In this document: in pieces, positions 1-64,000 of the stretch | How the letters are laid out: the number at the start of each line of letters is the position of its first letter | How positions within the stretch are numbered: the first letter of the stretch is position 1 | DNA from: Pedobacter metabolipauper | GTDB lineage: Bacteria > Bacteroidota > Bacteroidia > Sphingobacteriales > Sphingobacteriaceae | Assembly: GCF_004362715.1 (NCBI RefSeq) | Contig: NZ_SNYC01000006.1 | Location: forward strand, 372,001 to 436,000 | Length of the DNA stretch: 64,000 bases | Direction of reading: 5' to 3' | Made by a program: the position numbers and the translations under genes | The notes under the pieces: model-generated | Seen by the model: only the letters and a program-made list of their open reading frames with translations | Database searches by the model: none | Told to the model about the DNA's origin: nothing

Positions 1-139
1 TGGCCGACTTTAAATTGGAATATGCTTTTGAATTTGACTGAACATCTGCATTGATCTTGTTAAAGACAACACTAAAATCATCCTGCGCAGCAGCATTAAG
101 AACAAAACAGCAGGCAAACAAAACAAATAAGGCTTTCAT
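1..139 (-). CDS. Secreted protein, N-terminal fragment (possible M28/M20-type metallopeptidase)
   Basis: Only the first 46 codons lie in the window; the gene runs off the left edge. The ATG is the complement of 137-139. It opens with a hydrophobic signal peptide (MKALFVLFACCFVLNAAAQ) that ends in an Ala-x-Ala-Gln type cleavage site, so the product is exported. The next residues (DDFSVVFNKINADVQSNSKA) resemble, from memory, the start of secreted M28-type aminopeptidases of Pedobacter, but too little is present to decide. The signal peptide is firm; the peptidase guess is weak. Confidence 0.6.
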   Translation of the reverse strand, partial: MKALFVLFACCFVLNAAAQDDFSVVFNKINADVQSNSKAYSNLKSA

Positions 140-213
140 AAAGATATTTTTTATGAAAATAGGCTTTTTAGACAGATAAACATAGGTTGTTATGCAACAA
201 ATGTATGATTAAC

Positions 214-1185
214 CTATTTTTTACGCTCGGTGGTGTACCGAACAAGCTGTTCTAAGCCAGTTCTGGCATCGCCAGGCTCAAAACTGTATAAAATATCAAA
301 AGCTTCCTGTTGATATTGAAGCATTTTTTCGTTGGCGTAATGAACACCTTCTTTTTCATTCACAAAGTCGATGATTTCCTGAATTTTGGCAGGCTCATCC
401 TGATGGTTCTTAACCAGGTTAATGATTCGCTTCTTTTCAGATTTCTCAGCCCGGTTCAGCGCATAGATTAATGGGAGTGTAACCTTCTTTTCTTTAATAT
501 CTATACCTAAAGGCTTACCCACATCATCAGTACCGAAATCAAACGTATCATCTTTAATCTGAAAGGCAATTCCAACCTTTTCACCAAACAACCGCATTTT
601 CTCTACAGTTTCTTCATCAGCACCAGCAGATGCGGCTCCGCATGCACAGCAGGAAGCGATTAATGAAGCTGTTTTTTGCCGGATCACATCAAAGTAAAGC
701 TCTTCACTGATATCCATCCGTCTAACCTTTTCAATCTGTAGCAGCTCACCCTCGCTCATTTGTTTCACCGCTTCAGAAACGATCTGTAGTAAGCGAAACT
801 CACCATTATTTACAGATAGCAGCAAACCTTTTGCCAGCAGATAGTCGCCAACCAATACCGCTATTTTGTTTTTCCATAAGGCATTGATAGAGAAAAACCC
901 ACGTCTTTCATACGCGTTATCCACAACATCATCATGAACCAGTGTGGCTGTATGAAGCAATTCTACCAGGGCAGCACCACGGTGGGTAGATTCAATGATA
1001 CCACCACAAAGTTTAGCTGCAAAAAAAACAAACATCGGACGGATCTGCTTTCCTTTCCTTTTTACAATATAATGTGTAATCCGGTCCAGTAAAGGCGCAT
1101 CACTATGCATTGAGGCTTTGAACTTTTCTTCAAAGACATCTATATCTGCAGCTATGGGTAGTTTTATCTGATTTATTCCTGGCAT
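214..1185 (-). CDS. ispB: Polyprenyl (octaprenyl-type) diphosphate synthase
   Basis: A 323-residue trans-isoprenyl diphosphate synthase that elongates farnesyl diphosphate with isopentenyl units to make the quinone side chain. Both aspartate-rich magnesium-binding motifs are intact: DDVVD at about residues 85-89, followed by the usual RRG, and DDTFD at about 212-216. A GKQIRP motif near residue 45 binds the allylic or homoallylic diphosphate. Length is normal for the long-chain class. The protein has no signal peptide and should be cytosolic. A Bacteroidota -7 box (TATGTTTG) lies 22 bases before the ATG, so it has its own promoter. It could equally be called hepta- or solanesyl-type, since chain length cannot be read from motifs alone. 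Confidence 0.93.
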   Translation of the reverse strand: MPGINQIKLPIAADIDVFEEKFKASMHSDAPLLDRITHYIVKRKGKQIRPMFVFFAAKLCGGIIESTHRGAALVELLHTATLVHDDVVDNAYERRGFFSINALWKNKIAVLVGDYLLAKGLLLSVNNGEFRLLQIVSEAVKQMSEGELLQIEKVRRMDISEELYFDVIRQKTASLIASCCACGAASAGADEETVEKMRLFGEKVGIAFQIKDDTFDFGTDDVGKPLGIDIKEKKVTLPLIYALNRAEKSEKKRIINLVKNHQDEPAKIQEIIDFVNEKEGVHYANEKMLQYQQEAFDILYSFEPGDARTGLEQLVRYTTERKK

Positions 1186-1207
1186 TTCAGGTAAAAAAAT
1201 GTGTGTG

Positions 1208-1215
1208 CAAACATA
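1208..1215 (-). promoter_or_regulatory. Promoter -7 box TATGTTTG for ispB
   Basis: On the minus strand the box reads TATGTTTG, a full match to the Bacteroidota sigma-ABfr -7 consensus TAnnTTTG. It sits 22 bases upstream of the ispB ATG. No convincing -33 element was seen. Confidence 0.6.
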
Positions 1216-1250
1216 AATTAAATTCCTTTAAATGCACACGGTTGTAAAAA

Positions 1251-2669
1251 TTAAACCTTCATTGCTTTTGACGGACATGCAAAGTCTGTTCTTTTTAAAT
1301 CGGTAGCTTTAAGCGTTCCGTATCCACCTGCGATATCAATTACATGATCCACACCTCTTGCTTTAAGAATAGAAGCGGCAACCATAGAACGGTATCCACC
1401 AGCGCAGTGGATATAATAAGTATCATTTGGATTAATCTCGTTTGTCCAGTCGTTGATGTAGTCCAGCGGACGGGCAAGGGTAAATTCAAGATGCTCGGCC
1501 TCATATTCACCGGGCTTCCTTACATCAAGAACATGAACATCCGGATTGGCGTTAAAAACCGCTTCAAATTCAGTGGCTGGTATAGATTTAACGGTGTCTA
1601 CCTCTTTACCGGCAGCAAGCCAGCTGTCAATGCCACCATCCAGATAACCGATAGTGCTGTCATAGCCAACCCGTGCTAAACGGGTAATTGCTTCTTCTTC
1701 TTTACCACTTTCAACAATCAGTAGCAGCGGTTGCTGAAGATCGGTTACCAATGCACCAACCCAAGGGGCAAACTGACCATTAAGACCAATATTAACAGAC
1801 GATGGGATAAAACCAGCAGCAAAAACCTGCGGGTCTCTTGTATCCAGGATCAAGGCTCCAGTTTGGTTGGCCATCGCTTCAAAATCAACCGGAGACAATG
1901 GATTCAATCCCTTCTCATAAACATCATCAAAACGCTCGTATCCGTTTTTATTCATTGCTGCATTCTTTGCAAAATATTGAGGAGGAGGAAGAATGCCATC
2001 AGTAACCTCTTTTATAAATTGTGCTTTAGTAGCAGCTTTAAGTGCATAATTAACTTGTTTCTGATTACCTAACGTATCAAAAGTTTCTTTACTCATATTC
2101 TTACCACAGGCAGAACCGGCACCATGTGCAGGGTATACCAAAACATCATCCGGTAAGGTTAAGATCTTATCATGTAAAGAGTCATATAAGGTACCGGCCA
2201 TATCCTCTACAGTCAGCGTACCTTTCTGGGCCAGATCGGGCCGGCCTACATCACCAATAAACAAAGTGTCGCCGCTAAAGATGCAGTAGGGCTTACCATC
2301 TTTATCCGTCAGTAAATAGGTAGTAGATTCTGGCGTATGACCAGGAGTATGCAGCGCAGTAATGGTTAGATCGCCCACCTTAAATTGCTCCCCATCAGCA
2401 GCGATGTGAGCTTTAAAAGAGGTACTTGCCGTTGGGCCGTAGACGATTTCCGCACCAGATTTTTCTGCCAGATCGATGTGGCCTGACACGAAATCAGCAT
2501 GAAAATGCGTTTCAAAAATGTACTTAATGCGTGCATTATCCTTACTTGCTTTTTTAAGATAAGGACTTACTTCACGCAATGGATCTATAATTGCAGCTTC
2601 ACCATTACTTTCTATGTAATAGGCGGCTTCTGCTAAACAACCCGTATAAATTTGCTCTATATTCATCAT
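1251..2669 (-). CDS. CstB-like persulfide dioxygenase fused to two rhodanese domains
   Basis: A 472-residue protein with an N-terminal metallo-beta-lactamase fold and two C-terminal rhodanese domains, the architecture of CstB/ETHE1-type persulfide dioxygenase-sulfurtransferases that oxidise low-molecular-weight thiol persulfides to sulfite or thiosulfate. The iron ligands are visible: THFHADFVSGH (His55, His57, Asp59), His111 in TPGHTPES, and Asp134 in SGDTLFIGD. The first rhodanese domain (about 265-355) has no cysteine in its active loop and looks inactive, while the second carries Cys422 in HCAGGYRS. This pseudo-rhodanese plus active rhodanese order is that of CstB. Bacillithiol genes (bshA, ytxJ) elsewhere in the window suggest bacillithiol persulfide as the substrate. 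A TAGTTTTG box lies 7 bases before the ATG. Confidence 0.85.
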   Translation of the reverse strand: MMNIEQIYTGCLAEAAYYIESNGEAAIIDPLREVSPYLKKASKDNARIKYIFETHFHADFVSGHIDLAEKSGAEIVYGPTASTSFKAHIAADGEQFKVGDLTITALHTPGHTPESTTYLLTDKDGKPYCIFSGDTLFIGDVGRPDLAQKGTLTVEDMAGTLYDSLHDKILTLPDDVLVYPAHGAGSACGKNMSKETFDTLGNQKQVNYALKAATKAQFIKEVTDGILPPPQYFAKNAAMNKNGYERFDDVYEKGLNPLSPVDFEAMANQTGALILDTRDPQVFAAGFIPSSVNIGLNGQFAPWVGALVTDLQQPLLLIVESGKEEEAITRLARVGYDSTIGYLDGGIDSWLAAGKEVDTVKSIPATEFEAVFNANPDVHVLDVRKPGEYEAEHLEFTLARPLDYINDWTNEINPNDTYYIHCAGGYRSMVAASILKARGVDHVIDIAGGYGTLKATDLKRTDFACPSKAMKV

Positions 2670-2676
2670 AACAGCA

Positions 2677-2684
2677 CAAAACTA
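2677..2684 (-). promoter_or_regulatory. Promoter -7 box TAGTTTTG for the CstB-like gene
   Basis: The minus-strand box TAGTTTTG matches TAnnTTTG and lies 7 bases upstream of an ATGATG start. The predicted 5-prime leader is only about three bases. Confidence 0.55.
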
Positions 2685-2727
2685 AGATTATAATCCCGGT
2701 GTAGAAATGTAAAATACAACTTTTACC

Positions 2728-3744
2728 TTAAGCAGTTAATTCTCCCCTTAAAGATTGCTCCAAAAGCCGTTCTACATCTTTCTTTTCCAATCCCTGTCCC
2801 ATTAAGTACATCAGTTTCGTAGTGGTCGCCTCAAAGGTCATATCGTATCCGCTAACAACACCCATTTGCTGCAGCTTTCTGCTCGTTTGGTACATACCAA
2901 GTTCTACAGAACCCCGCTGGCATTGGGTAATGTCCACAATGATCTTATCCTGCGCGATCGCTTCTTTCAGGCAATCGATAAACCACTCCGCAGTGCTTGT
3001 ATTTCCAGAACCGAATGTTTCCAGGATAATCGCATCAACCGGTGAGTGGGTAATGGCCTTTACCGCTTGTGGTGAAATACCCGGGTACAATTTTAAAACC
3101 CCTATGTTCGGGTTCAGCGTTAAATGTACAATTAGCCGATCAGATGGCTGTGGCAAAATGTAATTGCTAAAAAAAGAAAGGGTTACACCGGCTTCTCCCA
3201 GGATCGGATAATTTGGCGACCGAAAAGCTTCAAATTTTTCAGAATTGTATTTAATAGACCGGTTACCTCTAAACAACTGGTAATCGAAATAGATACACAC
3301 TTCGGGAATCATTGCTTTCCCTTCATTTTTTGTAGCTGCAATTTCTAATGCAGTGATCAGGTTCTCTTTAGCATCTGTTCTGATCTCCCCTATTGGAAGC
3401 TGCGAACCGGTAAGCACCACAGGCTTACTCAGGTTTTCCAGCATAAAGCTTAACGCAGAAGCAGTAAAAGCCATAGTATCAGAACCATGTAAGATCACAA
3501 AACCATCAAAATCGTCGTATTTACTGGAGATCAGCTGGGCAAGCTCTGCCCAAATTTCCGGGGTCATATTGGAAGAATCCAGAATGGGATCAAAAGAATA
3601 CACATCCAGATCATAATTTAAACGGTCCAGCTCAGGTACATTCTGACGGATCTGTTTAAAATCAAAGGGGATCAATGCACCCGTCTTTGGATCATTAACC
3701 ATCCCAATTGTTCCACCGGTATAAATAATGAGTATTTTAGTCAT
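2728..3744 (-). CDS. ansA: Type I (cytosolic) L-asparaginase
   Basis: A 338-residue asparaginase that hydrolyses L-asparagine to aspartate and ammonia. The first active-site threonine is in YTGGTIG (residues 8-14) at the very N-terminus, and the second Thr-Asp pair is in LHGSDTMAFTA (about residues 84-94). There is no signal peptide, which favours the cytoplasmic AnsA type over the periplasmic AnsB type. The gene starts three bases after the tatD stop codon, so the two are almost certainly co-transcribed with tatD first. No unusual features. Confidence 0.93.
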   Translation of the reverse strand: MTKILIIYTGGTIGMVNDPKTGALIPFDFKQIRQNVPELDRLNYDLDVYSFDPILDSSNMTPEIWAELAQLISSKYDDFDGFVILHGSDTMAFTASALSFMLENLSKPVVLTGSQLPIGEIRTDAKENLITALEIAATKNEGKAMIPEVCIYFDYQLFRGNRSIKYNSEKFEAFRSPNYPILGEAGVTLSFFSNYILPQPSDRLIVHLTLNPNIGVLKLYPGISPQAVKAITHSPVDAIILETFGSGNTSTAEWFIDCLKEAIAQDKIIVDITQCQRGSVELGMYQTSRKLQQMGVVSGYDMTFEATTTKLMYLMGQGLEKKDVERLLEQSLRGELTA

Positions 3745-3747
3745 TCA

Positions 3748-4515
3748 TTAAACGTTAAAAATACGGATAGAGTTGGCTGTAGTTACCGATGCAATCTCTT
3801 CCAGGTCTACCTGATAAATATCTGCTAGCTTCTCTGCAATATAAACCAGGTAACTGCTCTCATTCGGCTTACCTCTAAACGGCAATGGGGCTAAATAAGG
3901 AGAATCTGTTTCCAGTACGAGGTTGGCCAACGGAATGCTTTTTAAAACTTCGTCCAAACCAGCGTTCTTATAGGTAACCACACCGCCAATGCCCAGGTAA
4001 AAGCCCAGATCAATTGCTTTTTGCGCCTGTTCCAGATTTCCTGTAAAACAATGCAGAATGCCTCTGAGCTTTTCGTCCTTTTCCTTTTCTAATACTTCAA
4101 ACACTTCATCAAAGGCTTCCCTGCAGTGAATTACAATAGGAAGATCAAGATCCTTGGCCCAATTGATCTGCTCAGTAAACGCGGTCTTTTGAAAATCAAG
4201 CGTGGTTTTATCCCAGTGCAGGTCAATCCCAATCTCTCCGATCGCATAGATCTGCCGGTCCATCAAACTCTCGCATATTTCATCCAGAACAAGTTCATAA
4301 TCCTCCTTCACATCACAAGGATGTAACCCGGCCATGGCAAAACAATTTTCCGGATATTTACTAACCAGGTGATCAATTTTAGCTATGGAAGCGATGTCTA
4401 CATTGGGCAAAAACAACCGTTCTACCTTATTGTCAAAGCAGCGCTGCATCAGCAAGGCTTGTTTTTCCTCATCTGTCTCGTAATACAGATGGGTGTGGGT
4501 GTCCGTTAAAACCAT
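3748..4515 (-). CDS. TatD family metal-dependent hydrolase
   Basis: A 255-residue TIM-barrel nuclease of the TatD family (3-prime to 5-prime DNase or related hydrolase). The first metal ligands are DTHTHL at residues 5-10; further ligands are in GEIGID, IHCREA, LHCFTG and ETDSPYL. An upstream in-frame start at 4584 would add 23 residues, but that extension would be encoded by the rho-independent terminator at 4531-4566 and has no family resemblance, so the ATG at 4515 is the likely start and gives the normal family length. A near-consensus box TAACTTCG ends three bases before this ATG. It is followed after three bases by ansA. Confidence 0.9.
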   Translation of the reverse strand: MVLTDTHTHLYYETDEEKQALLMQRCFDNKVERLFLPNVDIASIAKIDHLVSKYPENCFAMAGLHPCDVKEDYELVLDEICESLMDRQIYAIGEIGIDLHWDKTTLDFQKTAFTEQINWAKDLDLPIVIHCREAFDEVFEVLEKEKDEKLRGILHCFTGNLEQAQKAIDLGFYLGIGGVVTYKNAGLDEVLKSIPLANLVLETDSPYLAPLPFRGKPNESSYLVYIAEKLADIYQVDLEEIASVTTANSIRIFNV

Positions 4516-4530
4516 AAGCGAAGTTAACAA

Positions 4531-4566
4531 AAAACCCTGTCCGGCATATATACCGGACAGGGTTTT
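4531..4566 (-). terminator. Rho-independent terminator after the FKBP gene
   Basis: A perfect 14-bp stem (AAAACCCTGTCCGG at 4531-4544, its complement at 4553-4566) with an 8-base loop. Read on the minus strand it is followed by a TTTTTT run. It closes the transcription unit of the FKBP gene and lies just upstream of the tatD ATG, which fixes that start. Short T runs on both sides allow some bidirectional function. Confidence 0.85.
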
Positions 4567-4602
4567 TATTTTATCTCTGACCAAGGTCAGAAAGAAGAAT
4601 TA

Positions 4603-5601
4603 CTATTTAACAGGGGCAGTAGGAACCGGTGGTGCAACTGGTGCAGCAGGAACGCCTGTAGGTTTTTTAATATCAACAATCTCAACTTCGAATGACAATG
4701 GAGAGAAAGGGGCAATTTTACCCTGAGGGTTTCCACTTTCACCGTAAGCCAATAAAGAAGGGATGATCAGGTGAATTTTACCACCTTTACCAATTAACTG
4801 GATACCTTCATCAAATCCAGGAATTGCAGCACCAAGCGTAAATGCACGTGGAACATACTGAGCCATTGGATTGTGAATTTTAGCAGCTTTAGCTATTTTC
4901 TCATCAGTAGTATCAAATATACGCTCAGAACCGTCGCTGGCTTTAGTCAGAAGTTTACCAGTATATTTCAACATTAAGGTATCACCTAAAACTGCTTTTT
5001 GAGCACTTCCCGGAGTAATGATCACATATTGTAAGCCAGAAGCTGTAGTTTGGGTTTTCAATTTATTATCATCAACAAAAGTTTTGATCTTTCCAGCTTC
5101 AGCGCCTTTAATTTTAGCGATGTTATCAGTATAGTCTTTTTGGAAAAACTCCTGAGCTTTTTTCTGGAATGTTGAGTCAGCTTCATTAGCCGCTTTTTTC
5201 AATACTTTTTCTACTTTAACTGTAAATACCAGGTAGGTATCTTTTCCTGCGGTAGGAGGTTTAGGCTGACCAGAATATTTAGCCATTGTATCCAGGTTCA
5301 ATTTAAAAGTTGCACTATCACCTTCACCAAAAAGGTAAAGAACATCATTCATATCACCTGCGTAAACTTTTTTACCAACTGGAAAGATCTGTGCCTGATC
5401 AATGTCATAAGTACTGAACATGATCGAATCTCTTTCATTTTTTTGGGTAAAGTTTAATTTAACGATATCACCCTCTTTAATTTTTTCGTTTCCACCATCT
5501 TTGTGGATCTGATACATCAAACCTCCTGGTCCTTTTTTGTAGTTGTTACAAGCAGCTAATCCAAGTGTTGCCGCGAAAAGAATTATTATACCTTTTTTCA
5601 T
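4603..5601 (-). CDS. FKBP-type peptidyl-prolyl isomerase lipoprotein with two FKBP-like domains
   Basis: A 332-residue envelope protein. The N-terminus MKKGIIILFAATLGLAAC carries a lipobox with the lipidated cysteine at residue 18. A divergent FKBP-like domain (about 25-135) lacks the usual active-site signature, whereas the C-terminal domain (about 185-318) has the expected YTGKLL, FDTT, PGFDEGIQLIGKGGK and IPSLLAYGE segments of a working isomerase. A long lysine-rich helical linker joins them, an arrangement typical of periplasmic folding factors. The last residues are a Pro/Ala/Val-rich tail. It starts 59 bases after the nrnA stop on the same strand and ends before a strong terminator, so nrnA-FKBP is probably one unit. 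Confidence 0.88.
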   Translation of the reverse strand: MKKGIIILFAATLGLAACNNYKKGPGGLMYQIHKDGGNEKIKEGDIVKLNFTQKNERDSIMFSTYDIDQAQIFPVGKKVYAGDMNDVLYLFGEGDSATFKLNLDTMAKYSGQPKPPTAGKDTYLVFTVKVEKVLKKAANEADSTFQKKAQEFFQKDYTDNIAKIKGAEAGKIKTFVDDNKLKTQTTASGLQYVIITPGSAQKAVLGDTLMLKYTGKLLTKASDGSERIFDTTDEKIAKAAKIHNPMAQYVPRAFTLGAAIPGFDEGIQLIGKGGKIHLIIPSLLAYGESGNPQGKIAPFSPLSFEVEIVDIKKPTGVPAAPVAPPVPTAPVK

Positions 5602-5660
5602 GTGGTTATTTTATTTTTTTGTCGTTTTATATATTTTTTTAATTGTACTTAAGAGGCTGT

Positions 5661-6671
5661 TTACTGCAGCAGCTGTGTTTTATATTCGGTTAATATTGAT
5701 TTAAATTCATTACGGGTATCTTCTAAGTTTTTGTCAGAAGCACCACCAGCAGCATTCCTGTGCCCACCGCCGTTAAAGTATTTCTTACAAATTTCGTTTG
5801 CAGGAAAATCCCCGGTAGAGCGCAAAGATAATTTAACTTTATCAGTTCTTTCAATAATAAATGCAGCCAGTCTTATTCCGTTTACAGAAAGTGCATAATT
5901 CACAATTCCCTCTGTATCACCCGTAGCCACGTTATATTCTCTCAATTCTTCTTTAGTTACGGATATAATTGCCGTATTAAACTCTCTCAGTATCTCTAAT
6001 TTGTTACTCAGGCAATGTCCTAAAAACCTCAAACGGTTTTCAGTGGCATTATCATATACCAACTGGTGTATCTTCCAATGTTCTGCACCAAGATCAATCA
6101 GTTCAGCACCAATCCGGTACACTGCAGACGTTGCAGAAGGAAAGCGGAAAGAACCAGAATCGGTCATGATACCGGTGTACAAACAAGTCGCAATGTCTTT
6201 ATTCATCATCGCACCATCTTTCAGCTCATTTACAATAAAATCATAAACCAACTGAGCGGCGGCGCAAGCATTGATATTCCAGTGACGGTAGTCGTCAAAA
6301 TCTTCAGGTTCAAGGTGATGGTCGATCATGATCTTATACGCATCAGAAGCCCGAACCAATTCACCAAGTTCATTGATCCTGCTCAGCGTATTAAAGTCCA
6401 AACAAAAGATGATTGCTGCATCAGCAACTAATGCGGCAGACTGATCAGGTTGATCAGTATAAATGATCACATCAGAATTATTAGGAAGCCAATGCAAAAA
6501 GTAAGGGTAATCCGTTGGCGTGATCACTTTAACATGATGCCCCAATTGGATCAGGTATGCATACAAACCTAAAGATGAGCCCATCGCATCACCGTCCGGT
6601 TTATGGTGCGTAGTGATAACAATTTTCTGCGGCGTAGCCAGCAACGACTTTAATTCTGAAATTGACAACAT
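5661..6671 (-). CDS. nrnA: DHH-family phosphoesterase, NrnA-like oligoribonuclease/pAp phosphatase
   Basis: A 336-residue DHH/DHHA1 protein that in characterised relatives degrades 2-5 nt RNA and dephosphorylates 3-prime-phosphoadenosine 5-prime-phosphate. Motif I is HHKPDGDAMGSSLG (about residues 21-34), the DHH motif is MIDHHLEPEDFDD (about 116), and the DHHA1 glycine-rich motif is GGGHRNAAGG (about 297). Bacteroidota lack the Orn-type oligoribonuclease as a rule, so this is probably the main nanoRNase. It is divergent from ndk and has its own TAGCTTTG promoter box 11 bases before the ATG. Confidence 0.9.
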   Translation of the reverse strand: MLSISELKSLLATPQKIVITTHHKPDGDAMGSSLGLYAYLIQLGHHVKVITPTDYPYFLHWLPNNSDVIIYTDQPDQSAALVADAAIIFCLDFNTLSRINELGELVRASDAYKIMIDHHLEPEDFDDYRHWNINACAAAQLVYDFIVNELKDGAMMNKDIATCLYTGIMTDSGSFRFPSATSAVYRIGAELIDLGAEHWKIHQLVYDNATENRLRFLGHCLSNKLEILREFNTAIISVTKEELREYNVATGDTEGIVNYALSVNGIRLAAFIIERTDKVKLSLRSTGDFPANEICKKYFNGGGHRNAAGGASDKNLEDTRNEFKSILTEYKTQLLQ

Positions 6672-6682
6672 AATTTTCGGTG

Positions 6683-6690
6683 CAAAGCTA
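6683..6690 (-). promoter_or_regulatory. Promoter -7 box TAGCTTTG for nrnA
   Basis: The minus-strand box TAGCTTTG fits TAnnTTTG and lies 11 bases upstream of the nrnA ATG, in the 112-bp divergent region shared with ndk. Confidence 0.55.
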
Positions 6691-6752
6691 ATAATTTAAT
6701 GATAAATTGAGGCCTAATATATTTCAAGCTTTAATATTAACAGTATAAAACG

Positions 6753-6760
6753 TAATTTTG
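6753..6760 (+). promoter_or_regulatory. Promoter -7 box TAATTTTG for ndk
   Basis: The box TAATTTTG fits TAnnTTTG and lies 23 bases before the ndk ATG. The surrounding DNA is very AT-rich, so the -33 element is not clear. Confidence 0.55.
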
Positions 6761-6783
6761 CAAAAAAATCGAAATAAAATAAG

Positions 6784-7203
6784 ATGAGTACAAACAGAAC
6801 TTTTACCATGATTAAGCCAGATGCAGTTGCAAACGGGCATATTGGCGCAATCATAAATGATATTACTGCAGCTGGATTTAAAATCATTGCATTAAAATAT
6901 ACAAAACTAACTGACGAAACTGCAGGTAAGTTTTATGAGATCCACAAAGCACGTCCTTTTTATGCAGACCTGGTAAGCTTCATGTCTTCAGGACCAATCG
7001 TTGCCGCTATCCTTGAAAAAGATAATGCAGTGGAAGATTTCAGAACCCTAATCGGAGCAACCAACCCTGCAGATGCTGCTGAAGGTACTATCCGTCAAAA
7101 ATATGCGAAATCAATTGATGCAAATGCAGTTCACGGATCTGATTCTGATGAAAATGCAGCTATCGAAGGCGATTTCTTCTTTACTGCTGCTGAACGCTTT
7201 TAG
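6784..7203 (+). CDS. ndk: Nucleoside-diphosphate kinase
   Basis: A 139-residue Ndk that transfers the gamma phosphate of ATP to nucleoside diphosphates through a phosphohistidine. The start [12 protein letters not shown] is the family signature, and the active-site histidine is in [12 protein letters not shown] near residue 117. Length is standard. It is monocistronic: its own promoter is upstream and a strong terminator follows within 40 bases of the stop codon. Confidence 0.97.
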
Positions 7204-7241
7204 TAAACAACACCTACTGACAATGGTCAGCTGTTAACATA

Positions 7242-7276
7242 AAATAAGCACCCCAAAAGGTGCTTATTTTTTTATT
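7242..7276 (+). terminator. Rho-independent terminator after ndk
   Basis: An 11-bp perfect stem (AAATAAGCACC at 7242-7252 with its complement at 7259-7269), a 6-base loop and a long T run. Confidence 0.85.
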
Positions 7277-7308
7277 TAGTTTGTACCTTTCCAAACAAAT
7301 TTATACAA

Positions 7309-8046
7309 ATGAAGAAGATCATCATTACATTTTTATTGCCTCTATGTGCTGTTGTTGCCGTAGCACAAACTAAAAAAACGGCAACAACAACAAAAAAGAC
7401 GGTTACTACAAAGGCTAAAACACCTGTAAAACCACTGCCTGTGTTTAAAAGCACACTGGATTCTGCAAGTTATTCATTGGGATTAACAATGGCCGGCCGA
7501 ATGAAATCAGATGGATTAACTACACTAAATTATCCACTACTGATGCGTGGCTTACAAGATGCGCTGGAGAGTAAAACCCCTTTGCTTAATGAAGAACGCG
7601 GACAACAGGCAATTAACAATTTATTTGGTGGTATAGCCAAGCAAAAATTTGCACCCAATATTGCTGAAGGTAAAACGTTCCTGGAAAACAACAAAAAACA
7701 AGCTGGCGTAAAGGTTACTGCAAGCGGCATCCAGTATGTGGTATTGGCAGAAGGAACCGGAATTAAACCAGTAGCTACAGATACCGTATTGGTACATTAC
7801 AAAGGCACCTTACTAAACGGAAAGCAATTTGACAGTTCTTACGACCGTGGAGAGCCGCTATCACTTCCTTTAAACCGCGTAATAACCGGATGGACAGAAG
7901 GTATGCAGCTCATGTCAACCGGTTCAAAATACAAATTCTTTATTCCATATAACCTGGCATACGGAGAACGTGGTGCAGGAGCGGACATTCCTCCTTACAG
8001 TACCTTAATATTTGAAATCGAACTATTAAAAGTAAACGGGAAGTAA
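7309..8046 (+). CDS. Secreted FKBP-type peptidyl-prolyl isomerase
   Basis: A 245-residue periplasmic isomerase. It has a cleavable signal peptide (MKKIIITFLLPLCAVVAVAQ), then a Lys/Thr-rich stretch encoded by A-rich codons (about 21-45), an FKBP N-terminal dimerisation domain with the typical SYSLGLTMAGRMK start (about 52-125), and a complete FKBP domain (about 145-243) with VHYKGTLLNGKQFDSSYDRG, GWTEGMQLM and IPYNLAYGERG. This resembles FkpA/Mip-type chaperone-isomerases. It is separated from ndk by a terminator. TACCTTTC at 7284-7291 is one base from a -7 box and could drive it. Confidence 0.92.
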   Translation: MKKIIITFLLPLCAVVAVAQTKKTATTTKKTVTTKAKTPVKPLPVFKSTLDSASYSLGLTMAGRMKSDGLTTLNYPLLMRGLQDALESKTPLLNEERGQQAINNLFGGIAKQKFAPNIAEGKTFLENNKKQAGVKVTASGIQYVVLAEGTGIKPVATDTVLVHYKGTLLNGKQFDSSYDRGEPLSLPLNRVITGWTEGMQLMSTGSKYKFFIPYNLAYGERGAGADIPPYSTLIFEIELLKVNGK

Positions 8047-8097
8047 AATCTGCAAACCATTATTATAATTTTTTGTTAAAGAATAAAAACAAACATT

Positions 8098-8277
8098 ATG
8101 ATGATCAAAAGATATTTCCCACTGGCAATTATTGCGTTCCTATCTACTACACTGGCAAGTTGTGAACTTGTTGAAGGCATATTTAAAGCCGGCTTCTGGA
8201 CGGCAATTGTAGTAGTAGTGGTAGTTGTAGCACTAATAATTTGGCTGGTTAGTAAAGTTTTTGGTGGAAGAAGCTAA
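8098..8277 (+). CDS. Small lipoprotein with one C-terminal membrane segment
   Basis: A 59-residue protein. An N-terminal hydrophobic signal ends in a lipobox-like LASC (cysteine at residue 22), followed by ELVEGIFKAGFWT and a valine-rich transmembrane helix (about 36-53). Very similar small proteins with CELVEGIFKAG are common in Bacteroidota and are sometimes misnamed phosphatidate cytidylyltransferase; the protein is far too short for that enzyme. Two adjacent ATG codons offer alternative starts one codon apart. It lies 51 bases after the FKBP gene and may be co-transcribed. Function unknown. Confidence 0.8.
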   Translation: MMIKRYFPLAIIAFLSTTLASCELVEGIFKAGFWTAIVVVVVVVALIIWLVSKVFGGRS

Positions 8278-8279
8278 TC

Positions 8280-8570
8280 TTATAGAAATATAATATCTGT
8301 AATCACTTCAGTACCGGCTCGTTCATTAATTTTTTGGATGATGCCGGTTCTGACCATCAATAATTCATTTTTAATTACGGATGATTCTACCCGGATAAAC
8401 AATTTGTTGTGGGCAATATAGATTTGAGTAGTTCTGTTGGCAACAGCATTCCCCATCAGTTCGGGCCAAAATGCAATAACGGCAGTTTCATCGAACCTGC
8501 CTTTTAGCTTATATACTTTAAGCATTTTACCAATCCCTTCTTTTAAGGTAATGTCGTTCGGTTTACGCAT
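8280..8570 (-). CDS. DUF721 protein, DciA-like helicase loader
   Basis: A 96-residue DUF721 protein. The family includes DciA, the ancestral bacterial loader or modulator of the replicative helicase DnaB. It begins MRKPNDITLKEGIGKMLKVY and contains the typical core with FWPELMGNAVANRTTQIYI and a helix with SSVIKNELLMVR. Its start overlaps the 3-prime end of recF by 8 bp, so the two are translated from one message; association of DUF721 with recF/dnaA-region genes is common and fits a replication role. Its stop is only two bases from the stop of the convergent small lipoprotein. Confidence 0.85.
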   Translation of the reverse strand: MRKPNDITLKEGIGKMLKVYKLKGRFDETAVIAFWPELMGNAVANRTTQIYIAHNKLFIRVESSVIKNELLMVRTGIIQKINERAGTEVITDIIFL

Positions 8571-9666
8571 GATTTACTGATCCATTATTTACTTCAAACA
8601 AAGTTACGGGCACATTAATTTTACTGAATACAGCGAGAACGCGCTCCTTTCCGGTATCTGTGATGAAGATCTGGCCAAAATCCTGATCAGAAACCATCTC
8701 CATCAACTTCCGTACGCGGTTATCGTCCAGCTTATCAAAAATGTCATCCAGTAATAAAAGCGGTTTAAATCCCTTATATTTCTGAAGATAAGCATATTGT
8801 GCCAGTTTCAATGCAATTAAAAAAGATTTCTGCTGTCCCTGCGATCCAAACTTCTTTAAAGGCATCTCTGTAATGGTAAACACAAGATCATCCTTATGAA
8901 TTCCTGTAGTTGTTCTTTCTAAAACCTTATCCTTTTCTATAGATTGCGCCAGCAGGTGTTCAAACGCAGTATCTTTAAGCTGGCTCAGGTATTGCAGGCT
9001 TACCTGTTCATGATCATCTGTAATAAACTGGTAATGCTTATCAAATAGCGGAATAAACTCCAGCATAAACTGCTGTCTTTTTGCAAAGATCTTAATTCCG
9101 GATTGCACCAGCTGTTCATTATAAATTTCTAACAGCATGGGATCATAGCTTCTTGTAACTGCTATTTGTTTCAGTAAGGCATTGCGGTTTAGCAGGTGTT
9201 TATTGTACAAAATAAGTTCGTCCAGGTAATGCGAATCTGTTTGTGAGATCACATTATCCATAAAACGCCTGCGCTCTTCGCTCCCATCCATAATAATGTT
9301 GGTATCATATGGAGAGATCATCACCAGTGGGAACAAGCCAATGTGGCTGGCCAGCTTATCGTATTCTTTTTTATTCCGCTTAAACTGCTTTTTCTGATTT
9401 CTTTTTAAACCGCAGGTAATCTTCTCGTTCTTTTCCTTGCGGTCAAAATCGCCCTGTATTAGAAAAAGATCCTCAGAAGTTTTAATTTGCTGGCTATCTA
9501 TTGGATTAAAATACCCTTTACATAAGCACAGGTAATGAATTGCATCAAGCAAATTCGTTTTCCCGGCCCCATTATTACCTACAAAAGCATTAACTGTTTT
9601 AGAGAAACTAATATTTGCGTCTGTATAGTTTTTAAAATTAAGAAGTGTAATGTTTTTTAACCACAT
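8563..9666 (-). CDS. recF: DNA replication and repair protein RecF
   Basis: A 367-residue SMC-like ATPase that loads RecA at gaps through RecFOR. It starts with the family pattern MWLKNITLLNFKNYTDANIS, has a Walker A GNNGAGKTNLLDAI (about 29-42), an ABC signature GSQGQQKSFLIALKLA (about 274-289) and a Walker B LLLLDDIFDKLDD (about 303-315). Cytosolic. It is the first gene of a recF-dciA unit with a TAACTTTG promoter box 10 bases upstream. Confidence 0.95.
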   Translation of the reverse strand: MWLKNITLLNFKNYTDANISFSKTVNAFVGNNGAGKTNLLDAIHYLCLCKGYFNPIDSQQIKTSEDLFLIQGDFDRKEKNEKITCGLKRNQKKQFKRNKKEYDKLASHIGLFPLVMISPYDTNIIMDGSEERRRFMDNVISQTDSHYLDELILYNKHLLNRNALLKQIAVTRSYDPMLLEIYNEQLVQSGIKIFAKRQQFMLEFIPLFDKHYQFITDDHEQVSLQYLSQLKDTAFEHLLAQSIEKDKVLERTTTGIHKDDLVFTITEMPLKKFGSQGQQKSFLIALKLAQYAYLQKYKGFKPLLLLDDIFDKLDDNRVRKLMEMVSDQDFGQIFITDTGKERVLAVFSKINVPVTLFEVNNGSVNHA

Positions 9667-9676
9667 ATATCTGTTT

Positions 9677-9684
9677 CAAAGTTA
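9677..9684 (-). promoter_or_regulatory. Promoter -7 box TAACTTTG for recF
   Basis: The minus-strand box TAACTTTG is a full TAnnTTTG match, 10 bases upstream of the recF ATG. Confidence 0.6.
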
Positions 9685-9811
9685 CCGTTTACCTTTGTTA
9701 AATCAGATGGCTTTATCCTATTTATTTAACGGCAGGTCCTGATTATAGAAGCTCTGCACGCTTCTATTTAACGGTCAGATCATTAAAGTTTGTTTAAATA
9801 CTAAAAAAGGG

Positions 9812-9841
9812 TTGATACTTTGATGTAAAAATGTATTTTTG
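9812..9841 (+). promoter_or_regulatory. Promoter with -33 TTG and -7 TATTTTTG for the TPR gene
   Basis: TTG at 9812-9814 is separated by 19 bases from TATTTTTG at 9834-9841, close to the Bacteroidota consensus TTTG-N19/20-TAnnTTTG. The ATG lies 24 bases downstream. The promoter overlaps an upstream in-frame TTG codon, which supports the ATG at 9866 as the real start. Confidence 0.7.
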
Positions 9842-9865
9842 CAATCCTTAATTTTTTTAAATAAA

Positions 9866-10534
9866 ATGTCCACAACAGAAAAAGAAATAAATGTACAGGT
9901 AAAGAAGGGTTCTTTTTTACAAGAAAATTCGAAAAGCCTTTTGTTCATTGCAGGTGCTATTGTAGCCCTTATTGGAATTTACTTCTGGTACCAAAATGTG
10001 TACTTAAAAGGCAGGGCAGAAGAAGCTGCAGCTAAAATGTACAAAGCAGAGCAATTTCTTGGTGTAGATTCACTAGCAAATAAAGCAATAAACGGAGAAG
10101 GTGGTTTTCCTGGATTTGAAGCAATTGCAGATGAGTATGCAAATACAAAATCAGCAAACCTTGCTAATCTTTATTTAGGTGGTATCTATTTACGTAAAGG
10201 AGAATACAAAAAAGCAATTGAGTCTTTAGGTAAATATTCTGAAACAGGAAGTGTAGTTGCAGATCCATTGGCTTTAGGTCTTTTAGGTGATGCGTACAGC
10301 GAATTAAAAGACTACAAACAAGCAGCTACTTACTATAAAAAAGCAGCAGATAAAGCAAGCAACAAATTTACATCACCAATGTTCCTAAAAAAATTGGGCT
10401 TGGTAAATGAAACGCTGAAAGATTTTAAGGATGCTGAAGATGCATACACAAAGATCAAAACACAATATCCTGAAAGCCAGGAAGCAACCATGATCGATGA
10501 GTACATTGCCCGTGCAGCTGCGCAAGTAAAGTAA
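9866..10534 (+). CDS. Membrane-anchored tetratricopeptide repeat protein
   Basis: A 222-residue protein. A basic N-terminal segment is followed by one transmembrane helix (LLFIAGAIVALIGIYFWY, about 24-41), then several TPR helices, for example ANLYLGGIYLRKGEYKKAIESL (in two parts) and DAYSELKDYKQAATYYKKAA. The topology is that of YfgM-like proteins, with the repeats in the periplasm. I chose ATG 9866 because the upstream in-frame TTG lies inside the promoter. A clear terminator follows. Function is probably protein-protein contact in envelope biogenesis, which is inference from architecture. Confidence 0.82.
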   Translation: MSTTEKEINVQVKKGSFLQENSKSLLFIAGAIVALIGIYFWYQNVYLKGRAEEAAAKMYKAEQFLGVDSLANKAINGEGGFPGFEAIADEYANTKSANLANLYLGGIYLRKGEYKKAIESLGKYSETGSVVADPLALGLLGDAYSELKDYKQAATYYKKAADKASNKFTSPMFLKKLGLVNETLKDFKDAEDAYTKIKTQYPESQEATMIDEYIARAAAQVK

Positions 10535-10551
10535 TTATTAAAATATATTTT

Positions 10552-10587
10552 AAAAGGGAGATGCCAGCTAGGCACCTCCCTTTTTTT
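10552..10587 (+). terminator. Rho-independent terminator after the TPR gene
   Basis: The stem AAAAGGGAG-A-TGCC pairs with GGCA-C-CTCCCTTTT with a single A/C mismatch, has a 5-base loop AGCTA, and continues into seven T residues. Confidence 0.8.
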
Positions 10588-10765
10588 ATGCAACATACGT
10601 TACGAGATATATAAGAACATAAAATCAGAAGGCACGGTACAGGCACCTGAAACTGCATTGTTAACTTTGGTATTGACACAACTAAAAGGAGTAATCCTAT
10701 TTCCTGAAAGGATCGAAGCCGGAAAAAAATATTTAAAACGTTTAAATAATAAAGCAGCAATTTAA
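10588..10765 (+). pseudogene. Possible decayed or frameshifted small gene
   Basis: ATG at 10588 reads MQHTLRDI and then stops at a TAA. Skipping one base at about 10609 gives an open frame to the TAA at 10763-10765 with protein-like content: a charged segment, a hydrophobic stretch (TALLTLVLTQLKGVILF) and a basic amphipathic end (PERIEAGKKYLKRLNNK). This helix-rich composition and codon use look like real coding sequence. I do not recognise the family. Alternatively it is the tail of a gene cut by a rearrangement, or chance. Confidence 0.35.
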
Positions 10766-11336
10766 TCCTGCCTGGCTTGCATTTAAAAGAATATCAATTG
10801 ACATTCTTTCTTCCATAAAAACTTTATGGATCCTGAAAGGTTAACCGGGTTTTAATTTGAGAATAACCCCTAACCTGACAGCACCTTTTAAGAGCAACTG
10901 TTCGCTAAGCGTCTAATATGGCTTCGGTCAGGCACTAATTATACTCCGTATTTTGTATTGCTTTTGTTTGGGTATTGTATTGCTCTGCTATTGCTTTAGC
11001 AATACAAAACACGTAGAATGGCCATATTTGATACAAATAACATTGATTTCTTTAGTATTTCCTGACCTGCCCCTCATTGGTTCCGGTAGCGGCCCTTTCA
11101 GGCACCACCTTGCAGCGTATCCCTGCCAGCATAAAGGCCCTAAAAAAAGAAACACGGTCAGAAATTAATCCGACACGTGTTTGCCACCCCTGCTCCCCTA
11201 TCTTTAATATTTTTAAATTATGCCCTGCGTCATAATAAGACAAAGATAAAAACTCTTTTCATATTGCGGTAATAAAATACCGCAATAAATGATTTTTTAT
11301 TAACACAAACATCATTTTCATTCGTTAAATTTTATC
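10766..11336. other. Gene-poor intergenic stretch with hairpins
   Basis: No supportable gene. Two structures are visible: an imperfect hairpin at 10838-10876 (AGGTTA..GGGTT pairing with AACCC..TAACCT) and a perfect 8-bp inverted repeat GTATTGCT/AGCAATAC at 10977-10984 and 10998-11005. A minus-strand open frame at 11052-11243 (63 codons) has no start context or family resemblance. I found no FMN riboswitch elements although ribH follows. The segment may be a remnant of lost genes. Confidence 0.5.
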
Positions 11337-11344
11337 TAAGTTTG
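11337..11344 (+). promoter_or_regulatory. Promoter -7 box TAAGTTTG for ribH (leaderless geometry)
   Basis: TAAGTTTG fits TAnnTTTG and is followed by exactly four bases and the ribH ATG, so transcription should begin at or next to the A of the start codon. Confidence 0.65.
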
Positions 11345-11348
11345 CAGC

Positions 11349-11840
11349 ATGGCAACACAATTAAAAAACCTATCTGATTTTTCTCATACCTCAGTACCTG
11401 ATGGTGCTGCTTATAAAATAGCCATTGCCGTAGCAGAATGGAATGCAGAAATTACTGGAAGCCTATATAACGGAGCGCTTGAAACTTTAACTAAACATGG
11501 TGTTGCTGCAGAAAATATTTTATCTATTGCGGTACCCGGAAGTTTTGAACTAACCAGCGCAGCTGATCTGCTGTTACAAAAACACAAAGATCTTGATGCT
11601 GTAATTTGTTTGGGATGTGTGATTCAGGGAGATACTAAACATTTTGATTTTATTTGTGATGCCGTAGCTAACGGAGTTACCCAGGTGAGCATTAAATACA
11701 GCAAACCGGTAATATTTGGCGTATTAACTACAAATGATTTACAGCAGGCAATTGACAGAGCTGGCGGTAAACATGGCAATAAAGGCGACGAAGCGGCAAT
11801 AACAGCATTAAAAATGGCTCATCTTTCTGCAACTATTTAA
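11349..11840 (+). CDS. ribH: 6,7-dimethyl-8-ribityllumazine synthase
   Basis: A 163-residue lumazine synthase, the penultimate enzyme of riboflavin synthesis, which condenses the ribityl pyrimidinedione with 3,4-dihydroxybutanone 4-phosphate. The substrate-binding motifs are present: AEWNAEI near residue 30, VPGSFELTSAA near 62, CLGCVIQGDTKHFDFI with the catalytic histidine near 95, and FGVLTTNDLQQAIDRAGG near 120. Length is normal. It stands alone, not in a rib operon, and is probably expressed from a leaderless message. Confidence 0.96.
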   Translation: MATQLKNLSDFSHTSVPDGAAYKIAIAVAEWNAEITGSLYNGALETLTKHGVAAENILSIAVPGSFELTSAADLLLQKHKDLDAVICLGCVIQGDTKHFDFICDAVANGVTQVSIKYSKPVIFGVLTTNDLQQAIDRAGGKHGNKGDEAAITALKMAHLSATI

Positions 11841-11904
11841 TATTATTTGAATAGTTAATCAAATGTTGTAGATTAGTGCAGAAATATTTCATAATATCAT
11901 ACAG

Positions 11905-12027
11905 ATGAAAAAAGTAGCAATCTTACTGATTGGCGTGTTTTTTGCCATAACTATTCTAGAAGCATGCTCTAGCCGTCTTTGCCCTGCATATAGTTCATAT
12001 CCGGAAGGCAAAAAAAGAAGAGGTTAA
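11905..12027 (+). CDS. Tiny lipoprotein (40 residues)
   Basis: ATG at 11905, TAA at 12025-12027. A lysine-started hydrophobic signal (MKKVAILLIGVFFAITILEA) leads to a lipobox with cysteine at residue 21, followed by SSRLCPAYSSYPEGKKRRG. Short Bacteroidota lipoproteins with a CPAY motif and a basic end are common but uncharacterised. It sits 64 bases after ribH and upstream of ytxJ. Signal and lipobox are clear; function unknown. Confidence 0.75.
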   Translation: MKKVAILLIGVFFAITILEACSSRLCPAYSSYPEGKKRRG

Positions 12028-12071
12028 AGCGCTATAGCGTGAAAACGTTAGCGTTGAGTGCGTTAAAGCGC
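12023..12071 (+). repeat. GC-rich repeat/hairpin cluster upstream of ytxJ
   Basis: GTTAAAGCGC occurs twice (12023-12032 and 12062-12071), the palindrome CGCTATAGCG sits between, and AACG-TTAG-CGTT forms a small hairpin. GCGCT and AGCGC at the two ends can also pair. The block covers the end of the tiny lipoprotein gene and the leader of ytxJ and could act as a processing or attenuation structure. Confidence 0.5.
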
Positions 12072-12099
12072 ATGCTCAATACAATTTAGAAAGATAGTC

Positions 12100-12432
12100 A
12101 TGCAGTGGAAAAACATAACTGATTTAAATCAAATCAGCGACATACAAAACCAAACCGGTTATAGCCTGATTTTTAAACACAGCACCCGTTGCTCTGTAAG
12201 CATGATGGCTAAAAAACGCTTTGAGCTTGATTGGGAAGCAATTCCTGAAAATACGTCCTTGTATTTTTTAGACCTCATCAGCTACCGCGACATCTCTGCC
12301 AAAATAGCCGAAACCTTCCAGGTACACCACGAATCACCTCAGATCTTATTGATCAAGGATGGCGATTGTGTGCTGGATGCTTCTCACAGTGATATCTCTG
12401 CAGAAGAAGTGGCCGAGGTTATCAATAATTAA
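12100..12432 (+). CDS. ytxJ: Bacillithiol-system redox protein YtxJ (monothiol bacilliredoxin-like)
   Basis: A 110-residue thioredoxin-fold protein of the DUF2847/YtxJ family, thought to reduce bacillithiol-protein mixed disulfides. The active-site loop is IFKHSTRCSVSMMAKKRFE with a single cysteine (about residue 31), and the cis-proline region is HHESPQILLIKDG. No signal peptide. The presence of bshA at 24.6 kb supports a bacillithiol role. Its last 11 bases overlap the 3-prime end of the convergent osmC-family gene. Confidence 0.9.
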   Translation: MQWKNITDLNQISDIQNQTGYSLIFKHSTRCSVSMMAKKRFELDWEAIPENTSLYFLDLISYRDISAKIAETFQVHHESPQILLIKDGDCVLDASHSDISAEEVAEVINN

Positions 12433-12826
12433 AAGAAACCGTTTTCTTGATATCCGGATGCAGACTGTAAGCTACCGGACAGGTATTTGCAGACCGCTCA
12501 ATGATTTTCTTGTCTTTATCAGAATATGAATTGGCAGGGAACTGAAAGTTTACCACAATCTCTGAAACTCTTCTTGGGTTTTCTGCCATGATCTTTGTAA
12601 TCTCGCAAGTAGTACCATTTATATTAAAACCATGCTCATTTGCAGCAATGCCTACAATGGTCAGCATGCAATTCCCCAATGAAGTAGCCAAAAGATCGGT
12701 TGGCGAAAAAGCCTCTCCTTTACCCTTATTATCTACCGGAGCATCTGTTATGATCTCATTTCCAGAACGCTCATGTATCGAAGTAGTCCTTAAACCACCG
12801 TTGTATGTAATTTTAGATGTAGCCAT
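12422..12826 (-). CDS. OsmC/Ohr-family peroxide-detoxifying protein
   Basis: A 134-residue OsmC-family protein. The two reactive cysteines are in SLGNCMLTI and SANTCPVAYSL, the pair that reduces organic hydroperoxides or fatty-acid peroxides. The Arg/Glu region that activates the peroxidatic cysteine is represented by HERSGNEIITDAP. An 11-codon upstream extension is possible, but the ATG at 12826 (MATSKITYNGG) gives the usual family N-terminus. Convergent overlap with ytxJ places two thiol-redox genes tail to tail. The subfamily (OsmC, YhfA-like) cannot be settled by eye. Confidence 0.88.
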   Translation of the reverse strand: MATSKITYNGGLRTTSIHERSGNEIITDAPVDNKGKGEAFSPTDLLATSLGNCMLTIVGIAANEHGFNINGTTCEITKIMAENPRRVSEIVVNFQFPANSYSDKDKKIIERSANTCPVAYSLHPDIKKTVSFNY

Positions 12827-12951
12827 TTTATTTATATTTATTATGAGCAAGATTACCAAAATTCTTCATCAAATACAACCAGCTCCGGCACCGTTTAATA
12901 ACATTACATCATTCAAACATTTGATTTTTATAACAATTGAAACCTATTGCT

Positions 12952-12959
12952 TAACTTTG
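12952..12959 (+). promoter_or_regulatory. Promoter -7 box TAACTTTG for lipA (leaderless geometry)
   Basis: TAACTTTG is followed by exactly four bases (CCAT) and the ATG of lipA. Confidence 0.65.
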
Positions 12960-12963
12960 CCAT

Positions 12964-13842
12964 ATGATCGCACTTCCGGTTGTTTCAGAAAACCCAGTAC
13001 AACGTAAACCAGATTGGCTTAGAGTTAAGCTTCCTGTTGGTAAAGAATATGCACAAGTGCGCAGCCTTGTAGATACACATAAGCTCCACACCATTTGTGA
13101 AAGCGGCAATTGTCCCAATATGGGCGAATGCTGGGGTGCTGGTACAGCTACCTTCATGATCCTTGGAAATATATGTACCCGTTCCTGCTCTTTCTGTGCA
13201 GTTGCCACAGGCAGGCCGCTTGCCGTAGATACAGATGAACCCAACCGGGTTGCCAATTCTGTTAAACTGATGCAGGTTAAGCATTGTGTAATCACATCGG
13301 TAGACCGGGATGATCTTAAAGATGGTGGTTCAATCATATGGGCCGAAACCTTACAAGCCATACGCAGAGAAAGTCCGGATACTACACTGGAAACATTAAT
13401 CCCAGACTTTAGAGGAATTTGGGATAACCTGTACCGTGTTCTGGAAGAAAGACCTGAAGTGATGTCCCATAATGTTGAAACCGTTAGACGCCTAACGAAA
13501 CAAGTACGTATACAGGCAAAATATGACCGTAGCCTGGAGTGTCTTAAACGCATCTCTGAGTTTGGACTAAGAACTAAAACAGGTATCATGTTAGGCCTTG
13601 GCGAAACAGAAGACGATGTTTTGGAAGCAATGGACGATCTTGTTGAAAATGGGGTACATATTCTTACATTGGGTCAGTATTTACAACCAACACGCAATCA
13701 CCATCCTGTGGTTGACTGGATCCACCCTGATCAATTCGCTAAATACAAAGAGATTGGATTAGCCAAAGGATTAAAATATGTGGAAAGCGGCCCTTTAGTC
13801 CGTTCTTCATACCACGCAGAAAAGCATCTATTCGACTTTTAG
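12964..13842 (+). CDS. lipA: Lipoyl synthase
   Basis: A 292-residue radical SAM enzyme that inserts two sulfurs into octanoyl-lipoyl domains. The auxiliary [4Fe-4S] cluster motif is [12 protein letters not shown] (about 44-55), the radical SAM motif is CTRSCSFC (about 70-77), and the C-terminal RSSYHAE supplies the serine ligand of the auxiliary cluster. Length is normal. It is followed by the sigma factor gene after 67 bases. Probably translated from a leaderless message, which would also explain the absence of a Shine-Dalgarno sequence. Confidence 0.97.
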
Positions 13843-13909
13843 CATCTTAAACAACAAAAAATTGAAATGTACTTTTATCTTGTCCTAGTTTCTGTATATT
13901 AGCGATACA

Positions 13910-14461
13910 TTGGCACCAACAAAGAAAATATCACTACCAGAAGAAGAGCTAGTACGTAAACTTAAAAGTAAGGATACTACTGCTATCGAGGCACTATACA
14001 ACATGTATTCAGCTGCCTTACTTGGAATCATATCACGCATTATTCAGCACGATGAAATTGCTGAAGATCTGCTGCAGGAAACTTTTATAAGGATCTGGAA
14101 CTCTTCAGATAGTTACGACAATTCAAAAGGACGCTTGTTTACCTGGATGATGAACATTGCACGTAACATCTCTATAGACAAATTACGTTCTAAAGACTTT
14201 AGAAATGCAAACAAAAACCAAGGAATAGAAAATAACGTAGATTTCATTGACGCACAAAGGGAGATTACTTTTAATGCTGATACACTCGGTCTAAAGGACA
14301 TGGTAACAGCACTTAAACCAGAATTCAAAATTGTATTAGATATGGTATATTTTAAAGGATATACCCACGTTGAAGCGGCAGAGGAGTTAGAATTACCATT
14401 GGGTACTGTAAAAACACGTATCCGAATGGCGATCATAGAGTTAAGAAAGCATTTTAATTAA
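13910..14461 (+). CDS. ECF-type RNA polymerase sigma factor
   Basis: A 183-residue sigma-70 family protein with region 2 (EALYNMYSAALLGIISRI, AEDLLQETFIRIWN, GRLFTWMMNIARNISIDKLR) and region 4 (FKIVLDMVYFKGYTHVEAAE, LPLGTVKTRIRMAI). No region 3, so it is of the ECF class. The only usable start near the domain is a TTG at 13910, which suggests limited translation. The next gene, an anti-sigma factor, begins with GTG one base after this stop codon, so translation is coupled. This is the usual sigma/anti-sigma arrangement (SigK/RskA type). Confidence 0.9.
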   Translation: MAPTKKISLPEEELVRKLKSKDTTAIEALYNMYSAALLGIISRIIQHDEIAEDLLQETFIRIWNSSDSYDNSKGRLFTWMMNIARNISIDKLRSKDFRNANKNQGIENNVDFIDAQREITFNADTLGLKDMVTALKPEFKIVLDMVYFKGYTHVEAAEELELPLGTVKTRIRMAIIELRKHFN

Positions 14462-14462
14462 A

Positions 14463-15305
14463 GTGGAAGAACCAAGAAATTATATCGAATCGGGCATACT
14501 TGAACAATACGTTCTGGATCAGTTAAGTGATCAGGAAAAAGTAAAGGTCGAAGAGATGGCAGAAAAATTTCCTGAAATAAAACAGGAAATTGCAGATATC
14601 GAGTTCTTCTTAGAAAAATATGCAACCCACCATGCTGTTTCTCCATCAAATAACCTGGAAGATAAAATTCTGGTTAAACTCAGAGAAGCCAACATCACCA
14701 CAAGCCATCTTCCTAAAAAAGAAGCACATATTGTAAAGCTTAACCCAAACGAAGATCAATCAAAGATCAGGAACCTTAGGATTATGCTTGCAGCAAGCAT
14801 TGCGCTACTAATCCCTGCTTGTATTGCGCTTTATTCTGCACACAATGAACTTGGCCTTGCCAAAGATCAGATTGCAAGCTTAAGCCTGGATAAGGAGAAA
14901 TTTACAAGTACAGTAAGTCAGATCACTAAAGATAATTCTTACCTGAACCAGCTTCTTGAAATGAAGCAGGATCCAAATTGGAAAACAGTAAACCTGGCAA
15001 GTACAAAATCTGATGCCCAGTCAAAGATGACTGTTTATTGGCACACCACAGGTAAACAGGTGATGATGGACAATTCTAAAATGTCTTTGCCAGCAAATGA
15101 TTCGACACATCAATACCAGCTTTGGGCACTTGTTAATGGTAAACCCGTTGATTTGGGTGTGTTTGATGTTAAACCTGATACCACTCAGATTTTAATAGCC
15201 ATGAAAGATATTAGTTCTGCCAATGCTTTTGCAGTTTCTCTGGAGAAACGTGGTGGTAATGTTACGCCTACCGGCGATCAAATCTTACTAATGGGTGGCG
15301 TTTAA
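14463..15305 (+). CDS. Membrane anti-sigma factor with RskA-like C-terminal domain
   Basis: A 280-residue partner of the preceding sigma factor. The N-terminal cytoplasmic part (YIESGILEQYVLDQLSDQEK) has the helical pattern that holds the sigma factor, one transmembrane helix lies at about residues 103-122 (IMLAASIALLIPACIALYS), then a coiled-coil stretch, and a periplasmic RskA domain with YQLWALVNGKPVDLGVFD near 220. It has no HxxxCxxC zinc motif. GTG start, one base after the sigma stop codon. Release is expected by regulated proteolysis, as in the family. Confidence 0.9.
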   Translation: MEEPRNYIESGILEQYVLDQLSDQEKVKVEEMAEKFPEIKQEIADIEFFLEKYATHHAVSPSNNLEDKILVKLREANITTSHLPKKEAHIVKLNPNEDQSKIRNLRIMLAASIALLIPACIALYSAHNELGLAKDQIASLSLDKEKFTSTVSQITKDNSYLNQLLEMKQDPNWKTVNLASTKSDAQSKMTVYWHTTGKQVMMDNSKMSLPANDSTHQYQLWALVNGKPVDLGVFDVKPDTTQILIAMKDISSANAFAVSLEKRGGNVTPTGDQILLMGGV

Positions 15306-15310
15306 CGCAA

Positions 15311-16243
15311 TTACCTGTTTAAAATACGTCTTACTGTTTTAGGAATCTGCATGGCTATCTTAGAAGCTGTTACATTAAAGTAGCGTGCTGCAAGCTCGTC
15401 TCCAGCTTTACCATGAAAATAACAAGCCAATACTGCTGCGTCTTTTGAGGTATGGCCCTGAGCTATATATGCGGTTATTAATCCTGTTAGCACATCTCCC
15501 ATTCCACCCTGTGCCATTGCAGGATTACCTGTTGGATTGATGAATACCGATCCTTGTTCATCTATGATAAACGTATACTGGTTTTTTAGTACAATCACGA
15601 TCTGCATTTCCCTGGCCTTTGTAACCGCAGTCTCTAACCTGCTCTCCCAATTTTTATGTTCACCAAACAAGTGATCAAATTCTTTTAAATGTGGGGTTAA
15701 AATACTGTGTGGTAGAATATTTGAAAGCAGATCTGTCCTGCTGGATAAGATATTTAAAGCATCGGCATCCAGGATCAGTGCCCTTTTAGCTTTTAACAGT
15801 TGTTCTAAAATTTTTTCTGCTTGCTTATCTTTACCAATTCCCGGCCCGATGGCAATGGCGTTGTATTTATCTGTTGCATCTTTTTTAATGAGGCCCAGAG
15901 CATCCCGGTCCAGGTACATAACTTCAGGCAATGAAGTATTTAAAGCCGTTAAACCGCTTTCCGGAATGGAAAGCGTAGTTAATCCTGCCCCGCCATACAG
16001 GCATCCCTTTGCAGAAAGTAAAGCCGCCCCCATGGTTTCCGCAGCTCCGGCAACGATAAGTGCATGACCATACGTACCTTTATGAGAAAAATCAGCTCTT
16101 GGTTTTAGTAATTTTAAAATATCGGAGCCTTCAACTAAAGCATATGCAGAAGTATTTTTACCACCGCCTTTATCCATTCCTTTTTCCACCTTCTGCTGCT
16201 TACTTTTGGTATCCGGATCAGGTAGAAAAGAACTTAAATACAT
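15311..16243 (-). CDS. nnrD: ADP/ATP-dependent NAD(P)H-hydrate dehydratase, stand-alone
   Basis: A 310-residue ribokinase-like enzyme that repairs hydrated NAD(P)H. The family signatures are SHKGTYGHALIVAG (about 53-66), KGCLYGGAGLTTLS, a substrate site around AIGPGIGKD and the C-terminal GNPAMAQGGMGDVLTGLI (about 240-257). Most bacterial homologues are fused to an N-terminal NAD(P)HX epimerase of about 210 residues. Here only about 35 unrelated residues precede the domain and the uvrA stop is 13 bases upstream, so no epimerase is encoded. A second ATG at 16177 would remove 22 of those residues. Confidence 0.9.
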   Translation of the reverse strand: MYLSSFLPDPDTKSKQQKVEKGMDKGGGKNTSAYALVEGSDILKLLKPRADFSHKGTYGHALIVAGAAETMGAALLSAKGCLYGGAGLTTLSIPESGLTALNTSLPEVMYLDRDALGLIKKDATDKYNAIAIGPGIGKDKQAEKILEQLLKAKRALILDADALNILSSRTDLLSNILPHSILTPHLKEFDHLFGEHKNWESRLETAVTKAREMQIVIVLKNQYTFIIDEQGSVFINPTGNPAMAQGGMGDVLTGLITAYIAQGHTSKDAAVLACYFHGKAGDELAARYFNVTASKIAMQIPKTVRRILNR

Positions 16244-16256
16244 AGCCGTTAATTAA

Positions 16257-19100
16257 TTATAATCCCATTTCCTTCTTTAAAAATTTACCGGTTAAGCTAA
16301 TCGGATTTTGGATCAGTCCTTCTGGTGTACCTTCAAACAAGATTCTTCCGCCGCCTGCGCCGCCTTCTTCACCAAGGTCAATTACCCAATCTGCAACCTT
16401 AACCACATCAAGGTTATGCTCAATCACCAGAATTGTATTTCCTTTATCAACAAGTTCGTTTAAAACCCCAAGCAAGACACTAATATCTTCAAAGTGTAAG
16501 CCTGTAGTTGGCTCATCCAGAATATAGAAAGTTCTGCCGGTATCTTTTTTAGAAAGTTCTGTAGCCAGTTTCACACGCTGTGCCTCTCCTCCGGATAAAG
16601 TAGTAGACGATTGTCCGAGTGTGATGTATCCCAATCCAACATCTTTCAGCGTCTTTATCTTACGGTAAATAGAGGGCATGTTCTCAAAGAATATACAAGC
16701 CTCTTCAATACTCATATCCAGTACATCGCTGATCGACTTACTCCGGTAGCGAACCTCAAGGGTTTCGCGGTTGTATCTTTTCCCGCCGCATTCTTCACAA
16801 GGCACCTGTACATCTGGCAGGAAGTTCATTTCAATCACCTTCATTCCTCCACCCTGACAGGTTTCACAACGTCCGCCTTTTACATTGAAAGAAAAACGTC
16901 CGGGTTTATATCCCCTGATCTTTGCTTCCGGCAACTGAACATATAAATTTCTGATGTCTGAAAATACACCTGTATAAGTTGATGGGTTGGATCTTGGCGT
17001 ACGCCCGATAGGTGCCTGATCAATCTCAATAACTTTGTCCAGTTCTTTTAAACCATTGATCTTTTCATAAGGTAAAGGATGTTTTTTCGCCCTGAAAAAA
17101 TGATGGTTTAATATCGGATACAGCGTTTCGGTAATCAGGCTGGATTTACCGCTTCCCGATACCCCGGTTACTGCAATAAATTTACCCAATGGAAAATCTA
17201 CAGAAACATCTTTTAAATTATGTCCGCTGGCCTTTATAATAGAAAGCTTATGGCCGTTACCTTTTCGGCGCTTTTTTGGAATTTCGATTCCCTTTCTGCC
17301 ATTCAGGTATGCTGCTGTCAGTGTATCTGATTTCAGGATCTCTGCTGGTGTACCCTGCGCAACAATTTGTCCGCCATGAACACCTGCAGCAGGGCCAACA
17401 TCTATCACATGATCTGCTTCTAAGATCATATCCTTATCGTGCTCTACCACAAGAACGGTATTGCCAAGATCTCTCAAATTCTTTAATGCCCCAATTAGAC
17501 GTTCGTTATCACGCTGGTGCAAACCAATACTTGGCTCATCCAGAATGTACATTACGTTCATCAGCTGAGAGCCTATTTGCGTAGCCAGCCTGATGCGCTG
17601 TGCCTCACCGCCAGATAAAGTTCGCGCGGTACGGTCTAACGAAAGATAATTTAATCCAACATCGGTTAAGAAACCCAACCGTGTACGTATCTCTTTTAAG
17701 ATCTCTTTGGCAATGGTATTCTGTCTTTCGCTTAAGCGGCTCTCTACATCAACATACCAGCTTTTTAAGCTGTTTATGTCCATTTCGGCAAGTTCAAATA
17801 TGTTCTTACCGTCAATTTTAAAATGAAGACTTTCTTTTTTTAAGCGGGCACCATTACAAACAGGACAGGTTTTCAACTTACGGAAAGATTCCATATCGTC
17901 AACTGCACCTTCTCCTTTGCGTTCCTGCTGTTCTTCTAAAAGCTTAATGATCCCGTCAAAAGTGATCTGGTAATTTTGAACATTCCATTTATTGTATTCA
18001 ACGGCAACACTCAAAAGCTCAGGTGCACCATTTAGAAGAATATCAATATTTTCATCTCCAAGTTTCTCCAATGGGGTAGAAAGAGAGAAATTGTATTTTT
18101 TGGCCACTGCTTTCAGCACCTGGAACATCCAAACATCGCGGTACTCGCCTAAAGGTGCCAGACCTCCGTTTAAGATGCTCAACTTCGGATTTGGCATTAC
18201 AGATTCTTTATCAATGACAAAGATGTAACCAAGACCATCGCAGTTCTCACAAGCACCATAAGGAGAATTGAAAGAGAAGCTGTTTGGCTGAGGTTCATCA
18301 TAAGAAATACCTGTTGTTGGGCACATCAGGAACCTGCTAAAGTGAGATACATTGTTGTCTTTATCACTAATCTTAATGATCCCTTTACCCAAGCGCATCG
18401 CTGTTTGCAAGGAATCCTGCAGGCGCTTTATGTCTTTACGGTCAACAATAAGACGGTCAACCACAATTTCAATATCATGGATCTTGTAACGGTCAACCTG
18501 CATTTTTGCCGTAATATCCTGAATATCCCCATCAATACGGACTTTAACATATCCTTGCTTACGGATCTGCTCAAACAACTCCCTGTAATGTCCTTTACGT
18601 CCCTTTACTACGGGTGCTAAAATATTAACAGGTAATTCTCCATATTTATTGAAAATGGTATTCAGGATCTGGTCTTCAGACATGCGTTCCATCCGCTCGC
18701 CGGTGTTGTAAGAAAATGCATCGGCGGTACGGGCATAGAGCAGACGCATAAAATCGTAGATCTCTGTGATTGTGCCAACAGTTGACCGTGGATTTTTACT
18801 GGTTGTCTTTTGTTCAATTGCAATTACAGGACTTAGCCCAGATACTTTATCCACATCTGGTCTTTCCATTCCACCCATAAACTGGCGGGAATAAGCACTA
18901 AATGTTTCCATATAGCGTCGCTGTCCTTCCGCATAAATCGTATCAAAAGCCAATGATGATTTACCACTGCCACTTAAACCAGTAATAACAACCAGTTTAT
19001 TTCGGGGAAAGGAAACATCTATATTTTTAAGGTTATGTACCCTGGCACCATATACTTCTACATCTTTTTGCTCGCCCAGGTCAATGGTATTCTTGCTCAT
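16257..19100 (-). CDS. uvrA: Excinuclease ABC subunit A
   Basis: A 947-residue damage-recognition ATPase of nucleotide excision repair. It has two ABC modules, with Walker A motifs [13 protein letters not shown] (about 41-53) and [13 protein letters not shown] (about 645), ABC signatures [14 protein letters not shown] and [14 protein letters not shown], and Walker [12 protein letters not shown] and [11 protein letters not shown]. Cysteine pairs of the zinc modules are [27 protein letters not shown] and CEECGGKRY. The first module has CPTTG in place of CxxC, which is common in this phylum. The nnrD gene follows after 13 bases on the same strand. Confidence 0.97.
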
Positions 19101-19203
19101 ATTTTATATAAAAACGATATTGATATCTAACGGTTTAAGATAGCAATTTTTAAACCACAAAGGTAATTCATTAAAAGCAAAAACTATGTCAGCTAAAGGT
19201 TTT

Positions 19204-20256
19204 TTACCAAACCAGCGTGGTATTGTTCTCTGTAGGGTGGCCGGTGCATACCAGCACCCGTCCGGCAGCTATTTCATGATCCATTAAAACTTCATTATAG
19301 TCCATCCGCACATTTCCGGTTGTACAGGTAGCTGTACAGGTGCTGCAGATTCCGGCGCGGCAGCTATACGGTAAGTCGATGTGATGAGAAAGGGCTTCCT
19401 GCAGGATCGTCCGGTTATATGGAACAGACAAACTATAAACAACGCCTTTATAGTTTAGGTTTACGGTATAAGTGTTGGCATCCCTGATCTGTTTTTCTGA
19501 CATGTCATCGTCATCAGCTTCATCTTCGGGCAGTACAAATGTTTCTCTTTTAATCTGTGTAATATCATAACCCAGCTTCAGTAAAGTGATGCGGCAGGTA
19601 ACCATATAATCAATAGGCCCGCAGGTATAAAACAGGGCCTGCTGCTTATCAAACTCCATGTGTTCAGCTACAAGACGCTCAATCAGCGATACATTTAACC
19701 TGGCCATCAGCAGGTTCTTTGACTGACTAAATGCGAAGATCACTTTTAGCCGGTCTGGATGTTTGGATTGCAATGCTGTGAGTTCCTCATAAAAAAGTGA
19801 TTCATCTGCAGAGCGGTTGCTGTAGATCAATACAATCTTCGAATGGGTCTCTTTAACAAGCGCTGTCTTTATAATAGCGTAAACTGGTGTAATGCCTACG
19901 CCTGCAGCAAAAAGAAATACGGTTCTTTTAAGAGCCGGATTCGGATGATAAACAAAGATCCCGTTGGGCTGCATCGCATACAACACATCTCCTACAACCG
20001 TTCTATGATGCAGCAACCTGGATATTTCGCCATTCTCTACGCGCTTTATAGAAATAGCAAGAGGTTCATCTACATCAGGTGAGCTGCATAAGGAATAAGA
20101 TCTTCTTAGTTCACGTCCCTGGATATCAAACACAAACGTTAAAAACTGTCCGGCTAAATAGGTTGGCTTGTCTCCCTCTAAAACTTCAAAGCTTAGAATG
20201 AGTGTTTCACCGGGGCCATAAGTCATGGTTTTTATCTGCAGTTTCATCAATCCCAT
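19204..20256 (-). CDS. Ferredoxin-NADP reductase-like flavoprotein with 2Fe-2S domain (PaaE type)
   Basis: A 350-residue reductase made of an FAD-binding barrel (RRSYSLCSSPD near 55-65), an NAD(P)-binding domain (FLFAAGVGITPVYAII, then YTCGPIDYM) and a C-terminal plant-type 2Fe-2S ferredoxin domain with CRAGICSTCTATC and a final cysteine in VLVCTGHP. This is the layout of PaaE/PaaK, the reductase of phenylacetyl-CoA epoxidase, and of related oxygenase reductases. No other paa genes are nearby, so the partner oxygenase cannot be named. ATG 20256 is preferred over an upstream TTG at 20274. An acidic insert (EDEADDDDM) lies near residue 250. Confidence 0.87.
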   Translation of the reverse strand: MGLMKLQIKTMTYGPGETLILSFEVLEGDKPTYLAGQFLTFVFDIQGRELRRSYSLCSSPDVDEPLAISIKRVENGEISRLLHHRTVVGDVLYAMQPNGIFVYHPNPALKRTVFLFAAGVGITPVYAIIKTALVKETHSKIVLIYSNRSADESLFYEELTALQSKHPDRLKVIFAFSQSKNLLMARLNVSLIERLVAEHMEFDKQQALFYTCGPIDYMVTCRITLLKLGYDITQIKRETFVLPEDEADDDDMSEKQIRDANTYTVNLNYKGVVYSLSVPYNRTILQEALSHHIDLPYSCRAGICSTCTATCTTGNVRMDYNEVLMDHEIAAGRVLVCTGHPTENNTTLVW

Positions 20257-20328
20257 AGGGCAGTAAATTAACAAATTTCATACAGAATAAAAAAACAAGG
20301 GTTAATAAACCTGAAATGATATAACCAA

Positions 20329-20362
20329 AAAGAGGATGATCATATCAATGAACATCCTCTTT
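20329..20362 (-). terminator. Terminator after the lytic transglycosylase gene
   Basis: A perfect 10-bp stem AAAGAGGATG/CATCCTCTTT (20329-20338 and 20353-20362) lies 24 bases past the stop codon. On the minus strand a short TTTT run follows. Confidence 0.65.
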
Positions 20363-20386
20363 CCCCATTTGCAGTCTTTTATTTAC

Positions 20387-21172
20387 TTATTCCGTATTGG
20401 CATTTTCTGCGTTATATGCCAATAGCGCTCTCGGAGCTCTATAGCCATAACGAACAGGATCTTCCACAATCTCTTTCATGGAAATCAATTTGTACACGTA
20501 ACCAGCAGTTTCGCGGTTAAGTTTCATTTTGAAGTAATTATCCTGATTTTGACGGTCTATTTGTTTTCTCATGTGGCCATCTCCTACATTGTAGGCTGCC
20601 GCCACCAGGGTCCAGCTATCAAAGATACCATACAGTTCTTTGATATACTTACAGGCCGCTATGGTAGATTTACGAAGATTTTTACGTTCATCTACTCTAG
20701 AATTAACTTTTAAACCGTAATTACGGGCTGTTCCGGGCATAAACTGCCAAAAACCTGCAGCACCTTTTGGTGATACGCCCCCTTGTAAACCTGACTCAAC
20801 CAAAGGAACATATTTAAAGTCCTCGGGAATACCATAAGCGGCAAGGATTGGTTCTATTACAGGAAACCATTCTGCTGCTTTTCTATGTAAGCGATTGGTC
20901 TGTAATTTACTGAAATTATACGCAGCAAGAACTTTTTTCATTTTACGCTCCACTTTGGCATCGCCTAGCGGGAGTGTTTCTTCTGCGAAATTTAACTGGG
21001 CCATAAGAGATAATGGCACCGGAATTTGTGTTGTTATTGTATCTTTTATTGTGGTTGTCTTTCCTACTTTTGAAAGACTTTTTGCTGCTTGGGGCATGTT
21101 GTAAGCAAACACTTTTGCCATAACCAATAATGTTATAATTATCGTACATGTTATTATGTGTTTCTTTATCAT
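20387..21172 (-). CDS. Lytic murein transglycosylase (GH23/SLT domain)
   Basis: A 261-residue exported enzyme that cleaves peptidoglycan to 1,6-anhydromuramyl products. After a signal peptide (IITCTIIITLLVMAKVFA), the SLT domain has the catalytic glutamate in YVPLVESGLQGGVSPKGAAG, then FWQFMPGTARNYGL and AAYNVGDGHMRK. No LysM repeats, so it resembles the catalytic half of MltD. The ATG at 21172 is chosen over one 16 codons upstream because a GGAGG lies directly before it; such a clear Shine-Dalgarno is rare in Bacteroidota. A terminator follows. Confidence 0.9.
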   Translation of the reverse strand: MIKKHIITCTIIITLLVMAKVFAYNMPQAAKSLSKVGKTTTIKDTITTQIPVPLSLMAQLNFAEETLPLGDAKVERKMKKVLAAYNFSKLQTNRLHRKAAEWFPVIEPILAAYGIPEDFKYVPLVESGLQGGVSPKGAAGFWQFMPGTARNYGLKVNSRVDERKNLRKSTIAACKYIKELYGIFDSWTLVAAAYNVGDGHMRKQIDRQNQDNYFKMKLNRETAGYVYKLISMKEIVEDPVRYGYRAPRALLAYNAENANTE

Positions 21173-21722
21173 TTTCCTCCTTTTTTTGGTTAACAATATT
21201 AAACGGCTGCAAACATACAATATATTTATCTAATTATCAACCATTTACAAAAATAACCGCCAAAATCTGCGTTTAAACGTTTTAAACAAAGATTTTTAAA
21301 AGTCAAACTGGCCCTTAAAAATGCATCTGGCATATCGGATCCCTTTTGTTCAAATTCCCGGTTTTTAGCTTGCACAATTGGTTATAAAAGAACTGACTTG
21401 AAAGTCCTTTCAGGTAATGATGGTATTGCCAATATCTAGTAGTGGCACTGCCAAAATTCTAAGAGAAATGATATAAATTATAGTAAAAAAAAGAAATACC
21501 AGCAGGATCATTTAACACATCTTTAATTTTAGCAGCAGCCTATTTCCGCTAGTACTTACATTAAAGATTCCAGACGGATGTAAAGAAAACATGATAATGG
21601 AATCAAAAGCAGCAACCGACAGGCCTATTAAAGATCGTTTAAACTTATTCAAAAAACTGTCATTTAATAGTCGGCCGAATCACCATTTGAAAGTTAAAAT
21701 TGTGAATTAGAGCATTTTTAAC
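21173..21722. other. Long intergenic region
   Basis: About 550 bases, AT-rich, between the divergent transglycosylase and pseudouridine synthase genes. Apart from the Shine-Dalgarno of the first, the promoter of the second and one short open frame (21597-21710), I see only a weak hairpin (TGAAAG-TCC-TTTCA near 21400) and no RNA gene. Confidence 0.5.
21597..21710 (+). CDS. Small basic open frame, doubtful
   Basis: ATG at 21597, TAG at 21708. It encodes 37 residues, MESKAATDRPIKDRLNLFKK followed by a basic tail. Composition is plausible for a small cytosolic protein, but there is no promoter box near it, and its end overlaps the -33 element of the next promoter. I cannot assign a family. Confidence 0.25.
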   Translation: MESKAATDRPIKDRLNLFKKLSFNSRPNHHLKVKIVN

Positions 21723-21730
21723 TAAATTTG
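21700..21730 (+). promoter_or_regulatory. Promoter for the pseudouridine synthase gene
   Basis: TTG at 21700-21702 and TAAATTTG at 21723-21730 are 20 bases apart, matching the Bacteroidota promoter. The leader to the ATG is about 29 bases. Confidence 0.65.
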
Positions 21731-21763
21731 CACCCGCATTAATTATGCGGTTAAGAGCGTATC

Positions 21764-23347
21764 ATGATAAAAAATAACAATAGGAACAGTCGGGATGACA
21801 AGTCCAAACCGGGAAACCGAAGCACAACGGGCAGAAGACCAAGTGGAACAGATAGTTCATACAAGGGAAAAAGCAAGTTTGACGATAAGGAAGGGAAGGA
21901 TAATAAATTTGGTGGCTCCCGGGATTTTAAGCCGAGAGAAGGTGACAGAAAAGATTTCAAACCGAGAGAAGGCGACAGGAAAGACTTTAAGCCAAGGGGA
22001 AGCAGCGATGGTGATGCCAGAAGCTTCAAACCAAGATCTGGCGGTGATTTTAAACCCAGAGAAGGCGACAGAAAAGATTTTAAACCAAGGGGAAGCAGCG
22101 ATGGTGATGCCAGAAGCTTTAAGCCAAGAACTGGCGGTGATTTTAAACCGAGAGAAGGCGACAGAAAAGATTTTAAACCAAGGGGAAGCAGCGATGGCGA
22201 TGCCAGAAGCTTCAAACCAAGATCTGGCGGTGATTTTAAACCGAGAGAAGGCGACAGAAAAGATTTCAAACCAAGGGGAAGCAGCGATGGCGATGCCAGA
22301 AGCTTCAAACCAAGATCTGGTGGTGATTTTAAACCCAGAGACGGAGAAAAGAGAGACTTTAAGCCCAGAGCTTTTAAAGAAGGCAGCTCAAGAGAAACTC
22401 CTCCAGGAGAAAAAACCCGCAGTTATATAAAGAAAGATAATTTCAGTACTGGCGGTGATAAACCGTTCAGGAAATTCGATGATACAAAAAGCTCCTCATC
22501 CAGGAGTACTGACAGCAGACCATTTAGAAAAAGAGACAGCGATTCAAAATCTGATTTTCAGGATCGCGGTGAACGTGTAGAAAACGGTCCGACCATGCGC
22601 AGCAGGAAAAATGCACCTGTTAAAGATGACGGACTAATCCGTTTAAACAGATACATTGCCAATTCTGGTATTTGTTCAAGACGTAAGGCTGATGAACTAA
22701 TTGCAGCTGGTGTGGTTTCTGTTAATGGTGAAGTAGTTTCTGAACTGGGACAAAAAGTTGATCCTGGAAAAGATGAAATCCGTTACAATGGTGAATTGCT
22801 GAAACGTGAGAAAAGAGTTTACGTTCTATTAAACAAGCCTAAAGACTACATTACTACTACTGATGATCCGCAGGAGCGCCGTACCGTAATGCAGCTGGTT
22901 GAAAAAGCAAGCAGGGAACGGATCTATCCGGTAGGAAGATTAGACCGCAACACTACCGGTCTCTTATTAATGACCAATGATGGCGATCTTGCTGATAAAT
23001 TATCTCATCCAAAAAATGGAATCACCAAAATTTATCATGTTGAATTAAACAGAAGTTTAAGTCAGGGTGACTTCAATAAAATCGAGTTTGGATTGGAACT
23101 GGAAGACGGATTGATCAAACCAGATAACATCTCCTATGTTGCCGGTGGCACCAAAAGAGAAGTAGGCATCCAGATTCACAGCGGAAAGAACCGGATTGTA
23201 CGCCGTATATTCGAACATCTCGGCTATGATGTTGTAAAACTTGACCGTGTTGTTTATGGTAACCTAACCAAGAAAGACCTTCCACGTGGAAGATGGCGCT
23301 TCCTGGAAGAACATGAACTGATCCAGATCAAACATCTTATTAAATAA
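21764..23347 (+). CDS. RsuA/RluB-family pseudouridine synthase with long repetitive N-terminal extension
   Basis: A 527-residue protein in two parts. Residues 1-285 are a charged, disordered extension rich in Lys, Arg, Asp and Gly with many FKPR motifs, including four 31-residue repeats. Residues about 290-527 form a complete S4 domain (RLNRYIANSGICSRRKADEL) and RsuA/RluB catalytic domain with the nucleophilic aspartate in GRLDRNTTGLLLMTNDGDL. The enzyme should modify 23S (RluB) or 16S rRNA. The basic extension probably binds RNA; similar extensions occur on Bacteroidota RluB-like proteins, with variable repeat number. The lactonase gene starts seven bases after the stop. Confidence 0.92.
   Translation: MIKNNNRNSRDDKSKPGNRSTTGRRPSGTDSSYKGKSKFDDKEGKDNKFGGSRDFKPREGDRKDFKPREGDRKDFKPRGSSDGDARSFKPRSGGDFKPREGDRKDFKPRGSSDGDARSFKPRTGGDFKPREGDRKDFKPRGSSDGDARSFKPRSGGDFKPREGDRKDFKPRGSSDGDARSFKPRSGGDFKPRDGEKRDFKPRAFKEGSSRETPPGEKTRSYIKKDNFSTGGDKPFRKFDDTKSSSSRSTDSRPFRKRDSDSKSDFQDRGERVENGPTMRSRKNAPVKDDGLIRLNRYIANSGICSRRKADELIAAGVVSVNGEVVSELGQKVDPGKDEIRYNGELLKREKRVYVLLNKPKDYITTTDDPQERRTVMQLVEKASRERIYPVGRLDRNTTGLLLMTNDGDLADKLSHPKNGITKIYHVELNRSLSQGDFNKIEFGLELEDGLIKPDNISYVAGGTKREVGIQIHSGKNRIVRRIFEHLGYDVVKLDRVVYGNLTKKDLPRGRWRFLEEHELIQIKHLIK
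21998..22369 (+). repeat. Four tandem 93-bp repeats inside the pseudouridine synthase gene
   Basis: Units start at 21998, 22091, 22184 and 22277, each encoding 31 residues that begin GSSDGDARSFKPR. The first three are nearly identical at DNA level and the last is diverged at its end (REGDRK becomes RDGEKR). A partial unit (DFKPREGDRK) precedes the array twice. The period keeps the reading frame, so copy changes alter only length. Confidence 0.9.
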
Positions 23348-23354
23348 ATAGTAT

Positions 23355-24491
23355 ATGAGAACACCCTTGCTTTTGCCTATCCTGCTCCTATCCTTTCAGC
23401 TACCAGCACAAACAGCAAAGCAAAAACAAGCAGCCGGTACCAATTTCAATCTTTTAATTGGAACGTATACACACAATGGCAAAAGCGAGGGTATCTATAC
23501 TTATAATTTCAATACTTCAACGGCAGTCACTACTTTAAAGCGTGAGACCAGCCAAATTGAAAACCCCAGTTTTCTGACCGTTTCTGCAGATAAAAAGTTT
23601 GTTTACAGCGTGAATGAAAGTGGTGCCAAAAGTACGATCAGCTCATTTGGTTTTGATGCCAAAACTGGGGCACTTGGTTTTATCAATAAACAAGACAGCC
23701 ACGGTACAGATCCCTGCTACATCACTTCAGATCAAACCAACGTTATTGTAGCTAATTACAGTGGCGGCAGCCTTGCTATATTCGGCCGGAAAGCAGATGG
23801 ATCATTATCTGAAGCCAAACAGGTGATACAACATACCGGAAAAAGTATTGATCCTAAAAGACAGACTTCGGCACACGTACACCAGGTACAGTTTAGCCCG
23901 GATAAGAAATACCTGATCTGCAATGATCTTGGCGAAGATCAAATCTATATCTACACGTATAATCCTGCTGAAAAGAATAACATACTCGCTATTAAAACGG
24001 TAATAAAGACAGATGCGGGCAGTGGCCCAAGACACCTGACCTTTAGTCCAAATGGCAAATTCGTTTATTTGGCCCATGAGTTTACCGGTAGTATCATTGC
24101 ATACGCCTATAAGGATGGGAATTTAACTAAGATTCAGCAAGTAAGCACTGTTGAAGAAGGTTTTAAAGGAAACATAGACGGTGCAGACATTCACATTTCT
24201 GCAGATGGTAAGTTCCTGTACGAAAGTAACCGCGGTGATGCCAATACCATTTCCGTATTTGCTGTACATCCGGCAGGCACCCTTTCATTGGTATCCAGGG
24301 TTAATAGCCTTGGCAAAGGCCCCAGGAACTTTGCAATTGATCCAAGCGGCAAATATTTGCTCGTTGCACATCAATACACCAACAACGTGGTTATCTTTAA
24401 AAGAGACATTAAAACAGGGGTTTTAAAAGATAGTGGAAAAAGAATCGAATTGAATTCACCCGTTTGCCTGGTATTTACCCCGGTAAAATAG
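23355..24491 (+). CDS. Secreted lactonase, seven-bladed beta-propeller (6-phosphogluconolactonase-like)
   Basis: A 378-residue protein of the Pgl/lactonase family (PF10282 type). A signal peptide (MRTPLLLPILLLSFQLPAQT) directs export. Blade motifs repeat along the chain, for example GTYTHNGKSEGIYTY, ENPSFLTVSADKKFVYSVNE, HVHQVQFSPDKKYLICNDLG, GPRHLTFSPNGKFVYLAHE and GPRNFAIDPSGKYLLVAHQ. Because it is exported, the substrate is unlikely to be cytosolic 6-phosphogluconolactone; an extracellular sugar lactone is more plausible. It begins seven bases after the pseudouridine synthase and is probably co-transcribed. Confidence 0.88.
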   Translation: MRTPLLLPILLLSFQLPAQTAKQKQAAGTNFNLLIGTYTHNGKSEGIYTYNFNTSTAVTTLKRETSQIENPSFLTVSADKKFVYSVNESGAKSTISSFGFDAKTGALGFINKQDSHGTDPCYITSDQTNVIVANYSGGSLAIFGRKADGSLSEAKQVIQHTGKSIDPKRQTSAHVHQVQFSPDKKYLICNDLGEDQIYIYTYNPAEKNNILAIKTVIKTDAGSGPRHLTFSPNGKFVYLAHEFTGSIIAYAYKDGNLTKIQQVSTVEEGFKGNIDGADIHISADGKFLYESNRGDANTISVFAVHPAGTLSLVSRVNSLGKGPRNFAIDPSGKYLLVAHQYTNNVVIFKRDIKTGVLKDSGKRIELNSPVCLVFTPVK

Positions 24492-24569
24492 CCTCTACAA
24501 TCTTACAATCCGTAATTACAGATTGGGACGAATACCCAAACAGCACAAATAAGTTTTATTGCTGAATAA

Positions 24570-25715
24570 TTAGGCCTCTTTCAGGTTAAACTGATTTTCA
24601 ATAACTTGATTATAGTAGCTGATATAATCTGGCAATATTTTCTTAAGGTCAAAATCCTTGGCTCTTATAAATGCATTTTCTTTGAACCGGTTTAGTACCT
24701 CATCGCTTTGCAGTATAGAAATTGCTTTAGAAGCCATATCATCTATATCGCCAACGTTACTCATATATCCGCAATACCCATCAACATTCAACTCTGGCAA
24801 ACCACCTGCATTAGAGGTTATAATTGGAACCTTACAAGCCATTGCTTCCAATGCGGCCAAACCAAAGCTCTCTGTTTCTGATGGCATTAGGAACAGGTCT
24901 GAAACAGACAGGATCTCTTCAATTGCATCTTGTTTCCCTAAAAACCGTACATGATCACAAACACCCATATCCCGGCACAACTGTTCATTGTACGCACGCT
25001 CAGGTCCGTCACCAACCATCAATAATTTAGAAGGGATCTTTTCCTGGATCTTTTGGAACATCCGGATCACATCATCCGTTCTTTTAACTTTTCTAAAGTT
25101 AGAAGTATGAATTAAGATCCGTTCATTATTAGGGGCAATCGCTTTTTTAAAGTGGTCTTTAGGTTTCAGGCTAAATCTCGAAAAGTCGATAAAGTTAGGG
25201 ATAACCTTAATTTCACGGGTAATGTCAAAATGCTTTAGCGTATCTTCTTTAAGGTCTTGAGATACCGTAGTAACCCCATCAGATTTGTTTATAGAAAAAG
25301 TAACTACCGGCTTATAGGTTGGGTCTTTTCCAACCAGGGTAATGTCTGTACCGTGCAATGTGGTTACAAAGGGAATGTTAATACCATAGCTTTCCAGGAT
25401 CTGCTTGGCCATAAATGCGGCAGAGGCATGGGGTATTGCATAATGAACGTGTAAAATATCCAGCTGTTCAAAACGGACTACATCTACCAGCTTACTGGCC
25501 AGTGCAGATTCATATGGGGCGTAATCAAACAATGGATAATCCCTTACAGATACTTCATGATAAAATAAATTCTCGGAGAAAAAATCTAAGCGGGCGGGCT
25601 GACTGTAGGTGATGAAGTGAACCTGATGGCCTTCATCAGCCAATGCTTTACCTAATTCGGTTGCAACAACACCACTACCTCCAAAAGTAGGGTAACAAAC
25701 AATACCTATTTTCAT
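24570..25715 (-). CDS. bshA: N-acetyl-alpha-D-glucosaminyl L-malate synthase
   Basis: A 381-residue GT4 glycosyltransferase for the first step of bacillithiol synthesis, joining UDP-GlcNAc and L-malate. The N-terminus MKIGIVCYPTFGGSGVVATE with the GGSG loop and the HVHYAIPHASAAFMAKQIL segment are hallmarks of BshA. The donor site has the E-x7-E motif (SETESFGLAALEAMACKVP, about 285-303). It links with YtxJ in this window and with the CstB-like enzyme to a bacillithiol economy. Neighbouring bsh genes are not present here, as is usual in Bacteroidota. Confidence 0.93.
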   Translation of the reverse strand: MKIGIVCYPTFGGSGVVATELGKALADEGHQVHFITYSQPARLDFFSENLFYHEVSVRDYPLFDYAPYESALASKLVDVVRFEQLDILHVHYAIPHASAAFMAKQILESYGINIPFVTTLHGTDITLVGKDPTYKPVVTFSINKSDGVTTVSQDLKEDTLKHFDITREIKVIPNFIDFSRFSLKPKDHFKKAIAPNNERILIHTSNFRKVKRTDDVIRMFQKIQEKIPSKLLMVGDGPERAYNEQLCRDMGVCDHVRFLGKQDAIEEILSVSDLFLMPSETESFGLAALEAMACKVPIITSNAGGLPELNVDGYCGYMSNVGDIDDMASKAISILQSDEVLNRFKENAFIRAKDFDLKKILPDYISYYNQVIENQFNLKEA

Positions 25716-25806
25716 TACTATATTTTATGATGCAAAGTACCGCACTTAAACTGAGCTTTATGTTAAACAATTGCAATTATTTGCACCAAATGAAGTAATG
25801 ATTCTA

Positions 25807-26292
25807 TTACGATGATTTCATCTCGGTCATGATCACCAGATACATCTCATTTGGTCTTTGTGTACCTATATAATAATGAAACCCATCGCTGTCGGTAAGC
25901 ACAATTGCATCCTTACCGGAAGAGTAAAAACGGATGCTCCCTTTGCGGTGAAGATTATATACCGGGTTATTAAAAAGATAATTGCTATACGTATCCTTTC
26001 TAACACTAACGATAGAATTCAAATCAATCTCCACTTTTTTGGCAGACCAAAGGCCAGTTATAATGATTCGTTTATGGTCTATAATGGTCTGGTATTGAAT
26101 TAAAAACAGCAACGCGATAGAAACACCAATAATACCAAAACCGACAACAAGAAACAGATCTTGTGTATTGTCCCGGTCCCGCTCATAGACATAAGCAGCA
26201 AAACAAAACGCTGCCATAACCAACCTTATACAGATTCGTACATAATCGCGGCCGATATATTGTTTTTCAAGAAAAGCGTAGCGGTTTCCCAT
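25807..26292 (-). CDS. Two-pass membrane protein of unknown function
   Basis: A 161-residue protein from ATG 26292 (an upstream TTG at 26307 would add five residues). Two hydrophobic segments (ICIRLVMAAFCFAAYVY and LFLVVGFGIIGVSIALLFLI) in the first 75 residues are followed by a mostly beta-strand cytoplasmic part (IIDHKRIIITGLWSAKKVEI), which resembles PH-like or YdbT-type domains, though only loosely. It begins 20 bases after tilS and is likely co-transcribed with it. I do not recognise the family. Confidence 0.72.
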   Translation of the reverse strand: MGNRYAFLEKQYIGRDYVRICIRLVMAAFCFAAYVYERDRDNTQDLFLVVGFGIIGVSIALLFLIQYQTIIDHKRIIITGLWSAKKVEIDLNSIVSVRKDTYSNYLFNNPVYNLHRKGSIRFYSSGKDAIVLTDSDGFHYYIGTQRPNEMYLVIMTEMKSS

Positions 26293-26312
26293 TTCTATAA
26301 ATTTCAATAAAG

Positions 26313-27671
26313 TTACTTGTTTTTTGATTGCATCGTACCCATATCTTTTTTTAATTCAAAGATTGCCAGCTTTTTTGTTGTGGAGGTAACTTTATAGCGG
26401 TTGTCTTGCCTTAGTCCGGCAATCCAGATTACTTCTCCATTTCCATTTATAAGGATTGGAGTTACCTCTTTTTCATTAAGCGGTACCTTCTCGTCAATAA
26501 AGAAATTGCTCAGTTTCTTAAATGTGCTCATCCCCATTGGCATAAAGTGGTCACCATCCTGACGTGTCCGCACAATCAATGGATAAATCAGCAGGTCTGC
26601 ATCTACAAATGCTTTAGCCATTGTTTTTTCAAAGAAAGGTGTACCGGAATAAGTTACCAGAATTTCCTGCTGCAGGGTGCGTACTCCTGCATCGTGAGTA
26701 TGAATAAATGCAATGGGAGTTTCTTCGGTATTAAAGACGCTTACAATTAAGTACTCCCGGTCTATGATCAAACGGTGAGTGGTACTGTAAAAGCATGTCC
26801 CGCTTTGCTTACCTAATGCATGAAGCAGATCTGAAACAATAGACTCTGTAAACCCAAAGGTCCTCAACAGTTCAAAACACAATAATTTTTGAGGCACCAG
26901 GGCATTAATTTTAGCGATTGAGATATAAATGCCATGCTGTTTCTCTATAAACAATTCCTGTTTTAATGCGGCAACTACGTTTTGCAATACCAATTCTGTA
27001 TCTGAAAAACGCTGGATATTGTGTTCAAATGTATGTTCCAGGTTGGGGTTGATCTCTTTAAGCTGGGGGATCACATTTAACCTGATCTTATTGCGTGCGT
27101 AATTGGCCGTCAGGTTGGAACTGTCTTCTACAAAATCGAGATCATTTTCATCAATAAGCCCATCAATATCCTTTCGGGACATGAATAAGAGCGGACGGAT
27201 CAATTTGCCTCTTTTTGGTAAAATTCCATGAAGTCCGGCAATTCCTGTACCGCGGGTAAGGTTCAATAAAACCGTTTCTATGGCATCATCCTGATGCTGG
27301 GCCAATGCGATTGCATCGTAGTTATGGATCTGCCTGATCTCTTCAAACCACTCATACCTTAAAATCCTTGCAGCCATCTGCGTAGATACCTTATGTTCGG
27401 CGGCATAATCTTTGGTTTTAAAATGCGTTACATAGAACGGTACGGATAAAGTTGCTGCGAGCATTTTTACAAAGCTTTCATCCCTTTGAGATTCATCAGC
27501 CCTTAAATTAAAATTGCAGTGTGCTATACCAAACTCGTAGCCTGCAAGTTTAAACAAATGGGTCATCAGAACAGAATCTTTACCCCCGCTTACAGCCAGT
27601 AAAACCCGGCCTTGTGGTGTAAAGAGATTGTTTTGACTGATAAAGTCGATAAAGCTTTGAAGAGGTAACAT
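26313..27671 (-). CDS. tilS: tRNA(Ile)-lysidine synthase
   Basis: A 452-residue N-type ATP pyrophosphatase that makes lysidine at C34 of tRNA-Ile2. The PP-loop SGGKDSVLMTHLF is at about 29-41. The second motif is HCNFNLRADESQRDE, and AQHQDDAIETVLLNLTRGTG carries conserved catalytic residues. The C-terminal TilS domain contains RTRQDGDHFMPMGM and KLSNFFIDEKVP. Length is normal. The promoter is leaderless in geometry: TATTTTTG, four bases, ATG. Confidence 0.95.
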   Translation of the reverse strand: MLPLQSFIDFISQNNLFTPQGRVLLAVSGGKDSVLMTHLFKLAGYEFGIAHCNFNLRADESQRDESFVKMLAATLSVPFYVTHFKTKDYAAEHKVSTQMAARILRYEWFEEIRQIHNYDAIALAQHQDDAIETVLLNLTRGTGIAGLHGILPKRGKLIRPLLFMSRKDIDGLIDENDLDFVEDSSNLTANYARNKIRLNVIPQLKEINPNLEHTFEHNIQRFSDTELVLQNVVAALKQELFIEKQHGIYISIAKINALVPQKLLCFELLRTFGFTESIVSDLLHALGKQSGTCFYSTTHRLIIDREYLIVSVFNTEETPIAFIHTHDAGVRTLQQEILVTYSGTPFFEKTMAKAFVDADLLIYPLIVRTRQDGDHFMPMGMSTFKKLSNFFIDEKVPLNEKEVTPILINGNGEVIWIAGLRQDNRYKVTSTTKKLAIFELKKDMGTMQSKNK

Positions 27672-27675
27672 CTTT

Positions 27676-27683
27676 CAAAAATA
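27676..27683 (-). promoter_or_regulatory. Promoter -7 box TATTTTTG for tilS (leaderless geometry)
   Basis: On the minus strand TATTTTTG is followed by AAAG and then the tilS ATG, a spacing of exactly four bases. Confidence 0.6.
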
Positions 27684-27757
27684 TTTAATTAAAACCATAA
27701 TGAGCATATGCATACAAATATTAATGAATAAGCCCATGAAAATGGCAACCAAAAAAC

Positions 27758-27765
27758 TAACTTTG
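27758..27765 (+). promoter_or_regulatory. Promoter -7 box TAACTTTG for the OstA-like gene (leaderless geometry)
   Basis: TAACTTTG is followed by TAAC and then a GTG start codon, again exactly four bases. The close promoter supports GTG 27770 as the true start. Confidence 0.65.
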
Positions 27766-27769
27766 TAAC

Positions 27770-30043
27770 GTGCAGAAAATACGCTTTTTCTTAATCCTAT
27801 TCGTACTCCCAATCTCTTTGCTTGCGCAACAGAGAACCAAGATCTTTCTACAAAGTTCTACACGCGGAACTACGGTTAAAGACATCTCTTATTTAAGAAA
27901 TCCAGTGTTTCAGCATGCCGGGGCTGTTCTTTCGTGCGACAGTGCTGTATATTATGAAAAACAGAATGTTTTTGAGGCATTTGACAATGTGCACATTGTA
28001 CAGGGTGATACCATCAATATTTATTCTACCCGGTTAACATACAATGGAAATACAAAAATAGCCCACTTAACCGACAATGTACGGATGATTGATAAGGAAT
28101 CTATCTTAACCACCAACATTCTTGATTACAATATGGGCATTAAGGTGGGTACCTATGTACAGGGCGGAAAGATTGTAAATAAGGATGTAACGCTAACCAG
28201 TAAAAATGGTTACTATTTTTCGAATACCCGCGATGCGTATTTTAGATATAATGTAGTGGTGGTAACCCCTCAAAGCACCATTAAATCTGATTCATTAGTT
28301 TACAACACCTTAACCAACTGGGCATTTTTTCATGGCCCTACCAACATTTCCGGTAAAGGCGACAATTTATACACAGAAGACGGTGCTTACAATACAAAGA
28401 CTGAATATGCCTATTTTGGTAAGAAGAATTTATATACCAATGGCAGCAAGTCTTTAAAAGGAGATAGCTTGTATTACGATGGCATTGCCGGTTACGGTAA
28501 AGCAATACGGAACATTGTTTTTAAAGACACCTCTGATAAAACAATCTTGTATGGTCAAAAGGGAATGTACTACAAGATTGATGAGCGTGCGGTAGTTACT
28601 AAAAATGCCTATGTAGGTCAGGGTACCAAAGATTCTATTAAAATAAACAACAAACTACAGCCTGATACCATATGGATTGGTGCTGACACCCTGGTTACTC
28701 AAATGGTATTGCAAAAAACATTGAAGCTTATTGAATTCCCTATTTTGAAAAAGGATAATGAGCTGGGCGAAGAAGAAGGGCCTGAAGAACCCAAGATAGG
28801 CGCAAAGCCCAGGGCTGCTGCAAGAAAACCAGAACCGGTGGCTTCCAGCGCAGCTCCTAAAAAACTAAGCAAGCAAGAGAAAAAAGAAGCTGCCAAGCTG
28901 AAAGACAGTGTTTCTACGGACAGCATTGGAATAAAGAAACCCGATATCGTATCTATTAAAGATTCTATAAAGCTGAAGATTCCAGATAGTACGCTTAAGA
29001 AAGCAAACCTTGCAACAATCAAAGATTCTATAAAAGTCAAGATTCCAGACAGCGTTCTCAAGAAAGCAAACCTTGGGATGATCAAAGACTCCTTAAAGGT
29101 TAAGATTCCTGACAGTACCTTAAAAAAAGTGGATAGCCTGGCTAAGAAGACCGACAGTCTGATTAAGAAAACAATAGACCCGCAAAAAGCTAAAGCCGTT
29201 GTAAGTGCAAAGGCTAAGGATGCTGCTGCAGCCATTAGTAAGCCTGGCGCAGTTAAAGATCTGTTGAAAAAGCCGGGGCTTAATGATTCCTTACCGGTAA
29301 ACCCACTGGATACGATAAAAGCCAGGTCCATTAAGGCTTTTCATAACGTACGTGTTTATAAATCCAATATGCAGGCTGTAGCAGATTCTTTATTTTATAC
29401 CAGTGCAGATTCAACACTGCGATGGTACGGAAGTCCGATCATCTGGTCGCAGGGATCTCAACAGACTGGAGATACGATTCACCTGCGCTTAAAAAACAAT
29501 AAATTAAATACGCTGCAGGTATTGAAAAATGGTTTTCTTGTTAATGTGAATGCAGACTCTGCTAAATTTAACCAGGTTAAAGGTAAACTGATTACAGCAT
29601 TCTTTAACGACAAAGGAGAGCTGATGACCATGTTTGTTGATGGGAATGCGGAAAGTGTGTACAACAACCGCCGGGAAAAAGACAGTGTTTATATAGAAAT
29701 GAGCCAAACGGTAAGCAGCAGGATCAAGGTTCTCTTTAAGAATAAAGAGATCCATACCATTCTGAATATAAAGGATACTGAAGGTATTAAGGTTCCAATT
29801 GCTGAGTTAAAAGCCGACGTAATCCTTACCGGTTTTATCTGGAAACCTGAACTCCGGCCACTTTCTAAAAAGGAGGTGATCAATGGTAAGGCTAAACCGA
29901 AAGGTAAAGCAGCAACAGCAGTAAAAAAAATCATTAGTCCGACTAAGTCAGCGCTTACACCTGGCAAAAAAGCTACAGAGGCTCCGGCTGCTCCATCCAA
30001 CAGAAAAACAGCGGCTAAGCCTGGTCTTTCAAGAAGGCAATAA
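27770..30043 (+). CDS. OstA/LptA-like organic solvent tolerance protein with central repeats
   Basis: A 757-residue exported protein. GTG start, signal peptide (MQKIRFFLILFVLPISLLAQ), then an OstA/LptA-like beta-jellyroll region (about 22-330) with repeated patterns such as DSAVYYEKQNVFEAFDNVHI and GDTINIYSTRLTYNG. A Lys/Ala/Pro-rich linker (about 335-515) contains three 21-residue repeats, and a second OstA-like stretch follows (about 520-690; FHNVRVYKSNMQAVADSLFY). It should carry lipopolysaccharide across the periplasm, as LptA does. The end is basic and Pro/Ala-rich. Its last 29 bases overlap the convergent rdgB. Confidence 0.87.
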   Translation: MQKIRFFLILFVLPISLLAQQRTKIFLQSSTRGTTVKDISYLRNPVFQHAGAVLSCDSAVYYEKQNVFEAFDNVHIVQGDTINIYSTRLTYNGNTKIAHLTDNVRMIDKESILTTNILDYNMGIKVGTYVQGGKIVNKDVTLTSKNGYYFSNTRDAYFRYNVVVVTPQSTIKSDSLVYNTLTNWAFFHGPTNISGKGDNLYTEDGAYNTKTEYAYFGKKNLYTNGSKSLKGDSLYYDGIAGYGKAIRNIVFKDTSDKTILYGQKGMYYKIDERAVVTKNAYVGQGTKDSIKINNKLQPDTIWIGADTLVTQMVLQKTLKLIEFPILKKDNELGEEEGPEEPKIGAKPRAAARKPEPVASSAAPKKLSKQEKKEAAKLKDSVSTDSIGIKKPDIVSIKDSIKLKIPDSTLKKANLATIKDSIKVKIPDSVLKKANLGMIKDSLKVKIPDSTLKKVDSLAKKTDSLIKKTIDPQKAKAVVSAKAKDAAAAISKPGAVKDLLKKPGLNDSLPVNPLDTIKARSIKAFHNVRVYKSNMQAVADSLFYTSADSTLRWYGSPIIWSQGSQQTGDTIHLRLKNNKLNTLQVLKNGFLVNVNADSAKFNQVKGKLITAFFNDKGELMTMFVDGNAESVYNNRREKDSVYIEMSQTVSSRIKVLFKNKEIHTILNIKDTEGIKVPIAELKADVILTGFIWKPELRPLSKKEVINGKAKPKGKAATAVKKIISPTKSALTPGKKATEAPAAPSNRKTAAKPGLSRRQ
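28955..29143 (+). repeat. Three tandem 63-bp repeats in the OstA-like gene
   Basis: Units start at 28955, 29018 and 29081 and encode IKDSIKxKIPDSxLKKANL plus two residues. The spacing is exact, and the third copy diverges at its end. Confidence 0.9.
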
Positions 30044-30596
30044 GTTTTTTCATGGCTATTGCCCTATGACTGATCTCATTCTTTTCGGCCATGCTCATCT
30101 GCGCAAAAGTGCGGTCATACCCCTCAGGCTCAAATATAGGATCATAACCGAAACCCTGGTCGCCAACGGGTGTTTCGCGGATATTTCCATAAACTACCCC
30201 TTCAAAAAAGAAGTTTTCATCTCCTTTAACCAGGGAAATGACGGTTTTAAAATGTGCCTTTCTATTCTCTACGCCTGTTAGTTTGCTTAATACCAGTTCC
30301 AGGTTCTTACGGTCGTCCCTTTCTCCTGAATAACGGGCAGAAAAAATTCCGGGCTCGTTATTTAGTGCATCAATCTCCAATCCGCTGTCATCGGCAAAGC
30401 AATCCATTTGATAATGCTCAGCAACATAGCTGCTTTTTAATGCTGCATTTTCTTCAAAAGAATCTCCCGTTTCAGGAATATCGACCAGGCAGCCAATGTC
30501 AGTTAGATTAAGTACCCGGTATTGGTTTTCGAGCAGCTTTCCTACTTCTTCTGTTTTATATTTATTATTGGTTGCAAATACTAATTCAGGTATCAT
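30015..30596 (-). CDS. rdgB: RdgB/HAM1-family non-canonical purine NTP pyrophosphatase
   Basis: A 193-residue ITP/XTP pyrophosphatase that cleans the nucleotide pool. Family motifs: ELVFATNNKYKTEEV at the N-terminus, FADDSGLEIDALNNEPGIFS with the catalytic aspartate, GVVYGNIRETPVG, GFGYDPIFEPEG and SHRAIAMKKL. The start is ATG 30596, which overlaps the stop of the upstream gene in an ATGA, so translation is coupled. An ORF start nine codons upstream lies in the preceding gene and does not fit the family. Confidence 0.95.
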   Translation of the reverse strand: MIPELVFATNNKYKTEEVGKLLENQYRVLNLTDIGCLVDIPETGDSFEENAALKSSYVAEHYQMDCFADDSGLEIDALNNEPGIFSARYSGERDDRKNLELVLSKLTGVENRKAHFKTVISLVKGDENFFFEGVVYGNIRETPVGDQGFGYDPIFEPEGYDRTFAQMSMAEKNEISHRAIAMKKLIAFLKDQA

Positions 30597-31228
30597 ATTC
30601 CCAGTTTCTGTAAACTTCCCCACAATGTTTTCTTTCTATTTTGATCTGCATCCAGCTTTCTTAATTCCTGTGCAAAGATCAGTTTAACATTACCTTCCAT
30701 AACCAATGTATTTTCAGGATGGCCTTGCAAACCGAGTTGCTCAGGAGCAACCCCAAATGCAAAGATCAGAACACTCGAAAAGTGGCTTTGCAACATTTGG
30801 AAATCAGCCGTATGATAACCTGCATAATTCAGCAAGGCAAAATCGTTGGCAGACAGGTTAACTGACTTTACAATTTTACGGAGCAGTTCTCTGCCTTTCT
30901 CATCGCTAACCTCATTTTCAGCATCATTTACCAGGATGAGGATGTTGCGTTTATTGTTGCCTAAAAATTTAAATACAGGAACTGTTTTCATCGGTTCAAC
31001 AACAGGTGGTACAGCTTCAATAACAAACGGTGCGGCTTCAACTACAGGCAGTACAGTTACGGCTGGCATATATCCTGACGTAGTTTGCACAGCTTCAACC
31101 GGTACTTCATCCGTTACCGGCAAGTTCATTTCTGCTTTCAACACTGGCTCTGGCTCATTGACCAGGTAAATATCATCGGTAAAAAATAAACGTAAAGCTT
31201 CTTTATTCGTTGTAAGCTGACTAAGCAT
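30593..31228 (-). CDS. Unknown protein with Pro/Val-rich linker, possibly HolD-like
   Basis: A 211-residue protein. After a short N-terminal part there is a Val/Pro/Glu-rich stretch (about 35-80) and then a compact alpha/beta domain: NILILVNDAENEVSDEKGRE, ALLNYAGYHT, SSVLIFAFGVAPEQLGL, and a final helix with FAQELRKLDADQNRKKTLWG. The central strand pattern and the terminal K-x-x-LW helix recall the psi subunit of DNA polymerase III (HolD), but that is only a resemblance read by eye. It is cytosolic and translationally coupled (ATGA) to rdgB. Function is otherwise unknown. Confidence 0.6.
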   Translation of the reverse strand: MLSQLTTNKEALRLFFTDDIYLVNEPEPVLKAEMNLPVTDEVPVEAVQTTSGYMPAVTVLPVVEAAPFVIEAVPPVVEPMKTVPVFKFLGNNKRNILILVNDAENEVSDEKGRELLRKIVKSVNLSANDFALLNYAGYHTADFQMLQSHFSSVLIFAFGVAPEQLGLQGHPENTLVMEGNVKLIFAQELRKLDADQNRKKTLWGSLQKLGI

Positions 31229-31338
31229 TCCTGATAAATTTATTAAATATCTTTTTTCTGTTAAAATTAGTTAAATATCTCATTATAGTGCCTATATTTA
31301 TTACTTTTATACCTTAAAATTTACACCATAAATCTTTT

Positions 31339-31929
31339 GTGAGAAAAGTTTATTGCATCCTGTTCTGCTTTCTTTTTATTGTTGGTGCGGCTGCGCAAAA
31401 TGTTGCAGTAATCAATGGAAAGGCTATAAGCAACAAAGAATTTATGTGGTTTTATAAGAAGAACCATTCCGGCAATGCCAATGTTTCATTTGATGACCTG
31501 TCGTCTTACCTTAACTTATATGTGAATTTTAAGCTTAAGGTTTTAGATGCAAAAAAAATGGGTCTTGATAAAGACACAGCCTATATTGCTGAGGTTGAAA
31601 ATTATGAGTACGCTTTGCATACTCAAAAAAGAATATCAAAGACCAATGCAGAATTTGTATTTATTATGAATGAATACCGGGATGCTGTGCTGATGTTTAA
31701 CCTTTCAGAGATGAAGATCTGGAATAAGGCACAGAACGATGAAAGCTTGCTCCGCAGCTTTTATGAAAAGAATAAAGACGCTTATTTGCAGCGTCCCTTT
31801 GAAGAAGTAAGCGGACAGGTAATTGTAGATTACCAAAGAAAACTGGAGCGTGATTGGGTAGAATCCCTAAAAAAGACCTACACTGTAAAGATATACCAGG
31901 ATGAATTAAGAAAATTAGCCAAATTATAA
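31339..31929 (+). CDS. Short SurA-like exported protein without a parvulin domain
   Basis: A 196-residue protein with a GTG start and signal peptide (MRKVYCILFCFLFIVGAAAQ). The N-terminal part (VAVINGKAISNKEFMWFYKK, SYLNLYVNFKLKVLDAKKMG) resembles the SurA-type N-terminal chaperone region of Bacteroidota parvulins. The end (FEEVSGQVIVDYQRKLERDW, then SLKKTYTVKI) resembles the C-terminal chaperone part of the same proteins. The isomerase domains that normally separate them are absent. It lies 63 bases before a full SurA-like gene on the same strand, so a chaperone-only companion is likely. Confidence 0.75.
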   Translation: MRKVYCILFCFLFIVGAAAQNVAVINGKAISNKEFMWFYKKNHSGNANVSFDDLSSYLNLYVNFKLKVLDAKKMGLDKDTAYIAEVENYEYALHTQKRISKTNAEFVFIMNEYRDAVLMFNLSEMKIWNKAQNDESLLRSFYEKNKDAYLQRPFEEVSGQVIVDYQRKLERDWVESLKKTYTVKIYQDELRKLAKL

Positions 31930-31955
31930 ATGGCACCAGTAGCGTATATAATTGT

Positions 31956-31963
31956 TAAATTTG
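31956..31963 (+). promoter_or_regulatory. Promoter -7 box TAAATTTG for the SurA-like/moxR genes
   Basis: TAAATTTG fits TAnnTTTG and lies 29 bases before the ATG at 31993. Confidence 0.55.
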
Positions 31964-31992
31964 CAAAATAGAATATAATCGAATAACTATAA

Positions 31993-33360
31993 ATGAAGAA
32001 ACTTTTAATAATCACAAGCGGTCTTATCTGCTTGTTTTTAAACACACAGGCACAAAATAAGAATCTGGACAAAATTGTTGCACAGCTGGGAAATAACATC
32101 ATTTTATTATCAGAACTAAACCAGCAGTATGCCCAATATCTGAATAGTGGAAATCCTGAAGACGACAAAGTAAAGTGCTATTTTCTTCAACGGTTACTTA
32201 CCCAGAAATTACTTAAACAACAAGCAGAAATTGACTCTGTTTATGTAGAAGAATCTGATGTAGACCAGGAAGTAGACAAACGGATGCGTAGCCAAATTAG
32301 CCGTGCCGGCGGACAAGAGCGGTTAGAACAGTTCTTAAACCGTTCTGTATTGCAGTACAAGGATGAGATCAGACCTGAAATTAAGGAACAACTGATTGCA
32401 TACAAGATGCAGCAAAAAATTACAGAGAATGTAAATGTTACCCCATTAGAGGTAAAGCGTTATTTTGAAACTTATAAAAAGGATAGTCTTCCGGATATCC
32501 CTACGGAGTTTGAAATTGGTGAGATTGTTCTTTATCCAAAATTAAATAAAGAAGAGAAACAACGGGCAAAAGATAAAATTGAAGCTCTACGCCTAAGGGT
32601 TAAAGCCGGAGAAGACTTTGGTTTTTTGGCTAAGTCTTATTCCGAAGATCCCGGATCTGCTGCTGAAGGCGGAGATCTTGGCTTTTTTGACCGTGCAGGA
32701 ATGGTAAAAGAATTTAGTGCCTGGTCATTTAAGTTAAAACCGGGAGAAATGTCACCTGTTTTCGAAACGGAGCATGGTTTCCACTTTCTTCAGGTTGTTG
32801 AACGTCGCGGAGAACAGGTTAATGCCCGTCATATCCTGATCCGTCCGCAAACTACTCCTCAGAGTTTAGAGCGTATTAAACTTCAGGCAGACACCATTTA
32901 CAAGAACATTCTGGATAAAAAACTTCCTTTTGCTGCTGCTGCATCTCTATATTCAGACAACAAAGACTCACAATATAATGGTGGTATGTTGTTGTATGCA
33001 GATGAAGTTACCACAAGAACTACTTTCATTCCTGCAGACAAAGTAGACCCGAAGGTATTCCTTGTGGTAGATACCATGCATGCAGGTGAGGTTTCAAAAC
33101 CAGTTGCCTTTTCTAGCCCTGAAACAGGTAAAGAAGGATATAAAATACTGTATCTTAAATCAAAGATCGCTCCCCACAAAGGAAGTCTTGAGCAGGATTA
33201 TACGAAGTTCAAAGAAAAAGCACAGCAGGAAAAAGTAGAACGTTCATTGAGTGAATGGTTTGAAAAAAGAAGAGAAAATACCTATATCAAAATAGACAGT
33301 GAGTTTACGGATTGTGATGAATTGAAGATATGGAATAAACCCACCACAGCTAAAAATTAA
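31993..33360 (+). CDS. SurA-like periplasmic chaperone with two parvulin domains
   Basis: A 455-residue exported peptidyl-prolyl isomerase for outer-membrane protein folding. Signal peptide (LLIITSGLICLFLNTQAQ), SurA N-terminal domain (LDKIVAQLGNNIILLSELNQ, about 20-165), first parvulin domain (about 170-275; FGFLAKSYSEDPGSAAEGGD, EHGFHFLQVVERRGEQ) and a second one (about 280-385) that is more diverged. Its C-terminal helix returns to the chaperone fold. The moxR gene begins seven bases after the stop, so they are co-transcribed. Confidence 0.92.
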   Translation: MKKLLIITSGLICLFLNTQAQNKNLDKIVAQLGNNIILLSELNQQYAQYLNSGNPEDDKVKCYFLQRLLTQKLLKQQAEIDSVYVEESDVDQEVDKRMRSQISRAGGQERLEQFLNRSVLQYKDEIRPEIKEQLIAYKMQQKITENVNVTPLEVKRYFETYKKDSLPDIPTEFEIGEIVLYPKLNKEEKQRAKDKIEALRLRVKAGEDFGFLAKSYSEDPGSAAEGGDLGFFDRAGMVKEFSAWSFKLKPGEMSPVFETEHGFHFLQVVERRGEQVNARHILIRPQTTPQSLERIKLQADTIYKNILDKKLPFAAAASLYSDNKDSQYNGGMLLYADEVTTRTTFIPADKVDPKVFLVVDTMHAGEVSKPVAFSSPETGKEGYKILYLKSKIAPHKGSLEQDYTKFKEKAQQEKVERSLSEWFEKRRENTYIKIDSEFTDCDELKIWNKPTTAKN

Positions 33361-33367
33361 CTACTCT

Positions 33368-34330
33368 ATGCAGTTTGAAAATGATATTAAGGCAGTAGAT
33401 GCGCTGCACCAGGCATACAAAAATATAAGCACAGAAATAGGCAAGATCGTTATTGGACAAGAGCAGGTTATTAAATCTGTTCTTATTTCCATTTTCAGTA
33501 ATGGCCATTGCCTGCTTGTTGGCGTACCTGGTTTAGCAAAAACATTACTAGTTCAAACTGTTGCAGATGTAATGGACCTTAACTTTAACAGGATCCAGTT
33601 TACACCAGATCTGATGCCGAGTGATATTATCGGTGCTGAGATCCTGGGCGAAGACCGGAACTTTAAGTTTATTCATGGACCAATATTCTCAAATATTATC
33701 CTGGCGGACGAAATTAACCGGACCCCGCCAAAGACACAAGCCGCCCTGTTAGAAGCAATGCAGGAAAAAGCAGTTACTGCCGCGGGGCAAAGGCATGTAT
33801 TGCCAAAACCATTTTTCGTGCTGGCTACACAAAACCCCATTGAGCAGGAAGGCACATATCCGCTTCCTGAGGCTCAGCTAGACCGCTTCATGTTTAACGT
33901 CCACCTGGGTTATCCTTCCTTTGCTGATGAGCTTACCATTGTTAAAAATACAACCAGTAATAACACCGTTAAACTGAACAAATTAATAAACGCAGAGCAG
34001 ATACAATATTTCCAGAAACTGATTAGAAATATTCCTATTACAGACAATGTGGTGGAATATGCAGTAAAATTAGCCAGCAAAACGCGTCCGTATACACCAC
34101 TTGCAACAGAAGATGTAAATAAATACATCAGCTGGGGTGCTGGTCCGCGTGCCTCTCAGTTCCTCGTTATAGGTGCAAAGTGCCATGCCGCAATTTCAGG
34201 AAAATATGCGCCGGATATTGAAGACGTTCAAGCGGTAGCTGAAGCGATCCTTCGCCATAGAATTGTTCGTAATTATCGTGCAGAAGCTGAAGGCCTGTCT
34301 ATAGAACACATCATTAAAAACCTGTTCTAA
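33368..34330 (+). CDS. MoxR-type AAA+ ATPase
   Basis: A 320-residue MoxR ATPase. Walker A GVPGLAKTLLVQ (about 56-67), Walker B IILADEINRTPPKTQ (about 114-128), sensor region FVLATQNPIEQEGTYPLPEA and the C-terminal lid. MoxR proteins act as chaperones for VWA-domain or DUF58 proteins, but none follows here, since the next gene is convergent. An 8-bp inverted repeat (AACCTGTT/AACAGGTT, 34319-34342) at the stop codon may be a weak two-way terminator. Confidence 0.93.
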   Translation: MQFENDIKAVDALHQAYKNISTEIGKIVIGQEQVIKSVLISIFSNGHCLLVGVPGLAKTLLVQTVADVMDLNFNRIQFTPDLMPSDIIGAEILGEDRNFKFIHGPIFSNIILADEINRTPPKTQAALLEAMQEKAVTAAGQRHVLPKPFFVLATQNPIEQEGTYPLPEAQLDRFMFNVHLGYPSFADELTIVKNTTSNNTVKLNKLINAEQIQYFQKLIRNIPITDNVVEYAVKLASKTRPYTPLATEDVNKYISWGAGPRASQFLVIGAKCHAAISGKYAPDIEDVQAVAEAILRHRIVRNYRAEAEGLSIEHIIKNLF

Positions 34331-34340
34331 AAATAACAGG

Positions 34341-35231
34341 TTAAAGTTCTTCCAGTACTTTCTTATATAGATTTGGATAATCGGTAATTACCCCATCAAC
34401 TCCAAGATTGATCAGGTATTTCATGTCTTTGGCAGAGTTTACCGTCCAGGGTATGATCTTTACCCCTGCTGCATGGCATCGATCAATTAAGCCCTTCCCT
34501 ACCAATACGGAATACGGACTATATACGGTTGGCTTAAAACCGAGGTCATTGATATTGACTTCAAAATCTATTTTTTCATCAATCAGCAAAGCTGTTTTTA
34601 TTTTGGGGTAATGTATATGCAAATACTGCAGCGTGCGGATATCAAAAGACTGGATGGTTACCCGTTTAGCGATCTTTTTGGCATTTACAATCTTCATGAT
34701 CAGCTCTACAAATTCAGCGGGTTCCGGTTGAAATTCATTGTCTCCATTGGGAATGGTCTTTGTTTCAATGCTGAATTCAGGCTTTGGCAGTTTGTTCGCT
34801 TTAACATAAGCCTCAACCGCATCAATGGTTTCGGTTAACAGGGGCTTATACACTTTAAACTTTTGCTGGTATGGAAACCGGTTATGAACCTTGCTTCCTA
34901 CATCAAACCCTTTAACATCTTCATAATCCATTTTATAGATGTTATAGTTTTTCTGGTCTTTCAGTGTAATTGGCTTTCCATCTGGCCTCAGGCTAAATTC
35001 ATGATTAAAATAAGGTTCCTGAGAGAGGACTACTTTCTTATCCTTTGAAATAACGGTATTCATTGTCAGCGTACTGGCACCCAGATCCAATGCCTTCAAC
35101 ATTCCTTCAATGGTATTTTCGGGCATAATACCGCGAGCACCACGATTGCCCTGCAAATCAAACTTCTGAGCAGCTGACTGCAGGCAGATCAGCATAAAAG
35201 CAATTAGAAATAGATCTGATCTTCTCATCAT
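34341..35231 (-). CDS. Glycerophosphodiester phosphodiesterase-family protein with lost catalytic residues
   Basis: A 296-residue exported GDPD-fold protein. The signal peptide is followed by the family start FDLQGNRGARGIMPENTIEG. In active enzymes this reads HRG, then E-x-D and an H after the third strand; here they are Asn29, Thr56-Met-Asn58 and Gln71 (SQEP instead of SHEP). A later conserved glutamate and lysine (FSIETK) remain and the fold looks complete, ending in PWTVNSAKDMKYLINLGVDG. Hence hydrolase activity is doubtful. It follows the NTF2-like gene by 21 bases on the same strand. Family sure, activity unlikely. Confidence 0.85.
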   Translation of the reverse strand: MMRRSDLFLIAFMLICLQSAAQKFDLQGNRGARGIMPENTIEGMLKALDLGASTLTMNTVISKDKKVVLSQEPYFNHEFSLRPDGKPITLKDQKNYNIYKMDYEDVKGFDVGSKVHNRFPYQQKFKVYKPLLTETIDAVEAYVKANKLPKPEFSIETKTIPNGDNEFQPEPAEFVELIMKIVNAKKIAKRVTIQSFDIRTLQYLHIHYPKIKTALLIDEKIDFEVNINDLGFKPTVYSPYSVLVGKGLIDRCHAAGVKIIPWTVNSAKDMKYLINLGVDGVITDYPNLYKKVLEEL

Positions 35232-35252
35232 TCTTAACGTTGTTAACCTTCT

Positions 35253-36113
35253 CTAGCGCACTGCAGGAGAAAATACCATTGCAATAAGGTTCCAGGTATG
35301 ATCTGCCTGGCTTTCATAAACAAAAACATAGTTAAAGCTTTCTCTAAGGTCTGCTTTATAATCAACCGTTGCTACACCATAGCTGCAGGCAAGATCTCCG
35401 CCATCAGCACGGTCTACCTTAGTTGTTTTTAACGCAACCTTTGCAAACATGCTATTAAAGAAAGCAAGTGCTTTATCTTTTCCTAAGATGGGCTCATATC
35501 CGGGAAACAATATCCTGACATCATGATTTACAAATCCTGCAAATGCCGGAATTCCATAAGATTTTAATGTAGTGCTTAAGGTAGCTTCTGTAGTAGCAAT
35601 AACTTCTGCTCCTGTAGCCCTTTGTCTGTCATTTAAAAACTTAGGACGGTATGAATCCTTTGGTTCTATAATTTGAGTAGTAACTTTGTTCAGCGGTTTG
35701 TTATGGCTAATTCCTAAATCCAGGATAAGTTCCCATTTTGCGCTGTTGTTGGCTCTCCATACAGAGAAGTATTGTCCGTAGCTTGTTTTTTCGCCAGTTT
35801 CTGTATACGGGCCTGTTGTAAAACCCCAGTCCCCACTTCTTGATACTCTTGCATATGCTGGTGTCCAGCTTATGTTTTTACTTTCAGGCTGACCAGCATA
35901 ATACGATTTTGCATTTACAGGGTTTGGTCTAAAAACTAAACCATTAGCAGATGCAAATTCGGTATAAGCAGTTTTGGCACCATGCTTTGCAAGACTTTCT
36001 GCAAACTCAGTCTCAGTTTTTACTAAAGATTTGGTTGTGCCATCAGTTCTTTGCGCATATGCACCAATGGTAGTCATACATGCAGCAACAAGTGTATATA
36101 GAAATTTATTCAT
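35253..36113 (-). CDS. Exported protein with two NTF2/SnoaL-like domains
   Basis: A 286-residue secreted protein starting at ATG 36113 (signal peptide MNKFLYTLVAACMTTIGAYA); the open frame upstream has no sensible signal. Two similar alpha+beta halves (about 25-140 and 170-284) show the DUF4440/SnoaL pattern: ETEFAESLAKHGAKTAYTEF and TEATLSTTLKSYGIPAFAGF at the starts, and RSGDWGFTTGPYTE with ADGGDLACSYGVATVDYKAD in the middle. Each half ends in a strand pair like WNLIAMVFSP. Ligand unknown. Co-transcribed with the GDPD-family gene. Confidence 0.8.
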   Translation of the reverse strand: MNKFLYTLVAACMTTIGAYAQRTDGTTKSLVKTETEFAESLAKHGAKTAYTEFASANGLVFRPNPVNAKSYYAGQPESKNISWTPAYARVSRSGDWGFTTGPYTETGEKTSYGQYFSVWRANNSAKWELILDLGISHNKPLNKVTTQIIEPKDSYRPKFLNDRQRATGAEVIATTEATLSTTLKSYGIPAFAGFVNHDVRILFPGYEPILGKDKALAFFNSMFAKVALKTTKVDRADGGDLACSYGVATVDYKADLRESFNYVFVYESQADHTWNLIAMVFSPAVR

Positions 36114-36186
36114 CATGATTTGAATGGTTATTTTGCGAATATATTGATTTGAGTAATTTTTAGCGGGTAAATTAATTAACAAAATG

Positions 36187-37647
36187 CTAGATCTTGTTCC
36201 AGGTTGTTCCTTCTTTACTGTCTTTTAGCTGGAAGCCCATGCTTTGCAGTCCCACTCTTATTTTGTCAGAAGTTGCATAATCTTTGTTCTCTTTAGCTAT
36301 TTTTCTAACGTCAATGACCAGATCCAGTACGCCATTTAGCTCATTGTTAGACGTATCTTCATCCTTTAAGCCAAAAATATCGAATACAAAATCCTTCATT
36401 AGTTTTTTCAGCGCATCCAGTTGTTTCTCAGAAACCGAGGCTTTACCATCATGAACGGTATTGATGATCCGTACGGCATCAAACAACTCAGCAATCACAA
36501 CAGGACTGTTAAAATCATCGTTCATTGCTTTTACGCAATTTGCAGCAATGGCATCTATATCAAAATCACTGGCTGCAGAGGGAACAAGCCTTTCCAGCAA
36601 GCCAATGGCATTCATCAATCTTCTAAAACCTTTCTCAGACGCATCTAAAGCCTCATTAGAAAAATCTAACGTGCTTCTGTAGTGTGCCTGCAGCATGAAG
36701 AATTTAACCGTCATCGGGCTAAAGCCCTTAACAAGCAGGGGATGATTTCCGGTAAAGAGTTCTTCGGGAAGAAAGCCATTTCCTGCAGATTTAGACATGC
36801 GTGAACCATTTACGGTCAGCATATTTGTATGCATCCAATATTTTGCCGGCTGAATATGGCTGCAAGCCTCAGACTGGGCTATTTCATTGGTATGGTGTGT
36901 AGCTGCAAGGTCCATACCACCGCCATGAATATCAAATTCATCACCAAGATACTTGGCGCTCATTGCAGAGCATTCAATGTGCCAGCCTGGAAAACCAACA
37001 CCCCAGGGTGATGGCCAGCGCATGATGGTTTCTGGCTTTGCTTTGATCCAGAGTGCAAAATCTAACCGTCCGCGCTTTTCATTCTGTCCGCCAAGTTCTC
37101 TTGTATTGGCCAGCATATCTTCCAGATTGCGGTTGGTAAGTATGGTATAATTGTATTTCTCGCTGTATTTTTCTACGTCAAAATAGATGGTTCCATTTGA
37201 TTCGTAAGCATAGCCATTTTCTATGATCACTTTGATCATCTCAATCTGCTCCATAATGTGCCCGGTTGCGGTAGGCTCTATACTTGGAGGCAGGGTATTG
37301 AACATGCGCAATACATCATGGAAACCCAATGTATACTTCTGTACAATCTCCATAGGCTCAAGCTGTTCAAGCTTGGCCCTTTTAGCAAACTTATCATCAC
37401 CTTCATCACGGTCGCCTTCCAAATGGCCTGCATCTGTGATATTACGCACATAACGAACTTTATAGCCGCTATACTTCAAATACCTGAAAATCAAGTCGAA
37501 CGAAATAAACGTACGGCAATTACCAAGGTGAACATCACTGTAAACAGTAGGCCCGCAAACATACATACCCACGTTGGGTGCATTAAGGGGTTCAAAAGGT
37601 TCTTTTTCCCTGGTCAGGGTATTATAAAGCTGTAAGCCTGTATTCAT
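36187..37647 (-). CDS. cysS: Cysteinyl-tRNA synthetase
   Basis: A 486-residue class I synthetase. HIGH-equivalent motif [15 protein letters not shown] (about 33-47), KMSKS-equivalent RMSKSAGN (about 282-289), and zinc ligands Cys30 in MYVCGPT, Cys in WHIECSAM and histidines in LAATHHTNE. Length is normal. It has a leaderless-type promoter fully contained in the 18-bp gap to the upstream endonuclease-family gene. Confidence 0.97.
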
Positions 37648-37651
37648 AGTG

Positions 37652-37659
37652 CAAAGGTA
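37652..37659 (-). promoter_or_regulatory. Promoter -7 box TACCTTTG for cysS (leaderless geometry)
   Basis: On the minus strand TACCTTTG, then CACT, then ATG: four bases. The box lies in the 18-bp gap after the endonuclease-family stop codon. Confidence 0.65.
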
Positions 37660-37665
37660 AAAATT

Positions 37666-38781
37666 TTAGGGATTTAATGATAAATCGCTGCGAACAGGAA
37701 AATGATCTGACAATTTAGCCTGGATAATGCGATAATTATTCACCTTAATATCCTTTGTTGTGGCAATATAATCGATCTGAAAATTTGGGAATTTTCCATT
37801 ATAGGTACGTCCTAGCCCACGTCCATGTACTTTAAAGGTATTGTTTAAAGACCTGGTGAGCTGGGTTACTGCATAGGATGCAGGTGTATCGTTAAAATCG
37901 CCGGCAATTAAAAATGAGGAAGAACAGGCTCCCATATGCTTCTTCATAATATCTACCTGTTCACTCCGCTTTAAAAATGCATTCTTTAATAAACTGATAA
38001 TGCGTTTGGAAGGAACAATATCGGCATCCATCTTTTTAGTAACCTTGTCCAGGTAATTGTAATCCTGTTTATCAAATGAGATGGACTGTAAATGCAAGTT
38101 ATAAACACGTAATTGTTTATTGTTCACTTTAATATCGATGAAGATACTGGCATTGCCGCCATAGTTTTCTCCAAAAACAATTAGCCCTTTGTTTTTTATT
38201 GGATACTTGGAAAAGATAGCCAGTCCGGTAGCCTCGTAACTATTCTCTGATGAAGGTTCAAAGTAATAATAAGGTGTCTTTAAGATTTGCTTTAGACTGT
38301 CTGTAATATCAAAAGGACCTTTTTGGCGGGTGTAATATTCCTGAAAACAGATCACGTCCGGATCTTCATTTCTAATCAGGTCGAGCATCCGCTCTTTTAT
38401 CTGCTCTATATTTTCAGATCCATATGGTTTAAAGCTATGCACATTATAGGTCATCATTCTAAACAACTCCGGGTTGGCTTTTTTACCGGCACCGGATTCA
38501 CCGGCAATACCAAAAGTTGCAGTCAGTGCCCTCCATCCAATCAGGATCACTACGGCCGTACTGATGGCGAATATCCATCTTTTTCTCAGGCACCACCATA
38601 AGATCATCAGGATATTAATAATTAAGAGAAATGGATAAGCGAGACCAAAGAAAGCGATGTATTTATTATCGCGGGGATCAAAAGTACCAGCCAAAAAACC
38701 CAACACCAGGGCTATTGCTAAAAGAACAGCACCAAAGCGGACTATTTTATCAATAAATGTGGGCTTAGTTTCCTTTTTCAT
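37666..38781 (-). CDS. Membrane-anchored endonuclease/exonuclease/phosphatase-family protein
   Basis: A 371-residue protein with about three N-terminal membrane helices (FGAVLLAIALVLGFLAGTF, FFGLAYPFLLIINILMILWW and ISTAVVILIGWRALTATF) and an EEP catalytic domain (about 105-371). Active-site motifs are MTYNVHSF, DVICFQEYYT, LHLQSISF, IAGDFNDTPAS, IDYIATT and KLSDHFPV, all in place for a magnesium-dependent phosphodiesterase facing the periplasm. Its start overlaps the rhomboid stop by one base. The substrate (nucleic acid or lipid head group) cannot be told. Confidence 0.9.
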   Translation of the reverse strand: MKKETKPTFIDKIVRFGAVLLAIALVLGFLAGTFDPRDNKYIAFFGLAYPFLLIINILMILWWCLRKRWIFAISTAVVILIGWRALTATFGIAGESGAGKKANPELFRMMTYNVHSFKPYGSENIEQIKERMLDLIRNEDPDVICFQEYYTRQKGPFDITDSLKQILKTPYYYFEPSSENSYEATGLAIFSKYPIKNKGLIVFGENYGGNASIFIDIKVNNKQLRVYNLHLQSISFDKQDYNYLDKVTKKMDADIVPSKRIISLLKNAFLKRSEQVDIMKKHMGACSSSFLIAGDFNDTPASYAVTQLTRSLNNTFKVHGRGLGRTYNGKFPNFQIDYIATTKDIKVNNYRIIQAKLSDHFPVRSDLSLNP

Positions 38782-39656
38782 TAGTGTTTACTGGCCTTAA
38801 ATAAGGTTTCCTTTTCTTCTCTGCTCAATTGATCGTAACCCGATTTAGATATTTTATCTAAGATCGCATCTATTTCCTTTTGATCAACCAATTCTTTCTT
38901 TTTTATTGAAGATGCTGCCCTGCCGGATGATTTGGCAGGTTCATTTTTAACCACCCTTAATTTGGGCTTTCTTTTAAACAGATTGCTCCAGTCTGTTCCT
39001 CCCTGAAGTACCTTAATGTAGAAGAAGCCCAAAATAGCCCCACCAATATGAGAGAAACTGCCACCGGCATTAATTGAGGTGGTTCCAATCAAATCCAATA
39101 AGATATACGCGATGGCAAGGTATTTTAATTTTACGTCACCAAACAGGAGTAACCGCATGCTGTAATCCGGCACAAGTGTAGCTGCTGCAACCACCACTGC
39201 CATTACTGCGGCAGATGAGCCGATGATTGTTGCCTCAGAAATACTATTGGCAAATACAGGAAAAATATTAAAAGCCCCGGCAAATAATAGTGCACCAGCA
39301 AAGCCCCCGGTGAGGTATACAAAATGAAACTGTCTTGGCTTAAGAAAGTCAAGAAAGATCCTGCCCATCCAAAACAGCCAAAGCATGTTAAAAAGAAAAT
39401 GGAAAAAGCCATCATGAAAAAACTGGTAAGTAAGCAGGGTGTAAAAGCGGACAGGGATTTTATCCAGATAGGCCGGAAATCCAAAATACTCCCTGATAAT
39501 GCCATCATAATTGACTCCATTTCCAGAAAGAAATAATGGAACATTAATTAGCGAAACCACTAAAAAAACGAGTGTATTTAATCCAATATATAAATAAGAT
39601 GGATCACCCGATTGAAAAACCTTAAACTTTAAATCCTTTATCAGGTTGTTATTCAT
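38781..39656 (-). CDS. Rhomboid-family intramembrane serine protease
   Basis: A 291-residue rhomboid with six or more membrane helices. The catalytic serine is in IIGSSAAVMAVVV and the histidine in SHIGGAILGFFYIKVL; the loop-1 WR-like region and a conserved FHDGFFHFLFNMLWLFWMGR (positions about 75-94) with the second-helix asparagine are present. A 60-residue lysine-rich cytoplasmic tail follows. It is the second of two adjacent rhomboid genes, overlapping the first by 8 bp. Confidence 0.9.
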   Translation of the reverse strand: MNNNLIKDLKFKVFQSGDPSYLYIGLNTLVFLVVSLINVPLFLSGNGVNYDGIIREYFGFPAYLDKIPVRFYTLLTYQFFHDGFFHFLFNMLWLFWMGRIFLDFLKPRQFHFVYLTGGFAGALLFAGAFNIFPVFANSISEATIIGSSAAVMAVVVAAATLVPDYSMRLLLFGDVKLKYLAIAYILLDLIGTTSINAGGSFSHIGGAILGFFYIKVLQGGTDWSNLFKRKPKLRVVKNEPAKSSGRAASSIKKKELVDQKEIDAILDKISKSGYDQLSREEKETLFKASKH

Positions 39657-40401
39657 AATATGTATAAAATCTATTGTTATCCTTATCCTTCCAAAGTTTT
39701 ACTAAGATAAAGCCCAGCAAAGCACCACCTAAATGGGCATAATGTGCTATAGAATCTCCCGGAATTTTTGCTACACCCAATGACAATTCCAATATGATGT
39801 ATACCGGAACCATATATTTTGCTTTTATAGGAATCGGGATAAACATCAGGTATAGCTCTGTATTCGGATAAAGCATGCCAAATGCCACTAATAAACCAAA
39901 TACAGCCCCAGATGCGCCAATCATAGGAAATCCATAAATTCCTAATAAGGTATTCATACTTTCCTCAGACAATCCCGGTATATTGATATTTGCAGAAATT
40001 CCATTTCCTGAACGTGTTAAATCCATTATTGGATTATTTGCAATTGATCCGGTAATGTGATAAACCTCGTAAGCCTGTACGCCCATTTGTAAGGCTACCG
40101 CACCTAACCCGGTAATCAAATAAAAATTAATAAACCTTTTCGTTCCCCACCTGCTTTCGATAACGCCTCCAAACATGTACAAAGCAAACATATTGAAAAA
40201 TATATGCATAAAATCACCATGCATGAACATGTATGTAATCAATTGCCAAACACGAAAAAATTGAGAATCAAAGTAGAAAGCACCGAGTAAATAGTCCAAA
40301 TCAGCCAATCCGGTATTCTTAACAACATATTTTGCAGCAAAAAACAACACATTAATGATGAGCAGATTTTTTACTACAGGGGGTATATTAATTGTATTCA
40401 T
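39649..40401 (-). CDS. Rhomboid-family intramembrane serine protease
   Basis: A 250-residue rhomboid. HGDFMHIFFNMFALYMFGG gives the helix-2 His/Asn motif, GASGAVFGLLVAFGML carries the catalytic serine, and YAHLGGALLGFILVKLW the catalytic histidine. It starts five bases after the mutL stop and overlaps the next rhomboid by 8 bp, so mutL-rhomboid-rhomboid-EEP form one tight unit. The pair is common in Pedobacter-type genomes, probably with related but different substrates. Confidence 0.92.
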   Translation of the reverse strand: MNTINIPPVVKNLLIINVLFFAAKYVVKNTGLADLDYLLGAFYFDSQFFRVWQLITYMFMHGDFMHIFFNMFALYMFGGVIESRWGTKRFINFYLITGLGAVALQMGVQAYEVYHITGSIANNPIMDLTRSGNGISANINIPGLSEESMNTLLGIYGFPMIGASGAVFGLLVAFGMLYPNTELYLMFIPIPIKAKYMVPVYIILELSLGVAKIPGDSIAHYAHLGGALLGFILVKLWKDKDNNRFYTYYE

Positions 40402-40406
40402 GCGAT

Positions 40407-42278
40407 CTATTTATCAAATTTTTTATCCAGTTCTAAAAGCCCGATCGTTTGTATAACGGGTCTGCCGCTAATGCTATAATTAGGGGTCTTACATGCAAAA
40501 AGCTGTTCAATTAACATGTTCATCTCTGCCTGCTGTAATGCTGTACCACTTTTAATGGCACTATTTCTAGCCATACTTCTGGCAAGGGCATCTCTCTTAT
40601 CCAGTTTAAGTTCTTGCTGTGAGTTTTTAAATCCTTCAATAAGGTGTTCAAAAAGCTGCGTTTCATTGATGTTATTGCTGCCAAGATCAACAGGGATCCC
40701 TTCAATCACTAACGTATTTTTACCAAACTCTCTTACTTCAAAACCTAAACTTTTTATATCATCCAGTAAACTCTTTGCCAATTCATAATCATTGGGGCTT
40801 AAAGTAACGGTTTGAGGAAACAGGCTTTGCTGTGAGGCCCCTTTTCTATCTTCCAGATGGAGTATAAAACGTTCGTACAGGATTCTTTCATGCGCCGCCT
40901 GCTGGTCAATCAGCATGATCCCAGATTTAATCTGAGAGATGATGTATTTATTGTGGAGCTGCATCAGCTGTTTCTGAACGGGCGCAAATTGTTCTTCCGT
41001 GTCAGAGCCGGGCAGTTCCATTTTATGCTGCTGTTGCTCTGCAGTATCCTTTGCTATTTCATATAATGTACCCCAATTTTTCGTGCTGGGCGATAAATTA
41101 CCAGATCCTCCGCTATAATTTTTAGAAAAGCTGGCATAGGCATGATCCCTCGGTTCTGGCTTCTCTTCTGTAAAAGGGTTAAAATTAGGGTTAAAGTTTA
41201 TTGTAGGAGGTACGATCTCTTCAGGGGCTTTATGGGTAATCATCGCACTAAATCCGGTTTCCTGATCAAAATCTATAGTCGGACTGATGTTAAAACGCCC
41301 CAATGATCTTTTCACTGCGGAATGCAGGATCGCATAAATGGATTTTTCATCCAGGTACTTGATCTCTGTCTTTGTAGGATGTACGTTCACATCAATTTTT
41401 GCCGGATCTATATCGATGAACAGAACATACAATGGGAAATTATCATCCGGCAGTAACTCTTCATAAGCCCGGTTTACAGCATGATTTAGATATGGATCTT
41501 TAATAAAACGGTTGTTCACAAAAAAGAACTGCTCACCACGGGTTTTCTTAGCAAACTCAGGTTTGCCAATAAATCCTTTTAAATTAATGATGGATGTTTC
41601 TTCTTCCACAGGAATCAGACGTTCATTGTAATTATTTCCAAAAAGGTGAACGATCCGTTGTTTCAATGCAGATGCCGGCAACCGGTAAATCTCTGCCCCA
41701 TCGTGATGCAAGGTAAATGCAATGGCTGGATGTGCCAGGGCTACCCTTTGAAATTCATCCAGAATATGCCTCATTTCGGCAGGGTTACTTCTCAGAAAAT
41801 TTCTCCTTGCCGGAGTATTGTAAAAAAGGTTCTTTATGCAAATGCTTGTTCCGGCAGATGTTGCAACAGGCTCTTGCTTAATGAACAAGGATCCCTCAAT
41901 TTCAATCAAGGTGCCTAGCTCTTCATCGTGCTTACGGGTTTTCATTTCTACCTGCGCAATAGCGGCGATAGAAGCCATGGCCTCCCCTCTAAAGCCCATC
42001 GTACGAATGGCAAACAGGTCTTCTGCTTTGCGCACTTTAGATGTTGCATGACGCTCAAAGCACATGCGGGCATCGGTAACGCTCATTCCACTTCCATTAT
42101 CGATCACCTGGATCAATGATTTCCCCGCGTCTTTAACAATCAGCTGAACCTTATTGGCCCCGGCATCTATGGCATTTTCTAATAATTCTTTTACTGCCGA
42201 TGCAGGACGCTGCACCACCTCACCTGCTGCAATTTGATTGGCAACACTATCGGGTAAAAGTTGTATAATATCTGACAT
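40407..42278 (-). CDS. mutL: DNA mismatch repair protein MutL
   Basis: A 623-residue MutL. The GHKL ATPase domain has ELLENAIDAGANKVQL (motif I), DNGSGM (motif II), TMGFRGEAMASIAAIA (motif III). The C-terminal domain carries LIDQQAAHERILYERF, which fits the DQHAx2Ex4E endonuclease motif, so it is a nicking MutL as expected in bacteria without MutH. The end (ACKTPNYSISGRP) supports the metal site. First gene of the mutL-rhomboid operon. Confidence 0.96.
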   Translation of the reverse strand: MSDIIQLLPDSVANQIAAGEVVQRPASAVKELLENAIDAGANKVQLIVKDAGKSLIQVIDNGSGMSVTDARMCFERHATSKVRKAEDLFAIRTMGFRGEAMASIAAIAQVEMKTRKHDEELGTLIEIEGSLFIKQEPVATSAGTSICIKNLFYNTPARRNFLRSNPAEMRHILDEFQRVALAHPAIAFTLHHDGAEIYRLPASALKQRIVHLFGNNYNERLIPVEEETSIINLKGFIGKPEFAKKTRGEQFFFVNNRFIKDPYLNHAVNRAYEELLPDDNFPLYVLFIDIDPAKIDVNVHPTKTEIKYLDEKSIYAILHSAVKRSLGRFNISPTIDFDQETGFSAMITHKAPEEIVPPTINFNPNFNPFTEEKPEPRDHAYASFSKNYSGGSGNLSPSTKNWGTLYEIAKDTAEQQQHKMELPGSDTEEQFAPVQKQLMQLHNKYIISQIKSGIMLIDQQAAHERILYERFILHLEDRKGASQQSLFPQTVTLSPNDYELAKSLLDDIKSLGFEVREFGKNTLVIEGIPVDLGSNNINETQLFEHLIEGFKNSQQELKLDKRDALARSMARNSAIKSGTALQQAEMNMLIEQLFACKTPNYSISGRPVIQTIGLLELDKKFDK

Positions 42279-42439
42279 TTATATCCTGGTAAAGGTTGCT
42301 AATTTAAGGAAAATAAGACTCATTTCGGGCTTTCTTTTTCAGTTAATTGATGTTAACACTGCTTGTGTCAAGATAAGAATACCGAATCAGTTAATAATAA
42401 TCTTGTTCAAAATGGCATGCTTTTTATATCTTTAAGGCT

Positions 42440-44236
42440 ATGAATAAAATTATCATTGGCCTGCTCTGCTTATGCACCTTTACCGCATGCGCACAAGATC
42501 ATCAGCAAAATGCACAAACGCTTAACCTCCTTAATAAAATTACCAGTAATACGGTACTCTTAAACAATCACAATGCAGTTATCCCGTTATTAAACCTGGA
42601 TAAGCAAAACATTGCGTCAGTTAACCTGGGTTTTAACAACCAGTCTGTTTTTGACAGTCTTTTAAATAAGTATACAAAAATAACATCATTCAGTGCCAAT
42701 GATTATCAAAGTGCTGCTACGCTGAATGACCTGGAAGATGATCTTAAATATTTTAATACCGTAATTGTATCCTTACCTTCTTCGGCCAGCAATGATATAC
42801 GTATAACCAGTTTTATTTTGAGCCTTTCAAAAAACAAACAGGTCATTGTTTCTTTATTTGGAGAAGGTAAAGCATTGGCTGCATTCGATGCTCTAAATGT
42901 TCCGATCATCTGGACAGATCAAAATACGCCATTATCGGCAGCAATTATCCCCCAGATCATTTTTGGAGGAATTGGGATCAATAAAAAGCTGTCTGCAAAC
43001 TTTTCTGCAAAATATATTGCCGGCTCTGGTTTCGAAACCAGCACCATTCGCCTAAAATATACCTTACCGGAAGATGCCGGTGTTAATGCAGACAACTTAA
43101 AGGAGATTGATGAAATTGCTAATGAAGCCATCAAAGCACAGGCTACACCTGGTGTTGTGGTTTTGGTTGCTAAAAATGGAAAAGTAATCTTTAATAAGGC
43201 TTACGGAAACCACACCTACGTAAATGGGATTCCGGAAAAAGTAAGCGACATTTTTGATTTGGCCTCCTTAACAAAAACAACAGCCACCACACCTACCGTG
43301 ATGCGTTTGTTCGAAGAAAACAAGCTTAACCTGGACACCAACATCGGAGCCTATATCCCTAAGGCAAGAACATTGCCTATGAATGAGATCAAGGTACGTG
43401 AAGTGATGCTGCACCAGGCTGGTTTTATCCCATATATCCCTTTTCATAATTCAGTAACTACGAGCGACTACAGCAGAGATTCCAGCGCGGCCTATCCTAC
43501 CAAGGCTGCAGACAATTATTACATCCGGAAAAATTACTTTAAGGATGTGATGTGGCCTAAAATGCTAACCTCTCCCATTAAAACAAGGGGTAAGTATGTT
43601 TATAGCGACATCAGCATGTACGTAATGAAAGATATTGTAGAGCGTTTAAGCGGTGTTCCGCTAAACCAATATGTGTGGGATAATTTCTATAAGCCGCTGG
43701 GCATGCAGACTGCAGGTTTTTTACCCAGAAACAGGTTTAGTAAAGACCAGATCGTCCCTACAGAACAAGATACCTACTTTAGAAAAACCCTGCTTGAGGG
43801 TTACGTCCACGATCAGGGTGCCGCATTGGTGGGCGGAGTTTCCGGGCATGCCGGTTTATTTGCAAGTGCAAACGATCTGGCCATCATCTATCAAATGCTC
43901 TTAAACAAAGGCAGCTATGGCGGCCAGCAATATTTTAAACCGCAAACGGTAGATCTGTTCACCCAGAAACAATCTGATGTAAGCAGAAGAGGTCTTGGTT
44001 TTGACAGATGGGATCCAGACCTAACCAAAAAATACCCTTCAGAACTTGCCTCGCCACAAACATACGGACATACCGGATACACTGGGACCTGTGTGTGGGT
44101 TGATCCATCCAGAGGATTGGTATACATCTTCTTATCTAACCGCGTACACCCATCGGTTACCGAAAAGCTCGGTAACCTAAAAATACGGGGACGAATTCAG
44201 GATGCAATCAATAAAGCAATTGATAAAGGATTATAA
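42440..44236 (+). CDS. Lipoprotein serine hydrolase (class C beta-lactamase fold) with GH3 C-terminal-domain remnant
   Basis: A 598-residue lipoprotein (lipobox TFTAC, cysteine at residue 18). Residues about 28-200 resemble the C-terminal domain of GH3 glycosidases (TVLLNNHNAVIPL, QIIFGGIGINKKL). Residues 215-598 are a complete serine beta-lactamase-like domain with SxxK in LASLTKTT (about 278), YSD near 395 and the KTG-like HTGYTGTCVW near 535. In many Bacteroidota a full GH3 catalytic domain precedes these two; here it is missing. Likely acts on cell wall peptides or muropeptides. TATCTTTA five bases before the ATG is a near-consensus promoter box. Confidence 0.85.
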   Translation: MNKIIIGLLCLCTFTACAQDHQQNAQTLNLLNKITSNTVLLNNHNAVIPLLNLDKQNIASVNLGFNNQSVFDSLLNKYTKITSFSANDYQSAATLNDLEDDLKYFNTVIVSLPSSASNDIRITSFILSLSKNKQVIVSLFGEGKALAAFDALNVPIIWTDQNTPLSAAIIPQIIFGGIGINKKLSANFSAKYIAGSGFETSTIRLKYTLPEDAGVNADNLKEIDEIANEAIKAQATPGVVVLVAKNGKVIFNKAYGNHTYVNGIPEKVSDIFDLASLTKTTATTPTVMRLFEENKLNLDTNIGAYIPKARTLPMNEIKVREVMLHQAGFIPYIPFHNSVTTSDYSRDSSAAYPTKAADNYYIRKNYFKDVMWPKMLTSPIKTRGKYVYSDISMYVMKDIVERLSGVPLNQYVWDNFYKPLGMQTAGFLPRNRFSKDQIVPTEQDTYFRKTLLEGYVHDQGAALVGGVSGHAGLFASANDLAIIYQMLLNKGSYGGQQYFKPQTVDLFTQKQSDVSRRGLGFDRWDPDLTKKYPSELASPQTYGHTGYTGTCVWVDPSRGLVYIFLSNRVHPSVTEKLGNLKIRGRIQDAINKAIDKGL

Positions 44237-44240
44237 ACTA

Positions 44241-44903
44241 TTAAAAGTGATGCCTGGTTACTTTACCCTTTACCAGGTATAGCTTTTTAATCACATCACG
44301 TGCTATTATGGTGTCTCCTCTAAAATTTGGGTTAGAGGAGCGCAAAATAATTTTACTGTAGCTGGTATGCTCATAAAGCAGCTTAACGCTGGTAAAATTA
44401 TTAGCACGATCATCTGCAACCACCAGGTAGGCCTCTCCCCATTGAATGATCTCGAGGTTTTTCACCTCCTTTACCGCAATGATCTCCCCACTGGCGTATT
44501 TCGGGTACATGCTATCGCCATATATCGGCATATATGCATCACAATCATTAAACGGCTTATAGTTCACGTAATACTCTGGCGGCTCACGAAGTTCATTAAA
44601 ATCTTCGAAGGCACGCTCGGCCATGTTTACGTTATAAAAAGGAACGCCAGGCTTATTTAAGGAAATTTTAGTAAACATCTCCCCTTCGCCGGTAAGCAGC
44701 CAATCCTTATTTATAGAATGGTACCTGACTATCGCCCCAATTAATTTTACACCTATATTCCTGTTACCCAGTTCAACAGCTGAAAAGTTAGCTGTGTGGC
44801 CACTTATAGGCACATAAAAATCATGTATGGTCTTGCCTTTGATCAGCCTGACTTCCTTAAGCCGCGAACCAATTTTATTTGTCTGTAAATCAGTGTGTTT
44901 CAA
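44241..44903 (-). CDS. S24/LexA-like repressor with N-terminal helix-turn-helix
   Basis: A 220-residue regulator. Residues 10-70 form an XRE-like DNA-binding domain (IGSRLKEVRLIKGKTIHDFY, KLIGAIVRYHSINKDWLLTG). Residues 115-218 form an S24 signal-peptidase-like domain with YGDSMYPKYASGE (catalytic serine) and a candidate lysine in NFTSVKLLYEH. Phage CI-type and Bacteroidota accessory-region repressors have this form. The start is a TTG, with ATT ATT before it and a stop upstream; no ATG exists before residue 76. Divergent from the next two-gene unit, which it probably controls. Confidence 0.85.
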   Translation of the reverse strand: MKHTDLQTNKIGSRLKEVRLIKGKTIHDFYVPISGHTANFSAVELGNRNIGVKLIGAIVRYHSINKDWLLTGEGEMFTKISLNKPGVPFYNVNMAERAFEDFNELREPPEYYVNYKPFNDCDAYMPIYGDSMYPKYASGEIIAVKEVKNLEIIQWGEAYLVVADDRANNFTSVKLLYEHTSYSKIILRSSNPNFRGDTIIARDVIKKLYLVKGKVTRHHF

Positions 44904-45030
44904 AATAATTTAATTAAAGTTTAGAAATGAGTTGTCTTGTTTGCTAAGAAATGGTTAACGTTACATGTAATTCTTGCAAGTTACTAATTTTTATATTAAG
45001 TCACATTAAATCATTTAAAATTATATAATT

Positions 45031-46215
45031 ATGAGTTATAATGAATATTGTTGTTATAAAGATCACATAATTTTTCTAAAAGAGAAAAATATTGAAAATC
45101 CAATCAACGTTTTGGATGAAGTTTATTCTAATAGAAGTGTAGAGAACCTGCAAAGCGATCTATGGAACCTATTTTGGACCATATTTAAGGCAGATGAGTG
45201 GCGAAAATACGATCCTCAGTATTTGTACAAAACCTACAAAGTTCTGGTCAAACTAATTGATGCTTTATGGTTGGTAAACGCCTATTCTCCTGGCATAAGC
45301 GAGGTAATAAAGCCTGAAAAAGATGTCCCGTCTGTAAGTTTAATGCGTACATTTAATCTCGTATTTCAGCACCATACCAACGACGAAGCTGAATTTAACG
45401 GACTGGAAAAGGAGAAAACCACCTTTCTTACCAATTTTTACGACAAATATTCTATTGGCTTTATTAAAAGTAACCTGCTTAACTATTTACAGATTGGGAT
45501 TGATGCATCTTATATGCATGCAGATAAGTACGACTATTTTGATCTGCAGGAATTTAATGTCATCTCTGAATTTTTAAGTCTAAGCGATTTAATTGAAGAA
45601 GGCTTTCACATTTACAAGAAGCTGTCTTTATCAACAGCCAAACTAGGTACCAATACGGAGTTAATTTATGCCATTGACCGTGACCATCCTACCCACCTGC
45701 ATGCTGAGGCCATTGCTTTACCTTCCTTAGCCGTAGATGATCTGCACCGGTATAGCCTGGATATTAATAACATGAAGCCCAGCCTTAATATTTGGAAAGC
45801 CTTGTTGTACAAAACTGACTTTTGGAAAAAAGCTGCCAATCCCGGAAACCTGCTTTACTATCAGCTATGCCTCTCTAAATTGATCGATGGGGTCTGGTTA
45901 CAGATCCAGGCCGGTGAACTGGACAGGATTGAAAACAACCATGCTGCTAAAGAAGGCGATCTATCGAAAACCATTAACAACAACCAGGAGGTCAAAAGGC
46001 TCTTTGGTACCATAAAGGAGTTTTTTGAGATCAGACCAATGCATGAATGGAAACTGTTGTTAGAAAAATGGCTGGATTGCGCACTCAGCAACACTTTCAT
46101 CCTGGAATCAGAAAAGGACCAAACAGACCTGGATTTCAAACAGATCTTAAAATTTATTGAAGCCAGTTATCTGTTCACCTTTTTTTTAGCCGATACTAAA
46201 AATTCGAATTCTTAA
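45031..46215 (+). CDS. Unknown 394-residue protein with internal duplication
   Basis: I do not recognise the family. The chain is helical, rich in Trp, Tyr and Phe, with no signal or membrane segment. It contains a tandem duplication of about 200 residues: SDLWNLFWTIFKADEWRKYD with YKTYKVLVKLIDALWL (about 42-81) matches LNIWKALLYKTDFWKKAANP with YYQLCLSKLIDGVWL (about 252-290), and later helices also align (TFLTNFYDKYSIGFIKSNLL versus RLFGTIKEFFEIRPMHEWKL). It is followed after 28 bases by the NT-HEPN gene and lies opposite the S24 repressor, so it belongs to the same regulated module. Confidence 0.8.
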   Translation: MSYNEYCCYKDHIIFLKEKNIENPINVLDEVYSNRSVENLQSDLWNLFWTIFKADEWRKYDPQYLYKTYKVLVKLIDALWLVNAYSPGISEVIKPEKDVPSVSLMRTFNLVFQHHTNDEAEFNGLEKEKTTFLTNFYDKYSIGFIKSNLLNYLQIGIDASYMHADKYDYFDLQEFNVISEFLSLSDLIEEGFHIYKKLSLSTAKLGTNTELIYAIDRDHPTHLHAEAIALPSLAVDDLHRYSLDINNMKPSLNIWKALLYKTDFWKKAANPGNLLYYQLCLSKLIDGVWLQIQAGELDRIENNHAAKEGDLSKTINNNQEVKRLFGTIKEFFEIRPMHEWKLLLEKWLDCALSNTFILESEKDQTDLDFKQILKFIEASYLFTFFLADTKNSNS

Positions 46216-46243
46216 TTATCATACACTCATAAAACCCAACAAC

Positions 46244-47158
46244 ATGAAAAATCCACAAACAACATTGAAGAGCGTAATTGATACCATCTGTCAAAAAGTA
46301 TCGCCAGAGAAGATCATTTGTTTTGGCAGCACCGAAAAAATGGAGGTTAGTTCAAGCTGCTTTAAGGATCAGGATGCAGAAACAGAATTTAACCCGCGAA
46401 ACAACTATAGTTTATTGGTTGTTCCTGCCAAACAAGAACGGCTCACCAACACTACAATTCAGAAATCTGCAGAGCAAAGTGTTAAAGGCTTTGCTAACAT
46501 TGCCGTAATTACCCACAGAATGGATGAGATTAATCTGGCCATTAAAAAAGGAAGTACCTTTTTTAGCACCCTTCACAAAAAGGGAACCATTTTATTTGAT
46601 GCCAAGAAAGAACCTTTTGTTATTCCGGCAACAATGCCAATTATAACTTCTGAAGCTTTAAAAAGAGAAAAATTCTGGTTTCACTGGTTTAACCTCTCCG
46701 ATGAGTTTTTAATGGGTGCGCATTTCTATGCTTCCGAGCGCAAAAATGGCCTGGCTATTTTTATGATCCACCAAACACTTTGTCACTGTTATTCTGGTAT
46801 GCTCCGCGTATTAACCGGCTATCATGCCGGCAGCAATGGTCTGAGAAGGTTATCCAAAATTACGGAAAACATCCTGCCGGAATCTAACTTTATTTTAGCC
46901 CGTAATACACCAGCAGAATCACGTTTAACCAATTTATTAATGGGAGGCTTTGATGATTCCCGCTATCTCAATAAAGTTAACGCTACCAATGATGATGTAA
47001 CTGAACTGATCACACGTGCAGAAAAAGTTCTTGAATTTTCAGATACAGTCTGCCTTTCACACATTCAAAAGATAAAGGATAGTGAGAACAACAAGAGCCT
47101 TGAAAGCGTTGAAAGCCGTGAGAACATTAACAGCAATCAACGCCGTATTTGTCATTAA
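46244..47158 (+). CDS. Nucleotidyltransferase-HEPN fusion protein with degenerate NT site
   Basis: A 304-residue protein. The N-terminal half has the MNT-type nucleotidyltransferase frame (IICFGSTEK at about 25-33), but the usual SDYDLLVV reads NNYSLLVV at 53-60, so both catalytic aspartates are gone. The C-terminal half (about 145-275) is a HEPN domain (FMIHQTLCHCYSGMLRVLTG, GLRRLSKI) whose RNase-type R-x4-6-H motif is not evident. The last 25 residues are polar and probably disordered. Such fusions occur near conjugative or defence genes in Bacteroidota. Second gene of the unit under the S24 repressor. Confidence 0.8.
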   Translation: MKNPQTTLKSVIDTICQKVSPEKIICFGSTEKMEVSSSCFKDQDAETEFNPRNNYSLLVVPAKQERLTNTTIQKSAEQSVKGFANIAVITHRMDEINLAIKKGSTFFSTLHKKGTILFDAKKEPFVIPATMPIITSEALKREKFWFHWFNLSDEFLMGAHFYASERKNGLAIFMIHQTLCHCYSGMLRVLTGYHAGSNGLRRLSKITENILPESNFILARNTPAESRLTNLLMGGFDDSRYLNKVNATNDDVTELITRAEKVLEFSDTVCLSHIQKIKDSENNKSLESVESRENINSNQRRICH

Positions 47159-47193
47159 TAAATAGAGTATGGAGGAGAATTGCGAGTTGAGTT

Positions 47194-47253
47194 GGCTGTC
47201 TAAAGTCGTCATCTTATGGTTTACGCCACAGAGCATGCCGGGTTTAGACAGCC
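47194..47253. repeat. Inverted repeat after the NT-HEPN gene
   Basis: An 11-bp perfect inverted repeat GGCTGTCTAAA/TTTAGACAGCC at 47194-47204 and 47243-47253 with a 38-base interior. It lies between convergent genes and could be a large terminator hairpin or the ends of a small repeat element. No T run follows on either strand at once. Confidence 0.6.
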
Positions 47254-47266
47254 CATTCAAATTTAT

Positions 47267-48229
47267 TTATTTCTTTAATCCAATTTCTCGCAGCCTTTCG
47301 TCGAGGTATTCTCCTGCAGTCATATCTTCATAAACTTTAGGATGTTCGGCATCAATACAGGAAGGTAAACTGGTTAGGTCCATATTTAAGCGTGGGTGCA
47401 AAAAGAAGGGCACAGAAAATCTTGAAGTTTTCATCAATTCACGCGGAGGATTAACCACCCTGTGCGTGGTAGACCTTAATTTGTTATTCGTCAGTCTTTG
47501 CAGCATATCGCCTACATTAACAACAATATCTGTATGCTGTGCTTTAATAGGCAGCCATTCGTTACTTCTTGTTAATACTTCCAGCCCATCTGCACTCGCA
47601 CCAATCAATAAGGTAATCAGGTTTATATCTTCGTGTGCACCTGCCCTTACTGCATCGTCTGGTAATGCTTCAGGATCCTGAATCGGGAAATAATGGATCC
47701 CTCTCAATATAGAATTGCCATTGTGCACATGCGGATCAAAATAACCAATAGGCAGGTCCAGGTAAGTAGCTATGGCCCGCAGCAAATGTTTACCATTTTC
47801 TTCCAGGCGCCGGTAGGTTTCCATAGTTACTGCATTAAAATCCGCAATTTCTTCTACTACCTCATTGTCCGGATAGTCCGCTTTAACAGGGTCACCGTCT
47901 GTTACTTCCTGACCAATTTGCCAAAATTCTTTCAGATCAGCGGTTTTTGCTCCTTTAGCGGTTTCTTTACCCGCACTGGTATATCCGCGCTGTCCGGCAA
48001 GCTCAATCTTTTCATACTTTTTCTTCTGCTCCAGAGAAAGGCTAAACATAGCCTGGATGTTCTGATAAAGCTTATCGATCAACTCCTGACTTAAGCCATG
48101 GTTGGTAATGGTTACAAAACCTGAATCGTTAAACGCTCTACCCAGTTCATCGGAGAATTTTTTACGCTGTGATTCATCTCCATTCACATAAGAGTTCAAA
48201 TCTAAAGTAGGGATATAAGGTGCTGACAT
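47267..48229 (-). CDS. Isopenicillin N synthase-like 2-oxoglutarate/Fe(II) oxygenase
   Basis: A 320-residue non-haem iron oxygenase. An N-terminal DIOX_N region (PTLDLNSYVNGDESQRKKFS, SGFVTITNHGLSQELIDKLY) precedes the double-stranded beta-helix with the iron triad in GAHEDINLITLL and THRVVNPP, and the 2-oxoglutarate/substrate arginine in RFSVPFFLHP. The family covers many oxidations, so the substrate is unknown. It is monocistronic and convergent to the NT-HEPN gene. A near-consensus box TAATTTTA lies about 14 bases before the ATG. Confidence 0.9.
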   Translation of the reverse strand: MSAPYIPTLDLNSYVNGDESQRKKFSDELGRAFNDSGFVTITNHGLSQELIDKLYQNIQAMFSLSLEQKKKYEKIELAGQRGYTSAGKETAKGAKTADLKEFWQIGQEVTDGDPVKADYPDNEVVEEIADFNAVTMETYRRLEENGKHLLRAIATYLDLPIGYFDPHVHNGNSILRGIHYFPIQDPEALPDDAVRAGAHEDINLITLLIGASADGLEVLTRSNEWLPIKAQHTDIVVNVGDMLQRLTNNKLRSTTHRVVNPPRELMKTSRFSVPFFLHPRLNMDLTSLPSCIDAEHPKVYEDMTAGEYLDERLREIGLKK

Positions 48230-48469
48230 TTGATCTGTTTTAAAATTAATACCCTCTAATTTAAGAAACTATTGTTAATAACCGTCAAATACAAGGTCAT
48301 AACAATTATAAAATTCTGGAAATAAATCCATTAAGTTATTCACAAAGCAAGCCCTCCATACTCCATTATCAGCACATTGTCAACTTAAAACCACAAACCT
48401 GATGATATAAAACTATATCGAAAATGCTTACGTAATTTTACATAACAAATGATTCCTAAATTCTATATC

Positions 48470-49069
48470 ATGAAAAATATATTCATACTGGCTTTAATTC
48501 TATTATCTGCAGGCAGTGCAGATGCACAGTCTAAGAAGTTACAAAAGGCCACATTCGGAAACGGGTGTTTTTGGTGCTCAGAAGCTGTATTTCAGCGTCT
48601 GAATGGCGTAACAAGTGTTCGTTCCGGATATGAGGGCGGCGATGTACCAAACCCAACCTACGAAGATGTATGTACCGGATCAACCGGACATGCTGAAGTG
48701 ATTGAGGTTACCTACGATCCTCAAAAAATAAAGTACGATGAACTTTTAGAGGTTTTCTGGAAAACACATGACCCTACTACATTAAACCGCCAGGGTGCCG
48801 ATGTTGGTACACAATACCGTTCTGTTATCTTTTATCACAATGATGAGCAGAAAGCAATTGCAGAGAAATATAAAAAGGAACTAAATGCCAGCAAGGCTTT
48901 TGGGAATCCTGTGGTTACCGCAATCAGCAAAGCATCTGCATTCTATGTAGCAGAAAACTATCACCAGGATTATTATAACAAAAATGGCAATCAGCCATAC
49001 TGCCGTGCGGTCATCTTACCAAAAATGGAGAAGCTGGAGAAGATCTTTAAAGCAAAGCTGAAACCGTAA
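48470..49069 (+). CDS. msrA: Exported peptide methionine sulfoxide reductase A
   Basis: A 199-residue MsrA with a signal peptide (MKNIFILALILLSAGSADAQ). The catalytic motif GNGCFWCSEAVF is at about 32-43, followed by the family GYEGGDVPNPTYEDVCTGST and HAEVIEVTYDP and a C-terminal NYHQDYY. It repairs oxidised methionine in periplasmic proteins. The ATG at 48470 (signal start) is preferred over one seven codons upstream. A strong terminator follows. Confidence 0.94.
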   Translation: MKNIFILALILLSAGSADAQSKKLQKATFGNGCFWCSEAVFQRLNGVTSVRSGYEGGDVPNPTYEDVCTGSTGHAEVIEVTYDPQKIKYDELLEVFWKTHDPTTLNRQGADVGTQYRSVIFYHNDEQKAIAEKYKKELNASKAFGNPVVTAISKASAFYVAENYHQDYYNKNGNQPYCRAVILPKMEKLEKIFKAKLKP

Positions 49070-49096
49070 TACAGGCGCGTATCCGTAATTAGACAT

Positions 49097-49133
49097 AAAA
49101 AAAGGTGACGAAAATATTCCGTCACCTTTTTTT
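49097..49133. terminator. Bidirectional rho-independent terminator between msrA and the SGNH gene
   Basis: A perfect 14-bp stem, AAAAAAAGGTGACG (49097-49110) with its complement at 49120-49133, loop of nine bases. The A and T arms give a T run for both convergent genes. Confidence 0.88.
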
Positions 49134-49153
49134 ATGTTCAAAAACGAGAACCT

Positions 49154-50461
49154 TTATGGATATAAAGTCCCCCTGTATTTGCTGGCATCAACTGTTGGTA
49201 TGCTTGATGAATATTTTGAATTGATTGCTTTTATAAACTCATTGGCTACAATAGCATATCCCAATGGGGTAAGGTGTATCCCATCCAATGAAAATAGGTT
49301 ACCCCTAATAAATTCAGCACTTACGCCTACGCCATTAACCTTAGTACCTGCACCGTATTCTTTTAACAATGCACCGGCATCAACAATAGCCAGGTTACTG
49401 GTGTTGGCAGCTGCCTTAATCGTTGCATTATAACTGTTTGTAAAGTCTATTACCACTGCTACTTCGTCTTTATCCAATGCATATTTATTTTCAATTGGGT
49501 TTGCAGGGCTTAAGCCATAAGGACCTTTTAAGGGGTCGTTAACTCCAAATACACCGTCAGAACTTAAGGTAAGCGTAAACAGGTCTTCTGCTGTTGCTGC
49601 TCTGGCTACACCAGCTCCTGTTCTTAGATAAAGCGTATTTACATTTGCACCGGCAGGCGTTGCCCTAACTGCAGCAAGTAACGAGGCCAGGGTAACTGTT
49701 CTGAAATAAGGGGTAATTGTAATATCCGGAATCGTGGCTACTACCCCTTTAGCTCCTTTTGAAGTAAGACGGGCCAAAACGCTGGCATATTTGGTACTGA
49801 ATGTAGTTTTAAGTGTAGGAACATCTCCGGCACCACCGCTGCTCGCATACCCTAATATATCATTACCACCAAGCCACATGCTAAAGAATGTAAAATCCTT
49901 CTGCATTACAAAATCAATATAGCTGGTATTATTAGTACCGGCATTACCTGGCAAAAGACGCTCAAAATAGCCGTTAAAATTGCCATAAGGAGCCAGATCT
50001 GCATTGTCCAGCTTTATACCCGGAACACCATAATTATTGATGTCACCTGTATATTTAGTATACAGGATCACATTTCCAACGGGAGGAATATTAACCTGTC
50101 CGCGAACGGCAGTCTGTGTAGTTACCCTTTCAATGTTTGGCGTTCCATCTGCTTTAAAACCAGCAAACCGAAGGTATCCGGAACCGTTAAACTGAGCCTC
50201 ACTAAAGAGCGGACTGGTAAAACTACCACCACCTACGGCTTTCATCTGTCCGGCAATAATTTCAGGAAAAGAATTCTTTTGTCCTTCCAGGTACAAGCCT
50301 CCGTCAGCAAATCCGGATGTTAATGAATTTCCAAGGGCTACATACCTGGAAAAGTCGGCATTACCTTTAGAAGGGGTAACCTCGCTAAGCTCTGGCTTGC
50401 ATGAAGCAACCGAAACAACGGCAATGGCCAGTATACTTTTAACTATATAATTCGATTTCAT
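49154..50461 (-). CDS. SGNH/GDSL-family lipoprotein hydrolase
   Basis: A 435-residue lipoprotein (lipobox VASC, cysteine at residue 21). The SGNH blocks are visible: YVALGNSLTSGF (block I, about 40-51, serine nucleophile), GVPGIKLDNA, WLGGNDILGY (block III) and SLDGIHLTPLGYAIVANEF (block V with the Asp-x-x-His pair). It acts as an esterase or lipase at the cell surface. It is followed by a FadL-like porin gene upstream by 41 bases on the same strand, a pairing often seen in this phylum, which suggests lipid or fatty-acid ester uptake. Confidence 0.9.
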   Translation of the reverse strand: MKSNYIVKSILAIAVVSVASCKPELSEVTPSKGNADFSRYVALGNSLTSGFADGGLYLEGQKNSFPEIIAGQMKAVGGGSFTSPLFSEAQFNGSGYLRFAGFKADGTPNIERVTTQTAVRGQVNIPPVGNVILYTKYTGDINNYGVPGIKLDNADLAPYGNFNGYFERLLPGNAGTNNTSYIDFVMQKDFTFFSMWLGGNDILGYASSGGAGDVPTLKTTFSTKYASVLARLTSKGAKGVVATIPDITITPYFRTVTLASLLAAVRATPAGANVNTLYLRTGAGVARAATAEDLFTLTLSSDGVFGVNDPLKGPYGLSPANPIENKYALDKDEVAVVIDFTNSYNATIKAAANTSNLAIVDAGALLKEYGAGTKVNGVGVSAEFIRGNLFSLDGIHLTPLGYAIVANEFIKAINSKYSSSIPTVDASKYRGTLYP

Positions 50462-50502
50462 TATAGAAAATTTTAAATGTTGATGGATACGGTGTTTAGC
50501 AA

Positions 50503-51717
50503 TTAGAATTTATAAGAAAGAGAGATCCCTGGAATGTAGGCTTTTGTTTTATACTCACCGCTCAGGCCAGACTCAAAGTTGGTCTGTTTTCTGCTCATTA
50601 CGTCTTCGTATAAAAATGAAAGATCCATTCCAAAACCCTTTGTACCATGATAGCCAATACCTGCACTTAATAGCAGTCTGTCTGCATCAGGAACTTCAGC
50701 AGTCACATATCCATCATCAACAGGCGTAAAAGCATAACCAATACCCGCTCTTAATGCAAGCTTAGCTGTGGTTTGATGTTGAAACCCTAACCTTAAAGCT
50801 GCTGCATCGTGGTAATTACGCGGAGATTCTGTATCCTGAATGGTGGTATTGTTATTATAATCGAACGCCAAAACCTTATAGGTATTCCAGTGTACCCAGT
50901 TTACATCCAGTGCCATCGTTAGCTTTTCTGAAGGATAAAAACCAAATCCGATGGAAGAGGTAGCCGGTAAAGGCAGGGCAGCAGTGAATTTTGTTGGCAA
51001 GGTAGGCTGTAATGAATTGGGGCCAGCAAAGATGGCATCCCCATCCTTAACATTTGCAGTTACCTGCGACCGGTGAGTAACGCCAATGGTAATGCCAACC
51101 TCTGTTTTTACATATATACCTGCATTCCATCCAAAATCTTTAGTATCTCCTTTTAGCTGCGCGGTACCTGGCTGACCATTACTTTGGTTTATTGGTAAGG
51201 CTTGTCTCAAATCTACTTTACCCAATGAATAAACCAATCCACCACCAATACCAATATGATCGGTAATCTTTAAACTTAAAGTTGGCTGAATATAAATAGC
51301 CTGCAGATCAAGTGATGTAACGGTATACTTGCCCGTCCAGTCTTCTTTCCAGTGCATGGCCCCGCCAAAAGGAGTATATATACCTACTCCAAAGCGGAGG
51401 CGGTTAGCCGGAGATCCAAAAACCGCGTATCCCATAATCGGAGTTGCTATTTTATCTTTATTGTATTCGGTAAGGTTAGATCCAGTTTGACGGAAGGCCG
51501 TTTTCAGGTAAAGCGGACTAATACCTGCCTGAACACCATTTTGCTGCAGGAAAGAAACAGCTCCGGGATTAAAAAATATGGCAGCTTCATCTAAGGCCAG
51601 TCCGGTTCCGGCACCACCCATTGCCGTTTGCTTTTGCCCTTGAAGGTTAACCTGAAATGATTGGGCAAAACCAAAAACAGGTACTGACAGTAAAAAACTG
51701 AGTAGGATCTTTTTCAT
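50503..51717 (-). CDS. FadL/OmpP1-family outer-membrane transport protein
   Basis: A 404-residue beta-barrel. The signal peptide (MKKILLSFLLSVPVFGFAQ) is followed by the family start SFQVNLQGQKQTAMGGAGTG, in which the NPA-like hatch segment appears as FFNPGAVSFLQQ (about 48-59), and the C-terminus ends with GISLSYKF, a typical barrel signal. It imports hydrophobic compounds. First gene of a two-gene unit with the SGNH hydrolase. Confidence 0.93.
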   Translation of the reverse strand: MKKILLSFLLSVPVFGFAQSFQVNLQGQKQTAMGGAGTGLALDEAAIFFNPGAVSFLQQNGVQAGISPLYLKTAFRQTGSNLTEYNKDKIATPIMGYAVFGSPANRLRFGVGIYTPFGGAMHWKEDWTGKYTVTSLDLQAIYIQPTLSLKITDHIGIGGGLVYSLGKVDLRQALPINQSNGQPGTAQLKGDTKDFGWNAGIYVKTEVGITIGVTHRSQVTANVKDGDAIFAGPNSLQPTLPTKFTAALPLPATSSIGFGFYPSEKLTMALDVNWVHWNTYKVLAFDYNNNTTIQDTESPRNYHDAAALRLGFQHQTTAKLALRAGIGYAFTPVDDGYVTAEVPDADRLLLSAGIGYHGTKGFGMDLSFLYEDVMSRKQTNFESGLSGEYKTKAYIPGISLSYKF

Positions 51718-52053
51718 ATTTGATTAGAATTAATTGCACTATAACGCATTAAAATGACAGATTTAATGAATGTATGTTTAAACACAACAAATTTTTCAAT
51801 GATGTGTTTTAGCAATCCAATAAAACTATGCTCGCATAATAACTATTTCCAATTTATAGCATAATCAATAAGATTCCAAATCTTAAAATTATTTGTTCAT
51901 CTAATCGCTGCATATCATAAAAAAGTCATAAACTGCTGTATTTCACCTTGGTATTATTAACATAAGTATATTTGCTAACACCGTTATTTTATTGGCCTAA
52001 TGTGGTCAAAAATCAATAACTGACAATTAAGAAAATTAAATAATACAAATATT
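51718..52053. other. Intergenic region between the FadL-like and nitroreductase genes
   Basis: About 335 AT-rich bases. A full -7 box TATATTTG lies at 51967-51974, giving a leader of about 75 bases to the nitroreductase. Nothing else is supportable. Confidence 0.5.
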
Positions 52054-52686
52054 ATGAGTTTAATAGAAGCCTTAAACTGGCGTTATGCTACTAAGAAAAT
52101 GAATGGTGAAAAAGTTTCACAAGATAAAGTTGACCAGATTATTGCTGCAGCGCATCTTGCACCAACATCATCAGGTTTACAGCCATTCAAAGTTATTGTG
52201 GTTACTAACCCAGAATTAAAAGAGAAGATCAAAGCACTTGCTTTCGGACAAGGTCAGATTACCGATTGTTCGCACTTATTGATCTTTGCCGCATGGGAAA
52301 ATTATACAGAAGAAAAGATTAGAGCTGTTTTTGCAAACCTAAACAGTGAGCGTGGTTTACCTGAATCTGCAACGGCAGACTATATGAACATGCTGATCAC
52401 AAATTATACCGGCAGATCTGCTGAAGAGAATTTCGTTCATGCGGCTAAACAAGCCTATATTGGTTTTGGTATTGCGTTAACCGAAGCGGCATTACTAAAA
52501 GTAGATGCTACGCCAATGGAAGGTTTTGATCCGGCAGGACTTGATGAGCTGCTTGGTTTAAAAGAACAAGGCTTACGCAGTGTAACCCTGTTGCCTTTGG
52601 GATACAGAGATGAAGCTGGCGACTGGCTGGTAAATCTGAAAAAAGTTCGCAGACCTTTAGAAGATTTTGTAATCGAAATGAACTAA
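52054..52686 (+). CDS. NAD(P)H-dependent nitroreductase-family oxidoreductase
   Basis: A 210-residue FMN enzyme of the NfsB/YfkO type. Start MSLIEALNWRYATKKMNGEK, FMN contacts in APTSSGLQPFKVIVV and AKQAYIGFGIALTEAALLKV, and the C-terminal LLPLGYRDEAGDW. It probably reduces quinones or nitro compounds as a dimer. Monocistronic, closed by a strong terminator. Confidence 0.93.
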   Translation: MSLIEALNWRYATKKMNGEKVSQDKVDQIIAAAHLAPTSSGLQPFKVIVVTNPELKEKIKALAFGQGQITDCSHLLIFAAWENYTEEKIRAVFANLNSERGLPESATADYMNMLITNYTGRSAEENFVHAAKQAYIGFGIALTEAALLKVDATPMEGFDPAGLDELLGLKEQGLRSVTLLPLGYRDEAGDWLVNLKKVRRPLEDFVIEMN

Positions 52687-52707
52687 TAAATACTTGCCAT
52701 TTACAAG

Positions 52708-52738
52708 AAGCTACCCCAAACGCGGGGTAGCTTTTTTT
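52708..52738 (+). terminator. Rho-independent terminator after the nitroreductase gene
   Basis: A perfect 10-bp stem AAGCTACCCC/GGGGTAGCTT, 6-base loop and a run of seven T residues. Confidence 0.9.
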
Positions 52739-52848
52739 GTATACTGATGGCCTTAAAACTGTCAAAAAATGTTAAACATGTGAGGTAAATGCCCTAATAA
52801 AGTCTTAAATGAATATATTAGCACTATTCATAGTATACATATATTTTA

Positions 52849-55569
52849 ATGAGATTTTTAAACTTCGCAATTGCCTTACTAATACTTTCTATAGCCATCC
52901 AAATCACTGCATATGGCCAGCAAGACAGTATTGTTTTAGATAACATTATAAAAAAATCGAAGCGGCTTACTGATGAGCACCCTGTAGAAAAGGTTTATCT
53001 GCATCTTGATAAGCCTTATTACAGCGTAGCAGATACCATCTGGTTTAAAACGTACTTAACCATGGAGCAGAACCTGCCATCTATGTTAAGTAAAATAGTT
53101 TATGTAGATGTATTGAACAGCCGTGATTCTCTTGTACAAAGAATCATGTTACCGGCGGTAAACAGTATGGCCAATGGAAATATCCCGCTTACCCCGGGAA
53201 CGTACAAGCAAGACAATTACCACATCCGCGCCTATACACAATGGATGATGAACTTTGGTGAAGAGTATTTTTTCCATAAGAATGTTCCTATCGGCGAGGC
53301 TATTGACAAACAATTAATTACCAATTTTAGCTTTAAAAACAATCAAACAGAAAAAAGCCAGGTCATTGATGCAGTTGTTCAATTTAAAAATACGGACAAT
53401 ATAGTGCAGGCCAATAAAGCAGTTACCTGGAGTGTAACCTCAAATGGTGATGAAGTGAGTAAAGGAAAAGGGGTTACCGATCAGAACGGCTTCTTAAAGA
53501 TCAAGATCGATTCGCGTAAAGGAGACCCAATTACCAATGGCGAACTCAATACGGTTATTACCCTAACACCAGAAAATATACTTCCGGCTACCTTTAGCTT
53601 TAAGCCTAAAAAGAACGATAACGACCTTCAGTTCTTTCCGGAAGCTGGAGAGATGATTGCTGGCTTACCGATCCGCATTGCCTTTAAAGCCATCAATAGC
53701 GCCGGCCTTGGTGTGGATGTAAAAGGTACAATTACGGATAATGCCGGAGGCAAGATCACCGACCTGGCTTCCTCACACTTAGGAATGGGTTCATTTTATT
53801 TAAGCCCCGAAACTGGTAAGACTTACAAGGCCAATGTTACCTTTGGTGATGGCAGCACCAAAAGCTACGACCTGCCTGCACCGGTTGCATCGGGCATCAC
53901 CCTTCAGGTAAACAATACCGATCCAGCCATTATCAATCTTAAAATTGCCGCCAACCAATCGTTTTTTGACGTTAATAAAGACAAAACTGTATTCATTTTG
54001 GGTACGCATGAGGGGATTGTTTTCTATGCCGCAAAAACACGGTTAAGCAACCTGATCACCTCTGCAAAAATCCCTAAAGATAAATTCCCGTCAGGGATCA
54101 TTCAAATTACTTTATTCTCTGATGCGGGAGAACCGATCAGCGAAAGGCTGGCTTTTAACATGCCAAAACCAACGTTAAGCCTATCTGCTAAAACAGATCT
54201 TGCTGCGTATAAAAAGAGACAAAAAGTAAAGATGACGGTAACTTCTGCAGACGGGCCAACTGCCTTAGAAGGCAGTTATTCCATTTCCGTAACCGACGAT
54301 CAGAAGGTTCCGGTAAATGAAGATTCAGAGATAACGATCTTAAGTTCGTTATTGTTAACAGCTGATCTGAAAGGATATGTAGAAAAGCCGAACTATTACT
54401 TCAATAAAACTGATGCAAAGAAACTGGCAAGCCTTGACGACCTGCTGCTTACACAAGGTTTTCGCCGTTTTAATTATAAAGACATCATTGCGGGCAAACT
54501 TCCTTCCTCTACCCTTTTCCCTGAGCAGGATATGCGCATTACGGGCACCTTAAGAGATAGAACAGGAATGCCTGTAAAAAAAGGTGCTTTACGCCTTACG
54601 GTAACTGGTACACGAATTGGTGCAGAAACACTGACCACCAACAGCGGCGTATTTACGTTCCCAAACCTGACTATCCCGGATTCATCTGAAGTAGTGATCA
54701 ACGCAAAATATAGCGCCAATGGGTCCAGCTTAATGATCATACCAGATGTTCCGCCAACATTAGCCAGCACAAAAAATATATTTCCTGGCGATGAGATCTT
54801 GAATATTGACAGTGCCCTAGCTCCTTATTTAAGTAACAGCAAAAAGCAGTACAGCTACTTGCGTACACTAAAAGAGGTTAAAATTGAGGGTACTAAAGTC
54901 GCCAGACCAAGCCATAAAGATCATCCTGGTTTATCTACGCTAAGTAGTATTACAGGAAGACTTATCGAAGGAGACCGCTTTAAAGGATGTAACAACCTGG
55001 CTATTTGTCTTCAGTCTATGGCTTCGGGGCTAACTTATTTTGAGAATAAATTTTACGTATCGAGAGATTATAACCAGAATAAAAAAGTACCCGTTCAAAT
55101 CTTTCTAAATGGCAACCCGATTGATTATTTTGACCTGGTCAGTATTCCGGCATCCAATGTAGAATCTGTTGAGGTATTTACCAGGGATGAGCTTGGAACA
55201 ATAGACCGTTTGTACAACACCAATGGTGTTTTGGTTGTAAATACAAAGGCAGAAGTAAAAGGGACTAAAATATCGATGGATGAATTGAGAAAATTAATTC
55301 CTGAAGCGAACCTGCTTAAATTTAAACCTAAAGGCTTTAGCAAAGAGAGGGAATTTTATGCACCTAAATATGTGAATGCTGCCAGCACTTATAATTTCAA
55401 CGATCTGCGCAGTACCATTTACTGGAATCCTAACGTAACTACAACTGCTGCACCACTTTCATTAGAATATTACAACGGAGATGGAAATGGCACATATCGC
55501 GTTGTTATAGAAGGAATAGACAAGAACGGGAATGTTTCCCGCTCTGTCTCCCATTATACCGTTAAATAG
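52849..55569 (+). CDS. Large exported protein with TonB plug-like domain but no barrel
   Basis: A 906-residue secreted protein. The signal peptide is followed by HPVEKVYLHLDKPYYSVADT, an MG2-like domain start shared by many Bacteroidota surface proteins, then several immunoglobulin-like or macroglobulin-like domains (about 150-560). A carboxypeptidase-regulatory-like segment follows (ITGTLRDRTGMPVKKGALRL, about 570-630), and a TonB-plug-like region (about 690-800; VESVEVFTRDELGTIDRLYN, GVLVVNT). No beta-barrel follows. Proteins of this layout are sometimes named TonB receptor plug proteins; the role is unknown, perhaps binding a partner barrel. Confidence 0.82.
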   Translation: MRFLNFAIALLILSIAIQITAYGQQDSIVLDNIIKKSKRLTDEHPVEKVYLHLDKPYYSVADTIWFKTYLTMEQNLPSMLSKIVYVDVLNSRDSLVQRIMLPAVNSMANGNIPLTPGTYKQDNYHIRAYTQWMMNFGEEYFFHKNVPIGEAIDKQLITNFSFKNNQTEKSQVIDAVVQFKNTDNIVQANKAVTWSVTSNGDEVSKGKGVTDQNGFLKIKIDSRKGDPITNGELNTVITLTPENILPATFSFKPKKNDNDLQFFPEAGEMIAGLPIRIAFKAINSAGLGVDVKGTITDNAGGKITDLASSHLGMGSFYLSPETGKTYKANVTFGDGSTKSYDLPAPVASGITLQVNNTDPAIINLKIAANQSFFDVNKDKTVFILGTHEGIVFYAAKTRLSNLITSAKIPKDKFPSGIIQITLFSDAGEPISERLAFNMPKPTLSLSAKTDLAAYKKRQKVKMTVTSADGPTALEGSYSISVTDDQKVPVNEDSEITILSSLLLTADLKGYVEKPNYYFNKTDAKKLASLDDLLLTQGFRRFNYKDIIAGKLPSSTLFPEQDMRITGTLRDRTGMPVKKGALRLTVTGTRIGAETLTTNSGVFTFPNLTIPDSSEVVINAKYSANGSSLMIIPDVPPTLASTKNIFPGDEILNIDSALAPYLSNSKKQYSYLRTLKEVKIEGTKVARPSHKDHPGLSTLSSITGRLIEGDRFKGCNNLAICLQSMASGLTYFENKFYVSRDYNQNKKVPVQIFLNGNPIDYFDLVSIPASNVESVEVFTRDELGTIDRLYNTNGVLVVNTKAEVKGTKISMDELRKLIPEANLLKFKPKGFSKEREFYAPKYVNAASTYNFNDLRSTIYWNPNVTTTAAPLSLEYYNGDGNGTYRVVIEGIDKNGNVSRSVSHYTVK

Positions 55570-55570
55570 T

Positions 55571-55605
55571 ATGGCTGTTCCGCTTAAGGAACAGCTATTC
55601 TTCCT
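55571..55605 (+). terminator. Terminator after the plug protein gene
   Basis: The 8-bp stem GCTGTTCC/GGAACAGC (55574-55581 and 55588-55595) and a T-rich tail. It overlaps the end of the convergent pspC gene. Confidence 0.65.
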
Positions 55606-57136
55606 CTTTTTCTTCGTGGGGATATTTACATTTTAATCCTGTATCCGTCATGATCCATTCGGTATAGTCACTGTTATCATCGTGGTCGCACCAATAATTG
55701 TATCCGTTTAAACTTCGGTTAAGATCTTTATTGATGGTTAATGAGGTTCCAACCGGCACTTTTAAGATCATTTCCAGTTCCTGGTCTCTCCAGTTCACAT
55801 TTTGCAGGATCTGCAGTGCGGAGCTAAAGTTTAATACGGCACCTTTTTGCGCAAAGTCGTAATGTGTATTCTGTGCATTCTTCAATGCATCCTCAAAGGT
55901 TCTACCCCTTGAACTGTAATTCTGGGTCATGCTTACAGAATTGTCTTCACTCTTAACCATGGTAAGCCTGATGTTTCTTGGCTGCTCATTGTTATTCCAA
56001 TCTCTATCGGTAAGGATTTTTCTTCCTTTATAACGATTTGGATCTATTTGATAACGGAGACTATCTGCACTGGTAAAGAAACGGGTACGGTCTATATTCA
56101 ATGTATAGGCCTGGTAGGGTTTAAGTTCAACTGTTTGTGAAAACTCTGCTGATTCTTTAAAATCTGATGAGATCTTTACGGCATAGAATATGGAAGATCC
56201 CATTCCAAAAAGCCAGATGATGAGCAGCACAAAAGAGAAGGTTTTATTAACCGGCCTGCTGCTAAAGGCAACGCGAACGGTAAACAATACCAGGGCCAGC
56301 AATGGAACCGCACAGGTAACAAATGCAGCAAAAGCAAGGGTGGTAAAGTATTCTTCATTGATTATATTAAATGGAAACTGATGGTACAGTGAGGCATCCC
56401 AAACGCCCAGTATTGCAATGAGCGTAATAAATAAGCTGATCAATGTAAAAGAACCCACAGCGATGATAAAAACAGCAAGTATCTTAAAGATAATCTTTCC
56501 GGTTCCATGAATAAACCGTCCGAGCGCATCAAATGAACGTGCGATAAAGCCACGGGATTCGTCAACAAAAGGATGCAGGTAACTGTTTGCAAAACCACGC
56601 AGGTTGGCTTCTTCACCACGCATAAACATCTTTTCTGTTTTAGTACCTGCTTTGGGGATCATGATCCAAAGGATCAGGTAAGCCAGAATACCGGCACCAC
56701 CAAAACCTGCAGAAACCAGAAAGGCCAATCTTACCCAACTTACACTCACATCCATATAATGCGCTAATCCGACACAAACACCTGCAATATTTGCCTTATC
56801 CGTATCCCGGTACAGTTTTTTAATTGGATTAAATGATGGCCCTGTGTATTGATCTTCTTCGGCTTCTTCAGAAGTTTCAAAATCTTTGACCGAGCCCATT
56901 TGCTCAATAATAGATTGAACATCTTCAATACTGATCGCTTGTTTTTGTTGAGCGGCTAAGATCTCGCTAAACATTTCTGCAATCCGGTTTTCAATGTCCG
57001 TTACAATCTCGAAGTTATCTGCGTTTTTGGAGAAATGAAATTTCACTTCATTTAAGTATACGGTTAACAGTTCATAGGCATCTTCTTCAATATGAATGAT
57101 GGTATTTCCTATATTTATGTTGAGTGTCTTTTTCAT
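55595..57136 (-). CDS. PspC-domain membrane protein
   Basis: A 513-residue membrane protein. The N-terminal part (about 1-90) is a short beta/alpha domain, then a PspC domain (about 105-165; KLYRDTDKANIAGVCVGLAH and YLILWIMIPKAGTK), further membrane helices (about 215-330), and a periplasmic C-terminal domain that ends in an acidic tail (EEKEEE). PspC proteins sense or stabilise the inner membrane. The gene overlaps padR by one base and is surely regulated by it. Confidence 0.9.
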   Translation of the reverse strand: MKKTLNINIGNTIIHIEEDAYELLTVYLNEVKFHFSKNADNFEIVTDIENRIAEMFSEILAAQQKQAISIEDVQSIIEQMGSVKDFETSEEAEEDQYTGPSFNPIKKLYRDTDKANIAGVCVGLAHYMDVSVSWVRLAFLVSAGFGGAGILAYLILWIMIPKAGTKTEKMFMRGEEANLRGFANSYLHPFVDESRGFIARSFDALGRFIHGTGKIIFKILAVFIIAVGSFTLISLFITLIAILGVWDASLYHQFPFNIINEEYFTTLAFAAFVTCAVPLLALVLFTVRVAFSSRPVNKTFSFVLLIIWLFGMGSSIFYAVKISSDFKESAEFSQTVELKPYQAYTLNIDRTRFFTSADSLRYQIDPNRYKGRKILTDRDWNNNEQPRNIRLTMVKSEDNSVSMTQNYSSRGRTFEDALKNAQNTHYDFAQKGAVLNFSSALQILQNVNWRDQELEMILKVPVGTSLTINKDLNRSLNGYNYWCDHDDNSDYTEWIMTDTGLKCKYPHEEKEEE

Positions 57137-57501
57137 TACTTGGTTAAATTTATGTTGATGTTTGGTGTGTTTTCAGTAACCTTCTTAGACGTATTAATCG
57201 CATAGGAAAGTTCGATCCAGGTGGTATCCAGCTGACTTAAAATAGACTTCCCGTCTTCGGTAAGCACATAATATTTTCTCGGCGGACCGGATGTAGACTC
57301 TACCCAATTGTAACTCAGCAGTCCGTTATTCTTTAAACGGGTGAGCAAGGGGTACAATGTTCCTTCAACAACCAGTAGTCTTGCCGACTTTAGTTCGGCG
57401 ATAATATCAGACGCGTAAATTTCACCTCTGGATATTATAAGTAACACACAATATTCAAGTATGCCCTTCCGCATTTGTGTCTGCGTATTTTCTGCTATCA
57501 T
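57136..57501 (-). CDS. PadR-family transcriptional regulator
   Basis: A 121-residue winged-helix repressor (start QMRKGILEYCVLLIISRGEI; wing with VVEGTLYPLLTRLKNNGLLS, SGPPRKYYVLTEDGK) followed by a short C-terminal helix and a disordered end. PadR-pspC pairs are common in Bacteroidota, and PadR members usually repress their own operon. It has a leaderless promoter and a 9-bp inverted repeat just upstream. Confidence 0.93.
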   Translation of the reverse strand: MIAENTQTQMRKGILEYCVLLIISRGEIYASDIIAELKSARLLVVEGTLYPLLTRLKNNGLLSYNWVESTSGPPRKYYVLTEDGKSILSQLDTTWIELSYAINTSKKVTENTPNININLTK

Positions 57502-57505
57502 AAAA

Positions 57506-57513
57506 CAAAGTTA
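57506..57513 (-). promoter_or_regulatory. Promoter -7 box TAACTTTG for padR-pspC (leaderless geometry)
   Basis: On the minus strand TAACTTTG, then TTTT, then ATG: four bases exactly. Confidence 0.65.
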
Positions 57514-57520
57514 TGTGTTT

Positions 57521-57553
57521 TATATAGTAATATGCAATACATAGTACTATATA
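57521..57553. promoter_or_regulatory. Candidate PadR operator (inverted repeat)
   Basis: TATATAGTA at 57521-57529 and its exact complement TACTATATA at 57545-57553, separated by 15 bases, lie at about -15 to -47 of the predicted padR start site, that is between and around the promoter elements. This is the expected place for autoregulation. Confidence 0.55.
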
Positions 57554-57925
57554 AATTTAACAATAGCATATAAATACCTGATTAACAGCATAATAATTTT
57601 ATATTAATTTTGATTAAGTTATCCGTTAATTAGAAATAATGGAATAATATCGATGGCGTATGGATTTTCCAATAGGTTTTGGATCAATCAAAAAACCGGT
57701 TTTGTAAGCGTGTACGTGTTTTTAAAAGACTGTATACGTTTTTAACAGCAGAGTTCAAAAAATAGTACAACAATTCATTACTAATGCACTAAAAATGAGG
57801 ACTAAAAGAGACAGCGCGATTGAGAAATCCACATAAAAGTAAAAGTTATTAACATTTTAACAAGACTGGAAAAATTTGGCTTAAGGTTTGTATTATGCAA
57901 AACCTACCTACTAATACATCTACCT
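57554..57925. other. Intergenic region between padR and the small membrane protein gene
   Basis: About 370 AT-rich bases. A short imperfect direct repeat (GTGTACGTGTTTTTAA and GTATACGTTTTTAA, about 57708-57745) is visible. No gene or RNA is supportable. Confidence 0.45.
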
Positions 57926-58084
57926 ATGTTAATTAAATCACCTTCCATATTTCAAGCTTTTGCAAGGCAAAAGGAAGAAGTAGAACAAAAGCCGCTAACG
58001 AGACAACAATGGATCAATGCTGACCGCCTGGTTATGTTAGCCCTTTTTTTAAGTGTAATTGCCGGCGCAATATTTTTCTCTTAA
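57926..58084 (+). CDS. Small single-pass membrane protein
   Basis: A 52-residue protein, ATG 57926, TAA 58082-58084. A charged amphipathic N-terminal half (QAFARQKEEVEQKPLTRQQW) is followed by a C-terminal helix (LVMLALFLSVIAGAIFF). The layout is that of tail-anchored small regulators. Coding is likely because of composition and a clean start, but the family is unknown. It is convergent to the DAC-like gene. Confidence 0.6.
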   Translation: MLIKSPSIFQAFARQKEEVEQKPLTRQQWINADRLVMLALFLSVIAGAIFFS

Positions 58085-58157
58085 TTATAAGATAACAGCT
58101 CGTTAACCCGGCAAATAAGGCGTACTCCTATACGCTGTTGCGAGTTATACAGCGAGA

Positions 58158-59300
58158 CTACAATAATAACGTATCAATGCGGTGGGCCTGTACTTTACCC
58201 TGGTGATCAGACCAGGTATATATGGTAAAGTGCCCGTCTTGAGAGGCCACCAGTGCCGTAGCATCATGCTGATCATGTACAAATTGTGCAGCAGAAAGAT
58301 GCCGTGTACCTCCAACCTTTGCGGGATGAACAACAATGGCTTCTCCTCCGGATATCGGCTCCGAGAATGAAAGTTCATCAATATTATCTTTTCCCTTTGC
58401 GCGTCCAATTTTTGCACCAAATGCCAGCAGCTCATATTGATTGCTGATTACTGTTGCACCATCAACCGCAGTAAGTCCGGCCAAATGTTCAACCTCACGC
58501 TTTAAGGCAGTCTGCCAAAAAATCTGACTGGATTCTTTTCTATCCTGCTGCAGCAATTTAGACAATCCGCTAAATGAAGGCTGCACATAGTATTGAACGG
58601 GCTTAATGATAGACTGAAGCCAGTTATTATTTTCATTGGGTACGATCAGTAAGGTGCCTCCCCTGGCATGGGCACGCATAGATACGGCAAGCTGGATCAT
58701 TACATTTACAGAATCATTCCAGTAAGAAGGTGCAGTAAGGTCAAGAAGCGACATCAATATTGGCGGGCAATCCGGCATGCTTGTCGTCTGCCCGTCTACC
58801 ATTTTAACCTGATCACCCTTAAGCACTGCTATATTGGTAAATTTCCCGAAGCCATAGATCCTGCGGTGCTTAATGACCAGCAAGGCTGGCTCAGATACAT
58901 CCACTACAAAGCAAAAGTTAGGAATGCTAACGGTAGTTCCCCAAATGTAAAACTGATCATCCTCAACCCAAACGCCTAAATGGATCCCTGCCCGTTCTAT
59001 TCCTGGCGCAAGCTTGGTTAAAGTACCGGGATTTAACGATAGCCGCTGCTTAAACACCAGCGGGTTTCCGGCTTGTTCAGGCGGTAAATAGGCCAATGAT
59101 ATTTTTGGAGAATGGCCTTCTTCCTTCCGTAAGCTTGCCCAAAAGGTAGCATCTAAAATTGCTTCTACAACCTTTGCTGTGGGCAAAGGGGCAAGATCAT
59201 CTTCACCACTTTTATGGGCAGCATCAAGGTGCGACGCAAAGATTGCTTCAACTCGAGGGGCAATAAGCCGTGCTGCCTGGTAGGTAGATTGATAGATCAT
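58158..59300 (-). CDS. DACNV/DisA_N-like protein, putative diadenylate cyclase
   Basis: A 380-residue protein. The C-terminal third carries diadenylate cyclase (DAC) signatures: GGTLLIVP (about 215), LTAVDGATVI with the DGA motif at 280-282, and GGTRHLSAAQ at 330-339, equivalent to GTRHRAA of DisA/CdaA. The motif therefore keeps Arg-His but has Leu-Ser for Arg-Ala. Residues 1-200 resemble the sensor region known as DACNV (PPEQAGNPLVFKQRLSL, GIHLGVWVEDDQFYIWG). If active it makes c-di-AMP. It starts 23 bases after the TonB receptor stop and is probably in that metal-regulated unit. Confidence 0.75.
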   Translation of the reverse strand: MIYQSTYQAARLIAPRVEAIFASHLDAAHKSGEDDLAPLPTAKVVEAILDATFWASLRKEEGHSPKISLAYLPPEQAGNPLVFKQRLSLNPGTLTKLAPGIERAGIHLGVWVEDDQFYIWGTTVSIPNFCFVVDVSEPALLVIKHRRIYGFGKFTNIAVLKGDQVKMVDGQTTSMPDCPPILMSLLDLTAPSYWNDSVNVMIQLAVSMRAHARGGTLLIVPNENNNWLQSIIKPVQYYVQPSFSGLSKLLQQDRKESSQIFWQTALKREVEHLAGLTAVDGATVISNQYELLAFGAKIGRAKGKDNIDELSFSEPISGGEAIVVHPAKVGGTRHLSAAQFVHDQHDATALVASQDGHFTIYTWSDHQGKVQAHRIDTLLL

Positions 59301-59323
59301 GCCATAAAGTTAAACTATTCGAT

Positions 59324-61615
59324 TTATTTTATGGTATATCTAATGCCAAAAAATCCTCTGATTCCCTGATTTGGTCCATATACATAAGTTGGGTCGAAAG
59401 TTAATCCGTACGGATTATCTGGAGTAACCATTACTTGTCCGGCAGGATCAAGCTGCACCTGTTTATCGAACGGATCATTAGCCCTGGCAATAATAAACGG
59501 ATTACCTCTGTTTGGGGTCCAGTTAAGCAGGTTTTTAACACCCCCGTATACTTCAAACCTGTTAAAGCCTGCAAAGGTAAATTGTATGTTCTGGATGCTC
59601 CATGTTTTAGAATATTCCCTTCTGGGATCAAGATCACTGAGCAATGGCAAACGCATTGGACTGTAAATATTCCCGGTATAATCCACTGTAAGTTTCAGCG
59701 GACGGATCTTATATGAAATGGCCCAGTTACCGGCAAACTTCTCTGTAAGGATTTGTTCTTTCTTTATTCCGGCCTCATAGGTAGCTACATCCTGATAGGT
59801 TGCCCCTAAAATCAGTTTTAGGCCGTTGCTAAACGTTACATCAACATTAGTACTTAAGCCCTTGCTTACGGCGTAGCCATCCAGGTTGTCATAGATGATC
59901 TTATTTGGGTCAATGTCGAAATTACCAATAATCCTGTTGTTAAAATAGGTGTAAAAGGCAGAAGATTCAACCCCAATAAATGTACCTCCTTCTGTATACA
60001 TCTTTTTAAGGTAATTGAGATTTACGTTATAGGTTTTTTCGGGTTTAAGCTCCCCGGTAATCTCTACAGATCTTGCACCGGTAAGTGCTGCATGGTCTTC
60101 TGTAAAGATATTTACCACTCTAAAGCCGGTACCTGCATTTAACCTTAGAATGTTATTTTCATTGATGCTCCATTTATAGGCTGCCCTGGGTGTAAATATA
60201 TTGCCATGAACAGAGTTATAATCATACCTGAAACCAGCCAGTACCTTGTGTTTTTCTGAAAGGGTAATCTCATCCTGTACAAAAAGGCCGGGCAGCCAGG
60301 TATTCTTTGCAATTACCTGATTAAGGCCGGTAGTTGCAGCAGTATTGTCGTCATAAAAAGTATACCTCAAGGCAGCACCTACCAACAGGTCGTGGTTATC
60401 AATCCGCTTGTCCCACGTTAGCTGGGTAAAGCCAATTTTTTGTTCTGCAATGTAAGACGTTGTGCCATACCGGCTATCCTGATTGTGTTCATTGTAAGAG
60501 AATGCGAGGAAAAGCTTCTCTTTAACCGGCAACTGGTAATTACCGATCAGTTCCCACCGGTTGGTATAGATACTTTCTCCATAAACCTGATCGCCGCCCC
60601 TGAAAGATTTGTTCCACTGCATCTCGCCGCCCCAGCGGTTTTCATACATATACCGTGCTCCTAAACTAAATACCCGGTCTTCTTTTCGCTTAAAAGTCCA
60701 TTTTTGAAAGATAGAGATGCGGTCCTGCAAGGTAACATCGGTAAAGTTATCGTGATTATGATCTACCGGGTTATTGTACAAGAAGTAGTTTAACCCGGTT
60801 AGTACAGTCGCTTTTTTACCGGCATTAAATTTAAAGCCCAGATCTGCATTGAGTTCCTTATACGATGTTGAAAAGACATCTGCAGAAATTAAGGCCGCCT
60901 TTTCTGGCTTTTTGGTAATGATGTTAATCAATCCGCCTACCGCTTCGCTCCCGTATAAAGAAGAAGCCGGACCTTTAACAATCTCAATCTGCTCAACCAG
61001 GGAATTCGGAATCCCGGAAAGGCCATACACGGTAGACAGGCTGCTAACAATTGGCATTCCATCAATCAATATCATGGTGTACGGACCTTCGAGGCCATTG
61101 ATATGAATATCACCGGTGTTGCAAATATTACAGTTTAGCTGTGGTCTAACACCGTTCACATTTTGAAGCGCATCAAAAATGCTTGGTGTAGGGTTCATTT
61201 TAAAATATCCGGGTGTGTAAACCTCTACCGGAACCGGGCTTTCTAAACGGTTTACTGCTTTCAATGTTCCGGTAACTACAATTTCATTCAGGTTATTCTG
61301 GAAGTTGCTCAAGTCAAAGTCCAATACTTTAGACTCTCCTTTTTTGAGTTCCAGGGTGATGATCCGGTTTCTAAACCCAACCGCCGATGCCTGAACTTTG
61401 TAAGTTCCTTCCGGAATGCTGCCAAGGTTATACCGGCCAATGCTATCTGTTTTAACCACAAATAAGGTTCCCTGAATGGCAATAGTAGCCGAGGGTACAG
61501 CCTCGCCTTCTGAAATTACCTTTCCAGTAACCATACCGTTCTGGGCACTGGCTGTTAGCGTAACCAGCATAAAAATTAAGAGATTGAATAGTTTAAAGTA
61601 ATTGTTCTTTATCAT
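59324..61615 (-). CDS. TonB-dependent outer-membrane receptor
   Basis: A 763-residue receptor. Signal peptide (LLIFMLVTLTASAQ), carboxypeptidase-regulatory-like domain (about 28-110; GEAVPSATIAIQGTLFVVKT), plug domain (about 120-235; SIFDALQNVNGVRPQLNCNI with a CxxC, TMILIDGMPIVSSLSTVYGL, QIEIVKGPASSLYGSEAVGG) and a 22-strand-type barrel ending GFFGIRYTIK. It is divergent from a DtxR/MntR-type regulator, with an iron-box-like site in its promoter, so it likely imports an iron or manganese complex. Followed by the DAC-like gene. Confidence 0.92.
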   Translation of the reverse strand: MIKNNYFKLFNLLIFMLVTLTASAQNGMVTGKVISEGEAVPSATIAIQGTLFVVKTDSIGRYNLGSIPEGTYKVQASAVGFRNRIITLELKKGESKVLDFDLSNFQNNLNEIVVTGTLKAVNRLESPVPVEVYTPGYFKMNPTPSIFDALQNVNGVRPQLNCNICNTGDIHINGLEGPYTMILIDGMPIVSSLSTVYGLSGIPNSLVEQIEIVKGPASSLYGSEAVGGLINIITKKPEKAALISADVFSTSYKELNADLGFKFNAGKKATVLTGLNYFLYNNPVDHNHDNFTDVTLQDRISIFQKWTFKRKEDRVFSLGARYMYENRWGGEMQWNKSFRGGDQVYGESIYTNRWELIGNYQLPVKEKLFLAFSYNEHNQDSRYGTTSYIAEQKIGFTQLTWDKRIDNHDLLVGAALRYTFYDDNTAATTGLNQVIAKNTWLPGLFVQDEITLSEKHKVLAGFRYDYNSVHGNIFTPRAAYKWSINENNILRLNAGTGFRVVNIFTEDHAALTGARSVEITGELKPEKTYNVNLNYLKKMYTEGGTFIGVESSAFYTYFNNRIIGNFDIDPNKIIYDNLDGYAVSKGLSTNVDVTFSNGLKLILGATYQDVATYEAGIKKEQILTEKFAGNWAISYKIRPLKLTVDYTGNIYSPMRLPLLSDLDPRREYSKTWSIQNIQFTFAGFNRFEVYGGVKNLLNWTPNRGNPFIIARANDPFDKQVQLDPAGQVMVTPDNPYGLTFDPTYVYGPNQGIRGFFGIRYTIK

Positions 61616-61618
61616 AGT

Positions 61619-61637
61619 TTTAATTAGCCTAATTTTA
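61619..61637. promoter_or_regulatory. Second DtxR-box-like site
   Basis: Core TTAGCCTAA at 61624-61632 with partial flanks (12 of 19 against TTAGGTTAGGCTAACCTAA). It lies in the untranslated leader of the TonB receptor, 40 bp from the better site. Confidence 0.5.
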
Positions 61638-61649
61638 ATAATAACATCA

Positions 61650-61681
61650 CAAAACTATAAAAGTTAGACTAACCTAACAAA
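61650..61681 (-). promoter_or_regulatory. Promoter of the TonB receptor
   Basis: On the minus strand TTTG (61678-61681), a 20-base spacer and TAGTTTTG (61650-61657) match the full Bacteroidota promoter. The leader to the ATG is about 30 bases. Confidence 0.75.
61659..61677. promoter_or_regulatory. DtxR/IdeR-type iron box inside the TonB receptor promoter
   Basis: The 19 bases match the DtxR consensus TTAGGTTAGGCTAACCTAA at 15 positions, with GTTAG-A-CTAACCTAA intact. It fills most of the -33/-7 spacer, so a bound repressor would block polymerase. Confidence 0.7.
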
Positions 61682-61703
61682 TAAAATATGATATATATTA
61701 TTT

Positions 61704-61711
61704 TATATTTG
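61704..61711 (+). promoter_or_regulatory. Promoter -7 box TATATTTG for the metal regulator (leaderless geometry)
   Basis: TATATTTG, then TGCC, then ATG: four bases exactly. The iron box lies about 27 bases upstream of it. Confidence 0.65.
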
Positions 61712-61715
61712 TGCC

Positions 61716-62378
61716 ATGCTATCTTATACAGAAGAAAACTATTTAAAGGCCTTACTGAAATTAAGCTTTCAAAACGAGGACAAACCAGAGGCAGGAACCA
61801 ACGAAATGGCGGCTTATTTGGGTGTAAAGCCCGCTACGGCCACAGATATGCTAAAAAAGCTAAAGGAGAAAGACCTCGTTACCTATCAGAAGTATGGTAA
61901 GATCCTGTTAACGGATACGGGTAAGAAAAATGCCATTGCTATTTTAAGAAAGCACCGTTTATGGGAAACTTTCCTGTACGAAAAGTTAGATTTTAGCTGG
62001 GATGAGGTTCATGAAGTTGCCGAACAGCTGGAGCATATCCAGTCTGCAAAGCTGGTAGACAAGCTGGAGGAGTTTCTTAATTTCCCGGAGTTTGACCCGC
62101 ATGGCGATCCCATTCCAAAGGCAAATGGTGAGATCCCTATCCTGGCCAAAACACTACTTTCGGCCTTAGAACCAGGCAGCAGTTGTAAGGTTGCTGCAGT
62201 TAAAGACACCTCCACGTTGTTTCTTCAATATTTGCAAAAGCTACAGATCACCATTGGTACAAAAATCAAGATACTGGAGGTCATTGCTTTTGACGGATCA
62301 TTGAGCATACAAATTGAAGATGAAGAACCGAGAACGGTATCGATGAAGTTTGCCGATAGTTTATTTGTACAGAGATAA
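61716..62378 (+). CDS. DtxR/MntR-family metal-dependent transcriptional repressor
   Basis: A 220-residue regulator. An N-terminal winged helix (YTEENYLKALLKLSFQNEDK, MAAYLGVKPATATDMLKKL) is followed by the metal-binding and dimer domain (RKHRLWETFLYEKLDFSWDE, EHIQSAKLVDKLEEF, FDPHGDPIP) and a FeoA/SH3-like C-terminal domain (about 145-220). Ligand-type residues His, Glu and Asp are in the usual places. It is divergent from the TonB receptor with DtxR-like boxes in between, so it most likely represses that unit with Fe(II) or Mn(II). Confidence 0.93.
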   Translation: MLSYTEENYLKALLKLSFQNEDKPEAGTNEMAAYLGVKPATATDMLKKLKEKDLVTYQKYGKILLTDTGKKNAIAILRKHRLWETFLYEKLDFSWDEVHEVAEQLEHIQSAKLVDKLEEFLNFPEFDPHGDPIPKANGEIPILAKTLLSALEPGSSCKVAAVKDTSTLFLQYLQKLQITIGTKIKILEVIAFDGSLSIQIEDEEPRTVSMKFADSLFVQR

Positions 62379-62427
62379 TCGTATTTTTGTATAGTTCCTG
62401 ATTTACCTGTTTCCTAATAACGAATAT

Positions 62428-63714
62428 ATGTCTACTGAAATAAAATGCCCCAATTGTGCACACACCTTTCCTATTGAAGAGGTTATGGCTGAGGAATATA
62501 AAAAAGACCTCAGAGAGAAGATGGTGTCATTTACCCGGCAAAAGGAAGAGGAGTTTGCTAAAAAGCAAACAGAATTTGTTCAGCAGCAAAAACAGCAGGA
62601 GCTGGCTTTTGAGCAGCAGCAGCAAAAGCAGGCCGCTGCCTACGAGCAAAAGTTAACTGAAGAAAAGAAACAGATCCAGGCCGTTTTGGAAGAGAACCTG
62701 CGTAAGAGCATTTCTTCAGACTTTGAAAATAAACTTCAAATGCTGGACAATGCGAATAAGGATAGCGAAGAGAAGTTAAAACTGGCGCGTGCAAAGGAAC
62801 TTGATTTCCTTAAAAAGGAACAGGCCATGAAGGAGAAAGAAGCTGAGATGGAGCTTCAAATCCAGCGCAAGCTTCAGGAGCAGCGTGCAGAAATGGTTGA
62901 ACAGATCCGCAAACAGGAAACTGAAAAAAACAACGTCAAAGATACAGAGCACCAGCTTCGGGTAAAGGAACTGGAGAAACAGCTGGACGACCAGAAAAAG
63001 CTGGCCGAAGAGATGAAGCGTAAAGCGGAACAGGGCTCTATGCAGCTGCAGGGCGAAGTTCAGGAACTGATCCTTGAAGAGTTATTGCGCAACACATTCC
63101 CATTTGACCTGATTACTGAAGTTGGTAAAGGCGTACGGGGAGCAGATTGCGTTCATCATGTTAGAAACCAGTTTGGACAGGAATGCGGCAAGATCATCTA
63201 TGAAAGCAAGCGTACTAAAGATTTCTCTATGGAATGGATTGAGAAATTGAAAAAGGACATGCGGAGCACGGGAGTTGATGTGGCTGTTATTGTTACCCAA
63301 TGTTATCCCAAAGGGATGGATTGCTTTGGCGAAAGAGATGGGGTTTGGATTTGCTCTTTTGACGAGGTTAAAGCAGTTTCTTATATTCTGAGAGATGGTA
63401 TTGTGAAGTTATTCAGTGCTGTAAAAACACAGGAAAACCGTGGCGACAAAATGCACATGTTATACGACTACTTAACGAGCAATGAGTTTTCTGAACAATG
63501 GAAAGCCATTCGTGAAGGGTTTATGAGCATGAAACTTTCCATTCAAAGGGAGCGCGATGCCATGGAAAAACTTTGGAAAGCGAGAGAAAAGCAGCTTGAA
63601 AAGGTAATGTTAAATGCCGCACACATTAGAGGCTCTATTGAGGGCATTGCAGGTACAGACAGCATTCAGCTGAGTTTAACCGATGATGAAGATGATGCTT
63701 TATTGCTAGATTAG
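62428..63714 (+). CDS. DUF2130 protein with zinc-ribbon-like start and long coiled coil
   Basis: A 428-residue cytosolic protein. A CPNC motif at residues 6-9 (single half zinc ribbon), then a long Glu/Lys/Gln coiled coil (about 20-215), then the DUF2130 domain (about 220-400): GKGVRGADCVHHVR, GKIIYESKRTKDFSMEWIEK and DVAVIVTQCYPKGMDCFGE. This has the D, ExK pattern of PD-(D/E)xK nuclease folds, suggesting a DNA-acting role that has not been proven. The next gene starts three bases after the stop and is co-transcribed. Confidence 0.88.
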   Translation: MSTEIKCPNCAHTFPIEEVMAEEYKKDLREKMVSFTRQKEEEFAKKQTEFVQQQKQQELAFEQQQQKQAAAYEQKLTEEKKQIQAVLEENLRKSISSDFENKLQMLDNANKDSEEKLKLARAKELDFLKKEQAMKEKEAEMELQIQRKLQEQRAEMVEQIRKQETEKNNVKDTEHQLRVKELEKQLDDQKKLAEEMKRKAEQGSMQLQGEVQELILEELLRNTFPFDLITEVGKGVRGADCVHHVRNQFGQECGKIIYESKRTKDFSMEWIEKLKKDMRSTGVDVAVIVTQCYPKGMDCFGERDGVWICSFDEVKAVSYILRDGIVKLFSAVKTQENRGDKMHMLYDYLTSNEFSEQWKAIREGFMSMKLSIQRERDAMEKLWKAREKQLEKVMLNAAHIRGSIEGIAGTDSIQLSLTDDEDDALLLD

Positions 63715-63717
63715 TCT

Positions 63718-64000
63718 ATGATCTACGCCAAAAAGAAAGTACAGAATACCGCTCATCTTGCTGCACAAACGGCAAAGATCATTGCAAATGTAAAGGAGCT
63801 CGAAGAGAAGAACCTGTTAAAAATAGAAGGCAACGAGGTTTCTGTATATCCAGAAATCCTTAAAGACAAGGCTACGGCTTTGAACTGGATCAAATGCCTG
63901 CACCTATACTGCATGATCAAGAAACGCTTTAAAGAAAGTGACTCCTTATATTTTAAAGATTACACGACTGGAGCACCAATAGGTGCATTTAAGAACAAAA
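63718..64000 (+). CDS. Unknown protein, N-terminal part (runs off the window)
   Basis: The first 94 codons. The protein is cytosolic, Lys-rich and helical (IIANVKELEEKNLLKIEGNE, LNWIKCLHLYCMIKKRFKES). I do not recognise a family. It begins three bases after the DUF2130 gene and is probably its partner. Confidence 0.7.
   Translation, partial: MIYAKKKVQNTAHLAAQTAKIIANVKELEEKNLLKIEGNEVSVYPEILKDKATALNWIKCLHLYCMIKKRFKESDSLYFKDYTTGAPIGAFKNK

Follow-up and report, generated by a model that had tools for sequence, protein, structure and literature searches.

The 64,000-nucleotide stretch of DNA analysed here (the window), from the soil bacterium Pedobacter metabolipauper, carries a diadenylate cyclase (DAC)-like gene directly behind a gene for a TonB-dependent receptor. 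The locus raises the questions of what kind of protein the DAC-like gene encodes and whether, as a sequence-only reading had proposed, the two genes link metal supply to dinucleotide signalling through one operon.

58158..59300, minus strand: DACNV-DAC gene, 380 aa (open reading frame; PF21751 at 1.5e-33, PF02457 at 16.5 bits).
59324..61615, minus strand: TonB-dependent receptor, 763 aa (open reading frame; Pfam domains).
58120..58135 (read 58135-58120), minus strand: terminator-like hairpin 3' of the DAC gene, not above chance.

The gene layout had been described correctly. The open reading frame coordinates place the DAC-like gene 23 bp behind the receptor stop on the same strand (gap 59301-59323), and a scan of 57500-61800 found no terminator-like site in this gap; the sole candidate, compared with a mean of 3.2 in shuffles, lies downstream of the DAC gene.

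The explanation preferred here, at a probability of about 0.55, is a stand-alone DAC-superfamily nucleotide cyclase that would operate next to the canonical CdaA; its gene is almost core in Pedobacter and common across the bacterial family. DACNV-DAC relatives were found in 34 of 36 genomes of the genus, the window's own included, and DACNV in 83 of the 121 genomes of the host's bacterial family. Of the 121 family genomes, 117 have a PF02457 (DAC) match over the cut-off, 116 at a single place and one as a split match. A whole-genome PF02457 search of the window's genome returned the CdaA locus as its sole match, and this one canonical CdaA has HDGA. If the explanation is true, most genomes of one bacterial family encode two DAC-type proteins, one of them of unassigned product.

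The encoded protein divides into two halves.

58773..59300, minus strand: N-terminal half, residues 1-176, predicted to fold like a DAC, DGA and RHR being absent (isolated model).
58161..58772, minus strand: C-terminal DAC half, residues 177-380 (full-length model).

The full-length model (pTM 0.81) predicts a DAC fold in the C half, with residues 177-376 matching M. tuberculosis DisA (9y4s) at Z 12.9 and rmsd 2.4 over 133 aligned residues, and CdaA structure entries at Z about 10. The PF02457 profile gave 16.5 bits, under the curated cut-off of 27. In a profile-profile comparison with the bacterial family's CdaA the C half scored 26.4, more than all 35 decoys (maximum 18.7), at a probability of only 7.7%. 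The highest 19-residue hydropathy mean of the whole protein is 1.47, and the protein would be soluble.

The N half is matched by PF21751 (DACNV) with 115.3 bits, over the curated cut-off of 27, and Pfam labels this family a 'probable sensor domain'. When residues 1-178 were modelled alone (pLDDT 83.9, pTM 0.84) and compared by VIA with the top-ranking Foldseek chains, every one of the 39 entries listed at Z of at least 5 was a DAC (5.0-7.8, next entry 2.6), although a Z below 8 may reflect merely a common arrangement and the DAC entries are mostly repeat depositions of few proteins. Because the isolated N half matches only diadenylate cyclases at this level, the DACNV-DAC protein may consist of two DAC domains in tandem, the first of them degenerate. 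The tandem reading rests on predicted structure, since sequence comparison gave it no support: the N-half profile scored 16.1 against the C half and 15.3 against CdaA, both within the decoy range (up to 31.4), and hmmsearch with the N profile against PDB chains found nothing, the full-length profile likewise missing the DAC chains. A windowed test of similarity between the halves yielded P values that depended on the score, 0.04 for one and 0.76 for another, and phmmer with the whole protein against the PDB returned nothing at E 10.

These nulls leave some room for a reading closer to the Pfam name, in which the cyclase is active and its N half is a plain sensor of some ligand with no relation to DAC. 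Such an N half is consistent with halves that share no sequence similarity and with Foldseek E-values above 0.1; the four best Foldseek matches of the isolated N half, all DACs, had E 0.17-0.34, and neither it nor the full model gave any match under 1e-3. However, 39 of 39 listed entries at Z of at least 5 are DACs, both halves cover an almost identical region of 2fb5 and MsDisA, and conservation is at least as high in the N half (0.757) as in the C half (0.685). An unrelated sensor is thus possible but doubtful. In the preferred explanation, the N half would be no separate sensor but a degenerate DAC fold that packs against the C half and serves as an internal pseudo-partner, scaffolding or gating the reaction. 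Diadenylate cyclases require two domains face to face. A more far-reaching proposal, put forward tentatively as one that may well prove wrong, is that DACNV is a decayed DAC domain and that the whole family consists of intramolecular pseudo-heterodimers; alongside CdaA, a live and a dead half would carry out an asymmetric DAC reaction in which the phosphate contacts are altered and the product is perhaps not c-di-AMP. If true, diadenylate cyclases would include a pseudo-heterodimer design, one chain holding both a live and a degenerate DAC fold, in which the roles of the two half-sites become separately testable. A full-text literature search for the term DACNV gave no match, and further searches listed no title devoted to the family. 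The tandem reading may have been published earlier; a 2023 review by Galperin (J Bacteriol) probably catalogued the family.

The putative nucleotide site lies in the C half, where the motifs, with names including (V/I)SEE as in PMC7288161, are as follows.

58455..58463, minus strand: DGA motif, residues 280-282 (D and G in 131/131, A in 128/131 distinct sequences).
58299..58310, minus strand: GTRH, residues 331-334, then Leu335-Ser336 (R333 and H334 in 131/131).
58236..58244, minus strand: SQD, residues 353-355, by eye at the (V/I)SEE place (131/131).

DGA and GTRH are indeed kept, and Leu-Ser follows GTRH, as had been noted. Invariant in the 131 distinct sequences are D280, G281, R333, H334, S353, Q and D355, and the site residues are invariant also in an alignment of 69 sequences, so that a nucleotide-site set of DG, TRH or SRH, and SQD is kept. 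Of the GxRHRxA motif, G, R, H and A are present and Leu replaces the last Arg. A mutation particular to the window was rejected, as the change is family-wide: residue 335 is Leu in 95, Phe in 32, Met in two and Ile in two sequences, and Arg in 0 of 131. Because this last Arg is missing, the DACNV-DAC protein is classed as a DAC-fold relative and not as a canonical DAC.

The available part of PMC3328451 reports that changing RHR to AAA abolishes the activity of M. tuberculosis DacA, and DACNV-DAC may on this ground be inactive through the loss of one Arg. It would then be a catalytically dead receptor whose DAC fold senses ATP or a dinucleotide and makes none, which the replacement of SEE by SQD, the PF02457 score under cut-off and the presence of a canonical CdaA in the genome would also fit. 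This is judged unlikely: D280, G281, R333, H334, S353 and D355 do not vary, and the last Arg of RHR is not among the ten residues given for the ATP site of Listeria CdaA (PMC7288161, section 2.3). For the nucleotide cyclase preferred here, the C half would bind an NTP and a divalent metal. The residue before DGA, 279, is Val in 98 and Ile in 33 of the 131 sequences and never His, which according to the accessible text of PMC12974146 marks the Mn/Co-using CdaA type; the metal would therefore probably be Mg2+, as in DisA. The product would be a cyclic dinucleotide, in all likelihood c-di-AMP, formed between two C halves or between one C half and the pseudo-half. Lys297 is invariant and lies, by eye, roughly at CdaA Tyr187. 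A base-pocket role for it was set aside because Tyr187 is not conserved among DACs, as the available portion of PMC6368335 states, and the genome's own CdaA lacks the Tyr.

The control of the gene was considered from both sides of the 23-bp gap. The elements concerned are listed below.

61650..61681 (read 61681-61650), minus strand: receptor promoter, TTTG, 20 bases, TAGTTTTG (consensus as given in the available part of PMC6847099).
61663..61678, no strand: palindromic DtxR/MntR-type operator GTTAGGTTAGTCTAAC, between the receptor -33 (TTTG) and -7 (TAGTTTTG) elements.
61716..62378, plus strand: DtxR/MntR-family regulator with FeoA domain, 220 aa, divergent from the receptor.
59305..59312, minus strand: -7-like element TAACTTTA, -12 to -5 relative to the DAC ATG.

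The receptor has Pfam Plug, beta-barrel and CarbopepD_reg_2 matches, and of the solved structures it matches that of the colicin I receptor best (E 6.9e-24). Its description as metal-regulated is borne out as a prediction by the operator inside its promoter and the divergent DtxR/MntR-type regulator. In the regulator, Fe_dep_repress and Fe_dep_repr_C both score over the Pfam cut-off, and no NCBIfam MntR equivalog reached its cut-off (best 160.7 of 350). GTTAGGTTAGTCTAAC is the genome's sole exact match to the pattern GTTAGRYTNNYCTAAC, and the symmetric pattern GTTAG-N6-CTAAC occurs in all 19 receptor loci where dtxR is in view. A wider operator regulon was rejected, with 2 forward and 3 reverse genome matches at one mismatch versus 12 and 11 for a reversed-pattern control.

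Ahead of the cyclase, TAHHTT starts exactly at -12 of the ATG in 70 of 80 loci whatever the upstream neighbour, and is absent from that position in the other 10. It is found in 62 of 72 distinct upstreams versus 36 of 582 other genes, counts to be read with a pattern drawn up after the alignments had been inspected and with loci related by descent. In other genera it occurs at -12 in just 3 of 30 distinct upstreams, three more loci being left out as their start motif was not located. The F. johnsoniae -7 element is given, in the part of PMC6847099 available, as T-12 A-11 T-8 T-7 T-6 G-5 from the start site; the window's element is without the consensus final G, and no -33 TTTG is evident ahead of the cyclase. 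Because TAHHTT sits at -12 whatever lies upstream, the cyclase gene is predicted to have its own leaderless promoter. Transcription would come mainly from this promoter, the leaderless mRNA starting at the A of the ATG.

A survey of 80 loci (79 named relatives and the window) bears on the suggestion that DACNV-DAC genes follow TonB receptors in related genomes. They do so in 20 of 80 loci, 19 of which allow the distance to be measured, at 21 to 36 bp (the contig of L122 is cut), but all 20 fall inside one Pedobacter clade of 23 rows. The three other rows (L115, L116 and L117) keep the cyclase and have neither receptor nor operator; in L115 a remnant of the receptor's 3' end is left as a scar. 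The simplest history is a single gain with two losses. In the 60 loci that lack the junction, no operator was found up to 300 bp from the cyclase. For 17 loci in other genera, 68 neighbour proteins were selected and 62 of them scanned (six omitted), giving 70 families at E 1e-5, and among the best 25 of these, ordered by count, none was shared by more than three proteins.

Co-transcription of receptor and cyclase from the DtxR/MntR-controlled promoter, with cyclase dose tracking metal supply, is quite improbable. Read-through from the receptor is possible because the genes share a strand across 23 bp without a terminator, with the operator upstream and the junction in 20 of 80 loci, and some would occur in that one clade. 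This much of the proposed metal-dinucleotide operon is supported; the functional link is not, given the one-clade junction, the 3 of 23 rows without receptor, the 60 of 60 loci without operator and the promoter-like element that precedes the cyclase in all 20 junction loci. Nor does the cyclase have the His that marks the Mn-using type of CdaA, as described in the accessible text of PMC12974146. The metal/dinucleotide reading is weak and, as the main function, was rejected as neither ancestral nor obligatory. The cyclase gene is retained with or without the receptor. The receptor-regulator pair would be a separate metal-uptake unit beside it, and a metal-controlled neighbour need not imply metal control. 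An anti-phage or mobile element was rejected, since DACNV-DAC had no match in PADLOC at E 0.1 or in a plasmid search at E 1e-5, and none of 6 stretches matching a pattern in a viral-contig search was a relative.

Compared with known systems, the window's protein resembles CdaA in its DAC fold, DGA, T/S-R-H and conserved Ser. It differs in that its family has Val/Ile for the His before DGA, mostly Leu/Phe for the last Arg, SQD for SEE and a DACNV half in front, with a separate CdaA in the same genome; His before DGA together with an intact GxRHRxA, as in CdaA, occurs in none of the 131 sequences. Structurally the C half matches DisA best, and DisA too, by the available text of PMC12974146, is without His before DGA, whereas DisA carries C-terminal domains in place of a DACNV half in front, and RHR is not intact here. 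A second subfamily of DACNV proteins, 441-445 aa long and present in 6 of the 121 family genomes, likewise combines DACNV with a C half containing SQD, but in the five sequences compared RHR is intact and DGA is changed to DGV. With DACNV-DAC proteins (PF21751 and PF02457) the window gene shares the identical domain pair, with PF21751 well over cut-off as in the scanned relatives, and no difference was found; added to their description here are the predicted DAC-like DACNV fold, the family-wide loss of the third Arg of RHR and the promoter element.

The genes and promoter sites at the locus are as follows.

58158-59300, minus strand: DACNV-DAC gene (the cyclase), 380 aa
59324-61615, minus strand: TonB receptor gene, 763 aa (Pfam Plug, beta-barrel and CarbopepD_reg_2)
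61716-62378, plus strand: DtxR/MntR-type regulator gene with a FeoA domain
61681-61650, receptor strand: receptor promoter, consisting of TTTG, 20 bases and TAGTTTTG, in the Bacteroidota -33/-7 arrangement
61663-61678: palindrome GTTAGGTTAGTCTAAC (the operator), between the -33 and -7 elements

The sequence-only reading had placed the cyclase 23 bp behind a metal-regulated receptor and suggested an operon joining metal supply to c-di-AMP or another dinucleotide. Both genes, the 23-bp gap and the active-site residues it named are present as described; the metal context was overread, and the cyclase does not depend on the receptor/operator arrangement. In Pfam the cyclase scores 115.3 bits for DACNV and a sub-threshold 16.5 bits for DAC (cut-off 27). 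It is a typical representative of a curated DACNV-DAC family, with an interesting structural lead; no study on this family was found in the literature searched. Downstream on the same strand (55595-57501) lie genes of 121 and 513 aa, with homologues at 46 and 47 of 81 cyclase loci, respectively.

Palindromes of the operator type bind DtxR-family proteins, and the receptor looks metal-regulated from its promoter sequence. The operator is the sole exact match to its pattern in the genome, and a genome search allowing one mismatch gave fewer matches than the control. Among 19 receptor-bearing loci with the regulator in view, GTTAG-N6-CTAAC lies between regulator and receptor in all 19 and the TTTG/TAnnTTTG pair in 16, and neither is found in the three regulator-only loci. 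The consensus for the -33/-7 promoter is that of the excerpted text of PMC6847099. Another DtxR/MntR-type regulator, sharing 49% identity with that of the window, is encoded at G000:C7:169885-170517.

A scan of named genomes gave at least 541 stretches encoding relatives, the best 80 of which were kept; adding the window and removing L188, which has no intact ORF, left 80 labelled loci. The receptor is directly upstream of the cyclase in 20 of these, including L122, where the contig stops within the receptor and the label was given manually for that reason. Three have the regulator directly divergent and no receptor, 10 have another gene family (C4) upstream and the other 47 have none of these arrangements. 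All 20 receptor loci belong to one clade of 23 (99/98), in which the three regulator-only loci sit at two places, most simply explained by one gain and two losses. At L115, where receptor and operator are absent, an apparent remnant of the last receptor codons precedes the cyclase. A search within 300 bp of the cyclase found no operator at any of the 60 non-receptor loci. At L141 the regulator, a receptor and the operator form a group farther away: the receptor runs from 4.7 kb to 2.2 kb before the cyclase, and other ORFs occupy the interval. In other genera, sampled at 17 loci with one or two for each genus, no family recurred in more than three of 62 scanned neighbour proteins. Two records whose titles name Flavobacteriaceae (L155) and Acidobacteria (L188) contain a Pedobacter-like cyclase and are possibly mislabelled or mis-binned. 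At L088 (7227-8365; single-contig genome G009) a frameshift or sequencing error divides the cyclase into two ORFs, one of 217 aa and one of 163 aa.

The cyclase appears, from its upstream sequence, to have a promoter of its own. TAHHTT begins exactly at -12 of its ATG in 70 of 80 loci, including 20/20 receptor and 3/3 regulator-only loci, most commonly as TAACTTTA (36), TAAATTCG (18) or TAACTTAG (14). The element stands at -12 in 62 of 72 distinct cyclase upstreams against 36 of 582 for other genes of the same loci, a pattern picked after the data were seen and among loci related to one another. Of 30 distinct upstreams in other genera, just 3 have it at -12, with three more loci left out because no start motif could be located. 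Because the -7 element of F. johnsoniae spans -12 to -5 relative to the start site (PMC6847099, excerpt), transcription is predicted to begin at the A of the ATG, giving a leaderless mRNA. Counting against this reading, the final G of the -7 element is absent in the window and there is no clear -33 element.

A relative is present in 34 of 36 same-genus genomes, the window's own included (the other two are 80-81% complete), and in none of 23 genomes of other families. DACNV was found in 8 of 296 genomes of a phylum sample, seven of them from its own family, and in 16 of 395 of a class sample. Within the family it occurs in 83 of 121 genomes, being missing from a number of small ones, against 117 of 121 with PF02457 above cut-off, so the cyclase is an extra cyclase-like gene. 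A second DACNV subfamily of 441-445 aa, found in 6 of the 121 family genomes, has RHR intact and DGV for DGA in the five sequences compared. Members include:

L106, 7185-8510
L107, 7559-8884
L108, 6088-7422
L068, 532-1869

The structural lead concerns the N half, the DACNV part. An AlphaFold2 model of the whole cyclase with 47 sequences reached pLDDT 81.8 and pTM 0.81, and VIA-align matched its residues 174-377 to DAC structures, most closely to DisA 9y4s (Z 12.9, rmsd 2.4, 133 aligned). Residues 1-178 modelled alone (pLDDT 83.9) matched 69 of 764 chains at Z of at least 5, and all 39 entries listed there are diadenylate cyclases, many of them repeat depositions, in an alignment that took in solely the chains ranked highest by Foldseek. 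The top match was 2fb5 (Z 7.8, rmsd 3.0, 104 aligned), followed by other DACs at 5.0-7.1, and scores below 8 count as middling for this tool; the best non-DAC entry scored 2.6. In Foldseek the four best of 350,542 chains were likewise DACs, though at E 0.17-0.34. The regions of 2fb5 and MsDisA covered by the two halves almost coincide, and by eye their elements come in matching order, except for an N-half hairpin (130-146) in place of the RHR helix. No sequence method detects a DAC nature of the N half: profile comparison gave 16.1 against the C half and 15.3 against CdaA, with decoys up to 31.4; a windowed score gave P 0.04 or 0.76, depending on the scoring scheme; and the N-half profile matched no PDB chain, a weak test because the whole-protein profile likewise misses DAC chains. 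Judged from the models, the N half probably has a DAC-like fold (roughly 0.7). Its mean top-residue fraction exceeds that of the C half (residues 35-170 against 201-380, 0.757 versus 0.685 in 69 sequences; 0.763 versus 0.696 in 136), which would not be expected of a free-running sensor. That the cyclase forms a catalytic pseudo-heterodimer is a tentative, rather doubtful extension.

Residues D280, G281, K297, G331, R333, H334, S353, Q354 and D355 are invariant in 131 of 131 distinct main-subfamily sequences (another comparison used 69), and position 332 is Thr in 126 and Ser in five. Position 335 is Leu in 95, Phe in 32, Met in two, Ile in two and Arg in none, and therefore the Leu-Ser that replaces Arg-Ala is ruled out as a local defect of the window's cyclase. 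In a review (PMC7288161, section 2.3), the ten ATP-site residues listed for Listeria CdaA include the DGA Asp, Thr-Arg-His, the conserved Ser and a metal-binding Glu, and the last Arg of RHR is absent from that list; changing all of RHR to Ala in M. tuberculosis DacA abolished ATP binding and activity (PMC3328451, excerpt). Cyclase activity is thus plausible. His before DGA marks the Mn/Co-dependent CdaA type (PMC12974146, excerpt). The genome's own CdaA has HDGA and the cyclase family Val or Ile at that residue, so by the His rule the Mn-type enzyme is CdaA. Compared with CdaA, the cyclase family differs in having Val/Ile rather than His before DGA, and Leu, Phe, Met or Ile rather than Arg at position 335.
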